Part shown: one piece after another, positions 1-64,000 of the stretch
How the letters are laid out: each line of letters begins with the position of its first letter
How positions within the stretch are numbered: position 1 is the stretch's first letter
Assembly: GCF_024029855.1 (NCBI RefSeq)
Contig: NZ_CP097205.1
Location: forward strand, 398,391 to 462,390
Direction of reading: 5' to 3'
Source: Buchnera aphidicola (Sipha maydis)
Lineage (GTDB): Bacteria > Pseudomonadota > Gammaproteobacteria > Enterobacterales > Enterobacteriaceae
DNA length: 64,000 bases
The notes under the pieces: model-generated
What the model was told of the DNA's origin: nothing
The model's database searches: none
Seen by the model: only the letters and a program-made list of their open reading frames with translations
Made by a program: the position numbers and the translations under genes

Positions 1-886
1 TATTGTTCCTGAAATAGCTGCTAGAGAACATACATTAAATATTGTAAATTTAACCAATAAAATTTTGCAAAATCGAGAGATAAATTTTAAAAAAATTGAT
101 GCTGTGGCTTATACTTATGGTCCTGGATTAATAGGATCATTGTTAGTTGGAGCTACTTTTGGAGCATCTTTAGCGTATTCTTTAAATATTCCTAATGTTT
201 TGGTAAATCATATGGAAGCGCATTTAATTTCTGTTATGATGGGGAGGGAATGTCCAATATTTCCATTTATAGGAATGTTAGTTTCTGGTAAACATACTGA
301 ATTAATTTATGCTCATAAATTTGGAAAATATAGTATTTTAGGAAAATCTTTAGATGATAGTGCAGGCGAAGTTTTTGACAAAATAGCAAAAAATTTACAT
401 TTAAATTATCCGGGAGGTCCTGAGATTTCGAAAATTTCAAAATTTGGAGTGTCTAGAAAATATATTTTTCCTAGACCTATGTTAAATGAGTTTAATTTAA
501 ATTTTAGTTTTTCTGGTTTAAAAACTTCAGTAATAAATTTTATTAATCAAAGATCTATTCTAGATTTTCAGTTTGTAGCAGATGTTTCTAATGCTTTTGA
601 AGAATCTATAACCGATGTGTTAGTTTTTAAAGCAAAATTAGCTTTAAAAAAAACTAAATTAGTTCGTTTGGTTGTTGCTGGAGGAGTTAGTGTTAATAAT
701 TTATTAAGAAAAAAACTTAAAAAAATGGTTTCTTCATGTTATGGAAAAGTTTTTTTTGTTAATCCTAAATTTTGCACAGATAATGCAGCTATGATAGCAT
801 ATTTAGGTATGTTAAATTTTCAGTTAAATAAAGTTTATTCTCATCGTAAAATTAAAGTGAATCCAAAATTAAAAATATATAATTAA
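1..886 (+). CDS. tsaD: TsaD (Gcp/YgjD), tRNA threonylcarbamoyladenosine transferase, 5' end cut by window edge
   Basis: TsaD, with TsaB and TsaE, transfers the threonylcarbamoyl group to A37 of tRNAs that read ANN codons. The frame is open from base 2, so the gene starts outside the window; the readable part begins with IVPEIAAREH, like the GGVVPELASR region of E. coli TsaD. Family marks seen are DAVAYTYGPGLIGSLLVG, the metal-binding NHMEAH motif (HMEGH in E. coli), SGLKTS and VAGGVSVNN. About 294 codons are visible of an expected total near 335-340. A TTG at 65 could be mistaken for the start but is internal, because the conserved sequence runs upstream of it. The identification is secure; only the start is missing. 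Confidence 0.95.
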   Translation, partial: IVPEIAAREHTLNIVNLTNKILQNREINFKKIDAVAYTYGPGLIGSLLVGATFGASLAYSLNIPNVLVNHMEAHLISVMMGRECPIFPFIGMLVSGKHTELIYAHKFGKYSILGKSLDDSAGEVFDKIAKNLHLNYPGGPEISKISKFGVSRKYIFPRPMLNEFNLNFSFSGLKTSVINFINQRSILDFQFVADVSNAFEESITDVLVFKAKLALKKTKLVRLVVAGGVSVNNLLRKKLKKMVSSCYGKVFFVNPKFCTDNAAMIAYLGMLNFQLNKVYSHRKIKVNPKLKIYN

Positions 887-1001
887 TTTTTTTTATTCTA
901 AAAAAATTTAAGAATTTTGAATTAATTTTTTTTACATACACTATTTTTTATTTTTATGAAGATATATTATATTCTTGAAAGATAATTTGTCAGGATGGTA
1001 T

Positions 1002-2234
1002 ATGAAAGTTTATTTAGTTGGAGGTGCTGTAAGAGATTTTTTGTTAAATTTACCTATAAAAGATAGGGATTGGGTTGTTGTAGGATCTACTCCTAAAGAA
1101 TTGATTAAAAAAAAATTTAAGCAAGTAGGAAAAGATTTTCCTGTATTTTTACATCCTAAAACATTTGAAGAATACGCATTAGCACGAACAGAAAAAAAAT
1201 TCGGTTTTGGTTATACAGGTTTTAAAACAAGTTATTCAAAAAAAATTACTTTATATCAAGATTTATTAAGAAGAGATTTGACTATTAATGCTGTTGCTCA
1301 AGATAAAAATGGAGATTTTATTGATCCTGTCAATGGAATTAGGGATCTTAAGTTAAGATTATTAAGGCATATTTCTAAAAATTTTCAAGATGATCCTTTA
1401 AGGATATTAAGAGTAGCTAGGTTTTCAGCAAAATTTGCACATTTAGGGTTTATTATAGTCAATAAAACAATGTATTTAATGAAAAAAATGGTTCAAAATC
1501 GTGAACTTTCTTTTTTAACTTCTCATAGAGTTTGGAATGAGACAAAAAAAGCTCTTGTGACTCAAACTCCTCATGTATATTTTTCTGTTCTAAAAAGATG
1601 TAATGCATTATCTATATTATTCCCTGAAATTGATTATTTATATAAAATTAATTATTTTTTATTTAAAAATTATAATTTAGGTGAGCAATTTCTTTTTTCT
1701 TTATCTTCTTTTTCAAAAAATAATTTTGAAATAGATTTGAGGTTTTCTTTTTTTTGTCAATTTTTAGTTTATTATAATTTTTTTATTAAAAAAAATAAAA
1801 ATTTTGTATATAAAGATATTTTTAAAGATATTTTAATCAAAAATATGTTGTCTAGATTAGATGTTCCTATTTTTATTAGGAATTTATCGGTACATATAGC
1901 AAATAATTATTTTTTTTTACATAATATTTTTTCTGAATCTTCTTACAACATTATTTTATTGTTTAATCGTATAAATGTTTGGAGAAATCCAATTATTATT
2001 TTAAAAATTGGAGTTTTAAGTGATTTTTGTATTTTTTTTTCAAAATGTAAAAATAATTGTAAAAAAAATAAAATTGGTATTTTTTTAAAAATAATTTTTT
2101 TTATTTTAAATTCTGTTTCTGTGAAATTTATTATTCAACAAGGTTTTACAGGATTATGGATTAATCAAGAGTTGATTAGATTAAGAACATTTGTATTAGA
2201 TATTTATAGGTTGAGAATTTTTTTAATTATCTAA
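1002..2234 (+). CDS. cca: CCA-adding tRNA nucleotidyltransferase with degenerated HD domain
   Basis: Adds or repairs the 3' CCA of tRNAs. I chose the ATG at 1002 ([12 protein letters not shown]), which aligns with E. coli Cca residue 1 and gives 410 aa (E. coli 412); an upstream TTG at 975 would add nine unmatched residues. The N-terminal half is well conserved: GGAVRD (7-12), DRDW (21-24), RRDLTINA (90-97) and the [12 protein letters not shown] helix. The C-terminal half is divergent and hydrophobic. Where E. coli has the HD phosphohydrolase motif in VRFATLCHDLGKG, this protein reads [13 protein letters not shown], so H255-D256 are replaced by Q253-F254. Nucleotidyl transfer should remain and the 2',3'-cyclic phosphodiesterase/phosphatase activities should be gone (inference). 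The three tRNA genes in this window do not encode CCA. Confidence 0.93.
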
Positions 2235-2341
2235 ATTCTGTTTAAAGATATTTCATATTTAAAAAAAAATATTTTAATAAAATAATTTATTTGAAAATTG
2301 AATAATATATATTTATAAATTTTTTATTTATAAAATATTTT

Positions 2342-2365
2342 TAAACGGCGATTAAACGCCGTTTA
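2342..2365. terminator. Hairpin between convergent cca and crr
   Basis: A perfect 9-bp stem (2342-2350 with 2357-2365, TAAACGGCG/CGCCGTTTA) closes a 6-base loop and is followed on the plus strand by a T-rich run. It is by far the most GC-rich stretch nearby and lies between two converging genes, so it probably ends cca and may also stop the ptsHI-crr transcript. Confidence 0.75.
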
Positions 2366-2375
2366 GATATTTTTT

Positions 2376-2882
2376 TTATTTTTTTTTGACATACATAATT
2401 ACATTTTTTCCTGCAACAATATATCCTGTTTTTTTTTTTATAATATTTATTTCGTCTATGTTTGATATGACTACAGGAGTAATAACAGATTTTGCTGTTT
2501 TTTTTAATAGTTCTAAATCTATTTTAATTATTAATTCTCCTTTTTTTATTTTTTGATTTTCTTTTATGAAAGCTTTGAATCCATTGCCTTTTAATTTAAC
2601 AGTATCGATTCCAAAATGTACAAAAATTTGAATTCCATGAGGAGATTCAATTGAAAAAGCATGTAAAGTATGAAAAATTTTTCCTATTTTTCCATCTATT
2701 GGTGCAACAATTTTATTTCCAGTAGGATTAATGGCTATTCCATCTCCTACTATTTTTTTTGAAAAAACTACATCTGGAACATTTTCAATAGGAATTATAT
2801 CACCTGAAATTGGAGCAAAAATTTTTATTTTATTGTCTAAATGAGCATCTTTTTTTTTAAAAAAATTTGAAATAAAGCTCAT
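2376..2882 (-). CDS. crr: PTS glucose-specific enzyme IIA (IIA-Glc)
   Basis: Soluble cytoplasmic phosphocarrier that accepts phosphate from HPr and passes it to a IIBC sugar permease. At 168 aa it matches E. coli Crr (169). The two active-site histidines are visible as H74 (in LHAFSI) and H89 (in [13 protein letters not shown]). It is the third gene of a ptsH-ptsI-crr operon, 29 bases after ptsI, in the same order as E. coli. No sugar permease gene is in the window, so its partner must lie elsewhere. The regulatory roles of IIA-Glc in E. coli (adenylate cyclase, inducer exclusion) cannot be inferred here. Confidence 0.96.
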
Positions 2883-2911
2883 TATTTTCTCCTATTTTTA
2901 TTTATTATTAT

Positions 2912-4639
2912 TCATAATAAATGATGTTCTGTATTAAATTTATTAAGTAATGTTTTAATTTCACTCACTGTAGATTTTTGTAATACTTTTTTTGCTAATA
3001 TTTTTGCTTTTTTAAAACTAATTTTTCGAATAATATTTTTAATAATTGGTATAGAAATTGAACTCATACTTAGTTCATCTATTCCCATTCCTATTAATAA
3101 AGAAATAGCTTGTTCATTACTTGCTAATTCTCCGCAGATTCCAGTCCATTTATTTTTTTTATGTGATTCTTTAATTACCTTTTTAATTAAATATAAAACA
3201 GCGGGACTCATGGGTTGGTATAAATCAGAAATAATTTCATTTCCACGATCTACAGCTAATGTATACTGTGTTAAATCGTTAGTTCCAATACTAAAAAAAT
3301 CAACTTCTTTTGCAAGATATTTTGAAATTATAGCAGATGAAGGGGTTTCTATCATTATTCCTAATTCTATTTTTTCATCAAAATTAATTTTATTTTTTTT
3401 TAATTTTTTTTTAATTTTTTGTAGTTCGTTTTTTAAGAAATGAATTTCTTCTATTGAAATAATCATTGGGAACATTATTTTAAATTTTCCAAATGCAGAG
3501 GCGCGGAGAATGGCTTTAATTTGATCATGTAAAATTTTAATTTTATCAATAGATACTCTAATTGCTCTCCATCCAAGAAATGGGTTTTCTTCTTTTGGAA
3601 AATTCATATATGAAAGATTTTTATCTCCACCAATGTCCATAGTTCGAATAATTATATGTTTTCCATTCATTTTTTGAGCAACTTTTTTATAAGCTAGGAA
3701 TTGTTCCTCTTCTGAAGGAAAATTATTTCTACCCATAAATAAAAATTCTGTTCTGTAAAGACCAATACATTCTGCGCCATATTTTTTTGATCCAATAGTA
3801 TCAGCATAATTTCCTATGTTTGCACCTATTTTTATCTTTTTTCCATCTTTCGTAATTGCTTGAATATTTTTTAAAGAAATTAATTTTTTTTGTTTTTTAA
3901 AGTTTTTTTCTTGTATTATTTTAAATTGTGTAATTTGTTTTTTTGATGGATTGATAATAATTTCATTATTAATACTATTAAGTATTATATAATCATTATT
4001 ATTTATTTTTTTTGTAATATTTCCAGTTCCTACAATAGCTGGTATTTCTAAAGATCTAGCCATAATAGACGTATGAGAAGTTTTTCCTCCTAGGTCTGTG
4101 ATAAAACCAAGTATTTTTTTAAAATTCATTTGTGCGGTTTGAGATGGAGTTAAATCTTTAGTTATAAGGATTATTTTTTTTTGGATATTATTTAAATCAA
4201 TAATAGGTATATTAAGGAGGTTTTTTAATAATCTATTTCCTATATCACGAATATCTATTGCTCTATTTTTTAAATATTCATCTTGAAGTTTTTCTAATGA
4301 TGTAATTTGCTCTTGGACTATTTTTTCTACTGCATAATCAGAAGTTATGAATTTTTTTTTAATTAAAGAAATGATTTCTTTCTCTAGTTCTTCGTCTTCT
4401 AATATTAATATATGACTATCAAAAATAGATGCTTTTTCTTTTCCAAATTTTTTTTTTGCTTGATGTTGTATTTCTTTTAACTGTTTTTTTGATTTTTCTC
4501 TTGCTTGAAAAAATTTTTTAATTTCTATATTAATATTTTTTTTGGAAATTTTTTTTAAATTAATTTTTATTTTTTTTTCTTTGAAAAGAAGAGCTTTTCC
4601 AAAAACAATGCCTGGTGATGCTGGAATTCCTGAAATCAT
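2912..4639 (-). CDS. ptsI: PTS enzyme I (phosphoenolpyruvate-protein phosphotransferase)
   Basis: Takes phosphate from phosphoenolpyruvate and gives it to HPr, the first step of PTS sugar uptake. It is full length at 575 aa, as in E. coli. The phosphohistidine is H189 in GGKTSHTSIMAR. The C-terminal PEP-binding barrel shows LYRTEFLFM, FRALG-like GWRAIRVS, MFPMI, GIMIETPSSA and the GTNDLTQYTLAVDR block, ending with the active-site cysteine in TGICGELAS. It lies between ptsH (104 bases upstream) and crr. Nothing looks damaged. Confidence 0.97.
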   Translation of the reverse strand: MISGIPASPGIVFGKALLFKEKKIKINLKKISKKNINIEIKKFFQAREKSKKQLKEIQHQAKKKFGKEKASIFDSHILILEDEELEKEIISLIKKKFITSDYAVEKIVQEQITSLEKLQDEYLKNRAIDIRDIGNRLLKNLLNIPIIDLNNIQKKIILITKDLTPSQTAQMNFKKILGFITDLGGKTSHTSIMARSLEIPAIVGTGNITKKINNNDYIILNSINNEIIINPSKKQITQFKIIQEKNFKKQKKLISLKNIQAITKDGKKIKIGANIGNYADTIGSKKYGAECIGLYRTEFLFMGRNNFPSEEEQFLAYKKVAQKMNGKHIIIRTMDIGGDKNLSYMNFPKEENPFLGWRAIRVSIDKIKILHDQIKAILRASAFGKFKIMFPMIISIEEIHFLKNELQKIKKKLKKNKINFDEKIELGIMIETPSSAIISKYLAKEVDFFSIGTNDLTQYTLAVDRGNEIISDLYQPMSPAVLYLIKKVIKESHKKNKWTGICGELASNEQAISLLIGMGIDELSMSSISIPIIKNIIRKISFKKAKILAKKVLQKSTVSEIKTLLNKFNTEHHLL

Positions 4640-4743
4640 GACATTACCTTTGAATAAAATAAATTATTAGTGATTAATAATATATAAATATTACAAAAAA
4701 TTTAATTAATGAAATAAAATTTTTATTTTTAATAAATGAGTAT

Positions 4744-5001
4744 TTATACGAGTTGTTTAATTAGAGTAGATAATTTTTTAATAGCTTCTTGTTCATCTGA
4801 TCCATCAGCAGATAAAATTATCATACTTCCTTGAGTTAATCCTAATGTTTGTAATTTAAATAAACTTTTTGCGTTTGCTTTTTTTCCATTGGATGTTATT
4901 GTAATTGTAGAAGTATATTTTTTTGCTTCTTTCACTAATTGAGCTGCCGGTCTAGTGTGCAAACCATTTGGTGAATTAATATATATTTTTTTTTCAACCA
5001 T
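4744..5001 (-). CDS. ptsH: Phosphocarrier protein HPr
   Basis: Small cytoplasmic carrier that moves phosphate from enzyme I to the sugar-specific IIA proteins. At 85 aa it has exactly the E. coli length, with the active-site His15 in NGLHTRPAA and the Ser46 region in [13 protein letters not shown] clear ribosome binding site (AAGGAAAA) lies upstream of the ATG. It is the first gene of the ptsHI-crr operon. In related genomes cysK lies upstream; here the 300 bases upstream hold no gene. Confidence 0.97.
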
Positions 5002-5303
5002 TTTTAGGGTTTTCCTTGATTAAAATTTTTATTTTTTTTTAATTTTTTTATATTATTTAAAAAAAATATTTTTAAAAAAAATTTGTAGAATTTTTATTTA
5101 TTTTAAAAATGAATAAATTTTATATTAACATTAATATTGAAATTCTTACAAAAAAATAAAAATTTTTTGTAGAGATTAGAATTGAGATGGATTTATAAAA
5201 AATTTTTAAACTTTAAAAGAGATAATTTTTTTAAAAAAATTTTTAAAATATATTTTTTTAGAATAATATATAATTTTCTTAAGTATGAATTATAAAATTT
5301 CAA
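5002..5303. other. Gene-free spacer between divergent ptsH and ligA
   Basis: About 300 bases of very A+T-rich sequence between divergent genes. It should hold the ptsH promoter on the minus strand and the ligA promoter on the plus strand, but so many boxes resemble a -10 that none can be chosen. No coding remnant is recognisable. cysK and neighbours sit here in related genomes (from memory), so this is probably an old deletion site. Confidence 0.5.
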
Positions 5304-7355
5304 ATGAATAAAATAAAAAGAGAAATAAGATTCCTTCAACAAACTTTAATTTATCATAATTATTTATATTTTTGTTTGGATAATCCCATTATTTCAGATC
5401 ATGAATATGATTTTTTGTTTAATAAATTAAAATTTCTTGAAAAAAAATATAAAGAAAGAAAAAGTAATTCTCCTACGCAAATTGTTGGTTCAAAAATTTT
5501 TTCTAATTTATTGTTAAATCGACATTTAACACCTATGTTGTCGTTAGAAAATATTTTTAAAAAAAATGAGTTTTTTACCTTTCATAAAAAAATTTTAAAA
5601 TATAAGAAAAAAGATCAATTAATAGATTTTACTTGTGAGTTAAAATTAGATGGAGTTGCTGTAAATTTAATTTATGAAAATGGAATTTTAAAAAAAGCTT
5701 CTACAAGAGGAGATGGAGTAAAAGGAGAGGATATTACAAAAAATATTTTTTTAATAAAATCTATACCTAAAAAAATAAATACAAAAATTATTCCAAAATT
5801 AATGGAAATTCGTGGAGAAGTCTTAATTTCCAAGAAAGATTTTAAAAATTTAAATAAAAAAAACATTTTTTTAAAAAAAAATGTATTTTCTAGTGCTCGA
5901 AATTTAGCTTCTGGATCTTTACGTCAAAAAAATTTAAAAAATTTTGTTAATAGAAAATTAGTTTTTTTTTGTCATGGTTTTGAGATGTTTAATTTTTTTT
6001 TACATAATAGTTATTATGATATTCTTTGTAAAATTAAAAAATGGGGATTTAGTATTAGTCCGGAAATTTTTTTTTCATCATCTTATGAAAAGATTTTAAA
6101 ATTTTATTCGAAAGTTCAAAATAAGCGCTCTTTATTGGAATTTGATGTAGATGGAATTGTTATCAAAGTTAATGATTTAAGATTAAGAAAGAAAATTGGA
6201 ATGAGATCTAGATCACCGCGTTGGGCTATTGCATATAAATTCCCTAATCAAGAAAAAAAAACTATTTTAAAGAAAGTGACTTTTCATGTTGGAAGAACTG
6301 GAATTGTGACTCCTGTCGCGCATTTTATTCCGATCTATATTTCTGGAATTAAAATAGAGAAAGCTACTTTATATAATAAAAATTTTTTAGAAAGTTTAAA
6401 TTTACATATTGGAGATAAAATTATTGTTTGCAGATCTGGAGATGTAATACCGAAAATTATTAGTAAAGAAATTACATGTTTTAAAAAAGAAAACGTTCAG
6501 GTAATTTTTCCTAAAAAATGTCCTTCTTGTAAAAATTTGTTAAAAAATTTAAATAATAGAAAAACTGTTTGTAAAAATTATTTTTTTTGTAAATCTCAAA
6601 TTAAAAAACGTTTAATATATTTTTTTTCTAAAAAGTCTTTTGAAATACAGGATCTCGGTCCAAATATTATTAATCAATTAGTAGATAAATTAAATTTTAA
6701 AAATCCGATAGATTTTTTTCAATTAGATATAAAAACTTTAAATGATTTAAATAATGTAGGAGAAAAAACCGCCACAAGTATTGTAAAATCTATTAAAAAA
6801 ATTCAATCAATTTCTTTAGAAAAATTTATTTTATCTTTTGGTATTTTAGGTATTGGGGAAATAGCATCTAAAAAAATAGCAAAGCATTTTAAAAGTATAA
6901 ATAATGTTTTAAATTCTAGAAAAAAAGATCTTATTAAAATTAATGGTATTGGAGAAATTACAGCAAAAAATTTTTTGCGTTTTATAAATAGTTATCATAA
7001 TAAAATGATAATTAAAAAACTGATGAAAAATTGTCAAATTAATATTTTTTTTTCTCAAAAAAATTTTCATAAAGAAAAAAAATCTTCTTTTTTTTTAGAT
7101 AAACAAGTTTTAATAACAGGAGTTTTAAAAAATTTTACTAGAAGAAATTTATTTAAGATATTAGAAAATTTAGGTGCGACTCTTCAATATAGTTTTTCAA
7201 AAAAAGTTAATTTAGTTATTAGAGGTCAAAATCCAGGAAAAAAATTAGATTACGCTAAAAATTCAGGTGTAAAAATAATAAATGAAAATGATTTATTGAA
7301 AAAAATTCCAAAAAATTTTTTGGGTCGTGCAGGATTTGAACCTGCGACCAATTGA
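5304..7355 (+). CDS. ligA: NAD+-dependent DNA ligase LigA, C-terminus extended into antisense tRNA-Lys
   Basis: Seals nicks in DNA during replication and repair using NAD+. The AMP-accepting lysine is K114 in ELKLDGVAV, followed by TRGDGVKGEDIT, EIRGEV and FDVDGIVIKV. A four-cysteine zinc finger (CPSC...CKNYFFC), helix-hairpin-helix repeats (NVGEKTA, INGIGEITA) and a C-terminal BRCT domain (VLITGVLKNFTR...NPGKKLDYAKNSGVK) follow. The protein is 683 aa against 671 in E. coli. The BRCT domain ends near NENDLLKKI; the last residues (GRAGFEPATN) are read from the antisense strand of the tRNA-Lys gene, so the original stop codon appears lost. The enzyme should still be functional. Confidence 0.95.
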   Translation: MNKIKREIRFLQQTLIYHNYLYFCLDNPIISDHEYDFLFNKLKFLEKKYKERKSNSPTQIVGSKIFSNLLLNRHLTPMLSLENIFKKNEFFTFHKKILKYKKKDQLIDFTCELKLDGVAVNLIYENGILKKASTRGDGVKGEDITKNIFLIKSIPKKINTKIIPKLMEIRGEVLISKKDFKNLNKKNIFLKKNVFSSARNLASGSLRQKNLKNFVNRKLVFFCHGFEMFNFFLHNSYYDILCKIKKWGFSISPEIFFSSSYEKILKFYSKVQNKRSLLEFDVDGIVIKVNDLRLRKKIGMRSRSPRWAIAYKFPNQEKKTILKKVTFHVGRTGIVTPVAHFIPIYISGIKIEKATLYNKNFLESLNLHIGDKIIVCRSGDVIPKIISKEITCFKKENVQVIFPKKCPSCKNLLKNLNNRKTVCKNYFFCKSQIKKRLIYFFSKKSFEIQDLGPNIINQLVDKLNFKNPIDFFQLDIKTLNDLNNVGEKTATSIVKSIKKIQSISLEKFILSFGILGIGEIASKKIAKHFKSINNVLNSRKKDLIKINGIGEITAKNFLRFINSYHNKMIIKKLMKNCQINIFFSQKNFHKEKKSSFFLDKQVLITGVLKNFTRRNLFKILENLGATLQYSFSKKVNLVIRGQNPGKKLDYAKNSGVKIINENDLLKKIPKNFLGRAGFEPATN

Positions 7356-7394
7356 TTAAAAGTCAACTGCTCTACCGAGCTGAGCTAACGACCC
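7321..7394 (-). tRNA. tRNA-Lys (anticodon UUU)
   Basis: The reverse complement folds as a 74-nt tRNA: acceptor GGGTCGT/ACGACCC, D-arm GCTC/GAGC, anticodon loop CTTTTAA (anticodon TTT), variable TGGTC and T-arm GCAGG-TTCAAAT-CCTGC. It closely matches E. coli tRNA-Lys. The 3' CCA is not encoded: the genomic sequence after the discriminator A is A-rich. The gene overlaps the last 35 bases of ligA on the other strand. Its place next to tRNA-Val and gltX parallels the valUXY-lysV cluster beside gltX in E. coli. Confidence 0.97.
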
Positions 7395-7406
7395 ATTAAA
7401 ATAAAT

Positions 7407-7479
7407 TAGGTAATGACGGATTCGAACCGCCGACATCCTCCGTGTAAGAGAGGCGCTCTACCAACTGAGCTAATCACCT
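7407..7479 (-). tRNA. tRNA-Val (anticodon UAC)
   Basis: The reverse complement folds as a 73-nt tRNA: acceptor AGGTGAT/ATTACCT (one G-U pair), D-arm GCTC/GAGC, anticodon loop CTTACAC (anticodon TAC), and T-arm GGCGG-TTCGAAT-CCGTC. It resembles E. coli tRNA-Val1. CCA is not encoded. It lies 12 bases upstream of tRNA-Lys on the same strand, probably in one transcript, and diverges from gltX. Confidence 0.97.
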
Positions 7480-7580
7480 TTGTAAATAAAAAATAATTTT
7501 ATTTAAATTTTTTATTTTTTTTATTTATTATATAATATTTTTAATGAAAAATAAAATTATATTTATTAATAAAATAAATT

Positions 7581-8993
7581 ATGTTAATTAAAACGCGTTT
7601 TGCTCCTAGTCCATCTGGAGAATTACATTTTGGAAATATTAGGACTGCTTTATACTCATGGTTATATGCTAAACAAAATAATGGAGTTTTTATATTACGC
7701 ATTGAAGATACAGATACATCAAGATCTTGTAAAAAATTTTCTAAAAATATTATTGATACATTAAAATGGTTAAAATTAAATTGGAATGAAGGTCCTTATT
7801 TTCAGAGTAAAAAGATACATCGTTATCAAGAAATTATTAATTTTATGTTATCTCAAGATTTGGCATATAAATGTTATTGTGGAAATGATCAGTTAAATTA
7901 TGTAAAAAAAATACAATCTTTGCGAGGAATTAAAACAAAATATAATGGAGCATGTAGAAATTTAAAAAAAAATCTTCATACTTTACAAAAATATGTTGTT
8001 AGATTTAAAAATCCCTTATCTGGTGAAGTTACTTTTCATGATATGATTAGAGGGAAAATTGTTGTAAAAAATATAGAATTAGATGATTTAATTATTCAGC
8101 GCGAAAATGGAATTCCTACATATAATTTTTGTGTAGTTATTGATGATATGGACTCAGAAATTACTCATGTCATAAGAGGAGAAGATCATATTAATAATAC
8201 TCCACGTCAAATAAATATTTTGAATGCTTTAGGAGCAAAAATACCAAATTATGCGCATTTATCTATGATTTTAAATAGTAATAAAAAAAATCTTTCTAAA
8301 AGAAATAATTTATTAAGTGTATTGAAATATAAAAAATTAGGGTATTTACCTGAAGCAATTTTAAATTATATTGTTCGTTTGGGTTGGTCACGAGGAAACA
8401 AAGAAATTTTTAGTTTGAAGGAAATGATTGATTTATTTAATTTTAAATCGATGACTAAATCTTCTAGTGTGTTTGATGGTAAAAAATTACTTTGGATTAA
8501 TAAATATTATATAAATTCTTTGAAAAAAAGTAAAATTACCAATCTCATAATAAAAATTTTTAAAAAAAAAAATATAGATTTTACACAAGGTCCTCGTTTA
8601 TCAGATGTAATTTCAGTTTTTTCTTCACGTGTTTCAACAATTCTTGATTTATTTCATGAAGTATCTTTTTTTTATAAAGATATTTTTATAGAATATGATA
8701 AAAAATATTTAAATAATTATTTTAATTTGCAATCTTTAAAAATTTTACGACAATCTTATAAAGAGTTTTTAGGTCTTTCTAATTGGAATATGCAAGAAAT
8801 TTTTCAAATTATAAAGAAATTATCAATTAGATTTAATGTATTAATAAAGGATATTATTTATCCTATGAGAGTTGCTTTAGTTGGAAAATCTAATTCTATT
8901 GGAATAAATAAGGTTATGTTTTTTTTAGGAAAAGAAAAATCTTTATCTAGGTTAAAAAATTTTTTAAATATTTATAATGAATTTTTTTTATAG
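7581..8993 (+). CDS. gltX: Glutamyl-tRNA synthetase
   Basis: Class I synthetase that charges tRNA-Glu. It is 470 aa (E. coli 471). The HIGH-type signature is in APSPSGELHFGNIRTA (residues 8-23) and the KMSKS-type signature is KNLSKRN. Other family blocks are ILRIEDTDTSRS, VIDDMDSEITHVIRGEDHINNTPRQ and NYIVRLGWSRG. The zinc-binding region is partly kept (CYCG...ACR). It stands alone, divergent from the tRNA-Val/tRNA-Lys pair and followed by a strong hairpin. A gene usually found nearby, zipA, is absent. Confidence 0.97.
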   Translation: MLIKTRFAPSPSGELHFGNIRTALYSWLYAKQNNGVFILRIEDTDTSRSCKKFSKNIIDTLKWLKLNWNEGPYFQSKKIHRYQEIINFMLSQDLAYKCYCGNDQLNYVKKIQSLRGIKTKYNGACRNLKKNLHTLQKYVVRFKNPLSGEVTFHDMIRGKIVVKNIELDDLIIQRENGIPTYNFCVVIDDMDSEITHVIRGEDHINNTPRQINILNALGAKIPNYAHLSMILNSNKKNLSKRNNLLSVLKYKKLGYLPEAILNYIVRLGWSRGNKEIFSLKEMIDLFNFKSMTKSSSVFDGKKLLWINKYYINSLKKSKITNLIIKIFKKKNIDFTQGPRLSDVISVFSSRVSTILDLFHEVSFFYKDIFIEYDKKYLNNYFNLQSLKILRQSYKEFLGLSNWNMQEIFQIIKKLSIRFNVLIKDIIYPMRVALVGKSNSIGINKVMFFLGKEKSLSRLKNFLNIYNEFFL

Positions 8994-9063
8994 TGTAATT
9001 TTATAAATTTTTTTTTATAAGTTGTATATAAAATTTATTAGAAAATAATACTTTTTTTAAAAA

Positions 9064-9099
9064 AATCTTGTACTAAAAATATACTTATAGTACAAGATT
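9064..9099. terminator. Hairpin between convergent gltX and fliE
   Basis: A perfect 12-bp stem (9064-9075 with 9088-9099, AATCTTGTACTA/TAGTACAAGATT) has a 12-base loop and is followed by a T-rich run on the plus strand. It sits between two converging genes and probably serves both. Confidence 0.75.
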
Positions 9100-9109
9100 G
9101 TCAATTTTT

Positions 9110-9421
9110 TTATATTTGTATATTCATTATTTCATGATACGTAGAAATTAGTGTATCTTCGATTTTTTCTAAATTTCTTAAAGAAATATGAGATTTTTGA
9201 CAAGTATCTATTATATTTTTTATACAATTTTTGTTTTTTTGATTAATACTAAAATTATTCATTTCATTTGTAATGAAAGTAAATGTATTCATTTCATTTT
9301 TTAACGATTTTTTTATATATTCAGAAAATTTATTACAATTTATTTTTTCATTTTGAATGAATTGATTTTTTAAATAATTATTCTTTATATTAAAAATATA
9401 ATGATATTTATTTATATACAT
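9110..9421 (-). CDS. fliE: Flagellar basal-body rod/MS-ring adaptor FliE
   Basis: FliE joins the MS ring and export gate to the rod of the flagellar basal body. The protein is 103 aa (E. coli 104). The N-terminal half is not recognisable, but the last third (DTCQKSHISLRNLEKIEDTLISTYHEIMNIQI) follows E. coli FliE (DMQKASVSM...VRNKLVAAYQEVMSMQV) residue by residue. It diverges from fliF, the arrangement seen in E. coli. The poorly conserved N-terminus may reflect relaxed selection. Confidence 0.85.
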   Translation of the reverse strand: MYINKYHYIFNIKNNYLKNQFIQNEKINCNKFSEYIKKSLKNEMNTFTFITNEMNNFSINQKNKNCIKNIIDTCQKSHISLRNLEKIEDTLISTYHEIMNIQI

Positions 9422-9594
9422 ATATTCCTTTAAAAATAAAAATTTTTGTATTAATATAATAATTATAACATGGATACATTAAAAAATATAAATTTTAAAA
9501 TTGATATTTCAATTTATTTTAAATATTTTATTATAATAATTGTTTATACACAATTAATTCTATAATATATTTTGACTTAGGTTATTTAAAAATC

Positions 9595-11019
9595 ATGAAA
9601 AATAATTCTATAGATCATGAAAATTCAAAGATTAAACAATTATATAAAAATATTTTTTTTTATTTTACAAAAAATAGAAAAATATTTATTTTATTTATAT
9701 TTTTGAGTGTAATTATTTTTTCTTTTTCTTTTTTTTTAGTAAAAAGATCGAACTATATTATTGTATATAAGAATTTATCTGAAAGGTATAATGTTCAAAA
9801 AGTTTTTAAACAATTAAAGAGTTTAAAGATTCCATATAAATATTCATTTCAGTATGATTTTTTGTCTATTCCTTCAGATAAAATAGATGTATTTTATGCT
9901 CATCTGAATGATATGCATTTAAATAATGAAAATCTTCCAGGATTTGAGTTATTAGATCAAGAAAAATTTGGTTCTAGTTCTTTTCTTGAAGAAATAAATT
10001 ATCAGCGAGCGTTAGAAGGAGAACTTTCTCGTACTATAGAAAAGTTTCATGCTGTTCAAAGTGCGCGTGTTCATCTTGTTTGTGTAAAAAATACACCCTT
10101 TCTTGACAAAGATAGTTTTTCTTCTGCAGCTGTTTTTATTACAATTGACAAAAGTATTCAATCAAATATTCATTTATATTATTCAATAATTTGTTTATTA
10201 TCAAATAGTATTTTCAATTTAAAAAAAGAAAATATTACTATTGTGAATCAGTATTGTGATGTTTATAATGGAGATGATAAGATTTTTCAAAATAATCCAA
10301 AATTTCAACATATAGATTTTCATCAATGTAATAAAAGTCACTTGATAGAAAAAAAAAAATGTGATTTAGATATTCTAAATGCATGTAATAAAATGCCTAC
10401 AGAGTGTTATTTTTTTATTGAAGAAAAATTAAGATCAGTTTATAATATAAAGGGTTTAAACAAAAAAGAATTTTTTAATTTAAAAAAAAATAATGTAAAT
10501 TTTTTTAAAAATAATAATTTTAATATACAGTTACTACAAGGTTCTAATAAAAAAAATGTTATACATACTCGTTCTTTGCGCTGTCAAATATATGATGTCT
10601 TAAAAGAAAAAATTAAAAGTACACAATTTTTACATATTACTGGTGTCAGAAATAATAGTATAAAGTATCAAGAAAAAGATAATTTTTTAGATTTAAAAAG
10701 TTTTTTAAATATTAATACTATTATGAAAAAAAGTATAAATTTTGCTAGATTTATAAGAGAATCTTTTAATATTCTACATTGTAGATTTTTTAATACTAAT
10801 GGGTTTATTTTTAAGAATATTCCTGTAGAGAAAGATAAATATTTAAAAAAAAAAATACTTTTATTTCCTTGGTTTTTAATGTTTTTTTTTGCTGTTTTAT
10901 TTATGACTTCTTTTGTTTCTTTTAAGAAATTTATGCAAAAAATAAAGAATAATAAAAAAGTAGAAGTTATACATGATTTTACACAATATTATCAAAATAA
11001 AAATATGAAAGAAAAATAA
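9595..11019 (+). CDS. fliF: Flagellar MS-ring protein FliF, short C-terminus
   Basis: FliF forms the membrane MS ring that houses the flagellar export gate. The protein has a first membrane helix near residues 29-51, ring-building domains with LPGFELLDQEKFGSSSF and EINYQRALEGELSRTIE (both FliF signatures), and a second membrane helix near 423-445. It is 474 aa, against about 552 in E. coli. After the second helix only about 30 residues remain, so most of the cytoplasmic tail that binds FliG is missing. The middle of the periplasmic region is also poorly conserved and Lys/Asn-rich. fliG itself is not downstream. A ring without a rotor is the natural reading (inference). Confidence 0.93.
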   Translation: MKNNSIDHENSKIKQLYKNIFFYFTKNRKIFILFIFLSVIIFSFSFFLVKRSNYIIVYKNLSERYNVQKVFKQLKSLKIPYKYSFQYDFLSIPSDKIDVFYAHLNDMHLNNENLPGFELLDQEKFGSSSFLEEINYQRALEGELSRTIEKFHAVQSARVHLVCVKNTPFLDKDSFSSAAVFITIDKSIQSNIHLYYSIICLLSNSIFNLKKENITIVNQYCDVYNGDDKIFQNNPKFQHIDFHQCNKSHLIEKKKCDLDILNACNKMPTECYFFIEEKLRSVYNIKGLNKKEFFNLKKNNVNFFKNNNFNIQLLQGSNKKNVIHTRSLRCQIYDVLKEKIKSTQFLHITGVRNNSIKYQEKDNFLDLKSFLNINTIMKKSINFARFIRESFNILHCRFFNTNGFIFKNIPVEKDKYLKKKILLFPWFLMFFFAVLFMTSFVSFKKFMQKIKNNKKVEVIHDFTQYYQNKNMKEK

Positions 11020-11460
11020 AAATCTAATTTTCTTTAAAAAATTTATATAAATAAATGATTTTTAATTTTATTACTTTCAAGTTAATTTATAGATATTAAA
11101 TAAAATAAAAAAGGATATTATTTTATTTTTTGAAAGAAATGTTTTTTTTATGAATTTCTATAAAATTATATAAAATATAATAGGATAATTAAAATTCTGA
11201 AATTTTTAAAGATTACAAAATAATTGATTTCATTATGTAAAGAAATCAATTATTTGATAGCATTTAAATGCTAGATAAATATATTAAGAATAAAAAAAAA
11301 AATAAGAAAATAAATATTTTTAATTTTTAAAATTAAATATTTTATTCAATATAAAAATAAAAGTTTTTTATAACTTTTAAAATAAAATAATTTAAAAATT
11401 ATATCTTGTTTAATATAATTTATCTGTATTTTAAAAAAATAAATTTTTGAGAATAATATA
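11020..11460. other. Gene-free spacer where fliG to fliN are missing
   Basis: In E. coli and larger Buchnera genomes the switch, ATPase and hook-length genes (fliG, fliH, fliI, fliJ, fliK, fliM, fliN) lie between fliF and fliP. Here only about 440 A+T-rich bases remain, with no recognisable coding remnant. Two inverted repeats, described separately, are the only structure seen. A promoter for fliPQR may lie here. Confidence 0.6.
11218..11273. repeat. Tandem inverted repeats between fliF and fliP
   Basis: A perfect 14-bp inverted repeat (11218-11231 with 11242-11255, AAATAATTGATTTC/GAAATCAATTATTT, 10-base loop) is followed 2 bases later by a 16-base perfect palindrome (11258-11273, TAGCATTTAAATGCTA). 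No T-run follows on the plus strand, so this is not a standard terminator for fliF. It could be an RNA processing or stabilising element, or a leftover of the deletion junction. Confidence 0.5.
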
Positions 11461-12201
11461 ATGATATTTCGTAGTTTTTTATTTTTATTTTTATGCTTTT
11501 TTCCTTCTCAAGCTTATGCAAATAATCTAGATGTAATAAATAATTTCTGGAAAGATAATGCATTTTTATTTGAAAATACTGTTTCTATAAAAACTTTTAT
11601 CATTGTTTTTTTATTAACATGTTTTCCATTTTTTCTGTTAGCAATGACATGTTTTACGAGAATTATAATAGTTTTTGGAATATTAAGAAACGCAATGGGA
11701 ACTCCATATCTTCCTTCTAATCATATTTTAATTAGTTTATCTTTATTTTTAACTTTTTTTATTATGGAACCTGTTTTTAAAAAAATTTATTCTAAAGCTT
11801 ATGTTCCTTATGTACAAAAAAAAATTACTTTTGATGTTGCATGTCAGAGAAGTTGGTGTCCATTAAGAGTTTTTATGTTAAAACAAATGCATAAAAAAGA
11901 TTTATTATTTTTTTCAAAACTTGCGCATATAAATTCAATTAAAGATATTAAAGATGTTCCAGTCCGTGTTTTGATACCTTCTTTTATTATGAATGAAATA
12001 AAAACAGCATTTAAAATTGGAGTAACTATTTTTATTCCTTTTTTAATTATTGACTTATTAGTTTCGAGTGTTCTTATGTCTTTAGGAATGATGATGGTTC
12101 CTCCTTCGACAATTTCTTTGCCTTTAAAATTAATTATTTTTGTTATGTCGAATGGTTGGCAATTACTGATGGAATCATTAGTATATAGTTTTCGTACATA
12201 A
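11461..12201 (+). CDS. fliP: Flagellar export-gate protein FliP
   Basis: FliP forms, with FliQ and FliR, the export gate of the flagellar type III secretion apparatus in the inner membrane. At 246 aa it has the E. coli length (245). A cleavable signal peptide is visible at residues 1-20 (ending SQAYANN), as in E. coli FliP. Four membrane segments and the family blocks TCFTRIIIVFGILRNAMGTP, VRVLIPSFIMNEIKTAFKIG and SLGMMMVPPSTISLPLKLI are conserved. High conservation here, next to a degraded fliF, suggests the gate is under selection. fliO, usually upstream, is absent. Confidence 0.97.
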   Translation: MIFRSFLFLFLCFFPSQAYANNLDVINNFWKDNAFLFENTVSIKTFIIVFLLTCFPFFLLAMTCFTRIIIVFGILRNAMGTPYLPSNHILISLSLFLTFFIMEPVFKKIYSKAYVPYVQKKITFDVACQRSWCPLRVFMLKQMHKKDLLFFSKLAHINSIKDIKDVPVRVLIPSFIMNEIKTAFKIGVTIFIPFLIIDLLVSSVLMSLGMMMVPPSTISLPLKLIIFVMSNGWQLLMESLVYSFRT

Positions 12202-12267
12202 AAAATTAAACGAAAAAAAAAATATTTTTTTGATAGGATTTTAAAGATAAAGGTATTTTCACATAAA

Positions 12268-12531
12268 ATGTTTATGAAGAATGTTTTTTTGGATGCAATA
12301 AAAATTTTATTTTTACTATCATGCCCTTTATTGTTTTCTGTTTTTTTTGTTGCAGTAATTATAAGTACTCTCCAAGCAGCTACGCAAATTAATGAACAAA
12401 CTTTATCTTTTATACCAAAAATTATTACTGTTTTTATTATTTTATTTTTTTTTGGTCCATGGATGATCGATGTATTAATTCAATATATAAATAGTTTGTT
12501 TAAAAGTATAATATATATTATTGCTGAATAA
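12268..12531 (+). CDS. fliQ: Flagellar export-gate protein FliQ
   Basis: Small membrane protein of the flagellar export gate, 87 aa (E. coli 89). Two long hydrophobic helices flank the family sequence STLQAATQINEQTLSFIPKII. A second methionine at residue 3 is an equally possible start. It follows fliP by 66 bases and precedes fliR by 18, keeping the fliP-fliQ-fliR order. Confidence 0.95.
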   Translation: MFMKNVFLDAIKILFLLSCPLLFSVFFVAVIISTLQAATQINEQTLSFIPKIITVFIILFFFGPWMIDVLIQYINSLFKSIIYIIAE

Positions 12532-12549
12532 ATATATGAATAAATTTAT

Positions 12550-13308
12550 ATGCAAAATTCGTACAATTTAATTGTATTAATAAATATAATTTTTTTTCTT
12601 TCTATAAGAGTTTTTTTTATTTTTTATAGTATTCCTTTTTTTAATAAATATTTAAATTTATATATTAAAGTTTATTTATCTGTTTTATTAAGTTTTGTTA
12701 CCGTTTTTTATATTCCATCGTGTAGTTTGTTATTTCCACATCGATCTGGATTAATTGTTTTTTTTGTACAAATTTTTGTAGGTACTTTTTTTGGATTATG
12801 TGTAAATTTAATTTTTTCTATTACTCACATTGCAGGAGAAATTTCTGGTTTACAAACTGGTTTATCTTTTTTTAATTTTTTTGATAATACAAATCGTACT
12901 AATTTTCCAGTTTTATCGCGTTTTTTCAATATTTTATTTATTTTTATTTTTTTATCATTGAATGGGCATTTTTGGATTATCATGATGCTTGTAAAAAGTT
13001 TTTATATATTTCCTTTTGATTGTGAATTTGTTTATTCTCGTATTATACTTTCAGGATTTCAATTATTTGAAGTAGTTTTTTTTAGCGGTATACAAATGAT
13101 ATTTCCTTTTATTTTGATTTTATTATGCATAAATTTAATTATATACTATTTGAATAAAATTTTTCCTCAGGTATTAATATATTCTGTTCTTTTTCCTATA
13201 ACTTCAATTGTAGTGATTTTATTATTATATCTTTCAATATATTATTTTATTCCTTTCTTAAAAATTTATTGTGATAAAATGTTTGTATTAACTTTTGATT
13301 TTATTTAA
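12550..13308 (+). CDS. fliR: Flagellar export-gate protein FliR
   Basis: Third component of the flagellar export gate, a polytopic inner-membrane protein. It is 252 aa (E. coli 261) with about six hydrophobic stretches. The central family region (GEISGLQTGLSFFNFFDNTNRTNFPVLSRFFNILF) matches E. coli FliR's AGEIIGLQMGLSFATF region. It is the last gene of the fliPQR group and is followed by a hairpin terminator. The partners FlhA and FlhB are not in this window. Confidence 0.94.
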   Translation: MQNSYNLIVLINIIFFLSIRVFFIFYSIPFFNKYLNLYIKVYLSVLLSFVTVFYIPSCSLLFPHRSGLIVFFVQIFVGTFFGLCVNLIFSITHIAGEISGLQTGLSFFNFFDNTNRTNFPVLSRFFNILFIFIFLSLNGHFWIIMMLVKSFYIFPFDCEFVYSRIILSGFQLFEVVFFSGIQMIFPFILILLCINLIIYYLNKIFPQVLIYSVLFPITSIVVILLLYLSIYYFIPFLKIYCDKMFVLTFDFI

Positions 13309-13336
13309 AAGAGTTTCTTTTGATTGAGAAAGTAAT

Positions 13337-13370
13337 ATAGTATAAAAATACTACAGCATTTTTATACTAT
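13337..13370 (+). terminator. Terminator after fliR
   Basis: A perfect 13-bp stem (13337-13349 with 13358-13370, ATAGTATAAAAAT/ATTTTTATACTAT) and an 8-base loop lie 28 bases after the fliR stop. Sequence downstream contains a T7 run. On the other strand it could also close the rpmB-rpmG transcript. Confidence 0.7.
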
Positions 13371-13444
13371 TTGAATAAAATTTTTTTGAATTTTTCAATA
13401 TTTCTTGAAAATTATTTTTTTATGATTATGTGAACAAAAATATT

Positions 13445-13612
13445 TTATTTTATTTTATATTCTTTATATATAGTTCTTTTTTTTGCAATCGGATCATATT
13501 TTTTTAGTTCTAATTTTTTTGTTGTATTTCTTTTATTTTTTGTTGTTGTATAATAATGTCCAGTATTTAAAGAGGATATTAATTTTATTTTTTCTCGTAT
13601 TTTTTTAGCCAT
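13445..13612 (-). CDS. rpmG: 50S ribosomal protein L33
   Basis: A 55-aa frame on the minus strand reads [15 protein letters not shown], then [22 protein letters not shown] and a basic end. This is the length and pattern of E. coli L33 (55 aa; family blocks [17 protein letters not shown] and LELKKFDP). It follows rpmB by 16 bases in the same operon, as in E. coli. The cysteine pairs found in some L33 proteins are absent, as in the enterobacterial form. Confidence 0.96.
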
Positions 13613-13628
13613 TTGAATTCCTTTTGTA

Positions 13629-13862
13629 TTATTTCAATTGTTTTATTTTGTTTTCTTGTAGTACTTTTTCAATACTTTTTTTATTAATTATTCTAATAGC
13701 TCTTGTAGATAATTTTAATTTAATAAATTTTTTTTTTTTAGCAATCCAGAATTTATGAGTTTTTAAATTAATGTTAAATTTTCTTCTAGTAGTATTTAAA
13801 GAATGTGATTTTTTATTTCCAAAAAGACTTTTTTTTCCAGTAATTTGACATATTTTTGGCAT
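13629..13862 (-). CDS. rpmB: 50S ribosomal protein L28
   Basis: Small basic protein of the large ribosomal subunit, 77 aa against 78 in E. coli. The N-terminus ([33 protein letters not shown]) matches [33 protein letters not shown]. It is the first gene of rpmB-rpmG, with a ribosome binding site (AAGGAA) just upstream. Confidence 0.97.
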
Positions 13863-14041
13863 GGTTTATTCCTTGAAAAAAATTTACATAAAATAAATTT
13901 TTTTATATAAAATTTTTTACAGCTTTGATATAGATAGAAATAATAAAATATTATTAATTTATTTTTTTTTTAAATTTTAATATAGAAATTTTTATATATT
14001 GATTTTTCAATCAATAATATATTAATTATTTTCTGTAATAT

Positions 14042-14578
14042 TTATCGTGTGTTTTGTGAATATCTCTTTACGGATAATAAAATTTCTTTTTTTGCATGTT
14101 TTGCATTTTCCCATTTTATAATTTTTGTCCATTTTTCTTTTTCTAGTTTTTTATAACATTCAAAAAAATGTTCTATTTTTTTTAATAAATTTTTTGATAG
14201 ATCTTTTACTTCTTTAATTTTTTTGTTTTTTTTGCAAACATTATTAGTAGGAACACATATTATTTTATGATCGAATCCAGATTCGTCTTGCATATTCAGC
14301 ATACCTATCGGTCTGCATTCAATGACAGAATATGGTAGTAAAGGGTAAGAAGTAATTACCAAAGCATCTAAAGGATCTTCGTCAAGAGAGAGTGTTTTAT
14401 TAATAAATCCATAATTACATGGATAAAACATGGCTGTAGGAATAATTCTATCAACAAAAAGCATATTATTTTTTTTATTTATTTCATATTTTATTGGATA
14501 AGAATTAGCTTGTATTTCAATGATTACATATATTTTTTCTGGAATTTTCTTTCCAGATGGTATTTTATTTATATTCAT
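14042..14578 (-). CDS. ppa: Inorganic pyrophosphatase
   Basis: Splits pyrophosphate released by biosynthesis, pulling those reactions forward. It is 178 aa (E. coli 176) and soluble. The metal-binding block DEDPLDALVI (residues near 66-75) is intact, as are YEINKKNNMLFVDRI, FYPCNYGFI, and the GFDHKIICVP region. It is transcribed alone, divergent from pmbA. Confidence 0.97.
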   Translation of the reverse strand: MNINKIPSGKKIPEKIYVIIEIQANSYPIKYEINKKNNMLFVDRIIPTAMFYPCNYGFINKTLSLDEDPLDALVITSYPLLPYSVIECRPIGMLNMQDESGFDHKIICVPTNNVCKKNKKIKEVKDLSKNLLKKIEHFFECYKKLEKEKWTKIIKWENAKHAKKEILLSVKRYSQNTR

Positions 14579-14804
14579 ATTATATACTTGTAATTTTTAT
14601 AAAAATAAAGATTAATTTTTTTTACATTATATGTTTTACATATCATAATAGCAATTTTAGAACTTTTATTTTTTTTTATTTTTTTTTTTTTTTTTTTTTT
14701 TTTTTGAATTGTTCATATTGAAGATTTTAATATTTTTGAAAATTTTTATAAAAAAATATGTTACAGGATAAATAAATTATTAATCAAAAATGAAAGGGTA
14801 ATAA
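14579..14804. other. ppa-pmbA divergent spacer with a 27-base T run
   Basis: Spacer of about 225 bases holding the promoters of both neighbours. It contains an uninterrupted run of 27 T (14679-14705), the longest homopolymer in the window, preceded by further T-rich sequence. No gene or fold is visible. Such a run is a likely site of length variation between individual symbiont genomes. Confidence 0.6.
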
Positions 14805-16154
14805 ATGTATGAATTAAAAGATATTTTAAAAGATGAACAAACTTTAAAAAAAATTATTTTTCAAGCTCTTTTTGAACTTCAAGGGAAAGTGGATGATTCT
14901 CATATATGTATTCAAAAAACTTATAATAATATTATAACAGTAAGAAATGGATTAACAGAATATATAGAGTTTAGTGATGACATTTTTTTTTCTATTACTG
15001 TATACTTAAATCATAGGAAAGGAACTGTTACATCAACTGATATTAGTATAAAATCTTTAAAAAGAACTATAAATTCTGCTATTGAAATTGCTAAATTGAC
15101 TTCACCTGATTATAATTCAGGTCTTCCAAAATTTAATTTATTTTCTTATGAAGCATTAGATCTTGATTTATTTCATCTTTCTATTTTAGATCTAAAAGAT
15201 GGAGTAAAATTAGCTCGTTTAACTGAAAAATATGCTTTGAACTTTGATAAAAGAATTATTAATACAGAAGGTAGTTGTTTTTCTTCTAGTATAAAAATTA
15301 CTGCTTTTGGAAATACGAAAGGAATTGTTCAAACATATAAATCTAGTGAATATTCTTTATCTGTTTGTACTATTTCTCAAGAGAGACATTCGAAAAAAAA
15401 AGAAAGAGATTATTATTATTCTATTTCAAGAAAGTTCAATGATTTAAAATCTCCGAAATATATAGGGAATAAATGTTCAGAAAGAGCTTTAATGCGTTTA
15501 AATTCACATAAAATATCTACTCAAAAATTATCTGTTATTTTTATTTCGGATATATCTTCAGAAATATTTGATTGTTTAGCACAAGCTATTCAAGGAGATA
15601 AAGTATATAAAAAATCTACTTTTTTATTAAATAGTTTACAGAAAGTTATCTTTCCAGTTTGGTTAAATATATTTGAAAATCCTCATATAAAGAGAGGTCT
15701 TTATTCTGCTCCTTTTGATAATGAAGGAACTTTGACAAAACCACGTTTTATTGTAAAAAATGGAGTTTTACAGACATGGTTGTTAAATTCTTATTCTGCA
15801 AGAAAATTAAATTTACAGAATACAGGGCATGCAGGCGGTATTTATAATTGGATTTTTTTACAAAAAAATAATATTGCACTAGAATTTTTGTTACAAAAAA
15901 TGAATTTTGGATTAGTTATAACAGATTTTATGGGAGATGGATTTAATTTAGTAAACGGAGATTTTTCAAGAGGCGCGTCAGGATATTTGATAGAAAATGG
16001 AACTTTTAAACATGCTATTAGTGAAATCACTGTTTCTGGAAATTTAAAAGAAATATATAAAAATATTGTTTGTATGAGTAATGATTATGATAGAAGAAAA
16101 AGTATACAATCAGGATCAATTTTAATATCTGAAATAAATATTTCAGGAATGTAG
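14805..16154 (+). CDS. pmbA: Metalloprotease-family protein PmbA (TldE)
   Basis: TldE/PmbA is one half of the TldD-TldE heterodimeric protease, which in E. coli processes microcin B17 and degrades CcdA. The protein is 449 aa (E. coli 450). Family blocks are LTRNGLTE-like TVRNGLTEYIEFSDD, the KGTVTSTDIS segment, SIQGDKVYKKSTF, APFDNEGT, LLNSYSARKLN and the C-terminal GDFSRGASGYLIENG. TldD, which carries the metal site, is not in this window. Its role in an endosymbiont without microcin is unknown. Confidence 0.95.
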   Translation: MYELKDILKDEQTLKKIIFQALFELQGKVDDSHICIQKTYNNIITVRNGLTEYIEFSDDIFFSITVYLNHRKGTVTSTDISIKSLKRTINSAIEIAKLTSPDYNSGLPKFNLFSYEALDLDLFHLSILDLKDGVKLARLTEKYALNFDKRIINTEGSCFSSSIKITAFGNTKGIVQTYKSSEYSLSVCTISQERHSKKKERDYYYSISRKFNDLKSPKYIGNKCSERALMRLNSHKISTQKLSVIFISDISSEIFDCLAQAIQGDKVYKKSTFLLNSLQKVIFPVWLNIFENPHIKRGLYSAPFDNEGTLTKPRFIVKNGVLQTWLLNSYSARKLNLQNTGHAGGIYNWIFLQKNNIALEFLLQKMNFGLVITDFMGDGFNLVNGDFSRGASGYLIENGTFKHAISEITVSGNLKEIYKNIVCMSNDYDRRKSIQSGSILISEINISGM

Positions 16155-16213
16155 AATAAATTTTGTAATAAAGTTTTTATTTCAGTGGATAATGATTATA
16201 TAAAATTTATTTC

Positions 16214-16609
16214 TTTTGAAGTTGACCGATAAGCCGGGTTCTGTTTTAGACAATCATTTATCTTGACTAAATATCACTATTTAGTTCTAGCAGCCTACCC
16301 AGGTTTAAGTACGGACAAATACTGTATTTACCTATATTTGGCCTTGCTCAAAGAGGAGTTTACCGAAGCTATAAACTGTTACCAATTTATACGGTGCGCT
16401 TTTACCGCACCTTTTCACCCTTTCCGTTTATTAAATAATATTTAAAATAAACAAAAATATTTAATATTTTGGTGGTTATTTTCTGTGGCACTTTTCGTAG
16501 ATTGACATCTCCCAGATGTTATCTGGCTCTTTTGTCCTATAGAGCCCGGACTTTCCTCTCTTTTTATTTTTTTAATATTCTAAAAAAGAGCGATTGTCTG
16601 GTCAACTTC
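16214..16609 (-). ncRNA. rnpB: RNase P catalytic RNA
   Basis: Ribozyme that removes the 5' leader of pre-tRNAs. The minus strand starts GAAGTTGACCAGACAATCGC, matching the E. coli M1 RNA 5' end, then carries the conserved GAGGAAAGTCCGGGCTC block. It ends with CAGAACCCGGCTTATCGGTC and AACTTC, the M1 RNA 3' end that pairs with the 5' end. The conserved core elements GGTAAACTC, GAGCAAG and AGGGTG are readable in between. Length is about 396 nt (E. coli 377). The 5' end lies 10 bases after the rsmI stop. Reading frames seen on the opposite strand here are spurious. Confidence 0.97.
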
Positions 16610-16618
16610 ATTTTAAAT

Positions 16619-16624
16619 ATTATA
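16619..16624 (-). promoter_or_regulatory. Probable -10 box of rnpB overlapping the rsmI stop codon
   Basis: A perfect TATAAT on the minus strand ends 9 bases before the rnpB 5' end. Three of its bases are the TAA stop codon of rsmI. A TGACA-like -35 box sits about 15-16 bases upstream, inside rsmI. Because only 10 bases separate rsmI from rnpB, an independent rnpB promoter has to lie in the rsmI coding end. Confidence 0.5.
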
Positions 16625-17483
16625 ATAATTTTTTATTTTTGTCATTATTTTGTTTTTTTAACAGGTATTTATATAAAGAATTTTTTTTTATTTTATGTAT
16701 TTTGGATGTTAATAATGCTGTTTTTTTTAAAGAAAAATATTTTTTTAAAATTTTTAATGTTTTTTTTATCTTTTCAGAAATTTTTTTTTTTTTATTGTAT
16801 CCTGAAATTATTAAAACTATTTCTCCTTTACAAATTATTTTATTTTTCTTATATTTATTAAATATATAAGAAATTTTATTACAATAAATTGATTCCCAAT
16901 ATTTAGTTAATTCTCTTGCTATTGTTATTTTTCTATTTTCTCCAAATTCTTTTAATAATTCTTTTAAACTTTTTTTAATTCTACGCGCAGTTTCAAAGAA
17001 AATTATTGTTCTTTCTTCGAATTTTAAAGATTTTATTTTTTTTATACGTTCTTTTTTTTTAGATGGAATGAATCCTTCAAAACAAAATCGGTTTGATGGA
17101 ATACCGGAAGCACTTAAAGCAGTAATAATTGAACACGCACCTGGTAAAGGAATAATTTTAATTTTTTTGAAATGACATTCTCGAATGAGTAAAAATCCTG
17201 GATCATTAATAGTAGGTGTTCCAGCTTCTGATACTAAGGCGATATTTTTTTTTTTTAAAAGATTAGAGATAATTTTTTTTATATTTTTAAATTCATTATG
17301 TTGATGTAAAGATATTATTGGTTTTTTGATATTAAAGTTATTTAATAATCTTAATGTTTTTTTATAATTTTCTGATGCTATATAATCAATTTTTTTTAAT
17401 GTTTCTATTGCTCTATAAGTTATATCAGATATGTTTCCTATTGGTGTTGGTACAATAAAAAGATTTCCAAAATTTTTTATCAT
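16620..17483 (-). CDS. rsmI: 16S rRNA 2'-O-ribose methyltransferase RsmI (YraL)
   Basis: Methylates the 2'-hydroxyl of C1402 in 16S rRNA near the decoding centre, using S-adenosylmethionine. The protein is 287 aa (E. coli 286). The tetrapyrrole-methylase fold is clear: LFIVPTPIGNISDITYRAIETL at the N-terminus, then LVSEAGTPTINDPGFLLI, PGACSIITALSASGIPSNRFCFEGFIP and the FFETARRI block. The C-terminal third is Lys-rich and divergent. It lies just upstream of rnpB and diverges from fabB. Confidence 0.95.
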   Translation of the reverse strand: MIKNFGNLFIVPTPIGNISDITYRAIETLKKIDYIASENYKKTLRLLNNFNIKKPIISLHQHNEFKNIKKIISNLLKKKNIALVSEAGTPTINDPGFLLIRECHFKKIKIIPLPGACSIITALSASGIPSNRFCFEGFIPSKKKERIKKIKSLKFEERTIIFFETARRIKKSLKELLKEFGENRKITIARELTKYWESIYCNKISYIFNKYKKNKIICKGEIVLIISGYNKKKKISEKIKKTLKILKKYFSLKKTALLTSKIHKIKKNSLYKYLLKKQNNDKNKKLL

Positions 17484-17579
17484 TTTTATTTAAGATATTT
17501 TATTTTTTATAAAATTATATCATATTTGTATAAATGTATTTTTTTGTTGTTTAAAAATATAAAAAATATTAGGAATTAT

Positions 17580-18827
17580 ATGAAAAGAGTTGTAGTTACT
17601 GGTTTGGGAGTATTATCTAATATAGGAAAAAACAAAAAAACTGTTTTAAAATCTTTAAAAAATGGACGATCAGGAATTATTTTTTCAGAAGAAATGCAAA
17701 AAATAGGAATGAAAAGTAATGTTTGGGGTAAAATAAATTTTAATTATCAAAAGATTCTACAAAAAAAAATATTTAAATATATGAATACGGAAACTATGTA
17801 TGCATATTTTGCTATGAAAAATGCTTTAAAAGATTCTCGATTAAAAAAAAATGAATATCAAGAAAATGAAAAAGTTGGGATAATTGTCGGAACAGGTTTT
17901 TGTTCTGCAAGAAACAATTTTTTAGAATTTAAAAAAAATATTTTTTATAAAAAAAATATTTTTGATGAAAATTTTGATAATTTAGATATTTATTATTTAT
18001 TTAAAGTTATGAATTCTAGTGTTTCTGCTTGTTTATCTACTTGTTTTAAAATTCATGGATTAAGTTATTCGATTAGTTCAGCTTGTGCAACATCAGCTAA
18101 TTGTGTTGGTCATGCATATGAATTAATTAAATCTGGGCAACAAGATATAATTTTTGCCGGAGGATCAGAAGCATTGACATTAGATACTGCTTATTCTTTT
18201 GATCTGATTAATGCTCTTTCAAGTAAATATAATAATTTTCCAAAGAATGCTTCTCGTGTTTATGATATGAATCGTGATGGATTTGTTATATCTGAAGGGA
18301 GTGGAATAATTGTTTTAGAAGAATTAGATTCTGCTTTATTAAGAAAAGCGCATATTTATGGAGAAATTATATCATATAGTTCTAATTCTAATGGAAGTAG
18401 TATGTTTTTTCCTTCGGAAAAAGGAATAATTAGATGTATTAAAAATGCTATTGGTTCGAAATTTATGAAAATAGATTGTATTAATGTGCATGCAACTTCT
18501 ACAAAAATCGGAGATATTATCGAATTAAATGCTATAAAAAAAGTTTTTAGAAATAAATATTTACCTTTAATTTCATCAACAAAATCTATGACAGGCCATT
18601 CTTTAGGAGCTTCTGGATCACATGAAATAATTTTTTTGTTATTAATGTTAGAAAATAATTTTATTGCTCCAAGCATTAATATAGAAAATTTAGATCCAAA
18701 AATTAAAGATATTAAAATTATAACTCAATATTACAAAATTTTTTTAAAAACAGTTATGTTAATTAGTTTAGGATTTGGAGGTGTTAATACTGTTTTGATT
18801 TTTAAAAAATTTAAAAATAAAAAATGA
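17580..18827 (+). CDS. fabB: 3-oxoacyl-[acyl-carrier-protein] synthase I (FabB)
   Basis: Elongating condensing enzyme of type II fatty acid synthesis, extending acyl-ACP with malonyl-ACP. I start it at the ATG at 17580 (MKRVVVTGLGVLSN), which matches E. coli FabB residue 1 and gives 415 aa (E. coli 406); a GTG/ATG further upstream adds 18 unmatched residues. The catalytic triad is visible: Cys169 in SSACATSAN, His in VHATSTKIGD and His in KSMTGHSLGASG. The C-terminal GFGGVNTVLIF is normal. No other fab gene is in the window, so the extent of the pathway cannot be judged. Confidence 0.96.
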   Translation: MKRVVVTGLGVLSNIGKNKKTVLKSLKNGRSGIIFSEEMQKIGMKSNVWGKINFNYQKILQKKIFKYMNTETMYAYFAMKNALKDSRLKKNEYQENEKVGIIVGTGFCSARNNFLEFKKNIFYKKNIFDENFDNLDIYYLFKVMNSSVSACLSTCFKIHGLSYSISSACATSANCVGHAYELIKSGQQDIIFAGGSEALTLDTAYSFDLINALSSKYNNFPKNASRVYDMNRDGFVISEGSGIIVLEELDSALLRKAHIYGEIISYSSNSNGSSMFFPSEKGIIRCIKNAIGSKFMKIDCINVHATSTKIGDIIELNAIKKVFRNKYLPLISSTKSMTGHSLGASGSHEIIFLLLMLENNFIAPSINIENLDPKIKDIKIITQYYKIFLKTVMLISLGFGGVNTVLIFKKFKNKK

Positions 18828-18914
18828 TTTTTTTTAAAAAATATAATTATTAAAATAAGTTAATATATAATATTATAATGTTTTTTATTTTTTAATTAAA
18901 GGTGAATTTATTTT

Positions 18915-19871
18915 ATGAATCAATTAGAGCAATTAAAAAATTATACAAAAGTTGTTGTAGATAGTGGCGACATTAATAATATAGAAAAATATAAACCACA
19001 TGATGCAACAACAAATCCTTCTTTAATTTTAAAAGTCATAAAAATGCCAGAGTATCAATATTTATTAAAAGATGCGATAAATTATGCACATAAAAAGGGA
19101 GGAAATAAAACACAAAAGATCATTAATGCTACAGATAAAATTATTGTCAGTATTGGAATAGAAATTTTAAAGAAAATACCTGGATTTATATCTAGTGAAG
19201 TAGATTCAAGATTATCTTTTAATACTGAAGAAAGCATTTTAAAAGCTCATAAAATTATTGAGATGTATGAACAAGAATATGGAATTCCAAGATCGAAAAT
19301 ATTAATAAAGTTAGCATCAACATGGGAATGTATAAAAGCTGCACAGTTTTTAGAAAAAGATAATATTAAATGTAATTTAACTTTGTTATTTTCATTTGCT
19401 CAAGCTCGAGCTTGTGCAGAATCTAATGTTTTTTTAATATCTCCTTTTGTAGGAAGAATATATGATTGGTATAAATCTAAATATCCAGAAATTATATATA
19501 ATTCTTCAAATGATCCAGGAGTAAAATCTGTTAAAAAAATTTATGAATATTATAAAAAATATTCTTATAATACAATTATTATGGGAGCAAGTTTTAGAAA
19601 TGTTGATCAAATTTTAGAGTTATCAGGATGTGATCGTTTAACTATTTCTCCTGAATTATTAGGTTTTTTGCAATGCAATACTAAAAAAATTTTTTGTAAA
19701 TTAAAAAAACCGAACAAGAAATATCAACATCCAAAACATCGACTATCTGAATCAGAATTTAGATGGTTACATAACCAAGATGCTATGGCTGTTGAAAAAT
19801 TATCTGAAGGAATACGGCAATTTAGTCTTGATCAAGATATATTAGAAAAAATTGTATTAAAAAATTTTTAA
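18915..19871 (+). CDS. talA: Transaldolase A
   Basis: Moves a three-carbon dihydroxyacetone unit between sugar phosphates in the non-oxidative pentose phosphate pathway. It is 318 aa (E. coli TalA 316, TalB 317). The Schiff-base lysine is K132 in [10 protein letters not shown], with DATTNPSL (30-37), [21 protein letters not shown] and [11 protein letters not shown] present. It precedes tktB by 71 bases, the talA-tktB arrangement of E. coli, so the paralogue assignment rests on synteny. Confidence 0.96.
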
Positions 19872-19891
19872 TTTTTTAAGAAAATAATTTA

Positions 19892-19913
19892 TTTTTTTTT
19901 TTTTTTTTTTTTT
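19892..19913. repeat. 22-base T homopolymer between talA and tktB
   Basis: An uninterrupted run of 22 T lies 21 bases after the talA stop and shortly before the tktB ribosome binding site. It has no hairpin before it, so it is not a typical terminator. Confidence 0.8.
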
Positions 19914-19942
19914 AAATTTATTATTTGATAATAGGAGAAAAA

Positions 19943-21943
19943 ATGTTTTTGAAAAAAAATTTATCTAATGCTATTCGTGCATTAAGTATGGATGCAGTAC
20001 AATTAGCTAATTCTGGACATCCAGGAACACCAATGGGAATGGCAGATATTGCAGAAGTTTTATGGCGTTATTTTTTAAAACATAATCCTAAAAATCCATT
20101 TTGGGATAATAGAGATCGTTTTATTTTATCTAACGGTCATGCATCTATGCTTTTATATAGTTTATTACATTTAACAGGATATGATGTAAAAATTTCTGAT
20201 TTAAAAAATTTTAGAAAATTACATTCGAAAACTCCAGGTCATCCTGAAATAGGATATACTCCAGGTATAGAAACTACGACAGGTCCTTTAGGACAAGGTA
20301 TTGCAATATCTGTAGGAATGGCTATAGCAGAAAGAACTTTAGGTTTGTATTTTAATAAACCGAATTATAAAGTGGTTGATCATTATACTTGGGTATTTGC
20401 TGGTGATGGTTGCTTAATGGAAGGAATTTCGCATGAAGTTTGTTCTTTAGCTGGAACTTTAAAATTAGGGAAGTTAGTTCTTTTTTATGATAGAAATAAT
20501 ATTTCAATAGATGGAAAATTAGATGACTGGTTTTCTGAAGATGTTAAAAAAAGATTTGAATCATACAATTGGTATGTCATTGATAACATAGATGGGCATA
20601 ATCAAGATTCTATTTTTGATGCAATTAATCAAGCTAAAAAAATAAAAAATAAACCAGTAATTATAATTTGTAACACAATAATTGGTTTTGGATCACCTAA
20701 TAAATCTGGCACAGCTGATGCTCATGGAGCTCCTTTAGGCGAGGAAGAAGTTTTATTATCGAAAAAAAATTTAAATTGGAAATATAAAAAATTTGAAATA
20801 CCAGATTATATTTATAAAGAATGGAATGCTGAAAAAAAAGGAAAAAAATTAGAGCAGTCTTGGAATATTATGTTCGAAAAATATAAAAAGAAATATCCAA
20901 AATTAGCCAATGAATATAAACGTCGTATGAAAAAATCTCTTCCGAAAAATTGGAAAGAAATTATTGATAATTTAGTTAAAAAATTGAAATTATGTAAAGA
21001 AGATATATCTACTAGACAAGCTTCAAAAAATATTATTGAATATTTTGGTCCTTATCTTTTAGAATTAATTGGTGGATCTGCTGATCTTGCTCCAAGTAAT
21101 TTAACTAAATGGTCTGGTTCAAAATCAATTAATAAATATTTTTCTGGAAACTATATTCATTATGGTGTGCGAGAGTTTGGAATGACAGCTATCGCAAATG
21201 GAATTTCACAACATGGCGGCTTGATTCCTTATACAGCAACTTTTTTAATATTTTTAGAATATGCACGCAATGCAGTAAGAATGTCTGCTTTAATGAAAAC
21301 ACAACAAATTTTAATATATACACATGATTCAATTGGTTTAGGTGAAGACGGTCCAACTCATCAACCAATAGAGCAATTAATGAATTTAAGATCTACTCCA
21401 AATATGAGTGTTTGGAGACCATCTGATTATTTAGAAACTTTGTTTTCTTGGAAACATGCCATAGAAAGAAAAAATGGTCCAACAGCTTTAATTCTATCTA
21501 GACAAAATTTAAGTTTTATTGAAAGAGATAATATGCAAATTAAAAATATTAAAAAAGGAGGGTATATATTAATTGATAGTTCTAAAAAATTAGATATTAT
21601 TTTAATATCTACTGGTTCAGAGTTACATTTAGCTGTTTTATCTGCGGAAAAATTGATAAAATTAGGATATTCTGTGCGTGTCGTATCTTTACCTTCAACA
21701 GATGTTTTTGATAATCAAGATTCAGATTATAAAGAATATGTTTTGCCTGAAAAAATAAAAAATAGAATTGTTATTGAAGCAAGTTTTTCAGATTATTGGC
21801 ATAAATATATTGGTTTAGATGGTATGATTATTGGAATGAAAAATTTCGGAGAATCTGCTCCTGCGAATGATTTATTTAAAAAATTTGGATTTACTGTCTC
21901 TAATATTGTTAAAAAATCTATCTCTTTAATTAACAAAAAATAA
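19943..21943 (+). CDS. tktB: Transketolase
   Basis: Thiamine-diphosphate enzyme that transfers two-carbon ketol units in the pentose phosphate pathway, feeding ribose-5-phosphate and erythrose-4-phosphate supply. I start it at ATG 19943 (after AGGAGAAAAA), giving 666 aa (E. coli TktB 667); a TTG at 19925 is unlikely. The N-terminal [20 protein letters not shown], the thiamine-binding [38 protein letters not shown] and [11 protein letters not shown] blocks are all intact. The symbol tktB follows from the talA neighbour. Erythrose-4-phosphate made here would feed AroH. Confidence 0.97.
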
Positions 21944-21989
21944 TTTTTAATTCAAAATAATATATAAAAAATTTTTATGTCAGGAAGTT

Positions 21990-23120
21990 ATGCTTAATTC
22001 TATTATTAATTTAAGTAAAGAGTTAATTAAAATTCCTTCTATTAGTCCTCTTGATTTAGGTTGTCAAGAGATTTTAGCTCAAAAATTAAAAAAAATTGGT
22101 TTTATTATAGAAAATATTAAAATTAATCGAACCAGTAATTTATGGGCATATAAAGGACATGGAAAGACTTTGACTTTCGTTGGTCATACTGATGTTGTCC
22201 CAGCTGGAAATATTAAAAAATGGAAAATTCATCCATTTCAACCTATAGTAATTAATGATTATTTGTTTGGTCGAGGTTCTGCAGATATGAAAGGATCTAT
22301 TTCTGCAATGATTTGTGCTACGGAAAATTTTCTTAAAAAATATAATTTTCATAAAGGAAGAATTTCTTTTTTATTGACTTCTGATGAAGAATCTCGTGCT
22401 TGTGATGGCACAAAAAAGATTGTTCAAATTTTAAAAAAAAGAAAAGAAAAAATAAATTATTGTTTAGTAGGTGAACCAACTAGTAATAAAATTTTAGGTG
22501 ATTGTATAAAAAATGGGAGAAGAGGATCTCTAAGTGCTGTAATTACTATATATGGAATTCAAGGACATATTGCGTATCCTAATTTGGCAGAAAATCCTAT
22601 TCATAAATCTATTGTTTTTATTAAAAAATTAATTAATTTAGAGTTAGATCGTGGAAATGATTATTTTAAACCTAGTTGTTTGCAAATTTTTTTTATTTCT
22701 TCTGGAAAGTTAAATATTACAAATATGATTCCTGATTCTATTAAAATTGGTTTAAATATTAGATATACTCCTGAAATCAAGAAAAAAAATATTGTTTTAA
22801 AAATTGAAGAAATGTTAAAAAAAAATAGTTTAAAAAATAAAATATCTTGGTTTTTTTCAGGTGATCCTTTTCTTACTAGTTCAGGAAAATTATTACAAGT
22901 TACAAAATCTTCTATTCAAAAGATTTTAAAAATCTCGCCTTATTTATCTACTTCTGGAGGCACTTCAGATGGTCGTTTTTTTCCTTTATTAAAATCAGAA
23001 ATTATAGAATTAGGACCAGTAAATAAAACAATACATAAAATAAATGAATGTGTAAAAGTTCAAGATTTATATTTATTAAGTAAAATATATGAAAATATTT
23101 TAAAAAAACTATTTTTATAA
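21990..23120 (+). CDS. dapE: Succinyl-diaminopimelate desuccinylase
   Basis: Zinc hydrolase of the lysine/diaminopimelate pathway that removes succinate from N-succinyl-L,L-diaminopimelate. It is 376 aa (E. coli 375). Metal and catalytic residues are visible in VGHTDVVPAG, FGRGSADMKGS, TSDEESRACDGT, LVGEPTS and the C-terminal GPVNKTIHKINE. It works in the same pathway as dapA, which converges on it. A strong shared hairpin separates the two. Confidence 0.97.
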   Translation: MLNSIINLSKELIKIPSISPLDLGCQEILAQKLKKIGFIIENIKINRTSNLWAYKGHGKTLTFVGHTDVVPAGNIKKWKIHPFQPIVINDYLFGRGSADMKGSISAMICATENFLKKYNFHKGRISFLLTSDEESRACDGTKKIVQILKKRKEKINYCLVGEPTSNKILGDCIKNGRRGSLSAVITIYGIQGHIAYPNLAENPIHKSIVFIKKLINLELDRGNDYFKPSCLQIFFISSGKLNITNMIPDSIKIGLNIRYTPEIKKKNIVLKIEEMLKKNSLKNKISWFFSGDPFLTSSGKLLQVTKSSIQKILKISPYLSTSGGTSDGRFFPLLKSEIIELGPVNKTIHKINECVKVQDLYLLSKIYENILKKLFL

Positions 23121-23128
23121 ATAATTTA

Positions 23129-23161
23129 TTGAAATATATTTCAAAGAGAAATATATTTCAA
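23129..23161. terminator. Bidirectional hairpin between dapE and dapA
   Basis: A perfect 14-bp stem (23129-23142 with 23148-23161, TTGAAATATATTTC/GAAATATATTTCAA) with a 5-base loop lies directly between the two converging stop codons. T-rich sequence follows on the plus strand. Confidence 0.75.
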
Positions 23162-23199
23162 TTTTTTTCTTTATTTTGTAAAAATGAAAATTTTTTTTA

Positions 23200-24120
23200 T
23201 TATTTTTTTTTAAAAAGATTAAAAATATTATTTTTTTTAGTAGTGTAAATCTTCTTTTTTTTCAACTCTGTAGAAATAATTTTTCTTAATTTTTTTGATG
23301 GTTGTGTCATAGGTAATCTTAACGTATTATATTTAATTAAACCTAATTTGTAAGCAGCCCATTTAATTGGAATGGGATTAGATTCCAAGAATAAAATATT
23401 ATGTAATTTAATTAATTTTTTATTTATTTTACGTGCTTGAGAAAAATCTCCAGATAGAGATAATTGACATATTTTTGACATTTCTTTCGCAGCGATATTT
23501 GCAGTCACTGAAATGATTCCATTCCCTCCAAGTTGCATAAAATCAAGACTAGTACTATCATCACCGCTAAAAATCAAAAAATTTTTGTCTACTAAGTATT
23601 TTATTTGATTTAATCTAGATAAATTTCCACTTGCTTCTTTAATTCCAATAATATTTTTTAATTTAGATAATTTATAAATTGTTTGTGGTAATAGATCACA
23701 TCCTGTTCGAGATGGAACGTTATATAAAATTTGAGGAATATTAGTGTTTTCAGATATTGTTTTAAAATGTTGATATAATCCTTCTTGTGAAGGTTTATTA
23801 TAATATGGAGTAACACTTAAACATGCTGAAATTCCACTTTTTTCGAATTTTTGAGTTAAAAGAACAGCTTCTTTAGTTGAATTTGCTCCTGTTCCAGCAA
23901 TGATAGGTATTTTGTTTTGTGATAATTTTATTGTTAATAAGACTAATTTTATATGTTCTTGATGAGTAAAAGTAGATGATTCTCCTGTTGTTCCTAAAGA
24001 AACTATTGCTTTTGTTTGATTATAAATATGATAATTTATAATATTTCTTAAACTTTTTAAACAAATTTTTTCTTTTTTATTCATAGGAGTAATTAATGCA
24101 ACAATATTTCCTTTAAACAT
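23200..24120 (-). CDS. dapA: 4-hydroxy-tetrahydrodipicolinate synthase
   Basis: Condenses pyruvate with aspartate semialdehyde, the first committed step to lysine and diaminopimelate. The start at 24120 ([13 protein letters not shown]) puts every catalytic residue at the E. coli number: Y133 in [10 protein letters not shown] and the Schiff-base K161 in [10 protein letters not shown], with GTTGEST at 43-49. An ATG four codons upstream (24132) is possible, but its GGA may act as the ribosome binding site. The protein is 306 aa against 292 in E. coli; the extra length is a Lys-rich tail ([12 protein letters not shown] onward) of no known role. Confidence 0.96.
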
Positions 24121-24366
24121 TTTTTTTTCCATAATAATTTTAAATATAAATTTAATGATAAAATTAATAAATTTTAAAAAAAAATTACTTTTTATTAAAA
24201 TACAATGTTATATTTATATGACATAAATTTTATTGCAACAAGATATTAGAATATTTTTTTACAACAAATAATAAAAAAGATAATTTTTAAAAGATTTTTA
24301 AAATTTGAATAATAATAATTTTTAATATTTTATATATTTGATTTTTAATCAATCGTTTGTATTAAT

Positions 24367-25431
24367 TTATTTTTTTAAACATTGAGCTTTAAATCGTAGT
24401 ATATGATCCATAATTACAATAGCAATCATGGATTCTGTAATAGGAACAGCTCGTATTCCTACGCATGGATCATGTCTTCCTTTTGTAATAATATTTATAG
24501 GTTTATTATTTATATCGATTCCTTGTGCTGGTATACGTATACTCGAAGTAGGTTTAAACGCACTTTTAACAATGATATCTTGTCCGTTGCTAATACCTCC
24601 TATTATTCCACCATCCCGGTTACTTAAATATCCTGTAGAGTTCATTTCATCTCTATGTTGACTTCCACGTTTTTGTATAACAGAAAATCCATCTCCTATT
24701 TCTACTCCTTTTACTGCATTAATACTCATTATTGCATATGCGATTTCTGCATCTAGTTTATCAAAAACTGGTTCTCCTAAACCACAAGGAACATTTTTTA
24801 TTATTGTAGTGATTTCTGCTCCTATAGAATCTCCATTTTTTTTAATTTTTCTGATTAAAGAATCTATTTTTTGTATTTTATTTTTGTCTGGACAAAAAAA
24901 ATCATTTTTTTCTATTTCTTTTAAAGAAATTAAAGGAATTTTTATATTACCAATTTGTGATAAATATCCTTGAATAATAATTTTGTAGTTTTCTTTTAAA
25001 TATTTTTTTGCAATCGCTCCTGCTGCTACCCGCATAGCTGTTTCTCGCGCAGATGCTCTTCCTCCTCCCCTATAATCTCTGATTCCATATTTTTTTTGAT
25101 AAGTATAATCAGCATGACCTGGTCGAAAAGAATCTTTAATATTTTTATAATCTTGTGATCGATGATCTGTATTTTTAATAATTAATCCAATACTTGTGCC
25201 AGTGGTTTTATTTTTAAAAACTCCTGATAATATTTTAACAGTGTCTTTTTCTCTTCTTTGAGTAGTATATTTATTTTTTCCTGGTCGTCGTCTATCTAAT
25301 TCTTTTTGAATATCTGATTGAAGAATGTTCATTCCTGGAGGCATTCCATCAATAATACATCCTATTGATTTTCCATGGGATTCACCAAAAGTAGTTACTA
25401 TAAATATTTTTCCAATTGAATTTCCTGACAT
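24367..25431 (-). CDS. aroC: Chorismate synthase
   Basis: Last step of the shikimate pathway, turning EPSP into chorismate with reduced FMN as cofactor. It is 354 aa (E. coli 361). The three family signatures are seen: [18 protein letters not shown] near residue 16, [29 protein letters not shown], and the C-terminal [18 protein letters not shown]. It is transcribed alone and diverges from smrB; prmB, which lies next to it in E. coli, is absent. Chorismate would feed phenylalanine and tryptophan synthesis elsewhere in the genome. Confidence 0.97.
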
Positions 25432-25677
25432 GTTTTCCTCGATAATAAAATATTTTCAATATTAGTAGAATTTAAAGAAAATTTGAAAATATAAATTTGA
25501 TAAGGTATTATTGTATAAAATTGTTTTTTCAAATTAAGTTTTTCATATATTATATAAAAATTTTTGATCAAAATTTTTTATTTCTAAAAAAAAAAGAAAT
25601 TAAAAAATATAAAAATATTTTTATATATTTATTTTTTTTGAATTTTTATTTAATAAATTTTATTCTGGTTTGTAATA

Positions 25678-26199
25678 ATGAGTAAAAAAAACTTTTTAAG
25701 TTCTAAAGATAAATTTATTTTTAGAAAATTAATTCGTGGAACCAAAGAAATAACACAAGATACTATTTATTATTCTAATAATAATTTATGTTTTTTATCA
25801 TGTAAAATGAAAGAACATAATGAACACTTACATCGTGATTATTTTTCTCATACTCACTCTCGCAATAAATTACACAACAATCCTTTATATTATATAAGAT
25901 ATGATTGTAGTGCAAATAGATTAAAAAAATTAAAAAAGGGTCATTATATTCCAGAAATTTTCTTAGATTTACATGGATTGAATAAGTTTCAAGCTAAAGT
26001 AGAATTAGGAAAACTCATGTATTTTTGTGTTAAAAAAAAAATTAAATGCGTTAATGTTATGCATGGATATGGAAAAAATATATTAAAAGAAAAAATTCCA
26101 TTGTGGTTATCAAGACATCCGAATGTTATTGCTTTACATCAATCTCCAAAAATTTTTGGGAATGATGCAGCTGTTTTAGTGTTAATTGATTTTTCATAA
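25678..26199 (+). CDS. smrB: Smr-domain ribosome-rescue endonuclease SmrB (YfcN)
   Basis: In E. coli SmrB cleaves mRNA between collided ribosomes and so starts ribosome rescue. The protein is 173 aa (E. coli 183). The Smr domain fills the C-terminal half: LDLHGLNKFQAK (DLHG motif near residue 99), VMHGYGKNILKEKIPLWLSRHP (HGxG motif) and the final AVLVLIDF. The N-terminal half is less conserved but keeps RKLIRGTKEITQDT. It diverges from aroC, as in related genomes. Its retention fits a genome with many slippery homopolymers that could stall ribosomes (inference). Confidence 0.9.
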   Translation: MSKKNFLSSKDKFIFRKLIRGTKEITQDTIYYSNNNLCFLSCKMKEHNEHLHRDYFSHTHSRNKLHNNPLYYIRYDCSANRLKKLKKGHYIPEIFLDLHGLNKFQAKVELGKLMYFCVKKKIKCVNVMHGYGKNILKEKIPLWLSRHPNVIALHQSPKIFGNDAAVLVLIDFS

Positions 26200-26463
26200 A
26201 GAATTCTTCAATATTAGATTTTATTTAATTTTTTAAATTTTAAAAATTTTATATAATTTATTTTTTAAATTTATATAAAGAGATTTTTTATTAATAAAAA
26301 AAAGAAATTATACATTTTATAAAAATTTTATAAAATTTTTTATTAAAAAATTTTATGTTTTATAAATTTATATATGTTTTAAAAAAAAATAAAAAAAAAT
26401 AAAATTTTTTTAATAATTTCTTATTTTATAAGTTTATTATTATTTTTTTCAAAAGGTTTATAA

Positions 26464-27363
26464 ATGTTAAATAGTAATAGATTAAGAATAGCGATGCAAA
26501 AATCTGGTCGTTTAAGTCATAATTCTAAAAATTTATTAGTAAATTGTGGGGTTAGAATTAATTTACAAGATAAGAAATTGATTTCTTTTGCTGAAAATAT
26601 GCCAATTGATGTCATTCGCGTGAGAGATGATGATATTCCTGGATTAGTAATGAATAAAATAGTAGATTTAGGAATTGTTGGAGGAAATGTTTTAAAGGAA
26701 AAGATATTAAGTCGTGCATTTAAAAAACAAAAATCTTCTTATAAATTATTACTAGATTTAGATTTTGGATTATGTCGATTATCTTTAGCTTGTCCAAAAG
26801 ATAGTTTTTATAAAGATTTATATTCTTTAAAAAATTTTACTATAGCAACTTCATATCCATATATATTAAAAGAATATTTAGAATCAAAAAATATTAATTT
26901 TAAGTCTTTTACTTTAAAAGGATCCGTAGAAATAGCTCCTAGAGTTGGTTTGTCAGATATGATATGTGATTTAGTATCAACAGGAGCTACATTAGAGGAG
27001 AATAATTTACGTGAGATAAATGTCATTTATAAATCTAATGCGCAAATTATCTCTAGAACTGGAAAATTTTCTTCTATTAAAAAAGAATTAATTCATAAAT
27101 TAATTACACGTATAAAAGGTGTAATTAAAGCAAGAGAATCAAAATATATTATGCTTCATGCTCCAACATCAAAAATTAATCAAGTCGTTTCTTTATTAAA
27201 AGGAGTTGAAACTCCAACTATACTTAAGTTAGCTGGAAACTCAAAAAAAGTAGTTATGCATATGGTAAGTAAAGAAAATTTTTTTTGGGAAACTATGGAA
27301 AATTTAAAAAAATTAGGAGCAACTTCTATATTAGTGTTACCAATTGAAAAAATGATGGAATAA
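26464..27363 (+). CDS. hisG: ATP phosphoribosyltransferase
   Basis: First and normally feedback-regulated step of histidine synthesis, joining PRPP and ATP. It is exactly the E. coli length, 299 aa. The N-terminal [34 protein letters not shown] and the signature [29 protein letters not shown] are present, as is a complete C-terminal ACT-like domain ([19 protein letters not shown]), so histidine inhibition may be retained. It starts the hisGDCBHAFI operon after a 264-base spacer. No His-rich leader peptide is visible upstream. Confidence 0.97.
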
Positions 27364-27370
27364 ATTTTAT

Positions 27371-28672
27371 ATGAAAGTTTTAAATAAAATAATTTTTTGG
27401 AATGATATTTCACATCATCATAAAAAAAATATATTAAAAAGATCTATTTTTAATAAAAAAAAAAATATTGAAAAAGATGTATTAAAGATTGTTCAAGATA
27501 TTTTTTTAAAAAAGGATGCAGCATTGAAATATTATACATCGTTATTAGATAATTTTTTTTTGAAAAATATAAAAATTTCTAAAAAAAAAATATTAAAATC
27601 TGAAAAATATATGAGTAACGAGTTTAAAAAATCTATTTTTCATGCTATTAAAAATATTTCATATTTTCATTCACAACAACGCATAAAAAATCTTGATGTG
27701 GAAGTGCGTCCTGGAATACGATGTGAACAAATTATTAAACCAATAAATTCTGTTGGATTATATATTCCTGGTGGTTTATCTCCCTTATTTTCTACTTTAT
27801 TAATGTTAGCTATACCTGCAAAAATTTCTGGATGTCAAAATATTTCTATTTGTTCTCCTCCGCCAATTTCTAAAAAAATATTATATTTAGCGAAAATATT
27901 TAAGATATATGATATTTATCAAATTGGAGGTGCTCAAGCTATTTCTGCATTAGCTTTTGGAACAGAAAGTGTCAAAAAAGTAGATAAAATTTTTGGTCCT
28001 GGAAATGAATATGTTACTGAAGCTAAAAGACAAGTGAGTTCTTTCTTTAATACTGTTTCTATAGATATGTTAGCTGGACCTTCAGAGTTGTTAATTATTG
28101 CTGATTCATATGCAAATAGTGATTTTATAGCAGCTGATTTATTATCTCAGGCAGAGCATGGAAAAAATTCTCAAGTTTTTTTAGTAACTGATTCTGAATA
28201 TTTAGCTATAAAAGTTTTGAAAAAACTAAAATATTATTTATATACATATAAAAATATTGAGATAATAAAACATTCATTGAAAAAAAGTCATATTATTGTA
28301 ACTAAAAATTTAGAACAATGTGTAAAGATTTCGAATAAATATGCACCTGAACATTTAATTATTAATACGAAAAATTATCGTGAGTTATTGAAAAATATTA
28401 TTAACGCAGGATCTATTTTTTTGGGTCAATGGTCTCCTGAAACTGCAGGTGATTATGCTTCTGGTACTAATCATGTTTTGCCGACTTATGGATTTTCTAA
28501 AAGTTGCTCTGGAATTAGTGTTTCTGATTTTTCTAAAAAAATTACTGTACAAGAGCTTACAAAAAAAGGATTTTATGATTTGTCTTCTGTGTTACAGAAT
28601 TTATCTTGTGAAGAAGGTATGTTAGCTCATAAGAATGCTGTAGATGTGCGATTATCTTTATTAAAGGAATAA
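27371..28672 (+). CDS. hisD: Histidinol dehydrogenase
   Basis: Carries out the last two oxidations from histidinol to histidine with NAD+. It is 433 aa (E. coli 434). The family signature is intact in IDMLAGPSELLIIADSYAN onward to DLLSQAEHG, with VGLYIPGGLSPLFSTLLM, GGAQAISALAFGTESVKKVDKI, FGPGN and APEHL. It begins 7 bases after hisG. The N-terminus contains an 11-base A run yet stays in frame. Confidence 0.97.
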   Translation: MKVLNKIIFWNDISHHHKKNILKRSIFNKKKNIEKDVLKIVQDIFLKKDAALKYYTSLLDNFFLKNIKISKKKILKSEKYMSNEFKKSIFHAIKNISYFHSQQRIKNLDVEVRPGIRCEQIIKPINSVGLYIPGGLSPLFSTLLMLAIPAKISGCQNISICSPPPISKKILYLAKIFKIYDIYQIGGAQAISALAFGTESVKKVDKIFGPGNEYVTEAKRQVSSFFNTVSIDMLAGPSELLIIADSYANSDFIAADLLSQAEHGKNSQVFLVTDSEYLAIKVLKKLKYYLYTYKNIEIIKHSLKKSHIIVTKNLEQCVKISNKYAPEHLIINTKNYRELLKNIINAGSIFLGQWSPETAGDYASGTNHVLPTYGFSKSCSGISVSDFSKKITVQELTKKGFYDLSSVLQNLSCEEGMLAHKNAVDVRLSLLKE

Positions 28673-28678
28673 ATTACG

Positions 28679-29743
28679 ATGATTAATATTAATAAATTTG
28701 TTCGTAAAAATATAAAAAAATTAATTCCTTATCAATCTGCAAGAAGAATTGGAGGAGTAGGAAAAATTTGGTTAAATGCAAATGAATCTCCTTTTCGAAA
28801 TAATAAAAATCTTTTTTGTAAAAATTTGAATAGATATCCTGATCAAGAATATCATATGTTACTAGATAAATATTCTAGATATGCAAACGTATTACCTGAA
28901 AATATTTTAGCAACAAGAGGATCAGACGAAGCGATTGAACTTATTATTAAAGCTTTTTGTAATCCAGGAAAAGATAAAATTATGTTTTTTCCTCCTACTT
29001 ATGATATGTATAAAATTTATGCTGATATATTATGTATAAAAATTTCTACAGTATTGCAATTAAAAAATTTCCAATTAAATATAAATAGCATAAAAAAGAA
29101 GTATTCTTCAGTAAAAATAATTTTTATTTGTAATCCAAATAATCCAACTGGAAATACTATTTTATCTCAAGATATTATAGATATTTTAGAGTTTTTTAAA
29201 AAAAAATGTTTGGTTGTTATTGATGAAGCTTACATAGATTTTTGTTTACAAGAAACTTCTATTATGTTATTAAATCGTTTTTCTAATTTAATAATTTTAC
29301 GTACTTTATCTAAAGCTTTTGGTTTAGCAAGTATTAGATGTGGATTTCTTATCTCTAATGAAAGAATTATTAATATTATTAATAAAATTATTGCACCCTA
29401 TCCTTTAGGTACTCCTATTTTAAATATTGCTTTAGATGCATTAACTAAAAGTAATATCTCTGTTATTAAAAATAATATTTTCAATCTTATAGAGAATAAA
29501 AATTTTTTAATAACAAAATTAAAAAAACATAAATTTATAAAAAAAATTTATCCAAGTAAAACTAATTTTATATTAATTAAATTTTTTTCATCTAAAGATG
29601 TTTTTAATTTATTATCTCAGTTTGGAATTATTACAAGAGATCAAAATTTTAAGATTTTTTTAAAAAATTGTATTCGAATATCTATTGGAACATATGAAGA
29701 ATGTTTAAATTTAGTTAATATTTTAAAAAAAATTGAAAAATAA
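28679..29743 (+). CDS. hisC: Histidinol-phosphate aminotransferase
   Basis: PLP-dependent enzyme that moves an amino group from glutamate to imidazole-acetol phosphate. It is 354 aa (E. coli 356). Visible marks are WLNANESPF, NRYPD, the cofactor loop ATRGSDEAIEL, FICNPNNPTGN, VIDEAYIDF and the PLP lysine in RTLSKAFGLASIRCGF. It follows hisD by 6 bases within the operon. Confidence 0.97.
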   Translation: MININKFVRKNIKKLIPYQSARRIGGVGKIWLNANESPFRNNKNLFCKNLNRYPDQEYHMLLDKYSRYANVLPENILATRGSDEAIELIIKAFCNPGKDKIMFFPPTYDMYKIYADILCIKISTVLQLKNFQLNINSIKKKYSSVKIIFICNPNNPTGNTILSQDIIDILEFFKKKCLVVIDEAYIDFCLQETSIMLLNRFSNLIILRTLSKAFGLASIRCGFLISNERIINIINKIIAPYPLGTPILNIALDALTKSNISVIKNNIFNLIENKNFLITKLKKHKFIKKIYPSKTNFILIKFFSSKDVFNLLSQFGIITRDQNFKIFLKNCIRISIGTYEECLNLVNILKKIEK

Positions 29744-29768
29744 ATTTTATATATTAAAGAGAAATTTT

Positions 29769-30845
29769 ATGTATAAAAAGGTTTTATTTCTTGATCGAGA
29801 TGGTACATTAATTCGTGAACCAAAAGATAATTATCAAATTGATAACATAGAAAAACTGGAATTTGAACCTAACGTTATTGTTATTCTTTCTAAATTACAA
29901 AAAATGAATTATAAATTTGTAATGGTTTCGAATCAAGATGGTTTAGGAAAAAAAAAATTCAATTTACGTGATTTTTATTTATGTCATAATTTAATGCTTT
30001 CAATATTTTTTTCTCAAGGGATTTCTTTTTATGACGTTTTGATTTGCCCACATACTTTAGGCCAAAATTGTGAATGTAGAAAACCAAATATTGGTTTAGT
30101 AAAAAAATTTTTTTTTTCACAAAATAAATTATCCACCAAAAATTGTTTTGTTATTGGAGATAGAAAATCCGATATAGATTTTGCTAAAAATTTAAATATT
30201 CCAGGTATCTTATATTCAAGAAAGAATTGTAATTGGGAAAATATTTATCAAAAACTTAAATATAAGGAAAGATTTTCAGAAATTTTAAGAAAAACTAGTG
30301 AAACAGAAGTTCATGTTAAAATTAGCTTAGATAATTTACAAAAAAATTTCTTTGATACAGGAATATTTTTTTTTAATCATATGTTAGAGCAAATTTCTAT
30401 TCATGCCAATATATCTATTTATATCAAAGTGAAAGGTGATATAGAAATTGATGATCATCATATTATAGAAGATGTAGGAATAGCTTTGGGAGAATGTTTT
30501 TTACGGTGTTTAAAAAATAAAAAAGGGATTTGTAGATATGGTTTTGTCCTTCCTATGGATGAAAGTATTGCATCTTGTATTTTGGATATTTCTAATAGAC
30601 CGTTTATATCTTTTCAAGCGAAATTTCAATATCAAAAAATTGGAGATTTAAGTACAAATATGATTTTTCATTTTTTTTATTCATTAGTTTATGCAATGAA
30701 AATTACTTTACATTTAAAATCTAAAGGGAAAAACGATCATCATTGTGCTGAAAGTTTGTTTAAAGTATTTGGTAAATCTTTAGGGCAAGCAATACTAAGA
30801 AATGGAACATCGTGCGTTCCTAGTTCAAAAGGAACTTTACAATGA
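29769..30845 (+). CDS. hisB: Bifunctional histidinol-phosphatase / imidazoleglycerol-phosphate dehydratase
   Basis: Two steps of histidine synthesis in one protein, as in enterobacteria. I start it at ATG 29769 (MYKKVLFLDRDGTLI), which has a ribosome binding site (AAAGAGA) and gives 358 aa (E. coli 355); an ATG at 29733 would overlap hisC and add 12 unmatched residues. The N-terminal HAD phosphatase shows DRDGTLI and a zinc loop (CPHTLGQNCECRKP). The C-terminal dehydratase shows FFNHMLEQ, DDHHIIEDVGIALGE and KGKNDHHCAESLFK. It overlaps hisH by 4 bases. Confidence 0.97.
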   Translation: MYKKVLFLDRDGTLIREPKDNYQIDNIEKLEFEPNVIVILSKLQKMNYKFVMVSNQDGLGKKKFNLRDFYLCHNLMLSIFFSQGISFYDVLICPHTLGQNCECRKPNIGLVKKFFFSQNKLSTKNCFVIGDRKSDIDFAKNLNIPGILYSRKNCNWENIYQKLKYKERFSEILRKTSETEVHVKISLDNLQKNFFDTGIFFFNHMLEQISIHANISIYIKVKGDIEIDDHHIIEDVGIALGECFLRCLKNKKGICRYGFVLPMDESIASCILDISNRPFISFQAKFQYQKIGDLSTNMIFHFFYSLVYAMKITLHLKSKGKNDHHCAESLFKVFGKSLGQAILRNGTSCVPSSKGTLQ

Positions 30846-31441
30846 ATATTGTAATTGTAAATACTGGTTTTTCGAATTTATCATCTATTTATTGGTCTAT
30901 TAAAAGAATTGGATATGATCCTATTATTAGTTGTGAGAGAAAAATCGTTAAAAAGTCAGATAGATTAATCTTACCTGGTTTAGGAACTCCAGATTTTGTT
31001 ATGAATAGTTTAGAAAAAAATAAATTGGTAAATGTTATTCAAGAGTATAAAAAACCTGTTTTAGGAATTTGTTTGGGAATGCAATTATTTTTTAAATTTA
31101 GTGAAGAAAGTAAAGATATTTCTATGTTAAATATTTTTGGTAGAGATTGTATTTATAAATTACAAACTTGTAATTTAGTTTTACCTCATATGGGATGGAA
31201 TAAGGTTTATTTTCAACAAAAAAATCCTTTATTTAAAAATATTTCCAGCGGAGAATGGTTTTATTTTATCCATAGTTATTTTGCAAAAATTAGCGCAATT
31301 ACGATTTCTAAAACATTTTATGGAAGTTTTTTTAGTTCAGCTGTACAATATAATAATTTTTTTGGAGTGCAATTTCATCCTGAAAAATCAGGATTTTCAG
31401 GAATGCTTTTATTAAAAAATTTTTTAGAGATTAAAATATGA
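30842..31441 (+). CDS. hisH: Imidazole glycerol phosphate synthase, glutamine amidotransferase subunit HisH
   Basis: Releases ammonia from glutamine and passes it to HisF. It is 199 aa (E. coli 196). The catalytic triad is complete: Cys77 in LGICLGMQ, and His179 and Glu181 in VQFHPEKSG. Family blocks LPGLGTPDFVM and PHMGWNKV are present. It overlaps both hisB and hisA by 4 bases, so translation is probably coupled. Confidence 0.96.
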   Translation: MNIVIVNTGFSNLSSIYWSIKRIGYDPIISCERKIVKKSDRLILPGLGTPDFVMNSLEKNKLVNVIQEYKKPVLGICLGMQLFFKFSEESKDISMLNIFGRDCIYKLQTCNLVLPHMGWNKVYFQQKNPLFKNISSGEWFYFIHSYFAKISAITISKTFYGSFFSSAVQYNNFFGVQFHPEKSGFSGMLLLKNFLEIKI

Positions 31442-32178
31442 TGATAATTCCATCTTTAGATTTTAGAAAAGGGAAAATTGTTCGTTTATATAAAGGAAAT
31501 TATTTAGAAAAAACAGATTATCAAGAGAGCTACGCGCATTATATAGAAAATTGTATAAAAAATGATATAAAAATGATGCACATAGTTGATTTAGATGGTG
31601 CAAAAAATCCTAATAAAAAACAATTTTTTTTATTAAAAGATATTTTAAAAGATAAAAGAATGAATTTTCAGGTTGGTGGAGGTGTAAGGAAGGAAAAAGA
31701 TTTAGAAAAATTATTTTCTTTAGGTGCTAAAAGAGTTGTTCTGAGTTCAGTAATTTTTGAAAAAAATATTGATGTTAAAAATTGGATTCAAATATATGGT
31801 AATGATAGCATTGTTTTAGCACTGGATGTTCAAATAAAACGATATTTTAAAGAAGTTGTTGTTTCAGGATGGAGAAATTATACTGGAATTTCTATCGAAG
31901 ATATTATTAATGAATTTTTAGAAAATAATATTAAATACATTTTATGTACTGATATTTCCAAAGATGGTACTTTAACTGGTCCAAATTTATTGTTGTATTC
32001 TGAATTAGTTAAAAAATATCCTTCTATTTCTTTTCAAGCATCAGGGGGTGTTAGTTCGCTACATGATATTTTTAATTTAAAAAAAACAGGTGTGAAAAAT
32101 ATAATTATTGGAAAAGCATTTTTAGAAAAAAAATTTACTTTTTCTGAAGCAATCAATGTTGAAAAAAATATTTTTTAG
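31438..32178 (+). CDS. hisA: HisA, phosphoribosylformimino-AICAR ribotide isomerase
   Basis: A (beta/alpha)8 barrel that opens the ribose ring of ProFAR to PRFAR. It is 246 aa (E. coli 245). Catalytic residues are seen as Asp8 (in IPSLDFRKG) and the Asp of LALDVQ, with phosphate-binding loops VGGGVRKEKDL and ASGGVSSLHDI. It overlaps hisH by 4 bases. An 86-base gap follows before hisF, whereas these genes nearly always overlap in enterobacteria. Confidence 0.96.
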   Translation: MMIIPSLDFRKGKIVRLYKGNYLEKTDYQESYAHYIENCIKNDIKMMHIVDLDGAKNPNKKQFFLLKDILKDKRMNFQVGGGVRKEKDLEKLFSLGAKRVVLSSVIFEKNIDVKNWIQIYGNDSIVLALDVQIKRYFKEVVVSGWRNYTGISIEDIINEFLENNIKYILCTDISKDGTLTGPNLLLYSELVKKYPSISFQASGGVSSLHDIFNLKKTGVKNIIIGKAFLEKKFTFSEAINVEKNIF

Positions 32179-32264
32179 TTTTATTTTAATAAATATATCT
32201 CATGTATTAAGTATTATTAATAATTAATTTTTATATTATATATGTATTTTAAAGGTTTGGTTCA

Positions 32265-33041
32265 ATGTTAGCAAAAAGAATAATTCCATGTTTGGATGTA
32301 AAAAATGGTTTAGTAGTAAAGGGTGTAAAATTCCAGAATCATAGAATTATTGGAAACATTTTATCTTTAGTAAATAAATATATTCAAAATAGCGCTGATG
32401 AATTAGTTTTTTATGATATTTCTGCCTCTATCAAGAATACCATTGTGAGTAAAAAATGGATATCTATGATTTCTGAAATTATTAATATTCCATTCTGCGT
32501 TGCTGGAGGAATAAAAAGTTTTAATGATGCACGAGATATTTTATCTTGTGGAGCAGATAAAATTTCAATTAATTCTTATGCAATTCAGAATCCTATTTTA
32601 GTTAGTTCTATTGCAGAAAAATTTGGAGTTCAGGCTGTTGTTGTTGGCATAGATTCTTATTATCATAAAAAAGAAAAAAAATATTTTGTACATCAATATA
32701 CTGGAGATTCAAAGTTTGAAAAAAAAACAAGTTTAGAAACTATTGAATGGGTTGATAAAATGCAAAATTTAGGTGCAGGAGAAATTGTTTTAAATTCTAT
32801 GAATCAAGACGGTGTAAAAAATGGATATGATATTAAGCAATTAAGGGAAATAAGAAAAATATGTAAAATTCCATTAATTGCTTCTGGAGGTGCTGGAAAT
32901 ATGAATCATTTTTATGATGTTTTTAAATTTTCAGATGTTGATGGCGCTTTGGCAGCATCTGTTTTCCATGATAATATTATTAATATTAAAAAATTAAAAA
33001 ATTTTTTATTAAAAAAAAACATAGAGATTAGAAAATGTTAA
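32265..33041 (+). CDS. hisF: Imidazole glycerol phosphate synthase, cyclase subunit HisF
   Basis: Uses ammonia from HisH to make imidazole glycerol phosphate and AICAR. It is exactly the E. coli length (258 aa). The two catalytic aspartates are Asp11 (IPCLDVKNG) and the one in VVGIDSYY. Also seen are [33 protein letters not shown] and the ASGGAG phosphate loop. A ribosome binding site (AAAGG) lies upstream, fitting independent initiation after the gap behind hisA. It overlaps hisI by 7 bases. Confidence 0.97.
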
Positions 33042-33649
33042 CTATTGATCAAATGCTAAATTTAAATTGGAAAAAAGTAAATGGATTAATTCCTGTGATT
33101 GCACAAGATTTTGTTTCTAATGAAATTTTAATGCATGGATATATGAATAAAAAAGCTCTTTTAAAAACATTTAATAGTAAACATTTAACTTTTTTTTCGC
33201 GTACAAAAAATCGTTTATGGACTAAAGGAGAAACATCTAAAAATTATTTAAAAGTTATAGATATTATTGAAGATTGCGATAGAGATTCATTATTAGCTTT
33301 AGTTAAACCTGTTGGTCATACATGTCATTTACAGCGTAAAAGTTGCTTCAATATCGTAAGTACAAATTTTTCTTTTATTTTACAATTAGAAAAAATTTTA
33401 GAAAATAGAAAAAAAAAAATTAATAGTAAATCTTATACATATTCTTTGTACAAAAAAGGAGTAAATAGAATTGCTCAAAAGGTTGGAGAAGAAGCGGTAG
33501 AATTAGTTATTTCTTCAATTTGTAAAAATAAACAAGACATTATTAATGAATCTTCTGATTTATTTTATCATTTATTAGTATTATTACATGATCAAAATTT
33601 AGAATTTTCAGATATTATTTCTGTATTAAAAAAAAGAAATTCTTTATAG
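33035..33649 (+). CDS. hisI: Bifunctional phosphoribosyl-AMP cyclohydrolase / phosphoribosyl-ATP pyrophosphatase
   Basis: Catalyses steps two and three of histidine synthesis. It is 204 aa (E. coli 203). The N-terminal cyclohydrolase shows [27 protein letters not shown], the metal-binding DCDRDS and cysteines in [10 protein letters not shown]. The C-terminal pyrophosphatase shows [18 protein letters not shown] and [14 protein letters not shown]. It is the last his gene, overlapping hisF by 7 bases and lying 71 bases before gnd. Confidence 0.97.
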
Positions 33650-33720
33650 ATTTCTTTTTGAAAAAATATTGTTATAAAACAATTCCAAGATGTAATAATT
33701 TTAAATTAGGAGAAAATATA

Positions 33721-35130
33721 ATGTCTTTAAATCAAATTGGAGTTATTGGCATGGCAGTTATGGGAAAGAATTTGGCTTTAAACATTGAAAGTAAAGGATA
33801 TACGGTATCAATTTTTAATAGATCAGCAGAAAAAACTAAAAATGTTATTGATAATAATAAAAATAAGAATATTTATCCTTTTTTTAAGATTAAAAATTTT
33901 GTTTCATCATTACAAAAACCTCGTATTATTTTGTTAATGATTAAATCTGGGAAAGCAACAGATATTACGATTGATTTGATTTTACCATATTTAGATAAAA
34001 AAGATATCATAATTGACGGAGGTAATAGTTTTTACAAAGATACAATTAAAAGAAATATTTATTTATCAAAGAAAAATATAAATTTTTTAGGTGTAGGAAT
34101 ATCTGGAGGAGAAGAAGGAGCATTAAATGGACCTGCGATTATGCCTGGAGGTAATAAAAAAGCATATTTAAAGTTAGAAAATTTATTTAATAAAATTTCT
34201 GCAAAAACAAAAAATGGTACACCTTGTGTAAATTACATTGGTTCTGATGGTTCAGGACATTATGTGAAGATGGTGCATAATGGTATTGAGTATGGAGATA
34301 TGCAATTAATTTCTGAAGCATATTTTATTTTAAAAAAATCGCTAAATTTAAATAATAAAATTCTCCATAAAATTTTTAAAGAATGGAACAAAGGAGAGTT
34401 AAAAAGTTATTTAATTGAAATTACAAAAAATATTTTTTTAAAAAAAGATAATTCTGGAAAATATATTCTCGATACTATTTTAGATTCTGCAAGTAACAAA
34501 GGTACTGGTAAATGGACGAGTAAAAGTGCTTTAGATTTAAACGAACCTTTATCTTTAATTACTGAATCTGTTTTTTTTAGATATTTATCTTCTTTAAAAT
34601 CTCAAAGAATGAAAGCATCTAAAATTCTTTTTGGTCCGAAAAATAATTTTTCTGTTATGAATAAAAAAAAATTTATTGAGGATGTTAGGCGTTCTTTATA
34701 TTTAGGAAAAATTATTTCATATGCACAAGGTTTTTCTCAATTAAGTAGAGCATCTGATGAATATCAATGGGATTTGAACTATTCTAATATTGCAAAAATT
34801 TTTCGTTCTGGATGTATTATACGAGCAGATTTTTTGAAAGAAGTTATATATGCATATAAAAAAAATAATCAATTGATTAATTTGTTATTGATAGATTATT
34901 TTAAAAATATTGCTAACTCTTATCAACATTCTCTTAGAAATATTGTTTCTTATTCAGTTTTAAATGGAATTCCTATTCCTGCTTTTTCTTCTGCTATTTC
35001 GTATTATGATTCTTATCGTTCCTCTGTACTTCCTGCGAATTTAATACAAGCTCAAAGAGATTATTTTGGAGCTCATACATATTTTCGGGTTGATAAAAGT
35101 GGAATTTTTCATACAAATTGGTTAGAATAA
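33721..35130 (+). CDS. gnd: 6-phosphogluconate dehydrogenase
   Basis: Oxidative pentose phosphate enzyme that makes ribulose-5-phosphate, CO2 and NADPH. I start it at ATG 33721 after AGGAGAAAA, giving 469 aa (E. coli 468); upstream in-frame codons are not conserved. Visible are the NADP-binding [21 protein letters not shown], the signature [19 protein letters not shown], the catalytic region [16 protein letters not shown] and the ending [13 protein letters not shown]. It follows the his operon as in E. coli, and its product pool supports PRPP-requiring histidine synthesis. Confidence 0.97.
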
Positions 35131-35228
35131 GTTATTGAAATTTAATTTTTCTAAAAATATTTTTAGGAGATATTTATGTCTATATTATTTTATATTTTTA
35201 GTTAATAAGTTTTATTGTTTTTTATTTC

Positions 35229-35277
35229 AAAACCTTCTTAGAGAAAAATAAAATTATATTCTATCTAAGAAGGTTTT
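35229..35277. terminator. Strong hairpin between convergent gnd and leuA
   Basis: A perfect 14-bp stem (35229-35242 with 35264-35277, AAAACCTTCTTAGA/TCTAAGAAGGTTTT) has a 21-base A+T-rich loop and ends in T's. It lies between the converging gnd and leuA genes and marks the boundary between the his-gnd block and the inserted leu cluster. Confidence 0.75.
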
Positions 35278-35301
35278 TGTAATAGTTTTATTTGAGAAAA
35301 T

Positions 35302-36840
35302 TTATTTATTTTTTTTATATATTTGGTTTAATTTCCAAATATTATTTAATATTTCAATCATAACGTATACGGAAGATTTTAAAAGATTTTTAGATGTATG
35401 TGTTGAGTGGAACTTTTTATTGTTATATTCTGCAATTAAATTAATTTTATTGAAAATTTTTTTTCCTTTTGTGATAGAACTTATTTGAAAATTTTTAATA
35501 AATATGTTAAAACTAGAAATTTTTTTTAACCCTTGATAAATTTTTTTTATTACATCATTTTTTGTTTTAATAAATAATTTTTTAATTTTTTTTCCACATA
35601 TTAAATCTATAAAAATTTTTGTTTTACCATAAAATTTTAAAATAATTTTTAAATTTTTTAAGATAAAATATGGTTTTTTTTCTAAATATTTTTTTTTAAA
35701 AGCTAATTTTTCTAGATCATAATCACAAATTTGACCTTTTTTATCGGCTAGTTTTAAAAAATTTTTATATAATTTTTTTAAATTATAATCTTTTTTTTCT
35801 ATATATCCTATTTCTTTCATTCTCTGTTTGACTGCTGCTCGTCCTGAGCGTGGTGTCAAGTTGAATTGTATTTTTTTTAATCCTATGTCTTTTGGAGACA
35901 TAATTTCGTAATTTTTCCTATTTTTTATAACACCATCTTGATGAATTCCAGAAGAATGAGAAAAAGCATTTTCTCCTATAATTGCTTTATTTATTGGTAT
36001 AGGAATATTACAAATTTCACTAACTATTTTACTAGTATGATAAATTTCTTTATGTTGGATATTTGTAAAAAAATTTAATAATTTTTTTCGTGTTTTAATA
36101 GCCATGATTATTTCTTCTAATGCTGTATTTCCTGCTCTTTCTCCAATTCCAGTAATAGTACCTTCAATTTGTCTTGCTCCAGCTTGGATTGCAGAAATAG
36201 AATTTCCAACCGCCATTCCTAAATCATTATGGCAATGTATGGATATAATTACTTGATCGATGTTTGGAACACGTTTATATAAATTTTCAATTATTTTGCT
36301 AAATTCATTAGGAATTGTATATCCAACTGTATCTGGAATATTTATTGTTTTAACACCATTTTTTATTAAAGATTCTACAATACGACATAAATTATCAATA
36401 GATGTACGTCCTGCATCTTCACAAGAAAATTCTATATCATCTGTATATTTTTGTGCTATTTTAATAGATTTTAATGCCATTTGATGTATTTCTTGAAAAT
36501 TTTTTTTTAGTTTAGATTCTATATGTAATTTAGATGTTCCTAAAAATAAATGAAGACGAAAGTTTTCTAATTGAGACATTGCTTCTGCTGCAATTCTTAT
36601 GTCTTTTTCAAGACATCTTGCTAAACTACATATAGTGCTATTTTTTACATGTTTACAGATTTGTTGCACAGATTTAAAATCTCCAGGTGAAGATATAGGA
36701 AATCCTGCTTCTATAATATCGATATTCATTTTTTCTAAAGCTAAAGCAATTTTCACTTTTTCTTTTATATTTAAGCTTGTTTGTAGAGATTGCTCTCCAT
36801 CGCGTAAAGTCGTATCAAAAATAATAATTTTTTCTTTCAT
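35302..36840 (-). CDS. leuA: 2-isopropylmalate synthase
   Basis: First committed step of leucine synthesis, condensing acetyl-CoA with 2-oxoisovalerate. It is 512 aa (E. coli 523). The catalytic barrel is intact: [39 protein letters not shown], the metal-binding [13 protein letters not shown] and [13 protein letters not shown], then HQDGVIK. The C-terminal regulatory domain is more divergent and Lys-rich, so the strength of leucine feedback cannot be judged. Unusually, it is the last gene of the cluster, 83 bases after leuD, rather than the first. Confidence 0.97.
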
Positions 36841-36923
36841 TGATTTATCTTATATAAAATATTATTCAAGATGTAATTTTTTAAATTATTTTTATTTAAA
36901 ATTTTTTAAAATATATAAAAATT

Positions 36924-37547
36924 TTAAGAGAATAGTTTTCTATTTTCTAAATATTTTAGTTTATTTTTTTTTTCATAATCTATGATATTTTGAATTTTTT
37001 TTAATGTTAAATCAATTTTATCGAGTCCATTTATTAATTTAAATTTATAAAATTTATCGATTGAAAAGTGGTACTTGATTTTTTCAACATAAATTTTTTC
37101 TTTTAACAGGTTTACAATACATTTTGTTTTCTTATTTTTTTTGATGAATGAAAAAATTTCTTGTATTTGTTTTTTATTTAATTGAATTAATAAAAGATTA
37201 TTATTTACACTATTATTATAAAAAATATCAGCAAATTGAGAAGAAATAATGACTTTGATTCCATAATCTATTAATGCCCATACTGCGTGTTCACGTGATG
37301 AGCCACAGCCAAAATTTTCTCCTGTTATTAATATACTTGTATTTTTATATTTTTTTTTATTTAGAACAAAACTTTTATTTTTTTTTTTGGATTTATTATC
37401 TATATATCTCCAATTGTGAAATAAATGTTTTCCAAATCCAGTTTTTTTTGTACTTTTTAAAAATTGTTTTGGTATAATAATATCTGTATCGATATTTACG
37501 ATATTGATAGGAGCAATTATTCCAGTATGTTTTTGAAATTTTTTCAT
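36924..37547 (-). CDS. leuD: 3-isopropylmalate dehydratase small subunit
   Basis: With LeuC isomerises 2- to 3-isopropylmalate. It is 207 aa (E. coli 201). The family signatures NVDTDIIIPKQFL (here NIDTDIIIPKQFL, near residue 21), FGCGSSREHAVWAL and FADIFYNNSVNN are intact. The ATG directly abuts the leuC stop. The 83-base gap that follows before leuA is where plasmid replication genes would be expected in a circularly permuted pLeu; no such gene is present. Confidence 0.97.
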   Translation of the reverse strand: MKKFQKHTGIIAPINIVNIDTDIIIPKQFLKSTKKTGFGKHLFHNWRYIDNKSKKKNKSFVLNKKKYKNTSILITGENFGCGSSREHAVWALIDYGIKVIISSQFADIFYNNSVNNNLLLIQLNKKQIQEIFSFIKKNKKTKCIVNLLKEKIYVEKIKYHFSIDKFYKFKLINGLDKIDLTLKKIQNIIDYEKKNKLKYLENRKLFS

Positions 37548-38957
37548 TTAATTTTTCTCTTGATATAGTTTTCTAACATCTATAAAGTGTCCAAATATTG
37601 CAGAAGCAGCAGCCATAGATGGACTTACTAAATGCGTTCTTCCACCTCTACCTTGTCGCCCTTCAAAATTTCTATTACTTGTTGATGCACATCTTTCTTT
37701 TTCTTTCAATCTATCTTTATTCATTCCAAGGCACATTGAACAACCAGAAAATCTCCATTCAAATCCTGATTTAATAAATATTTTATTTAATCCTTCTTTT
37801 TCTGCTTGAAGTTTTACTTGATTTGAACCGGGAACAATTATTGCTTGAACATTTTTATTTACTTTTTTCCCTTTAACGATTTTTGCTACATCTCGTAAAT
37901 CTTCAATTCTAGAATTTGTACATGAACCAATAAATACTTTATCAACTTTTGTTTTTTGTAAAGAAGAGTTAGGTAAAATTCCCATATATTTAAAAGAATT
38001 TTTTATAGATTTTTTTATATTTTTTTCTTGAAAATTTTCTATTTTTGGAGTTTTTTCATTAATTGATATGATTTGATCCAGATTTGTTCCCCAAGTTATT
38101 TGTGGAGATATATTAGTAATATCTAAGTTAATAATTTTATCAAAATAAGCATTTTTATCAGATTTAAGTGTTTTCCAATATTTTAAAGATTGAGTCCAAT
38201 TTTTTCCTTTTGGAGAGAATTTTTTGTCTTTCAAGTAATTAAATGTTATTTCATCTGGAGCAATTATTCCAGATTTAGCACCCATTTCTATCGCCATATT
38301 ACATACAGTCATTCTTTGTTCCATACTAAATTTTTTTATTATATTTCCACAAAATTCAATTATATATCCTGTTCCTCCCGAAGAACCTATTTGTCTAATT
38401 ACATATAATATAACGTCTTTAGCAGTTATTCCTGTTTTTAATTTTCCTTGAATTTTCACTTTCATATTTTTAAATTTATTTTGTTGTATTGTTTGTGTGG
38501 CTAAAACATGTTCTACTTCTGATGTACCAATTCCAAAAGATAAAGCTCCAAAAGCTCCGTTTGTTGATGTGTGAGAATCTCCACATACGATTATTGTTCC
38601 AGGTAAAACCATACCTTGTTCTGGAGCAATGACATGCACTATTCCTTGATTTTCATGTAAAATATCATATAATGGTATTTTTTCATTTCTACAATTTTCT
38701 ATCAGTTTTTGCATTTGTATTTTGGCCATTTTCCCGGATGCATTAATATTTTTTTCAGTTGTTGAAACATTATGATCCATAGTTGCAAAAGTTTTATCAG
38801 GTCTTCTTACACGTCTATTTTTCATTTTTAATCCATCAAATGCTTGTGGAGATGTCACTTCATGAATTAAATGAAGATCAACATACAAAATAGAATGTTG
38901 ATCTTTTGTTTGTATTAAATGTGAATCATATATTTTTTGATATAAAGTTTTTTTCAT
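37548..38957 (-). CDS. leuC: 3-isopropylmalate dehydratase large subunit
   Basis: Iron-sulfur subunit of isopropylmalate isomerase. It is 469 aa (E. coli 466). The three [4Fe-4S] cysteines are seen in FIGSCTNSR and [11 protein letters not shown]; other aconitase-family blocks are [43 protein letters not shown] and RNFEGRQG. It overlaps leuB by 4 bases (ATGA) and abuts leuD. Cluster assembly could involve SufA, found elsewhere in the window. Confidence 0.97.
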
Positions 38958-40051
38958 TTATTATATTCCTTGATTAATGATTTTGTAATTTCATCTCCCA
39001 TTTGATTCGTGGTAATAAATTTGTTTCCATTCGAAATATCTAATGTTTTATATCCTTTTAGTAGTGTTTTTTGTATAGAGAGATTTATTTTTTCAGAGAT
39101 TTCATATAATTGAAAACTATGTTTTAAAAGTAGTGAAAAAGAAAGAATTTGCGCAATAGGATTTGCGATATTTTTTCCTTGAAGATCAGGAGCAGTTCCT
39201 CCAGCAGGTTCATATAGACCAAATTTTTTTTCATTTAAGCTTGCAGAAGCTAACATTCCTATAGATCCAGTTAAAATTCCGCATTCATCTGAAATAACAT
39301 CTCCTATAAGATTTGGGCATAAAATTACATCAAATAAATTTGGGTTTTTAATGATTTGCATAATTGCATTATCAAAGTATAAATGTGATAAATTTACTTT
39401 AGGATATTTTTTAGCAACTTCTTCAACTGTTTTTTTCCATAATTTTGAAGTATTTAGTACATTAGATTTGTCTACAGATACTACTTCACATTTTCTTTTT
39501 AAAGATTCTTGAAAAGCAATATGTGCTATTCTTTCAATTTCATGTTTATGATAGATCGTTGTATCTAAAGCGTAATGCTTATTTTTTTTTTGTATTTCAA
39601 TAGATGGTTTACCAAAATATATTCCACTTGTTAATTCTCTTACGCATAAGATATCAAATCCTTTATTAGAGATTTTTTTTTTTAATGGGGATAATTTATA
39701 TAATTTCGGATGTAAAAAAGAGTGTCTTAAATTTGCAAATAATTTAAAATGTTTTCTTATTTTTAATAAAGAAGCTACTTCTGGTCTTTTGTGTGCAGGT
39801 AAAGAATCCCATTTTGGTCCTCCAACAGATCCGAGTAAAATTGCATGAGATTTTTCACATCCTTTTAGTGTTTTTTTAGGTAATGCTTGACCCCATTTTT
39901 CAATAGCAATTCCACCAATATCGTATTCTTTTATTTGTAAATCTATTTTAGATTTAATTTTGATGACTTCGATAATTTTATATACTTCACGCATTACTTC
40001 AGGACCAATACCATCTCCTGGAAGAACTGCTATTTTTAGTTTTTTTTTCAT
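38954..40051 (-). CDS. leuB: 3-isopropylmalate dehydrogenase
   Basis: Oxidises and decarboxylates 3-isopropylmalate with NAD+. It is 365 aa (E. coli 363). Visible are [12 protein letters not shown], the substrate-binding arginines in [36 protein letters not shown], and the signature [21 protein letters not shown] with its metal-binding aspartates. It is the first gene of the leuB-leuC-leuD-leuA unit, whereas the usual order is leuABCD. Its promoter must lie in the long spacer upstream. Confidence 0.97.
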
Positions 40052-40835
40052 TTTTAATATTTATATTTGTTTTTAATTTTAATTTCAAAGTATCATTGAT
40101 CGTACCATATAAAGAGTTAGTTTGAAACTTTTCAAAGAAATTACAAGTTTATTATTTTTATGTAAATTTTTATATTTTTATAAAAAAATAAATGAAGTAT
40201 TAAAATTTTTTAAAAGTATTGATTGTAAAAAAAAATATGTTAATAAATTTTGTGTACATTAAGTATAATTCTTATTATAAATATAATTTTTAAAAAAAAA
40301 ATATTATTTGTTTTATATATGTTAAAAAAATTTTGTGTTGGAATATTTTCTTAAATTTATTTTTTAAAATTTTTTATAAATAAAATTTTTTTGTGTTTTA
40401 TATCAAAGAATTACTTTTTTAGAAAAATTTTTTATTTATCAAGTTTGTGCAAATTAAAATATTTTTTATTTACGTTCATAAATTTTTTTAATGGTAATGA
40501 GTTTTTATCTATGTCGATTTTGAATAAAAATTCGATCTAATTTTTATAGTAGTTTTTTAAAAAAATTTATTTTGATTTAAAATAAAATATTTTATATTGA
40601 TTATAAAAAAAAATTTTTATATTTTTAATTGTTTAATTTAATAACTATTTTTGAAGTTTGAAATTATTTAAAATATTTTTATGTCATATAACAATGAAAT
40701 TAATGTATTATAAATAGCATGAATGTAAAAAATTGAATTTTTTATTTTAAATTTTTTAAAAAAAATATAATTAGAAAAATTTTTCTACAATTTATAAAAA
40801 TTTTTTAATTATTAAAGAAAGTGAAATTATATAAT
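40052..40835. other. Long gene-free spacer between divergent leuB and metG
   Basis: Nearly 780 A+T-rich bases without a gene. The first 100 bases next to leuB are the least A+T-rich; on the minus strand a TTTCAA, 17 bases and TACGAT (about 40095-40123) is a weak candidate promoter for leuB. An adjoining inverted repeat reads TTGAAA-CT-TTTCAA. In other Buchnera, dcd lies between gnd and metG (from memory) and is absent here, so the spacer may be the decayed far edge of the leu insertion plus lost dcd. Confidence 0.45.
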
Positions 40836-42461
40836 ATGATGAAAAAAAATATTTTAGTTACATGTGCTTTACCATATTCTAATGGACCAATACATATTGG
40901 GCATTTATTAGAGCATATTCAAGCAGATATATGGGTGAGATATCATAAAATGAATAAAAGATCTGTTATTTTTATTTGCGCAGATGATACTCATGGAACT
41001 CCTATTATGTTAAAGTCTGATAAGATGAAAATGAAACCGAATGATTTAATTAAAAAAACTTTTCGTGAACATTTTCGTGATTTATCAAATTTTAATATTT
41101 TATATGATTATTACAGTCATACAAATACTAAAGAAAATTTATTTTTTACAAAGAAGATATTCTTATCTTTAAAAAAAAAAGGATTTATTATAGAAAAAAA
41201 TATTTTTCAATTATATGATGTATTAAAAAATATTTTTCTTCCAGATAGGTTAGTTAAAGGAGAATGTCCGAAGTGTTTTTCAAGCAATCAATATGGAGAT
41301 CATTGCGATAAATGTGGATCAGTTTATTCAGCTCAAGATCTTTTACATCCACGATCTGAAATTTCTAATTCTATTCCTATTTTAAAAAAAACTAAGCATA
41401 TTTTTTTTAATCTTTCAAGTTTTGAAAAAACTTTAAAAAATTGGATTTCTTCAGGTGTATGTAATTTACAGGTTGAGCGAAAATCTAAAGAATGGTTTAA
41501 AAATGGTTTACGTTTGTGGGATATTTCAAGAGATGCTCCGTATTTTGGTTTTAAAATTCCTGGTTACAAAGAGAAGTATTTTTATGTTTGGTTAGATGCT
41601 CCTATATGTTATATTAGTACTTTAAAAATTTTATCAAAAAAAAGAAAAGATATATGTTTTGATGAATTTTGGAAAACTTCTCATAAAACTTCTATATATC
41701 ATTTTATAGGTAAAGATATTATTTACTTTCATAGTTTATTTTGGCCTGCTATTTTAGAGGGAATTAATTTTCGCAAACCTACTGGAATTTTTGTACATGG
41801 ATATGTAACGATCAATAATAAAAAAATGTCAAAATCAAAAAATTTTTTTATCAAAGCTTCAACTTGGTTAAAACATTTTGATTCTGATAGTTTAAGATAT
41901 TATTTTGCATCTAAACTTTCATCTAAAATTCATGATATTGATTTAAATATAGATGATTTTATTTCTCGTATTAATTCTGATATCGTTAATAAAATTGTTA
42001 ATTTAGCATCAAGATGCTCTACTTTTATTAATAAAGATTTTAATAATATGTTGAGTAGTTTCGTATTACAAGAAAAAATATACGTTTTTTTTTATAATAA
42101 TACAAAAAATATTTTGTCTCTTTTTAAAAGAAGAGAATTTTCTGCAGTAATACGATCTATTGTAGAATATGCAAATTTTGCAAATAATTATATTAATGAT
42201 ATGCGTCCATGGGTTTTATCAAAAAAAAATAAATATGATATTCAGATACAATTGATTTGTACTATGGGAATTAATTTATTTCGTTTTTTAATGACTTGGT
42301 TAAAGCCCATTATGCCGGATTTAAGTTATCGTTCAGAATTTTTTTTATCTACAAAATTTTCATTTGAATCTTTAAAACATCCTTTGTTAAACCATAAAAT
42401 TCTTAAATTTTTTTGTTTATATAAAAGAATTAATGTTTCTAGAGATATATTTTTTAAATAA
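40836..42461 (+). CDS. metG: Methionyl-tRNA synthetase, without C-terminal dimerisation domain
   Basis: Class I synthetase charging initiator and elongator tRNA-Met. The catalytic part is intact: the HIGH motif in PIHIGHLLEH, a zinc knuckle (ECPKCFSS...DHCDKCGS), YVWLDAPICYIS, GKDIIYFHSLFWPA and the KMSKS motif in KKMSKSKN. At about 541 aa it stops where the monomeric core of the E. coli enzyme (677 aa) stops; the C-terminal tRNA-binding/dimer domain is absent. The start is uncertain: ATG 40836 or 40839 matches E. coli best, but GTG 40821 lies closer to an AAAGAAAG ribosome binding site. Confidence 0.95.
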   Translation: MMKKNILVTCALPYSNGPIHIGHLLEHIQADIWVRYHKMNKRSVIFICADDTHGTPIMLKSDKMKMKPNDLIKKTFREHFRDLSNFNILYDYYSHTNTKENLFFTKKIFLSLKKKGFIIEKNIFQLYDVLKNIFLPDRLVKGECPKCFSSNQYGDHCDKCGSVYSAQDLLHPRSEISNSIPILKKTKHIFFNLSSFEKTLKNWISSGVCNLQVERKSKEWFKNGLRLWDISRDAPYFGFKIPGYKEKYFYVWLDAPICYISTLKILSKKRKDICFDEFWKTSHKTSIYHFIGKDIIYFHSLFWPAILEGINFRKPTGIFVHGYVTINNKKMSKSKNFFIKASTWLKHFDSDSLRYYFASKLSSKIHDIDLNIDDFISRINSDIVNKIVNLASRCSTFINKDFNNMLSSFVLQEKIYVFFYNNTKNILSLFKRREFSAVIRSIVEYANFANNYINDMRPWVLSKKNKYDIQIQLICTMGINLFRFLMTWLKPIMPDLSYRSEFFLSTKFSFESLKHPLLNHKILKFFCLYKRINVSRDIFFK

Positions 42462-42464
42462 AGT

Positions 42465-43763
42465 TTATATTTTTTTATTCCATATAATAGAAATTTTTTC
42501 TTTTTTTGTATTATATTTCTTATTCGTAACAAACATTCCTATAGCAGATATAAATGTATTATTATAAAACAGAAGAGGTATTTTTTTTCTTTTCCAGGGA
42601 GGTATTTTATATTCATTAAAAATTTTTTTAAGTGTTTTAGGGCGGTTGTTATTGATTTTTATTTTTTTATTTGTATGAAATTTAATACTTATAATTTGTT
42701 TTTTTTTTGGAGCTCTAATATTTAAAGATTTTTTCGTGTGTTTTTTATTTTTCATTTTCAAAAATCCAAAGTTTTTCGGAAATGTGATTTTTTTGTAAGG
42801 ATAATGCCAAAATATAATAAAATCTTTCATCTTAGGAGTTTTTTTTATTAAATATAAATGTTCATTATAATTCCAAATTTCATATTTTTTAAATTCTATA
42901 TGGGGATTTTTTTTTTTATTTTTTTGAAGGACATTTTTTATTATTTTTTTTATAAAATGATGTGAAAGATTTTTTTTTATGCGGAATGAAATCCATTTTT
43001 TAATAATTAAATATTGCATTTTATTATGCATTTTTTTTATTTTATTTAGTTTTAAAGCGTTTTTTTTGTATAAGTTTTTTTTTAATATTGATAATATCAA
43101 TTTATTTAATAATTTATGTTCTTGATAAATTATTTTAGAAATTTTTAAACAATTTTTTTTAAAAAAATTCCATCTTTGATGAATTTTTGGAATGATTTTA
43201 TGTCTTAAAAAATTTCTATCATATGATACATCGTAGTTACTTTTGTCTTCTATCCATGTAAGATTTTTAGATATAGCCCATTTTTTTATTTTATTTTTAG
43301 AAAATTTTAGCAAAGGTCTAATTAAATAATTTTTAAAAAATTTTTTTTTATAAGAAATTCCTGAGAGTCCTTGTAATCCACTTCCTCTTTTTATTGATAA
43401 TAATAATGTTTCACATTGATCATCTAAATTATGTCCTGTTAATAAAACTTCTTTAGGAAGTAAATTTTTTTTAAAAATATGATATCTTTGTTTTCTTGCT
43501 TGTGCTTCAATATTTTTTTTTAAAAAATGTATTTTTTTTACAATTATCGGAATATTATTTTTATTACAAATTTTTTTACAATATTTACTCCAATTTTTTG
43601 ATTCTGGATTAATTTGATGATTGATATGAATTGCTCGTATTGATATATTTTTTTTTTTTTTATATTTTAATAGTTTATATAATAAAACAGTTGAATCTAT
43701 TCCTCCGCTATAAGCCAAAAGGAATTTTTTATATTTTGATATTTTTTTTTTAATGTTAATCAC
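42465..43763 (-). CDS. tilS: tRNA(Ile)-lysidine synthase
   Basis: Modifies C34 of tRNA-Ile(CAU) to lysidine so that it reads AUA and accepts isoleucine. The PP-loop ATPase motif is SGGIDST (residues 19-25), followed by RAIHINHQI, IEAQARKQRYHIF, LLTGHNLDDQCETLLLSIKRGSG and LIRPLL. I chose GTG 43763, which gives 432 aa, the E. coli length. A longer frame beginning at GTG 43847 would start inside the tRNA-Val gene and is rejected. The C-terminal half is Lys-rich and weakly conserved. It lies 60 bases downstream of tRNA-Val on the same strand. Confidence 0.93.
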   Translation of the reverse strand: MINIKKKISKYKKFLLAYSGGIDSTVLLYKLLKYKKKKNISIRAIHINHQINPESKNWSKYCKKICNKNNIPIIVKKIHFLKKNIEAQARKQRYHIFKKNLLPKEVLLTGHNLDDQCETLLLSIKRGSGLQGLSGISYKKKFFKNYLIRPLLKFSKNKIKKWAISKNLTWIEDKSNYDVSYDRNFLRHKIIPKIHQRWNFFKKNCLKISKIIYQEHKLLNKLILSILKKNLYKKNALKLNKIKKMHNKMQYLIIKKWISFRIKKNLSHHFIKKIIKNVLQKNKKKNPHIEFKKYEIWNYNEHLYLIKKTPKMKDFIIFWHYPYKKITFPKNFGFLKMKNKKHTKKSLNIRAPKKKQIISIKFHTNKKIKINNNRPKTLKKIFNEYKIPPWKRKKIPLLFYNNTFISAIGMFVTNKKYNTKKEKISIIWNKKI

Positions 43764-43823
43764 AGTTTTAAAATAAATTAGAATATTTTTGTGAAAATTT
43801 TGAATGAATTTTTTAATTAAATA

Positions 43824-43898
43824 TACGTTCGAGTGGATTTGAACCACTGACTTCTACCATGTCATAGTAGCGCTCTAACCAAACTGAGCTACGAACGT
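43824..43898 (-). tRNA. tRNA-Val (anticodon GAC)
   Basis: The reverse complement folds as a 75-nt tRNA: acceptor ACGTTCG/CGAACGT, D-arm GCTC/GAGC, anticodon arm CTACT-ATGACAT-GGTAG (anticodon GAC), and T-arm CAGTG-GTTCAAAT-CCACT-like. It closely resembles E. coli tRNA-Val2 (valV/valW). CCA is not encoded. The acceptor begins with A rather than the usual G. It lies just upstream of tilS and could share its transcript. Confidence 0.95.
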
Positions 43899-44410
43899 TT
43901 GTCAATTTTTGAATATAAAATTCTTTATAAAAAAATATTTTTTTTTACTATGGACAATTATTCTAAAAAATTTATAGTAAATTATCAAGAAAAATTTTTT
44001 ATTTCAAAAAGATATTTTATATATAATTAATATTTTTATAATTTATACCAATACCGAAAATATTTTTAAGATGTGTTATATGATGAATGAATATATAAAA
44101 AATATTGAAAATTCGAGAAAATTTTCATAGTAAAATAAATATAACATACTAGGAGATTTTTATTAAAAATTAATATGATTTATTTAATATTTATTAGATA
44201 ACAATATAAAAAAAATTTTATAATTATTTAAAATATTATAAAAAATTTATATGTGTATGAAATTTTTATTTTTTTTAATAAATTTATAAATTTAATAGAT
44301 CAAAAATATTTTAATTAAATTTGATTTTTTTTTAATTTTTTTCATATTATAATAAAAATATTTTTGTTTTTACATAAATCTGAAAGAAAAGTAAATACGT
44401 AAATAAAAAT
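43899..44410. other. Gene-free spacer upstream of nth
   Basis: About 510 A+T-rich bases with no recognisable gene, presumably carrying promoters for tRNA-Val (minus) and nth (plus). In larger Buchnera genomes the rnf electron-transport genes lie near this point next to nth (from memory). None is visible, so this is a likely deletion or decay site. Confidence 0.5.
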
Positions 44411-45070
44411 ATGAATCAACAAAAAAGAATAAAAATCTTATTTTTATTAAAAAAAAAATATGGTTTAAAAAAAAAAACAGATTTAATTTTTTCATCTCCT
44501 TTTGAATGTTTAATTTCTGTTGTATTATCTGCTCAAGCAAGAGATACAGTAGTCAATAGAATTACTAAAAATCTTTTTTCTATTGCGAACAATCCGGTGA
44601 AAATGCTTTCTTTAGGAGAGAAAGGAATTAAGAATATAATTAGAAAAATTGGATTATTTCGTAAGAAATCTAAAAATATTTATAAAATATGTAAAATTTT
44701 ATTAGAAAAATATAATAGTATTGTACCAAATAATAGAAGAGAACTGGAATTATTACCTGGAGTTGGAAGAAAAACATCTAATGTCGTATTAAATATTATT
44801 TTTAAAAAAAAGAAAATTGCAGTAGATACTCACGTTTATCGAGTGTGTCAACGTACTGCTTTTGCTTGTGGGAAAAATGTTATAGAAGTTGAGAGATTGT
44901 TATTAAAATATGTTCCAGAAAAATTTAAGATATATGTGCATCATTGGTTTATATTTCATGGAAAAAATACTTGTAAGGCAAGAAATATGAAATGCAATAA
45001 TTGTATTATAAATAAATTTTGTGAGTATTATCAATATCTTGCAAAAGAAAAATTTTTAAAAATCTTTTAA
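44411..45070 (+). CDS. nth: Endonuclease III (DNA glycosylase/AP lyase)
   Basis: Removes oxidised pyrimidines from DNA and cuts the abasic site. It is 219 aa (E. coli 211). The helix-hairpin-helix LPGVGRKTSNVVLN carries the catalytic Lys121, and Asp139 lies in AVDTHVYRV. The four [4Fe-4S] cysteines are C188, C195, C198 and C204 (Cx6Cx2Cx5C). It precedes tyrS by 23 bases. Together with Nfo in this window it is part of a minimal base-excision repair set. Confidence 0.97.
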   Translation: MNQQKRIKILFLLKKKYGLKKKTDLIFSSPFECLISVVLSAQARDTVVNRITKNLFSIANNPVKMLSLGEKGIKNIIRKIGLFRKKSKNIYKICKILLEKYNSIVPNNRRELELLPGVGRKTSNVVLNIIFKKKKIAVDTHVYRVCQRTAFACGKNVIEVERLLLKYVPEKFKIYVHHWFIFHGKNTCKARNMKCNNCIINKFCEYYQYLAKEKFLKIF

Positions 45071-45093
45071 AAAAATTTTAGAAAAGGTTGTAT

Positions 45094-46368
45094 ATGTTAG
45101 AAAAAAATATTTTAAATTATTTTAAAGAACGTAAATTAATTTCACAAATTACTAATGAAAAGAAGCTTGATGAAATTTTGACTAAAAAGAAAATTTCTGT
45201 ATATTGTGGATTTGATCCAACTTCAGATAGTTTACATGTTGGTCATATTCTTCCTTTATTATTTTTAAGAAAGTTACAACTTCAAGGTCATACTCCTATT
45301 GTTTTAATTGGTGGAGCAACAAGTTTAATTGGTGATCCAAGTTTTAAACTACAAGAAAGAAATTTGTTTTTTTATCATGATATTTTTGAATGGATTGAAA
45401 AAATTAAAAAACAAATTTTTTTATTTTTAGATTTTTCAGATATTCCTAATAAAGCTATTATTGTGAATAATTATAGTTGGTTTAAGAAATTAAATATTTT
45501 ATCTTTTTTAAGAGATGTTGGAAAAAGATTCTCTATTAATAAAATGATTAATAAAGAATCTGTTAAAAATCGTATTTCTAGAGAACAGGGAATTTCTTTT
45601 GCTGAGTTTTCTTATAGTTTATTACAAGCGTATGATTTTTCTATTTTATATAAGGAATATGGTGTTTATTTACAGATAGGCGGATCGGATCAGTGGGGAA
45701 ATATTACTTCTGGAATTCATTTAACAAATGTTTTATATAATCAAGAAGTATTTGGTTTAACTATACCATTATTAAAAAAATCTGATGGAAAAAAATTTGG
45801 AAAAACTTCTTCAAAGACAGTTTGGTTAGATCCACAAAAAACTTCTCCTTATAATTTTTATCAATTTTGGATCAATGTTCGAGATACAGATGTTTATCGT
45901 TATTTACGATATTTTACTTTTTTAAGTATGGAAGAAATTAAAAGTATACAAGATCATGATAATTTCAAACGGAAAAATTTAAAATCAAAACAGATATTAG
46001 CAGAAATTATGACACGTTTAGTTCATGGAGATTCAAATTTTTTATTTGCTAAAAATAATTCATTAGTTTTTTTCTCTAAAAGTGTAAAAAATTTAAATAA
46101 AGAAAATTTGGTAAAATTGAAATCTAGTAATGCTCCATGTGTTATTTTAAAAAATGATTTATGTACTTTACAAAATGTTTTAGTGTTAACCAATTTAGCA
46201 TCGTCCAAAAAAAATGCAAGAAATTTAATTTCTTCGAATGCAATTTCTATAAATTATCGGAAAGAAAATAATATTAATTATTGTTTTCAAGATTCTGATA
46301 AACTTTTTAAAAAATATACATTATTAAGTAAAGGAAAAAAAAATTTTTATCTTTTGGTATGGGAATAA
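45094..46368 (+). CDS. tyrS: Tyrosyl-tRNA synthetase
   Basis: Class I synthetase charging tRNA-Tyr. From ATG 45094 it is 424 aa, the E. coli length, with an AAAAGG ribosome binding site. It shows YCGFDPTSDSLHVGHILPL (HIGH motif HVGH), GGATSLIGDPSFK, LQIGGSDQWGNITSG and the KMSKS-type KFGKTSSK. The C-terminal S4-like RNA-binding domain (LTNLASSKKNARNLISSNAISIN) is kept. Nothing appears damaged. Confidence 0.97.
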   Translation: MLEKNILNYFKERKLISQITNEKKLDEILTKKKISVYCGFDPTSDSLHVGHILPLLFLRKLQLQGHTPIVLIGGATSLIGDPSFKLQERNLFFYHDIFEWIEKIKKQIFLFLDFSDIPNKAIIVNNYSWFKKLNILSFLRDVGKRFSINKMINKESVKNRISREQGISFAEFSYSLLQAYDFSILYKEYGVYLQIGGSDQWGNITSGIHLTNVLYNQEVFGLTIPLLKKSDGKKFGKTSSKTVWLDPQKTSPYNFYQFWINVRDTDVYRYLRYFTFLSMEEIKSIQDHDNFKRKNLKSKQILAEIMTRLVHGDSNFLFAKNNSLVFFSKSVKNLNKENLVKLKSSNAPCVILKNDLCTLQNVLVLTNLASSKKNARNLISSNAISINYRKENNINYCFQDSDKLFKKYTLLSKGKKNFYLLVWE

Positions 46369-46386
46369 TTTTCAAATAAGAAATTA

Positions 46387-46755
46387 TTATTTTTGAATTT
46401 GAAAGCTTATTCCGCATCCACATTTATTTTTTGAACTTTCATGGTAAAAAGAAAAATTTTGTTGAAATTTTTTTATAATAAAATCAATAATTATTCCATC
46501 TAATAAATGAATTTTACTTACTGGTAAAAAAATTGATATTTCATAATTTGAATATAAAATTTCTTTATCAGTTTTTTTTGTATATTTTTTTAGTATATAT
46601 TTAAATCCAGCACATCCTGATTTTTTTATATCAATCATAATACCAAGAATTTTTTTATTTTTTTTTAATATTTCAGATATTTTTATATAAGCTTTTTTGG
46701 TAAGAAAAATTCCTTTGAGATTTTTACTTTTTGTTTGTAAAAAATATTTTTTCAT
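46387..46755 (-). CDS. sufA: A-type iron-sulfur carrier protein, SufA type
   Basis: Carries or delivers Fe-S clusters to target proteins. It is 122 aa, as in E. coli SufA. The three cluster cysteines are C48 in SGCAGFKYIL, and C112 and C114 in KCGCGISF. The residues around them (GCAGF, FSFYHESSKNKCGCG) fit SufA better than IscA or ErpA; the exact paralogue is an inference. It lies alone, converging with tyrS. Likely clients in this window are LeuC and Nth. Confidence 0.88.
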   Translation of the reverse strand: MKKYFLQTKSKNLKGIFLTKKAYIKISEILKKNKKILGIMIDIKKSGCAGFKYILKKYTKKTDKEILYSNYEISIFLPVSKIHLLDGIIIDFIIKKFQQNFSFYHESSKNKCGCGISFQIQK

Positions 46756-47482
46756 TTTTATACTCTTTTTCTTTTAATTAATTTATACGGTTGAATAAAA
46801 TTTATTTATTTCAAAAAAAATTTATATATTTTATATAAAATACATTTATTCATTATATAAATTAGTGTTAATTTTTTATTAAAATAAAGTATAATAAATT
46901 TTAAGATTAAAAATAAAATTTATTATTAATGTGATTTATTTTGTAAAACATAAAAAATGTAATAAAAATTCTTGAAAAATTATTTTTAAATTTTTTGTAT
47001 TTATATTTTTTATTTTTTTTTTTATTTAAAGTAAATAAAATATAAAAGTAAACTTGTAATCATTAATATTTTTATAAATTAGTAAAAATTTTAAAGAAAA
47101 GATAAATATTTATTTAATTTTTTTTTTTTTTTAAATAAAAAATTTTTTTTCATATATTTATTTAAAATAAAATAAAATTTTTATAAAAATTTTTTATATT
47201 TATAATGGTAAGTAATTTTAAAATAGAGTATTATTTTTTTATTTTAATTATCTAAGAATTTTTAATTTGTATTAAAAATTATTTTTTTAATATTTTTTTA
47301 TTTATATATTTTTATTAATTTAATCAAAATATTATTATATTATCATATTATATATTTTTATAAAAAAATTTTATATAAACATCTATTTAATTTTTTCTTT
47401 CAAATTTTTTAAAATTTTTATGTAAAATTTCATATATTTTTTGTATTATTTATTTTTTAATTTTTGCTATATAGAGGAAAAA
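46756..47482. other. Long gene-free spacer between divergent sufA and aroH
   Basis: More than 720 bases of nearly pure A+T sequence with T runs up to 14 long, and no recognisable gene, tRNA or strong inverted repeat. It must contain the sufA and aroH promoters. Its length and composition fit the remains of one or more decayed genes. Confidence 0.45.
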
Positions 47483-48529
47483 ATGAAAAAAACAGATGAA
47501 TTAAGAACATGTAAAATGGATCCATTAGTTACTCCAGCTAGTTTATCAGAACGTTATGTACTTACTTCTAAGATTATTAATAATATAATTAAAACAAGAA
47601 ATGCTATTTCAAACATAATGTCTGGAAAAGATAAACGTTTATTAGTTATTATTGGTCCGTGTTCTTTACATGATCCTGTTGCAGCTATGGATTATGCATA
47701 TAAATTAAATGATTTACGCAAAAAATATAAATCATTTTTAGAAATAGTTATGCGTACATATTTTGAAAAACCCAGAACTGTTATTGGTTGGAAAGGATTG
47801 ATTTCTGATCCGGAAATTAATAATACTTTTAAAGTAAATGATGGTTTAGCAATTGCTAGAAAATTATTATTAGATATCAATAAAATTGGTTTACCTGCAG
47901 CAACTGAGTTTTTAGACATGGTAGTTGGGCAATTTATTAATGATTTAATTAGTTGGGGAGCTATTGGAGCGCGAACTACTGAAAGTCAAATACATCGTGA
48001 AATGGCTTCTGCGCTTTCTTGTCCTGTTGGTTTTAAAAATGGAACTGATGGAAATATATTGATTGCTATAGATGCAATTCGTGCAGCTAGAGAGCGTCAT
48101 GTATTTTTAGCACCTAACAAAAATGGAAATATGACAATTAATCATACTAGAGGGAATGCATTATCTCATGTTATTATGAGGGGAGGAAAAACTCCTAATT
48201 ATCATAAGAAAGATATAGATATTGCAATAAATAGTTTAAAAAAATTTCAGTTACAAGAAAGATTAATGATTGATTTTAGTCATGGAAATTGTTTTAAAAA
48301 ACATTTATTGCAATTTAAAGTATGTGATTCAGTATGTAAACAAATTGTAGATGGATCAAAAAATATTTTTGGTGTTATGATTGAAAGTTTTTTAGAAGAA
48401 GGATCACAGAATATTAAAAGTAAAGAAAAAATGAAATATGGTCAATCTATTACTGATTCATGTTTATCTTGGGAAGATAGTGCTTTAATGTTAAAACAAT
48501 TATACCAAACAATAAAGAAAATCATTTAA
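47483..48529 (+). CDS. aroH: 3-deoxy-7-phosphoheptulonate (DAHP) synthase, AroH type
   Basis: First step of the shikimate pathway, joining PEP and erythrose-4-phosphate. I start it at ATG 47483 (MKKTDELRTCK) after an AGAGGA ribosome binding site, giving 348 aa, the exact E. coli AroH length. Conserved blocks are VTPASLSERYVL, IIGPCSLHDPVAAMDYA, MRTYFEKPRTVIGWKGLI, GARTTESQIHREMASAL, NHTRGNALSHVIMRGG and DFSHGNC. In E. coli this isoenzyme is inhibited by tryptophan; no feedback residue is judged here. Substrates come from tktB/talA and product flows to aroC. Confidence 0.96.
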   Translation: MKKTDELRTCKMDPLVTPASLSERYVLTSKIINNIIKTRNAISNIMSGKDKRLLVIIGPCSLHDPVAAMDYAYKLNDLRKKYKSFLEIVMRTYFEKPRTVIGWKGLISDPEINNTFKVNDGLAIARKLLLDINKIGLPAATEFLDMVVGQFINDLISWGAIGARTTESQIHREMASALSCPVGFKNGTDGNILIAIDAIRAARERHVFLAPNKNGNMTINHTRGNALSHVIMRGGKTPNYHKKDIDIAINSLKKFQLQERLMIDFSHGNCFKKHLLQFKVCDSVCKQIVDGSKNIFGVMIESFLEEGSQNIKSKEKMKYGQSITDSCLSWEDSALMLKQLYQTIKKII

Positions 48530-48622
48530 AAAAAAATAAAATATTAGTTTTAACAAGAATATTTTTACATAAATTTATATAGAAATTTTCTAGTTTATTT
48601 ATTTTAGGTAAAGGATTATATA

Positions 48623-50527
48623 ATGCCTATTATTACATTTTCTGACGGATCAAAAAAAGAATATAAAAATTTTATTTCTATTAGAGAAATTATTCAATAT
48701 GATTATAAAATTAATGAACAAAATTATATTTCTGCATTGTTAAATAATACAGTTGTTGATTTAGATACTAAAATTCAAGAAGATTCACAATTATTTTTTA
48801 TTCATAAAAATGATAAATTAGCATTAAACATTATTCGAAATACGTGTATACAATTATTTAGTTATAGTATAAAAATTCTATGGCCAGAAATAAAATTATG
48901 TAATTTTTTTTTAAATAAAAATAATTTTTATTACGACTTTTATAAAAAAACTCCACTAAAAAAAAGAGATATCTGTTTAATTGAAAATAAGATGAATTCT
49001 TTAATTAAAAAAAAATATATTATTTTCAAAAAAAATGTTTTTTTTAGAGATTTTGAAAAAAAATTAAAAAATTTAAATGAATCTTTTAAATTAAAAATTT
49101 TAAAAAAAAATTTTCAAAATCAACATAAAATTAATTTTTATTTACATGAAAATCATATAGATTTTTTAACTGGAATACAAGCTCCAAACATTAATTTTTG
49201 TAAATATTTTAAATTAAATAGTATTTCTGGTGTTTATTGGAATAATAAAAAAAGTAACATAATGATACAAAGAATTTCAGGAGTTGTGTTTCAAAATAAA
49301 AAAGAATTGCAAAAATATGTGATTTCTTATAAAGAAAGAAAAAAATTTGATCATCGGAAAATTAATTCTAATTTAGATTTGTTTCATTTACAAAAAAATT
49401 CTCCAGGAATGGTTTTTTGGCATCATAATGGATGGTTTGTATTTAAACAATTAGAAAATTTTATTCGAAATAAATTAAAGAAGTTTAATTATCAAGAAGT
49501 GAAAACTCCTTTTTTAATGAATAAATTGATTTGGAAACAAACTGGTCATTTGGAAAATTATGAAAATTTAATTTTTTCAACTTCTTCAGAAGACAAAAAA
49601 TATTGTATTAAACCTATGAATTGTCCTGGGCATATAGAAATTTTTAATTATAAATTACGTTCATATAAAGAATTACCGATACGAATTTCAGAATTTGGAA
49701 GTTGTCATCGAAATGAATTTTCTGGTTCTTTACATGGTTTAATGAGATTAAGAAATTTTACACAAGATGATGCACATATTTTTTGTAGAAAATCTCAATT
49801 AAAAGAAGAAATTAATAATTGTATTAAAATGATTTATGATATATATAATATATTTTCTTTTAAGAAAATTCTTGTTAAATTATCTACGAGACCAAAAAAA
49901 AGAATTGGAAGTAATGAAGTTTGGGATTATACTGAATCGATTTTAAAAAAAGTACTTATTGAAAATAAAATTTTATTTTCTTATCAAGTTGGTGAAGGTG
50001 CATTTTATGGTCCAAAAATAGAGTTTGAGTTACAAGATTCTTTTAATAGAACTTGGCAATGCGGAACGATTCAATTAGATTTTTATTTACCTAAAAGATT
50101 AAAATCTTATTATATAAGTAAAAAAAATTTAAGAAAAAATCCAGTATTAATTCATAGAGCTATTCTAGGATCTTTAGAAAGATTTATTGGAATTTTACTT
50201 GAAGAATATAAAGGATATTTACCTCTTTGGTTGGTTCCAATACAAGTAAAAATTATCAATGTATCTGAAAAAAATATTCAATATTGTTTAGATATATTAA
50301 AGAAATTAGAATCATATAAAATTCGTGCAAAAATAGATTCTAGAAATAAAAGTGTTGGTTCTAGAGTTAGAGATAATGTATTATTAAAGATTCCTTATAT
50401 ATTAATTTGTGGAAATCATGAATATAAAAATAATATAATTTCAGTGCGCGAATATTCAAATGAAATTGTTAAAATTTCTTTATTAGAATTTATAAAAAAA
50501 AACTTTCATAAAAATTGTCATTTTTAA
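48623..50527 (+). CDS. thrS: Threonyl-tRNA synthetase with a disabled editing site
   Basis: Class II synthetase charging tRNA-Thr. It is 634 aa (E. coli 642), with the TGS domain, N2 editing domain, catalytic domain and anticodon-binding domain in order. The catalytic core is intact, including CIKPMNCPGHIEIF (zinc Cys), FGSCHRNEFSGSLHGLMR and VLIHRAILGSLERFIGIL. In the editing domain, E. coli HSCAH (H73, H77) is NTCIQ here, and CRGPH (C182, H186) is LTGIQ. All four editing/metal residues are therefore gone, although flanking sequence aligns without gaps. Aminoacylation should work, but removal of mischarged serine should not (inference). Confidence 0.97.
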   Translation: MPIITFSDGSKKEYKNFISIREIIQYDYKINEQNYISALLNNTVVDLDTKIQEDSQLFFIHKNDKLALNIIRNTCIQLFSYSIKILWPEIKLCNFFLNKNNFYYDFYKKTPLKKRDICLIENKMNSLIKKKYIIFKKNVFFRDFEKKLKNLNESFKLKILKKNFQNQHKINFYLHENHIDFLTGIQAPNINFCKYFKLNSISGVYWNNKKSNIMIQRISGVVFQNKKELQKYVISYKERKKFDHRKINSNLDLFHLQKNSPGMVFWHHNGWFVFKQLENFIRNKLKKFNYQEVKTPFLMNKLIWKQTGHLENYENLIFSTSSEDKKYCIKPMNCPGHIEIFNYKLRSYKELPIRISEFGSCHRNEFSGSLHGLMRLRNFTQDDAHIFCRKSQLKEEINNCIKMIYDIYNIFSFKKILVKLSTRPKKRIGSNEVWDYTESILKKVLIENKILFSYQVGEGAFYGPKIEFELQDSFNRTWQCGTIQLDFYLPKRLKSYYISKKNLRKNPVLIHRAILGSLERFIGILLEEYKGYLPLWLVPIQVKIINVSEKNIQYCLDILKKLESYKIRAKIDSRNKSVGSRVRDNVLLKIPYILICGNHEYKNNIISVREYSNEIVKISLLEFIKKNFHKNCHF

Positions 50528-50552
50528 AATTTTTTATATGGAGGAATAGGGT

Positions 50553-51092
50553 ATTAAAAGCTGGAAAAGAGTTAAAAATAACAGAATGCATAGAATTAAT
50601 GAGGAAATTCAAGCTAAAAGTGTTCGACTAACTGGCTTAAAAGGTGAAAAAATAGGAATTATCAGCACTATAGAAGCGTTAAGTAAATCAAAAAAAGAAG
50701 GTCTTGATTTAGTTGAGATTAGTCCACATTCTAAACCTCCTGTGTGTAAAATTATGAATTATGGAAAATTCCTTTATAATAAAACAAAAGCATTAAAGGA
50801 ACAAAAAAGAAAACAAAAAATTATTCATATTAAAGAGGTAAAATTTCGACCTAGTACAGATGAAGGGGATTATCAAGTTAAATTAAGAAATTTAAATCGT
50901 TTTTTAAACGATGGTGATAAAGTAAAAGTTACTCTACGTTATCGAGGTAGAGAAATGGCTCATCAAGAAATTGGAATAAATGTTTTAAATCGTATCAAAA
51001 AAGATTTAAGTCATATTTCTTGTGTTGAGTATTTTCCTTCTAAAATTGAAGGACGGCAAATGATTATGATTTTATCACCTAAAAAAAAATGA
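50553..51092 (+). CDS. infC: Translation initiation factor IF-3, AUU start codon
   Basis: Binds the 30S subunit, prevents premature subunit joining and rejects wrong start codons. Coding begins at ATT 50553: GGAGGAATAGGGT precedes ATT AAA AGC TGG AAA AGA GTT, matching the E. coli infC start (ATT AAA GGC GGA AAA CGA GTT). This gives 179 aa (E. coli 180). An internal ATG at 50586 would remove conserved residues. The body ([67 protein letters not shown]) is highly conserved. The AUU start is the basis of IF3 autoregulation in E. coli. Confidence 0.95.
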
Positions 51093-51108
51093 TTCAACGA
51101 TAGAGTTA

Positions 51109-51127
51109 TTTTTTTTTTTTTTTTTTT
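51109..51127. repeat. 19-base T homopolymer between infC and rpmI
   Basis: An uninterrupted run of 19 T lies 16 bases after the infC stop and about 10 bases before the rpmI start. No strong hairpin precedes it. It must be transcribed in the infC-rpmI-rplT mRNA unless rpmI has its own promoter. Confidence 0.8.
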
Positions 51128-51136
51128 GGAAAATAT

Positions 51137-51334
51137 ATGAAAAAATTAAAAACTTTAAAAAGCGCTGCTAAACGTTTTAAAAAAACTGCTTCTGGAAAAT
51201 TCAAAAGAAAACAAGCAAATTTAAGACATATTCTTACAAAAAAAACAAGTACTAGAAAAAGACATTTAGGTTTAAAAAAAATTATTTCTAAATTTAATCA
51301 TAAAGCAGTGAAATCTTTTTTTCCATATATTTAA
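51137..51334 (+). CDS. rpmI: 50S ribosomal protein L35
   Basis: Small basic large-subunit protein, 65 aa as in E. coli. It reads [25 protein letters not shown] and keeps [14 protein letters not shown]. It is the middle gene of infC-rpmI-rplT. In E. coli ribosomal protein L20 represses rpmI and rplT translation through an mRNA fold upstream of rpmI; that fold is not obvious in this A+T-rich leader. Confidence 0.97.
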
Positions 51335-51374
51335 ATTATTTATAAAAAATTTTTTAATAAATTAAGGATTTTTC

Positions 51375-51731
51375 ATGACTCGAGTTAAAAGAGGAGTATT
51401 TGCTCGCTCTCGTCATAAAAAAATTTTAAAAAAAGCAAAAGGATATTATGGAGCTAGATCAAGAGCTTATCGTGTAGCTATTCAAGCTGTAATAAAAGCT
51501 GGTCAATATTCTTATCGAGATAGACGTCAAAAAAAAAGAATATTTAGAAGTTTGTGGATTACGCGAATTAATGCTGCTGTAAGAGAAAAAAATTTATCTT
51601 ATAGCTCGTTTATTTGTGGTTTAAAAAAATCTTCTATATTTATTAATCGAAAAATTCTTTCTGATATAGCAATTCATGATTCTAGTGCTTTTTCAAAATT
51701 AATTCAAGTAGCACGTGAAAATTTAAATTAA
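51375..51731 (+). CDS. rplT: 50S ribosomal protein L20
   Basis: Binds 23S rRNA early in large-subunit assembly. It is 118 aa, the family length. The conserved [30 protein letters not shown] and [25 protein letters not shown] blocks are intact. It lies 40 bases after rpmI with an AAGGA ribosome binding site and precedes pheST, as in E. coli. Confidence 0.98.
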
Positions 51732-51831
51732 TAAAATTTTTTTATATAAAAAATATTGCATGAAAATAATAATCTATTTGAAAGATATAAAATTTATATA
51801 AACTTTTTTGAAATTTTAAATTGAAACTGAT

Positions 51832-51852
51832 AAGCTTCCTCAAAGGAAGCTT
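51832..51852 (+). terminator. Terminator/attenuator-like hairpin upstream of pheS
   Basis: A perfect 9-bp stem (AAGCTTCCT/AGGAAGCTT) with a 3-base loop and a following T run lies 30 bases before the pheS ATG. E. coli has an attenuator at the same position, controlled by the Phe-rich PheM leader peptide. No Phe-rich leader is visible here, so it may act as a plain partial terminator. Confidence 0.7.
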
Positions 51853-51881
51853 TTTAGTAATTAATTTTTATTGAGAGAAAT

Positions 51882-52865
51882 ATGTGTATTAAAACATGCA
51901 TTCAAGATATTTTATATGAAATTGATCAATGTAAAAGTATTTATGAGTTAAATTTAGTTAAGACAAAATATTTAGGGAAAAAAGGTTATATTTTTAAACA
52001 GATAAAGAGAATAAAAAAATTAAATATTCATGAAAGAAAAAAATTTAGTATTAAGATTAATAAAATCAAGAAGACTGTTGTAAATCAAATTTATTGGAAA
52101 AAAAAAAATTTTCTTGCATTAGGAAATAAATTAGTTCAAGAAAAAAAAATGATTGATGTATCATTATCTTCTCAAGAAAATAATTACGGTTCTTTACATA
52201 TTGTCACTCAAACTGTTAGAAAAATAAAATCATTTTTTTCGAAATTAGGTTGTAAAATTGTTCTTGGTCCAGAAATAGAACATAAATATTATAATTTTGA
52301 TGCTTTAAATGTACAAAAAAATCATCCTTCTAGAAATTTTCAAGATACTTTTTGGTTTAATAAAAATTATTTATTACGTACTCAAACTTCTAGTGTTCAA
52401 ATCCGCGTTATGGAAAAAGAAAAACCTCCTATTAAAATTCTTGTTCCTGGAAAAGTTTATCGAAATGATTCCGATTTAACTCATAGTCCTATGTTTCATC
52501 AGATAGAAGGTTTAATTGTAGATAAAAAAATAAATTTTTCTAATTTAAAATGGATGATGGAAAATTTTTTATTATATTTTTTTGAAGATAAAATAAAAAT
52601 AAGATTTAGAAATTCTTATTTTCCTTTTACTACTCCTTCGATGGAAGTTGATATCTTTAATAAGAAATCAAAAGAATGGTTAGAGGTTTTGGGATGTGGA
52701 ATGGTTCATCCATTTGTTTTTAATAACGTTAATATAGATATTTCTAAATATTCTGGATGTGCTTTTGGAATAGGAATTGAACGTATTATTATGTTAAAAT
52801 ATGAAATTTCTAATATTCGTTCTTTTTTTAAAAATGATTTAAGATTGCTTAGACAATTCAAATAA
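51882..52865 (+). CDS. pheS: Phenylalanyl-tRNA synthetase alpha subunit
   Basis: Catalytic subunit of the (alpha-beta)2 class II PheRS. It is 327 aa, as in E. coli. A Lys-rich N-terminal helical region is followed by the class II core: GPEIEHKYYNFDALNVQKNHPSR, the LLRTQTSSVQIRVM block, KVYRNDSDLTHSPMFHQIEGLIVD, and the motif 3 region GCAFGIGIERIIMLKY. It lies 13 bases before pheT. Confidence 0.97.
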   Translation: MCIKTCIQDILYEIDQCKSIYELNLVKTKYLGKKGYIFKQIKRIKKLNIHERKKFSIKINKIKKTVVNQIYWKKKNFLALGNKLVQEKKMIDVSLSSQENNYGSLHIVTQTVRKIKSFFSKLGCKIVLGPEIEHKYYNFDALNVQKNHPSRNFQDTFWFNKNYLLRTQTSSVQIRVMEKEKPPIKILVPGKVYRNDSDLTHSPMFHQIEGLIVDKKINFSNLKWMMENFLLYFFEDKIKIRFRNSYFPFTTPSMEVDIFNKKSKEWLEVLGCGMVHPFVFNNVNIDISKYSGCAFGIGIERIIMLKYEISNIRSFFKNDLRLLRQFK

Positions 52866-52878
52866 ATAGTGAGAGAAA

Positions 52879-55263
52879 ATGAAATTAAGTATTTCTTGGA
52901 TAAAAGAATATGTATGTCAAAATATTAAAAATTCTTTAATTTGTGAACAATTAACACAAATGGGTTTTGAAGCGGATTTGATTCAAATAGAAAAAGATTT
53001 TAAAAAAGCATTAATTGGAGAAATTATTAAAATTGTTTTTGTTAAAAAAAAATATTTTTCTTTAAAAATAAAAGTAAAAAAAAATATTTTTTTAAAAATT
53101 TTATCTAAAAAAAAAAATTGTTATCCTGGTATGAAAGTAGCTGTTGGTATAAAAAAATCTATTAATCAAATTATTCAAACAAAAATATTGAAAAAGAATG
53201 TTTATTTAGAAGGGAAAATTTATAAATATTCAGATTTAAAAATTTTTGGTAACAAGAATGATATTATAGAATTTCCGAAAAATACAACTATTGGGAAGGC
53301 TGTAAAGAATTATTTTAAAAAAAATTCAGACGATTTAATAAATATAAATATTCCAGCTAACAGACATGATCTTTTAGGTGTTTTAGGTATTGTAAGAGAA
53401 TTATCTGTGTACAATAATTGTTTATTGAAATTTGATTTTTTTCATTTACATAATTTAAAAAAACAATTTTCAACAAAAAAAATTAAAATTTCTCTTTGTG
53501 ATAAAAAAATTTGTTCCAATTATTTTATTAAAATAATTCAAGGTGTTGATTTATCAATCAAAACTCCTTTCTGGATACGTGAAAAATTAAGAAAATCACA
53601 TATTTTATCTACTGATATAGTTTCTGATGTTATTAATTATGTTTCATTAGAATTAGGTCAATCTATTCATGTTTTTGATATGGATAAAATAAAAAATTTT
53701 AATATTACTGTTAGACTATCTAGAAAATATGAAAAAATTCAATTAAAAAAAAATTTTTTTTTAGATGTTTTTCCAAATACTACTGTTATTGCAAATGAAT
53801 CTGATATTATTTCTTTAGGAGGGTATATACATTCAGAAAAATTTTTAATAAGTAAAAAAACAAAAAATTTATATTTAGGAGCTGCTGTATTTCATAATTC
53901 AGTAGTTGATATTATAAAAAATAAATATAATAAATATTATTTTTCATATGATAATTATTATAGAAGATGTGAAGAAAAATTATCTTTGCTTGCTTTAGAA
54001 AAAATTTCTATATTAATTAAAAATTTTTGCGGAGGTGAGATAAGATATGTAAATTATTCCCAATTAAATGTGAATGTAAATAAAGAAATTTATTTATCAT
54101 ATAAAAAAATAAATAAAGTATTAGGTATTTTTATTAATAAATTTTTAATAATAAACATATTAAAAAAATTAGAATATTGTGTTATGGATAAATTATCTAA
54201 ACTAAAAGTTTTTCCTCCATATTTTCGTTTAGATATTTTGTGCGCAGAAGATATCATCGCTGATATAATACGTTTTTATGGATATAATAGAATTTTTTCT
54301 CGTCCTTTAGAAACTCTTTCTGATATTCCTATTAGAAATTATATTTTTGATTATATTTCAAAAATAAAAAATTTTTTATGTATGAATCATTATTCAGAAG
54401 TTATAAATTACAGTTTTACTGATAAAAAAATTCAGAACTTATTTTTTCAGGACAGAAAAGTTATTAGGATTATTAATCCTATTTCAAAAGATTTATCTTG
54501 TATGAGGAAATCTTTATTTCCTGGATTATTAAAAAATTTAAAATATAATAATAATCGTCAAGAAAAAAATATACGTTTTTTTGAAAGCGGATTATGTTTT
54601 ACGAAAAATTCTAAAAAAATTTTTAATGTGAAACAATTTTTAGTGGTTTCTGGAATTATTAGTGGTTATAAATATGAAAAAAATTGGTTTCATAAAGATA
54701 AACAATTTTCTTTTTATGATTTGAAAGAGGATATAGAAAATTTTTTATATTACTTTTCTGATTTAAAGGATATTTATTTTAAAAATACACATATTTTAGG
54801 TTTTGATAAAAATATTTGTTCTGACATTTATTATAAAAATTTTAAAATTGGATGTTCTGGAATGTTAAGCAGTGACGTTAAAAATTTTTTTAATTTAACA
54901 ACAGATGTATTTGCTTTTGAAATTTTTATAAAAAAATTTCCAAAATTTATTCAGAATAATGTAAAAGAGTTTTTTTCTTATCCTTATAGTGAAAGAGATA
55001 TTTCAATTATTTTAGATAAAGATATACCAGCTTCAGAAATATTATCTGCATGTTATAAAACATCTTTAAAATATATTTTTTTTGTAAAAATTTTTGATGT
55101 ATATTTTGGAAAAAACGTTCCAAAAAATAAAAAAAGTTTATCTATTAAAATTTTTTTTAAGAATGATAAAAAAAATTTTACTAGTTTACAAATTAAAAAT
55201 TTATTTTTTTTATGTATTGAAAATTTAAAAAAGAAATTTCATGCAGTTTTACGCGATAAATAA
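52879..55263 (+). CDS. pheT: Phenylalanyl-tRNA synthetase beta subunit with altered editing site
   Basis: Structural and editing subunit of PheRS, 794 aa (E. coli 795). The tRNA-binding N-terminus, B3/B4 editing domain, B5 region (IPANRHDLLGVLGIVREL lies just before B3/B4), catalytic-like domain (INPISKDLSCMRKSLFPGLL) and C-terminal anticodon-binding domain (YPYSERDISIIL) are all recognisable. In the editing domain the E. coli loop HTDASHRYERG corresponds, without gaps, to YYFSYDNYYRR. T354 becomes Tyr and A356 becomes Ser, while H265 (GQSIHVFD) and E334 align with conserved residues. Removal of mischarged tyrosine is probably impaired. ihfA, usually downstream, is absent. Confidence 0.96.
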   Translation: MKLSISWIKEYVCQNIKNSLICEQLTQMGFEADLIQIEKDFKKALIGEIIKIVFVKKKYFSLKIKVKKNIFLKILSKKKNCYPGMKVAVGIKKSINQIIQTKILKKNVYLEGKIYKYSDLKIFGNKNDIIEFPKNTTIGKAVKNYFKKNSDDLININIPANRHDLLGVLGIVRELSVYNNCLLKFDFFHLHNLKKQFSTKKIKISLCDKKICSNYFIKIIQGVDLSIKTPFWIREKLRKSHILSTDIVSDVINYVSLELGQSIHVFDMDKIKNFNITVRLSRKYEKIQLKKNFFLDVFPNTTVIANESDIISLGGYIHSEKFLISKKTKNLYLGAAVFHNSVVDIIKNKYNKYYFSYDNYYRRCEEKLSLLALEKISILIKNFCGGEIRYVNYSQLNVNVNKEIYLSYKKINKVLGIFINKFLIINILKKLEYCVMDKLSKLKVFPPYFRLDILCAEDIIADIIRFYGYNRIFSRPLETLSDIPIRNYIFDYISKIKNFLCMNHYSEVINYSFTDKKIQNLFFQDRKVIRIINPISKDLSCMRKSLFPGLLKNLKYNNNRQEKNIRFFESGLCFTKNSKKIFNVKQFLVVSGIISGYKYEKNWFHKDKQFSFYDLKEDIENFLYYFSDLKDIYFKNTHILGFDKNICSDIYYKNFKIGCSGMLSSDVKNFFNLTTDVFAFEIFIKKFPKFIQNNVKEFFSYPYSERDISIILDKDIPASEILSACYKTSLKYIFFVKIFDVYFGKNVPKNKKSLSIKIFFKNDKKNFTSLQIKNLFFLCIENLKKKFHAVLRDK

Positions 55264-55438
55264 AGATATCTTTATTATGAATTTTAAAATTTAGTTAAAT
55301 AATATTATTTATAATTTTTATTTTTTTATTTAAAATGAATGTTTTTTTGTTAAAATAAAATTATTAAAGTGTTTTGAATGATTTTATTTTTTTAACTTTT
55401 TTTTTTGAAAAAATATAAATAATATAATTTTTATAAAA

Positions 55439-55477
55439 TGACTAAAAATTTAAAAATTTATTTAAATATTTTAGTCA
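55439..55477. terminator. Hairpin between convergent pheT and glyS
   Basis: A 9-bp stem (55439-55447 with 55469-55477, TGACTAAAA/TTTTAGTCA) has a loop of 21 A+T bases that can pair further. It lies just past the glyS stop in the 228-base gap between converging genes. Function as a shared terminator is inferred. Confidence 0.5.
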
Positions 55478-55491
55478 CATTTATTATATTT

Positions 55492-57558
55492 TTAATATAG
55501 ATAAGAAAAATTAGCAATCATAGAAAAAATTTTTTTTATTTTATTTAAGATTGTAAATCTATTAATTTTTATTTCTTCTATTTTATTATTAATTTTTACT
55601 GTATTAAAAAATTTTTTTATATATTTATTTATTTTGATTATTTCAATTATTGTTTGATTATATTTTTTTTTAAAGTTTAATAAATGAATTTTTTTTTTGA
55701 GTTTTCCTATTTTTTTTACTAATTTTTTTTCTATATTTTTTTTTAATAAAGACTTTTTAATTTTATTGGGCAATTTGAGAGATTTTTTTTTAAAAAAGTT
55801 CTCAATTCTTTTATTTGTTATTAAAATTTCTTTAAAATCATTTGATTGAATGAATTTTAATATCATTTGTATTTTTTTATTTATTTTTAATAAATTAATT
55901 TTTTTAATAGATATAACAGATTGAATTATGTTTTTAATATTTTTTTCTTTACAATAAAAATTGTTAAATCTTTTGATTATAAAAATTACAATTTTTTTAT
56001 AAATTTGTGGAGAAGAAATTTTAACATTATATATCATAATAATTTTTTTAATAATTTTATTTAAATTCAATGAAATTTTATTTTGTATAATAATTTTAAT
56101 TATTCCTATTGCAGCTCTTCTTAAAGCAAATGGATCTTTTTCTCCTTTTGGTTTTTGTCCGATCATAAACATCCCTACAATATTATCTAATTTATCTGAT
56201 ATTGATAAAGCTATTCCTATAGATGTTTTTGGTAATTTATCATTTTTATATTTAGGAAGATATTGTTCTCTTATTCCTTGATATATATTTTTACTTTCAT
56301 TGCTAACTTTTGCATAATATGAACCTATAATACCTTGTAAATCAGGAAATTCAGTTACCATATGTGTGATAATATCGCATTTTGAAAGAGAAGCTGCGCG
56401 GATTCCTTCTTGTAAATTGAATTGAATTTTTTTTTGAAAAAACGTGATTATTTTTTTTAGTCTATTTGATTTTTCATACATATTTCCTAAATTTTTATAA
56501 AATATTACTTTTTTTAAAGATTTTTTCTTTTTTTTTATTTTTTCTTTGGTATCTCGTTTAAGAAAGAAAAGAACATCTTGTAATTTAGATAATATTACAG
56601 ATTGATATCCTGAAATAATTTTTTTATGATTTTTTTTTTTAATATTTATTACAATAATAAAAATAGATTTTAATTTATTTTTTTTATTAAATAATGGAAA
56701 AGATTTTAAGATTTTTTCAATAATATAAATATTAATTTCTTGAGGAATAAAAAGGTATTTTTTTTGAAAAGGTACAATCAGAGTATGTGGATATTCAATT
56801 AATGAATTGACTTCTTCTAATAATGAATTATTTATCTTAAGATAGCTATTGTTTTTTGAGGCTAGTTTGATAATTTTTGAATGAAGTTTTTGTTTTCTTT
56901 TTTCATAATTTGCAATAACTTTCCCTTTTTCAAGTAATATTTTTGGATAATCTTTCGCATTTAAAATTTTTATATCTTTTTTTGTATTATATAGATAACT
57001 TTGTGTATAATTATTTGTTTTTAAACCAAATATTTTATATTTAATAACTTTTTTATTTAAAATCATTAGAATATTTCTAATAGGTCTAATGAATTTATAT
57101 TTTTTTTCATTCCATCTCATGGAATAAAAATATGATAGTGAATAAAGTATTTTTTTTGTTATTTGAGCTAGTTTTTTTTTATAATTTATTTTTTTTTTTT
57201 TTTGATAAGTCAAATATTTTTTTTTTTTTATTTTTAATATTTTTATTTTATTTGAAGAAATATTAAATTTTTTCATCCATATTTTTGTGATTTGTGTTTT
57301 TTTTCCTTTTTTATCAAATGCGATTTCTGTTGCAGGGCCTTTGTAAATTTTATATTTTTCTTGATTCTTTAAATGAATATTTTTAATTTTAATAGCTAAT
57401 CTCCTTGGTGTAGAAAACCATTTTATTTTTTTATAAAAAAAATTTTCTTTTTTTAATTTTTGAATAAATTTATTATATATAGATAAAGAAAGTTTTTTTA
57501 ATAAATGAGATGGAATATTTTCCACTTTTAATTCCATTAGAAATATTTTTTTTTTCAT
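55492..57558 (-). CDS. glyS: Glycyl-tRNA synthetase beta subunit
   Basis: Large subunit of the alpha2-beta2 glycyl-tRNA synthetase, involved in tRNA binding. It is 688 aa (E. coli 689). Recognisable blocks are FLMELKVENIPSHLL, WFSTPRRLAIKI, GPATEIAFD, SYFYSMRWNEKKYKFIRPIRNILM, LSKCDIITHMVTEFPDLQGIIGSYYA and DKLDNIVGMFMIGQKPKGEKDPFALRRAAIGI. The rest is strongly Lys/Ile/Asn-enriched. It follows glyQ by 3 bases, the normal glyQ-glyS operon. Confidence 0.97.
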   Translation of the reverse strand: MKKKIFLMELKVENIPSHLLKKLSLSIYNKFIQKLKKENFFYKKIKWFSTPRRLAIKIKNIHLKNQEKYKIYKGPATEIAFDKKGKKTQITKIWMKKFNISSNKIKILKIKKKKYLTYQKKKKINYKKKLAQITKKILYSLSYFYSMRWNEKKYKFIRPIRNILMILNKKVIKYKIFGLKTNNYTQSYLYNTKKDIKILNAKDYPKILLEKGKVIANYEKRKQKLHSKIIKLASKNNSYLKINNSLLEEVNSLIEYPHTLIVPFQKKYLFIPQEINIYIIEKILKSFPLFNKKNKLKSIFIIVINIKKKNHKKIISGYQSVILSKLQDVLFFLKRDTKEKIKKKKKSLKKVIFYKNLGNMYEKSNRLKKIITFFQKKIQFNLQEGIRAASLSKCDIITHMVTEFPDLQGIIGSYYAKVSNESKNIYQGIREQYLPKYKNDKLPKTSIGIALSISDKLDNIVGMFMIGQKPKGEKDPFALRRAAIGIIKIIIQNKISLNLNKIIKKIIMIYNVKISSPQIYKKIVIFIIKRFNNFYCKEKNIKNIIQSVISIKKINLLKINKKIQMILKFIQSNDFKEILITNKRIENFFKKKSLKLPNKIKKSLLKKNIEKKLVKKIGKLKKKIHLLNFKKKYNQTIIEIIKINKYIKKFFNTVKINNKIEEIKINRFTILNKIKKIFSMIANFSYLY

Positions 57559-57561
57559 AAT

Positions 57562-58437
57562 TTACTCTATTGAATTTTTTTTATAATATATTTTTGCAAT
57601 TTTTTTTGTAATTTTCCTAATTTTAAAAATATAGTTTTGTCTTTCTGTAGAAGAAAGAACATTCCTTGCATCTAAAAGATTAAAATAGTGTATTGCATGT
57701 AATATGCATTCATAAGATGGAATTAATAAAATTTTTTTTTGAGATAATAATCTTTTTGATTCTTTATAAAAAGATTGAAAATTTTGAAATAAAAATTTTT
57801 TATTTGATTTTTTAAGATTATATTTTGATTGTTCAATTTCATTTTTATAAAATATATCTTTATATTTTACGATGTTCTTTTTGTTACACCATATAATTTC
57901 ATAAATATTATTAATGTTTTGTATATGCATTGCTAATCTTTCTAATCCATAAGTAATTTCTATGGAAACTGGATTACAATTTATTGCTCCTATTTGTTGA
58001 AAGTATGTAAATTGTGTAATTTCTATCCCATTTAACCATACTTCCCAACCTATTCCCGATGCTCCTAATGTTGGATTACTCCAATTATCTTCAATAAATT
58101 TAATATCATTATTTTCGAATTTTATATTAAATATTTTTAAAGATTTTAAATATAGTTCTTGAATATTTTCAGGAGCTGGTTTTATAATAACTTGAAATTG
58201 ATAATAATGTTGTAGTCTATTTTTATTTTTTCCGCTTCTTCCGTCTGTAGGACGTCTAGAGGCTTGGACATAAGCATACGCAACATTTTTATTGCCTAAA
58301 CATGAGAAAAATGTTTTATGATGAAATGTTCCTGCTCCTATTGGTATATCTAATGGTTGTAATATTGTACATCCGTGTTTATTCCAAAATTTTTTTAGGT
58401 TCATAATAATTTCATAGAATGTATGTTCTAATTTCAT
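57562..58437 (-). CDS. glyQ: Glycyl-tRNA synthetase alpha subunit
   Basis: Catalytic subunit of the bacterial tetrameric glycyl-tRNA synthetase. It is 291 aa (E. coli 303). Well conserved: [95 protein letters not shown] and [13 protein letters not shown]. The C-terminus is slightly short. First gene of the glyQS operon, divergent from nfo. Confidence 0.97.
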
Positions 58438-58643
58438 TTTTTGATAATTTCCTTAATGATTTGTAAGTTTATTTGTAATAAAAAGAATATTTTATATTAA
58501 TTTTTTTAATCTTTGATCATTATAAAATTATAAATAATTTATAAGAAATATTGCATAAATTTAATAATTTTTTTTTTTAATTTTGATATCTTTTTAAATT
58601 TTTTTTACAAAAAAAATTAATTTTTTATTAGGAATAAATGCAA

Positions 58644-59486
58644 ATGAAATATATTGGATCGCATATTAGTATTTCTGGAGGAATAACAAAAGCAATTAAA
58701 AAAGCTTTTAAGTTGAACGCTACTGCTATAGGTTTTTTTTTAAAAAATCCTTTACAATGGAATGTTCCAGTTATGAGCGAAAAAAATATTCAAGATTTTA
58801 AAAATTGTTGTCAAAAATATAAATATTTACCTAATCATATTTTACCACATAGTGGCTTTTTAATTAATTTAGGTCATCCAAATATTGAACTTTTATATAA
58901 ATCTCGTGATTCTTTAATACAGGAAGTTATTCGATGTGATCAATTAGGATTAAAGTTTATTAACTTTCATCCTGGTAGTTATTTAAATAAAATTTCAAAA
59001 AAAAATTGTTTAATTAGAATTTCTGAATCTATTAATTATATTTTAAATAAAACTAAAAATGTTATTCTTGTATTAGAAAATACATCTGGACAGGGAACTA
59101 ATTTAGGTTATCGTTTTAAACATTTATCATATATAATTAAAAAAGTAAAAGATAAAAATCGTATTGGTGTATGTATTGATACTTGTCATTTATTTTCATC
59201 CGGATATGATATAAGAGATTTTTATAGTTATTCTAAAGTATTTAATGAGTTTGAAAAAGAAATAGGATTTCATTATTTAAAAGGAGTACATTTAAATGAT
59301 TCTAAACATATTTTGAATAGTCGTAAAGATCGACATGAAAATTTAGGTTTAGGATATATTGGAAGAAATTTTTTTAAATTAATTATGGAAGATAAACGTT
59401 TTCAAGATATTCCAATGATTTTAGAAACAGTAAACCATAATCTTTGGAAAGAAGAAATTTCGTGGTTAAAATCAAAAGTTTTGTAA
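58644..59486 (+). CDS. nfo: Endonuclease IV (AP endonuclease)
   Basis: Zinc enzyme that cuts DNA at abasic sites and removes 3' blocking groups. From ATG 58644 (MKYIGSHISISGG) it is 280 aa (E. coli 285), with AGGAA 10 bases upstream; an ATG two codons earlier (58638) is also possible. Metal-binding segments are seen in LPHSGFLINLG, FINFHPGSYL, LVLENTSGQG, GVCIDTCHLFSSGYDIR, GVHLNDSKH and HENLGLGYIG. With Nth it forms a minimal base-excision repair pathway. Confidence 0.97.
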   Translation: MKYIGSHISISGGITKAIKKAFKLNATAIGFFLKNPLQWNVPVMSEKNIQDFKNCCQKYKYLPNHILPHSGFLINLGHPNIELLYKSRDSLIQEVIRCDQLGLKFINFHPGSYLNKISKKNCLIRISESINYILNKTKNVILVLENTSGQGTNLGYRFKHLSYIIKKVKDKNRIGVCIDTCHLFSSGYDIRDFYSYSKVFNEFEKEIGFHYLKGVHLNDSKHILNSRKDRHENLGLGYIGRNFFKLIMEDKRFQDIPMILETVNHNLWKEEISWLKSKVL

Positions 59487-59532
59487 GCAATTTATATTTT
59501 TTATTATAAGTATTTATATAAAGAGAGAAATT

Positions 59533-59817
59533 ATGGTTAAAATTTATGCAGATATTAGAAAAAATTTTGGAACAAATAGTAGTCGTAGATTACGTTTAAA
59601 AAATTTTTTTCCAGCTATTATTTATGGAAAAAATAAACCGGCTATTTTAATCAAATTAAATCAAAATGATATAATGAATTTGTTTGAAAAGAATATTTTA
59701 AAAAAAAAAAATTTATTTGTAGTTTTAAAAAAAAAAAAAATTAAAGTAGTTATTCAAGAGATACAAAGACATCCTATTAAACATAAGTTTTTACATATAG
59801 ATTTTTTAAGAATATAA
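59533..59817 (+). CDS. rplY: 50S ribosomal protein L25
   Basis: Binds 5S rRNA in the large subunit. It is 94 aa, exactly the E. coli length, with IYADIRKNFGTNSSRRLR, FPAIIYGKNKPAI and the C-terminal QEIQRHPIKHKFLHIDFLR. Two long A runs lie inside the gene: 12 A at 59700-59711 and 14 A at 59727-59740, both read in frame as Lys codons. RNA polymerase slippage at such tracts is known in Buchnera-like genomes and would produce mixed transcripts. Confidence 0.96.
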   Translation: MVKIYADIRKNFGTNSSRRLRLKNFFPAIIYGKNKPAILIKLNQNDIMNLFEKNILKKKNLFVVLKKKKIKVVIQEIQRHPIKHKFLHIDFLRI

Positions 59818-59835
59818 ATTTATATATAAATTGAC

Positions 59836-59893
59836 GGCACATATAATATTTTTTGTTTGATATTCTTTTCATGCGAAGAGAGTTTATTGTGCC
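59836..59893. terminator. Fold between convergent rplY and yabI
   Basis: GGCACA (59836-59841) pairs with TGTGCC (59888-59893), enclosing a smaller CTTTTC-ATGC-GAAGAG hairpin, and six T's follow on the plus strand. It is the GC-rich part of the 99-base gap between two converging genes. The interrupted outer stem makes the exact fold uncertain. Confidence 0.5.
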
Positions 59894-59916
59894 ATTTTTT
59901 CAGATTGTATTTTTTT

Positions 59917-60681
59917 TTAAAAGAAGAATATTTCTATGATTAGTTTTCTTAATAAAATCATTTTTGAATTAAACTGTAAAAGAAAAATATTAATTATTCC
60001 TATTATTAACATTAATTTAGGAATCCAAAAAATATTTTTTTTTATTAAAAAATTAATTATTTTATTGTTTTTTTCTTTTATACTTGTCCAAATAATCCAC
60101 GTATTTATAGTAATTATTAATATGTTAGATATTAAAAATGTTTTGAAATAACTATTATCATGGTAATTTGGAAGTTTAAGTAAAAGTGTTGTGATAATTC
60201 CTGGCATTAAATATAGTAATGGCCAGATTATACAACTAAATAAATTAGGCCAAAAAAATTTTTTGAAAAAAGGAATCTTTAACATTCCTGATATTATTGG
60301 TATAATAGGTCGAGTAAAACCAATTAGTTTTCCAAAAAATATAGTGGAGATACTATATTTATATAGTGTTTGTTGAATTTTTTCTATAATATATGAATTT
60401 CTTTTAAATATTTGAAATGTATATATCCATTTTTTAAATTTCCGTCCAATAAAATAAGAGATCCAATCACCTAGTAAACAACCAATAGAAGAACAAATCC
60501 AAGCTGGATAAAATTTGTTATGTGCATTTGCAATAATTGCTCCAATTGCAGACATAATTATAATTCCAGGTAGAAATAAACCAATAAAAGCTAATGATTC
60601 ACAAAAAGAAATAATCATTACTATGATACAAAAAGAAATGAGTGATTGATGAGAAATATAGTTTAATAGATATATTATCAT
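59917..60681 (-). CDS. yabI: DedA-family inner-membrane protein YabI
   Basis: DedA-family membrane proteins are lipid (undecaprenyl phosphate/phospholipid) transporters or scramblases required for envelope homeostasis; the role of YabI itself is poorly defined. From ATG 60681, with AGG 8 bases upstream, it is 254 aa, exactly the E. coli length. It shows FCESLAFIGLFLPGIIIM, the family motif GCLLGDWISYFIGRKFKK, and GKLIGFTRPIIPIISGML followed by a Pro/Gly-rich helix. About five to six hydrophobic segments are visible. Retention of a DedA protein in a cell with a minimal envelope is notable. Confidence 0.92.
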   Translation of the reverse strand: MIIYLLNYISHQSLISFCIIVMIISFCESLAFIGLFLPGIIIMSAIGAIIANAHNKFYPAWICSSIGCLLGDWISYFIGRKFKKWIYTFQIFKRNSYIIEKIQQTLYKYSISTIFFGKLIGFTRPIIPIISGMLKIPFFKKFFWPNLFSCIIWPLLYLMPGIITTLLLKLPNYHDNSYFKTFLISNILIITINTWIIWTSIKEKNNKIINFLIKKNIFWIPKLMLIIGIINIFLLQFNSKMILLRKLIIEIFFF

Positions 60682-61291
60682 TTGTATGCCTTTTAAAAAT
60701 AAAAACAACTAAAAGAATAAAATATTCGTTGCATATTAATAAGAACTTTTTATGTAAATAATTTTCATTTATTTTTTCATTAAAAATAAATTTTTATTGA
60801 AAATAGTTTTTTCAATATTAATTTTTATATTTAAATAATCAAAATATTTTAAAAATATTTTATAAATATTTTTATATATAATATATATAAAATAAAATTT
60901 TTAATAGATTATTAAAATTTTTTATTTTAAAGAAGTAAAATATAAAAAGTTTATTTTTCATGAAATTAAATAAATTTATATAAATTTTAGCAAAGTAAAA
61001 TATAAATATATAAAAAGTTGATTTAATATAATTTATTTATACATAATAAAAATTTATTTTGATAAATTTTTAAAATTTATTTATTATCTAATGAGTAATT
61101 TTTAAGTTGAAACATAAATAATATAATATTTATAAAATTTATTTTGAACATTTTTTTTTTTTTTTTTTTTGATTTATTTATAGGTTTTTAAATAAATTTT
61201 TATATGAAGTATTTTAATTTATATAAAAATTATATTTTTTAATATTATAGTAAAATATTATTTTTGTGTTTTTTAGAAAAGAGATAAAATA
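60682..61291. other. Gene-free spacer between divergent yabI and rsmA, with a 20-base T run
   Basis: About 610 A+T-rich bases. It includes 20 consecutive T's at 61151-61170. No gene remnant is readable. In larger relatives surA lies before rsmA (from memory); it is absent here, so this is probably the decayed surA site. Promoters for both flanking genes must be here. Confidence 0.5.
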
Positions 61292-62113
61292 GTGATTAAA
61301 AATAATTTTTTTTATAAAAAATTTTTTGGACAGAATTTTTTAATAGATAAATCAGTTATAAAAAAAATAGTATCTTTAATTGATCCGAAAAAAAAAGAAT
61401 TATTTTTAGAAATCGGACCAGGAAAAGGAGCGTTGACTTTTCCTATGTGTAATTTTTTAAATAAATTATTTGTTATTGATATAGATTCTGATGTTTTATT
61501 TTTTTTAAAAAAAAATAATTTTTTTTATAAAATTCATTTTTTTTTACAAGATATTTTAACTTTTAATTATTTAGATTTTTATATACAAAATGGTAAAAAT
61601 AGGATAAGATTTTTTGGAAATTTGCCATATAATATTTCAAATAAAATTTTATTTTCGTTAATTAAAAATTTTATAGTGATTAAAGATATGCATTTTATGT
61701 TACAAAAAGAAGTCGCTGAGAGGATTTTATCTAAACATAATACAAAAAAATACGGTAGATTGAGTATTATTATGCAATATTTTTTTCACATTGTGAAATT
61801 AATCGATGTACCTTCTCGCGCATTTTTTCCTAGTCCTTTAGTAGATTCTATTTTTTTAAAATTCTTACCTCATAAATTATTTCCAAAAATGTTTTTTGAT
61901 TTTCATATATTTAGTGATATAACAAGAGTAGCATTTAATCAAAGAAGAAAAACAATAAAAAATAATTTTAAAAATGTTTTTGCTCAAGATGTTTTTTTAC
62001 AATTTAATATTGATCCGAATTGTCGACCCGAAAATATTTCTTTAAAAAAATATTGTCAATTAACAGATTATTTTATTAGATATAATTTTAAAAATAAAAA
62101 AAAAATTACTTAA
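61292..62113 (+). CDS. rsmA: 16S rRNA dimethyladenosine transferase RsmA (KsgA)
   Basis: Dimethylates A1518 and A1519 in 16S rRNA, a late check of small-subunit assembly. It is 273 aa, the E. coli length, with a GTG start at 61292 after a GAGAT ribosome binding site; no ATG lies upstream in a suitable place. Visible are FGQNFLIDKSVI, the SAM-binding EIGPGKGALT (40-49), and the catalytic NLPYNIS (110-116), then MHFMLQKEVAERI, YGRLS and FNQRRKTIKN. It precedes apaH by 35 bases as in E. coli. Confidence 0.96.
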   Translation: MIKNNFFYKKFFGQNFLIDKSVIKKIVSLIDPKKKELFLEIGPGKGALTFPMCNFLNKLFVIDIDSDVLFFLKKNNFFYKIHFFLQDILTFNYLDFYIQNGKNRIRFFGNLPYNISNKILFSLIKNFIVIKDMHFMLQKEVAERILSKHNTKKYGRLSIIMQYFFHIVKLIDVPSRAFFPSPLVDSIFLKFLPHKLFPKMFFDFHIFSDITRVAFNQRRKTIKNNFKNVFAQDVFLQFNIDPNCRPENISLKKYCQLTDYFIRYNFKNKKKIT

Positions 62114-62148
62114 ATATTTCTGAGTTTTTAATTAGGAGAAAATTATTA

Positions 62149-62967
62149 ATGAGTACTTATATCATAGGTGATATTCATGGTTATTATGATCAATTTCGTT
62201 ATTTATTAGAAAAAGTTAAATTTGATCCTTGTAAAGATACAATATGGATTACAGGTGATTTGATTGGTAGAGGTCCTAATTCTTATCAAGTTTTAGAATA
62301 TGTTTTTTCTTTAAAAAAAAATGCGAAAATTGTTTTAGGAAATCATGATTTTAATTTAATTTTAATATATTACGGTGTACATAAAAAAGTTATTGCAAAA
62401 GATATTTTAGATTTGTTAAATCGTCAAAATATATCAATTTTTATTAATAAATTACAAAGATCTCCATTAGTGCAATATGATTTAAATAAAAAAATTATTA
62501 TGGTGCATGCAGGTGTTTATCCAAAATGGAATTTACAAGATTTATTATCTGTTTCTAAAGAGTTTCAAAAAAGAGTATCTAGTAAAAATTTTTTAACGTA
62601 TTTAAGATTTGCAAGTGGAAATTTCCCAAATATTTGGTTAGAAAAATTAAATAAATATGAACGTTTTCGTTTTATTGTTAATGCATTTACTCGAATGAGA
62701 TATTGTCATTTCAATGGAGAATTAGATTTTAGTTATAAAGATACACCTCCACATTGTAATAAAAATTTGGTTCCGTGGTTTTTTGTAAAAAATGATTTAT
62801 ATGAAGAATATTCTGTTTTTTTTGGACATTGGTCATCTCTAAAAGATACAAAAATACCGCATAATATTTATCCTTTAGATACTGGTTGTTGTTGGGGGCG
62901 TGATTTAACTCTTTTAAGATGGGATGATAAAAAAATATTCAAAAAAAAATGTGATATTACTTCATAG
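62149..62967 (+). CDS. apaH: Bis(5'-nucleosyl)-tetraphosphatase (Ap4A hydrolase)
   Basis: Cleaves Ap4A and related dinucleotides to two ADP; in E. coli it also removes Np4 caps from RNA. It is 272 aa (E. coli 280). The metallophosphatase motifs are intact: GDIHGYYDQF (near 8-17), ITGDLIGRGPNS, LGNHDFN and MVHAGVYP, plus FFGHWSSL and PLDTGCCWG. It follows rsmA in the usual operon. folA, which often lies between apaH and carB, is absent. Confidence 0.96.
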   Translation: MSTYIIGDIHGYYDQFRYLLEKVKFDPCKDTIWITGDLIGRGPNSYQVLEYVFSLKKNAKIVLGNHDFNLILIYYGVHKKVIAKDILDLLNRQNISIFINKLQRSPLVQYDLNKKIIMVHAGVYPKWNLQDLLSVSKEFQKRVSSKNFLTYLRFASGNFPNIWLEKLNKYERFRFIVNAFTRMRYCHFNGELDFSYKDTPPHCNKNLVPWFFVKNDLYEEYSVFFGHWSSLKDTKIPHNIYPLDTGCCWGRDLTLLRWDDKKIFKKKCDITS

Positions 62968-63096
62968 TTTATGTTATTTGAGAATTGTTTTCTTTATATG
63001 AATAAACTTTTTTTATTTTAATTTTAATTTTTTTGAAACTAATTTTTTATTTTTTCATGTTTTATATTTATATATAGAAAATTTTTTCAAAATGTA

Positions 63097-63128
63097 ATGA
63101 TAGAAATTGAAAATATATTTTCTATCAT
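63097..63128. terminator. Hairpin between convergent apaH and carB
   Basis: A perfect 10-bp stem (63097-63106 with 63119-63128, ATGATAGAAA/TTTCTATCAT) encloses a 12-base loop in the 299-base gap between converging genes. The downstream T-run is weak. The rest of the gap shows no gene. Confidence 0.5.
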
Positions 63129-63266
63129 TTATGAATCTTTTAAGATGTTTTTCACAAAATTAAATTAAATGATTTTTTATATTATTTTTCCTTTTTTTTA
63201 TTTTTATTTTTAAATTATTAATATAATAATTTTTTATTTTTAAAATTTTTCAGTTTAAAAAAAATT

Positions 63267-64000
63267 TTATAGTTTTTTATTTTTATATAGATCTTGTAAA
63301 CAAAAAATTTTTTCGAAAGGATTTTTTTTTAATGCTTGAATAGAAATAAGAGCGCTATTGATAGTGGTGTTATAATAAATTTTATGTTGAATAGCTTTTT
63401 TTCTAATTAATGAAGAATCATTAATTTCTTGTGTTGAAATTGCTGTACATATAATGTATGAATATTTTTTTTTTTGTATTTGATCATAAATATTAGGTTT
63501 AATATTTTTGTTTAATTCTATTTTACGAACATGTATATTTTTTTCTTTTAAAAAAATAAATGTATTATATGTTGTATCTATTTTAAATTTGAAATTAATG
63601 AGTTTTTTTGTTAATTTCAGAATTTTATTTTTATTTTCTTTTTTATGAAATATTAATAATACTCTTTTTTTTGGATTGATAATATTTTGTGTGCTTAACA
63701 TTGTTTTAGAAAATGCTTCTAAAAAATTTCTCCCAATTCCCATTACTTCTCCTGTAGATTTCATTTCTGGACCTAGGATTGGATCTGAGTTAGAAAATTT
63801 ATTAAAGGGAAATACAGATTCTTTAACAGAATAAAAATTTGGAATAATTTCTCTTTTTAAATTTTTTATTTTCTTTAATTTTTTCCCGATTATAATTTCA
63901 GTGGCTATTTTAGCTAATTGGATATTAGTAGCTTTCGAGATAAATGGTATTGTTCTAGCAGCTCTTGGATTAACTTCTAAAACATATAATTTATTTTTTT
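63267..64000 (-). CDS. carB: Carbamoyl-phosphate synthase large subunit, 3' part only
   Basis: Makes carbamoyl phosphate for arginine and pyrimidine synthesis together with CarA. Only the C-terminal 244 or so codons lie in the window; the frame is open to the right edge and the gene continues beyond it. The visible start of the piece reads LYVLEVNPRAARTIPFISKATN, matching the second ATP-grasp domain of E. coli CarB, then YSVKESVFPFNKF, DPILGPEMKSTGEVMGIG and the allosteric MGS-like domain (KKRVLLIFHKKEN to the end). The apparent start at 63764 is an internal Met. The C-terminal domain, where ornithine and UMP act in E. coli, is present but divergent. Confidence 0.96.
   Translation of the reverse strand, partial: KNKLYVLEVNPRAARTIPFISKATNIQLAKIATEIIIGKKLKKIKNLKREIIPNFYSVKESVFPFNKFSNSDPILGPEMKSTGEVMGIGRNFLEAFSKTMLSTQNIINPKKRVLLIFHKKENKNKILKLTKKLINFKFKIDTTYNTFIFLKEKNIHVRKIELNKNIKPNIYDQIQKKKYSYIICTAISTQEINDSSLIRKKAIQHKIYYNTTINSALISIQALKKNPFEKIFCLQDLYKNKKL

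Follow-up and report, generated by a model that had tools for sequence, protein, structure and literature searches.

The leuBCDA order of the chromosomal leucine genes in Buchnera of Sipha maydis most likely predates their integration from a plasmid

The products of leuA, leuB, leuC and leuD form the leucine branch of the pathway. In the Buchnera symbiont of Sipha maydis these four genes form a cluster of the main chromosome, flanked by gnd and metG, in which leuA comes last. How did they come to this site, and where does the order come from? An earlier note on this DNA had proposed that the cluster came from a plasmid, and that the permuted order records the point at which a leuABCD circle was cut. 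The window analysed here (64 kb; 64,000 nucleotides) is the terminal part of a single 462,390-base contig. Inspection of reading frames and translations showed all four genes to be full length, with zero internal stops, and to be transcribed from the minus strand as leuB-leuC-leuD-leuA (40051-35302). In profile searches each scored above the cut-off of one or more NCBIfam equivalog or equivalog-domain models (Table 1). leuC overlaps leuB by 4 bases and is followed without a gap by leuD, and the leuD-leuA spacer measures 83 bases; the coordinates and profiles therefore reproduce the intact, tightly packed cluster with leuA last that the note had described. The C-terminal allosteric domain of LeuA is strongly diverged (LeuA_dimer, 27.9 bits, barely above the cut-off of 24.9). 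Both flanking genes lie on the plus strand; gnd ends at 35130, and metG starts at 40836 or 40821.

Table 1. Features of the leucine cluster and its flanks (positions are those of the window)
Feature	Position	Strand	Basis or remark
leuB, 3-isopropylmalate dehydrogenase, first cluster gene	38954..40051	-	TIGR00169, 445 bits (cut-off 353)
leuC, isopropylmalate isomerase large subunit	37548..38957	-	TIGR00170, 771 bits (cut-off 560)
leuD, isopropylmalate isomerase small subunit	36924..37547	-	TIGR00171, 240 bits (cut-off 116)
leuA, 2-isopropylmalate synthase, last cluster gene	35302..36840	-	NF002084, 771 bits (cut-off 748)
leuD-leuA spacer, 83 bp	36841..36923	-	without strong terminator hairpin and without rep/yqhA remnant
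leuA/gnd hairpin, likely shared terminator	35228..35280		folds at -21 kcal/mol (z -5.15); found in ten of eleven genomes
promoter-like block upstream of leuB	40075..40142	-	aligned across ten of the eleven genomes
leuB-metG spacer, former dcd site	40052..40835		eight of the eleven genomes retain an intact dcd here
gnd, flanking the insertion on the left	33721..35130	+	reading frame and profile match
metG, right flank	40836..42461	+	reading frame and profile match

The arrangement gnd> <leuA <leuD <leuC <leuB ... metG> was found in all eleven genomes of the GTDB genus, that of the window included. Since the cluster lies at the same place in every one of them, the leuBCDA order is neither chance nor an assembly slip, and one old insertion accounts for the cluster across the genus. 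The leuD-leuA distance is 77-146 bases between match ends in these genomes, and the neighbouring genes (hisF to tyrS, as far as these were found) otherwise stand in an unchanged order. The cluster interrupts a conserved order that is free of leu genes in other lineages: none of the 13 gnd-metG loci examined elsewhere in Buchnera contained them, and there the locus reads either gnd-dcd-metG or gnd-metG without a dcd reading frame. In Mindarus the gnd-dcd-metG locus also holds a thiD-type kinase gene, and in a Neophyllaphis-like genome (G028) it holds further genes.

An intact dcd gene, on the plus strand, is present between leuB and metG in eight of the eleven genomes; it is absent from this interval in the window genome, in its sister G009 and in G005. 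One copy from the genus and one outgroup copy were recognised by profile as dCTP deaminase. Because dcd stands beside leuB in these eight genomes, and other Buchnera have gnd-(dcd)-metG without leu, the insertion is placed between gnd and dcd and dated to before the diversification of the genus. The integration between gnd and metG that had been proposed thus has the right flanks for the window, but the original right neighbour was dcd. The 0.78-kb (784-base) leuB-metG spacer marks the place of the lost dcd; it gave no dcd signal above dinucleotide shuffles, so that the loss of the gene is deduced from synteny. The sole dcd-like match in the window genome lies elsewhere in the genome and was weak (27% across 100 residues; E = 8e-4); perhaps it is a related dUTPase.

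A tblastn search with LeuA identified 64 records of plasmids labelled as Buchnera, nine of which, picked for host diversity, were inspected. Six carried the genes as leuBCDA (Mindarus, Kurisakia, Cinara confinis, Tuberolachnus, Greenidea and Chaitoregma), the same order as in the window, and three as leuABCD (Acyrthosiphon, Neophyllaphis and Nipponaphis; in the last, 1.2 kb separate leuA from leuB). Among sixteen plasmid contigs drawn from genomes, which overlap in part with the inspected records, 11 had leuBCDA and five leuABCD. On the leuBCDA plasmids the rep genes, where annotated, lie in the interval from leuA to leuB; the Cinara confinis record has no rep annotated and has trpEG in that interval. 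The pLeu plasmids of Kurisakia, Tuberolachnus, Mindarus, Chaitoregma and Greenidea, of the form rep-leuBCDA, therefore share the gene order seen here, and differ in being extrachromosomal and in having rep (some also yqhA) between leuA and leuB. Those of Kurisakia, Greenidea and Chaitoregma also share the short leuD-leuA spacing (53-89 bases, near the range of the genus), whereas the gap is wider in Mindarus (193) and Tuberolachnus (329), as it is in Cinara confinis (201). Since leuBCDA is common on plasmids, where the replication genes occupy the stretch from leuA to leuB, the permuted order was most likely in place before the integration. The idea that it records a cut in a leuABCD circle is not supported: leuBCDA is the plasmid order in six host lineages (Mindarus, Kurisakia, Tuberolachnus, Cinara, Greenidea and Chaitoregma), and its presence on plasmids of sister lineages was the observation that the earlier note itself had named as speaking against its proposal.

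A pLeu plasmid or repA genes might still be present elsewhere in the assembly, and none was found. An IncFII RepA query had no match in the window genome (the E. coli control was positive), and a RepA query from Tuberolachnus had zero matches in the eleven genomes of the genus. The RepA control run gave matches in nine of 27 genomes, namely eight of the nine leu-plasmid carriers included (Cinara confinis was missed) plus G101. Plasmid replication genes are thus absent from the assembled genome, a result that covers the assembled sequence; despite this absence, a plasmid could have been left out of the assembly. The available text of the Sipha maydis genome report describes the Buchnera chromosome as circularised and mentions a plasmid solely for the Serratia partner (PMC9317480). 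Profile searches of both cluster flanks and of the leuD-leuA gap, including the two spacers that had been suggested as places for repA remnants, revealed no rep or yqhA remnant above dinucleotide shuffles; of the positive controls, a known rep gene scored 480 bits and a fragment of rep, also known, 55 bits. The search covered these two profiles in the three spacers, and after long erosion a rep or origin remnant is not counted as required for back-transfer. No plasmid scar having been found in the spacers, the recombination step is without a direct trace.

Comparable gaps in Fordini, g121, g92 and Anoecia likewise gave no rep signal above shuffles in profile searches, and the leuA-leuB gap of Nipponaphis and three other plasmid gaps were empty. 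When the yqhA profile was compared with the g92 leuA-leuB gaps, which are about 500 bases long, the best scores did not exceed 5.3 bits and were reached by 1, 17, 1 and 154 of 200 shuffles in G101, G286, G213 and G349, respectively; overlapping parts of the profile were matched on opposite strands in G101 and G213. No yqhA remnant is claimed in these gaps.

Chromosomal leu genes were found at six different sites across Buchnera lineages, as leuBCDA at three and as leuABCD at three. Besides the site described here, leuBCDA lies at ruvX-yggS in the Fordini genus (order in all five genomes examined among 11, flanks in three) and at truA-secA in g121 (order and flanks in 3/3). leuABCD lies at tsaB-minD in g60 (order in 5/5, flanks in two), at trxA-rep/ilvC in g92 (order in 4/4, flanks in three) and Taiwanaphis, and in Anoecia near the 6-phosphogluconolactonase and mfd genes. 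The flanking genes at these other sites were named by profile in one genome per group. The genus g89 (G098, G284 and G347; leuABCD), whose status as aphid Buchnera is doubtful, was dropped from the order counts, as was E. coli; one leu-order count omitted Anoecia (G196), which the ancestral-state analysis included. The available text of a published comparison reports both patterns, with the map order ADCB in Fordini, DCBA in Therioaphis, Sarucallis and Stegophylla, and ABCD in Anoecia; a word count of it did not find the word Chaitophorinae (PMC11188193). The Fordini cluster (map order ADCB there) thus has the same transcription order as that of the window; it differs in its site and in its wider leuD-leuA gap (264-577 bases), and is therefore an independent insertion.

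The absence of repA, a site free of leu in 13 of 13 other loci, and the six chromosomal sites together with the plasmids found elsewhere support a plasmid origin for the cluster, so this part of the earlier note is upheld together with its description of the locus; its reading of the order as an integration scar is not. We consider the most probable explanation (about 0.8) to be an old transfer of a plasmid-borne leuBCDA between gnd and dcd, as a single unit and with its order inherited.

It is unlikely that the order arose instead by the opening of a leuABCD plasmid between leuA and leuB, to give BCD-rep-A with rep lost later. Plasmids with the required starting order exist in the symbionts of Acyrthosiphon, Neophyllaphis and Nipponaphis, and the wider leuD-leuA gaps of Fordini and g121 (264-600 bp) could have held a segment now lost; for other lineages with wide gaps such an opening is possible. 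In the genus studied here, however, the gap is merely 77-146 bases between match ends in all eleven genomes, and it held no trace of rep or yqhA in the window; the Fordini and g121 gaps gave no trace of rep either. Further, leuBCDA is the standing plasmid order in several lineages near the genus, and the opened circle would require a cut inside a transcription unit followed by a precise deletion.

The placement of the genus was followed on two trees, one built from gnd and metG (35 rows) and one from LeuABCD (53 rows), on which it forms one clade (SH-aLRT 98 and 100, respectively). Backbone branches are weak. The best-tree sister is a leuBCDA plasmid carrier on both, but not the same one: on one tree it is Hormaphidinae (support 68) and on the other Greenidea, at an unresolved fork that also includes the leuABCD carriers Neophyllaphis and Nipponaphis. 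At least four and at least five changes of leu order are needed on the two trees. Under a two-state model the probability of leuBCDA at the parent node was 0.96-0.98 when the genus was scored; with the genus masked, the leu tree gave 0.80, whereas the gnd+metG tree left the state undecided at 0.50. Fordini (leuBCDA) and g92 (leuABCD), both with chromosomal clusters, are sisters on the leu tree (98), which speaks against a simple order rule; different openings of one circle are possible for these two.

A leuABCD cluster might also have been inserted first, with leuA shifting behind leuD afterwards within the chromosome. Although leuABCD clusters do occur on other Buchnera chromosomes, this is very unlikely here, as none of the eleven genomes has that order at the gnd-dcd site, the neighbourhood (hisF to tyrS, as far as found) is otherwise unchanged in order, and the existence of leuBCDA plasmids makes the extra step needless. 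A further possibility, that Buchnera ancestrally carried leuBCDA at gnd-dcd on its chromosome and that the genes moved to plasmids afterwards, has in its favour the conservation of the cluster within the genus and nothing more, and is made highly improbable by the leuABCD of E. coli beside leuO and by the 13 of 13 leu-free loci of other Buchnera. The E. coli leuLABCD operon comprises the same four genes and is also chromosomal, but has leuA first, a leader peptide and leuO as a neighbour; the window has leuBCDA and, in a search with Rfam at gathering cut-offs, no leader match.

How might the inherited unit be expressed? A block located 76-109 bases upstream of leuB (81 in the window) is conserved in ten of the eleven genomes, the profile having been built from the same ten. 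Most copies contain an AGTTTnAAACT palindrome, and the block also includes a TATATGATACGAT-like string resembling an extended -10. Given this conserved block about 80 bp upstream, it is plausible that leuB, and not leuA, is the promoter-proximal gene, as had been proposed earlier. A profile search found no convincing counterpart of the block on plasmids; a TATATGATATAAT-like site precedes leuB on the Mindarus plasmids, which as a counterpart is suggestive only. Matches to promoter consensus sequences were not used, their number (33) being lower than in shuffles (48.8). At the other end of the cluster, the hairpin between leuA and gnd was found in ten of the eleven genomes (with a profile built from nine of them) and could end both convergent transcripts. 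Folding of the leuD-leuA spacer was weak in the window (-7.8 kcal/mol), and gave -15.1 in G002 and -12.4 in G003. The block, the hairpin and the weak spacer fold fit a single predicted transcript from leuB to leuA. In the available text on the pea aphid symbiont, the leuABCD plasmid is reported to yield one transcript, with leuA responding differently under leucine starvation (PMC3229713).

In the proposed course of events, the common ancestor of the genus (symbionts of Sipha, Chaitophorus, Periphyllus and related aphids) would have received the leu unit of a plasmid into its chromosome, between gnd and dcd. This plasmid would already have been organised as rep-leuB-leuC-leuD-leuA, and recombination would have spared the leuB-to-leuA transcription unit, the replication region between leuA and leuB being lost. 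The cluster would now be read as one unit, from a promoter upstream of leuB to a terminator shared with gnd, and dcd would later have been lost beside it both in G005 and in the lineage of the window and its sister.

The available text of a paper that cites Sabater-Munoz et al. 2004 reports leucine clusters on the chromosome solely for Pemphiginae and Chaitophorinae, and considers back-transfer from a plasmid plausible; the Chaitophorinae cluster of that account is, like this one, chromosomal, non-ancestral and explained by transfer from a plasmid (PMC3229713). Beyond what the available text of that account holds, the present analysis gives the site, the leuBCDA order, its sharing by eleven genomes and the loss of dcd. 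In the parts of the literature searched, no leu order was found for this clade, and the string leuBCDA had no match. The 2004 study reportedly compares insertion sites in Pemphiginae and Chaitophorinae, and may already give the gnd-dcd site. The cluster is most likely another instance of the known transfer from plasmid to chromosome, not the mark of a plasmid cut.

What seemed an oddity of one genome thus becomes a placed event, a single insertion common to a whole symbiont genus, its order explained by plasmids extant elsewhere. A permuted order needs to be checked against plasmid orders before it is read as an integration scar. Since the leuBCDA clusters at three sites and the leuABCD clusters at three others each preserve the arrangement of one plasmid architecture, we suggest tentatively, at somewhat less than even odds, that chromosomal leu order is a fossil of the plasmid type, integrations nearly always breaking in or beside the replication region and sparing the leu unit. 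If this were true, gene order would show which plasmid type each lost lineage once carried, and the lost plasmids could be reconstructed.

The dcd gene (dCTP deaminase) has been lost beside the leu cluster in the window genome, where the leuB–metG spacer occupies 40052-40835, as well as in its sister genome G009 and in G005, another member of the genus; it is intact at this position in the remaining 8 of the 11 genomes of the genus. The window genome (G000) carries trpE on its chromosome; no match to trpE was found in four of the 11 (G002, G003, G006 and G007), and the trpE of G001 contains a single in-frame stop.

Outside the genus, the leuABCD clusters of the Taiwanaphis symbiont (L144) and of g92, another Buchnera genus (L147), both lie in the trxA–ilvC neighbourhood, despite which these symbionts are placed apart on the leu tree. 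The common neighbourhood may reflect an old insertion that both inherited, or a target hit repeatedly. In two of the four g92 leuA–leuB gaps (L147 and L166), a resemblance to yqhA was very faint, at 5.3 and 4.7 bits on opposite strands, with 1 of 200 shuffles scoring as high in each case; these are at most unconvincing candidates for a yqhA remnant. On the leuABCD plasmids of the Acyrthosiphon pisum symbiont (L133) and of genome G083 (L154), a very long, near-perfect inverted repeat lies directly upstream of leuA; its loops differ between the two.

Every one of the 11 genomes of the genus encodes a LeuA whose allosteric domain is strongly diverged: residues 1-380 are 57-66% identical to the E. 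coli protein, but residues 390-510 only 13-28%. The LeuA_dimer domain scored 27.9 bits in the window genome versus 134 in E. coli; the Acyrthosiphon and Therioaphis symbionts scored 112 and 110 bits. The domain is likewise diverged in several Buchnera lineages outside the genus, and in the Baizongia symbiont the LeuA reading frame ends at 390 aa. This divergence may mean that feedback inhibition of LeuA by leucine has been lost; Buchnera went unmentioned in the 12 papers listed out of 34 that a literature search matched.

Coordinates of the leuA and trpE features (window positions, unless preceded by a genome handle)
Feature	Coordinates
C-terminal part of leuA, allosteric domain	35302-35733
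trpE, chromosomal	G000:C1:326804-328309
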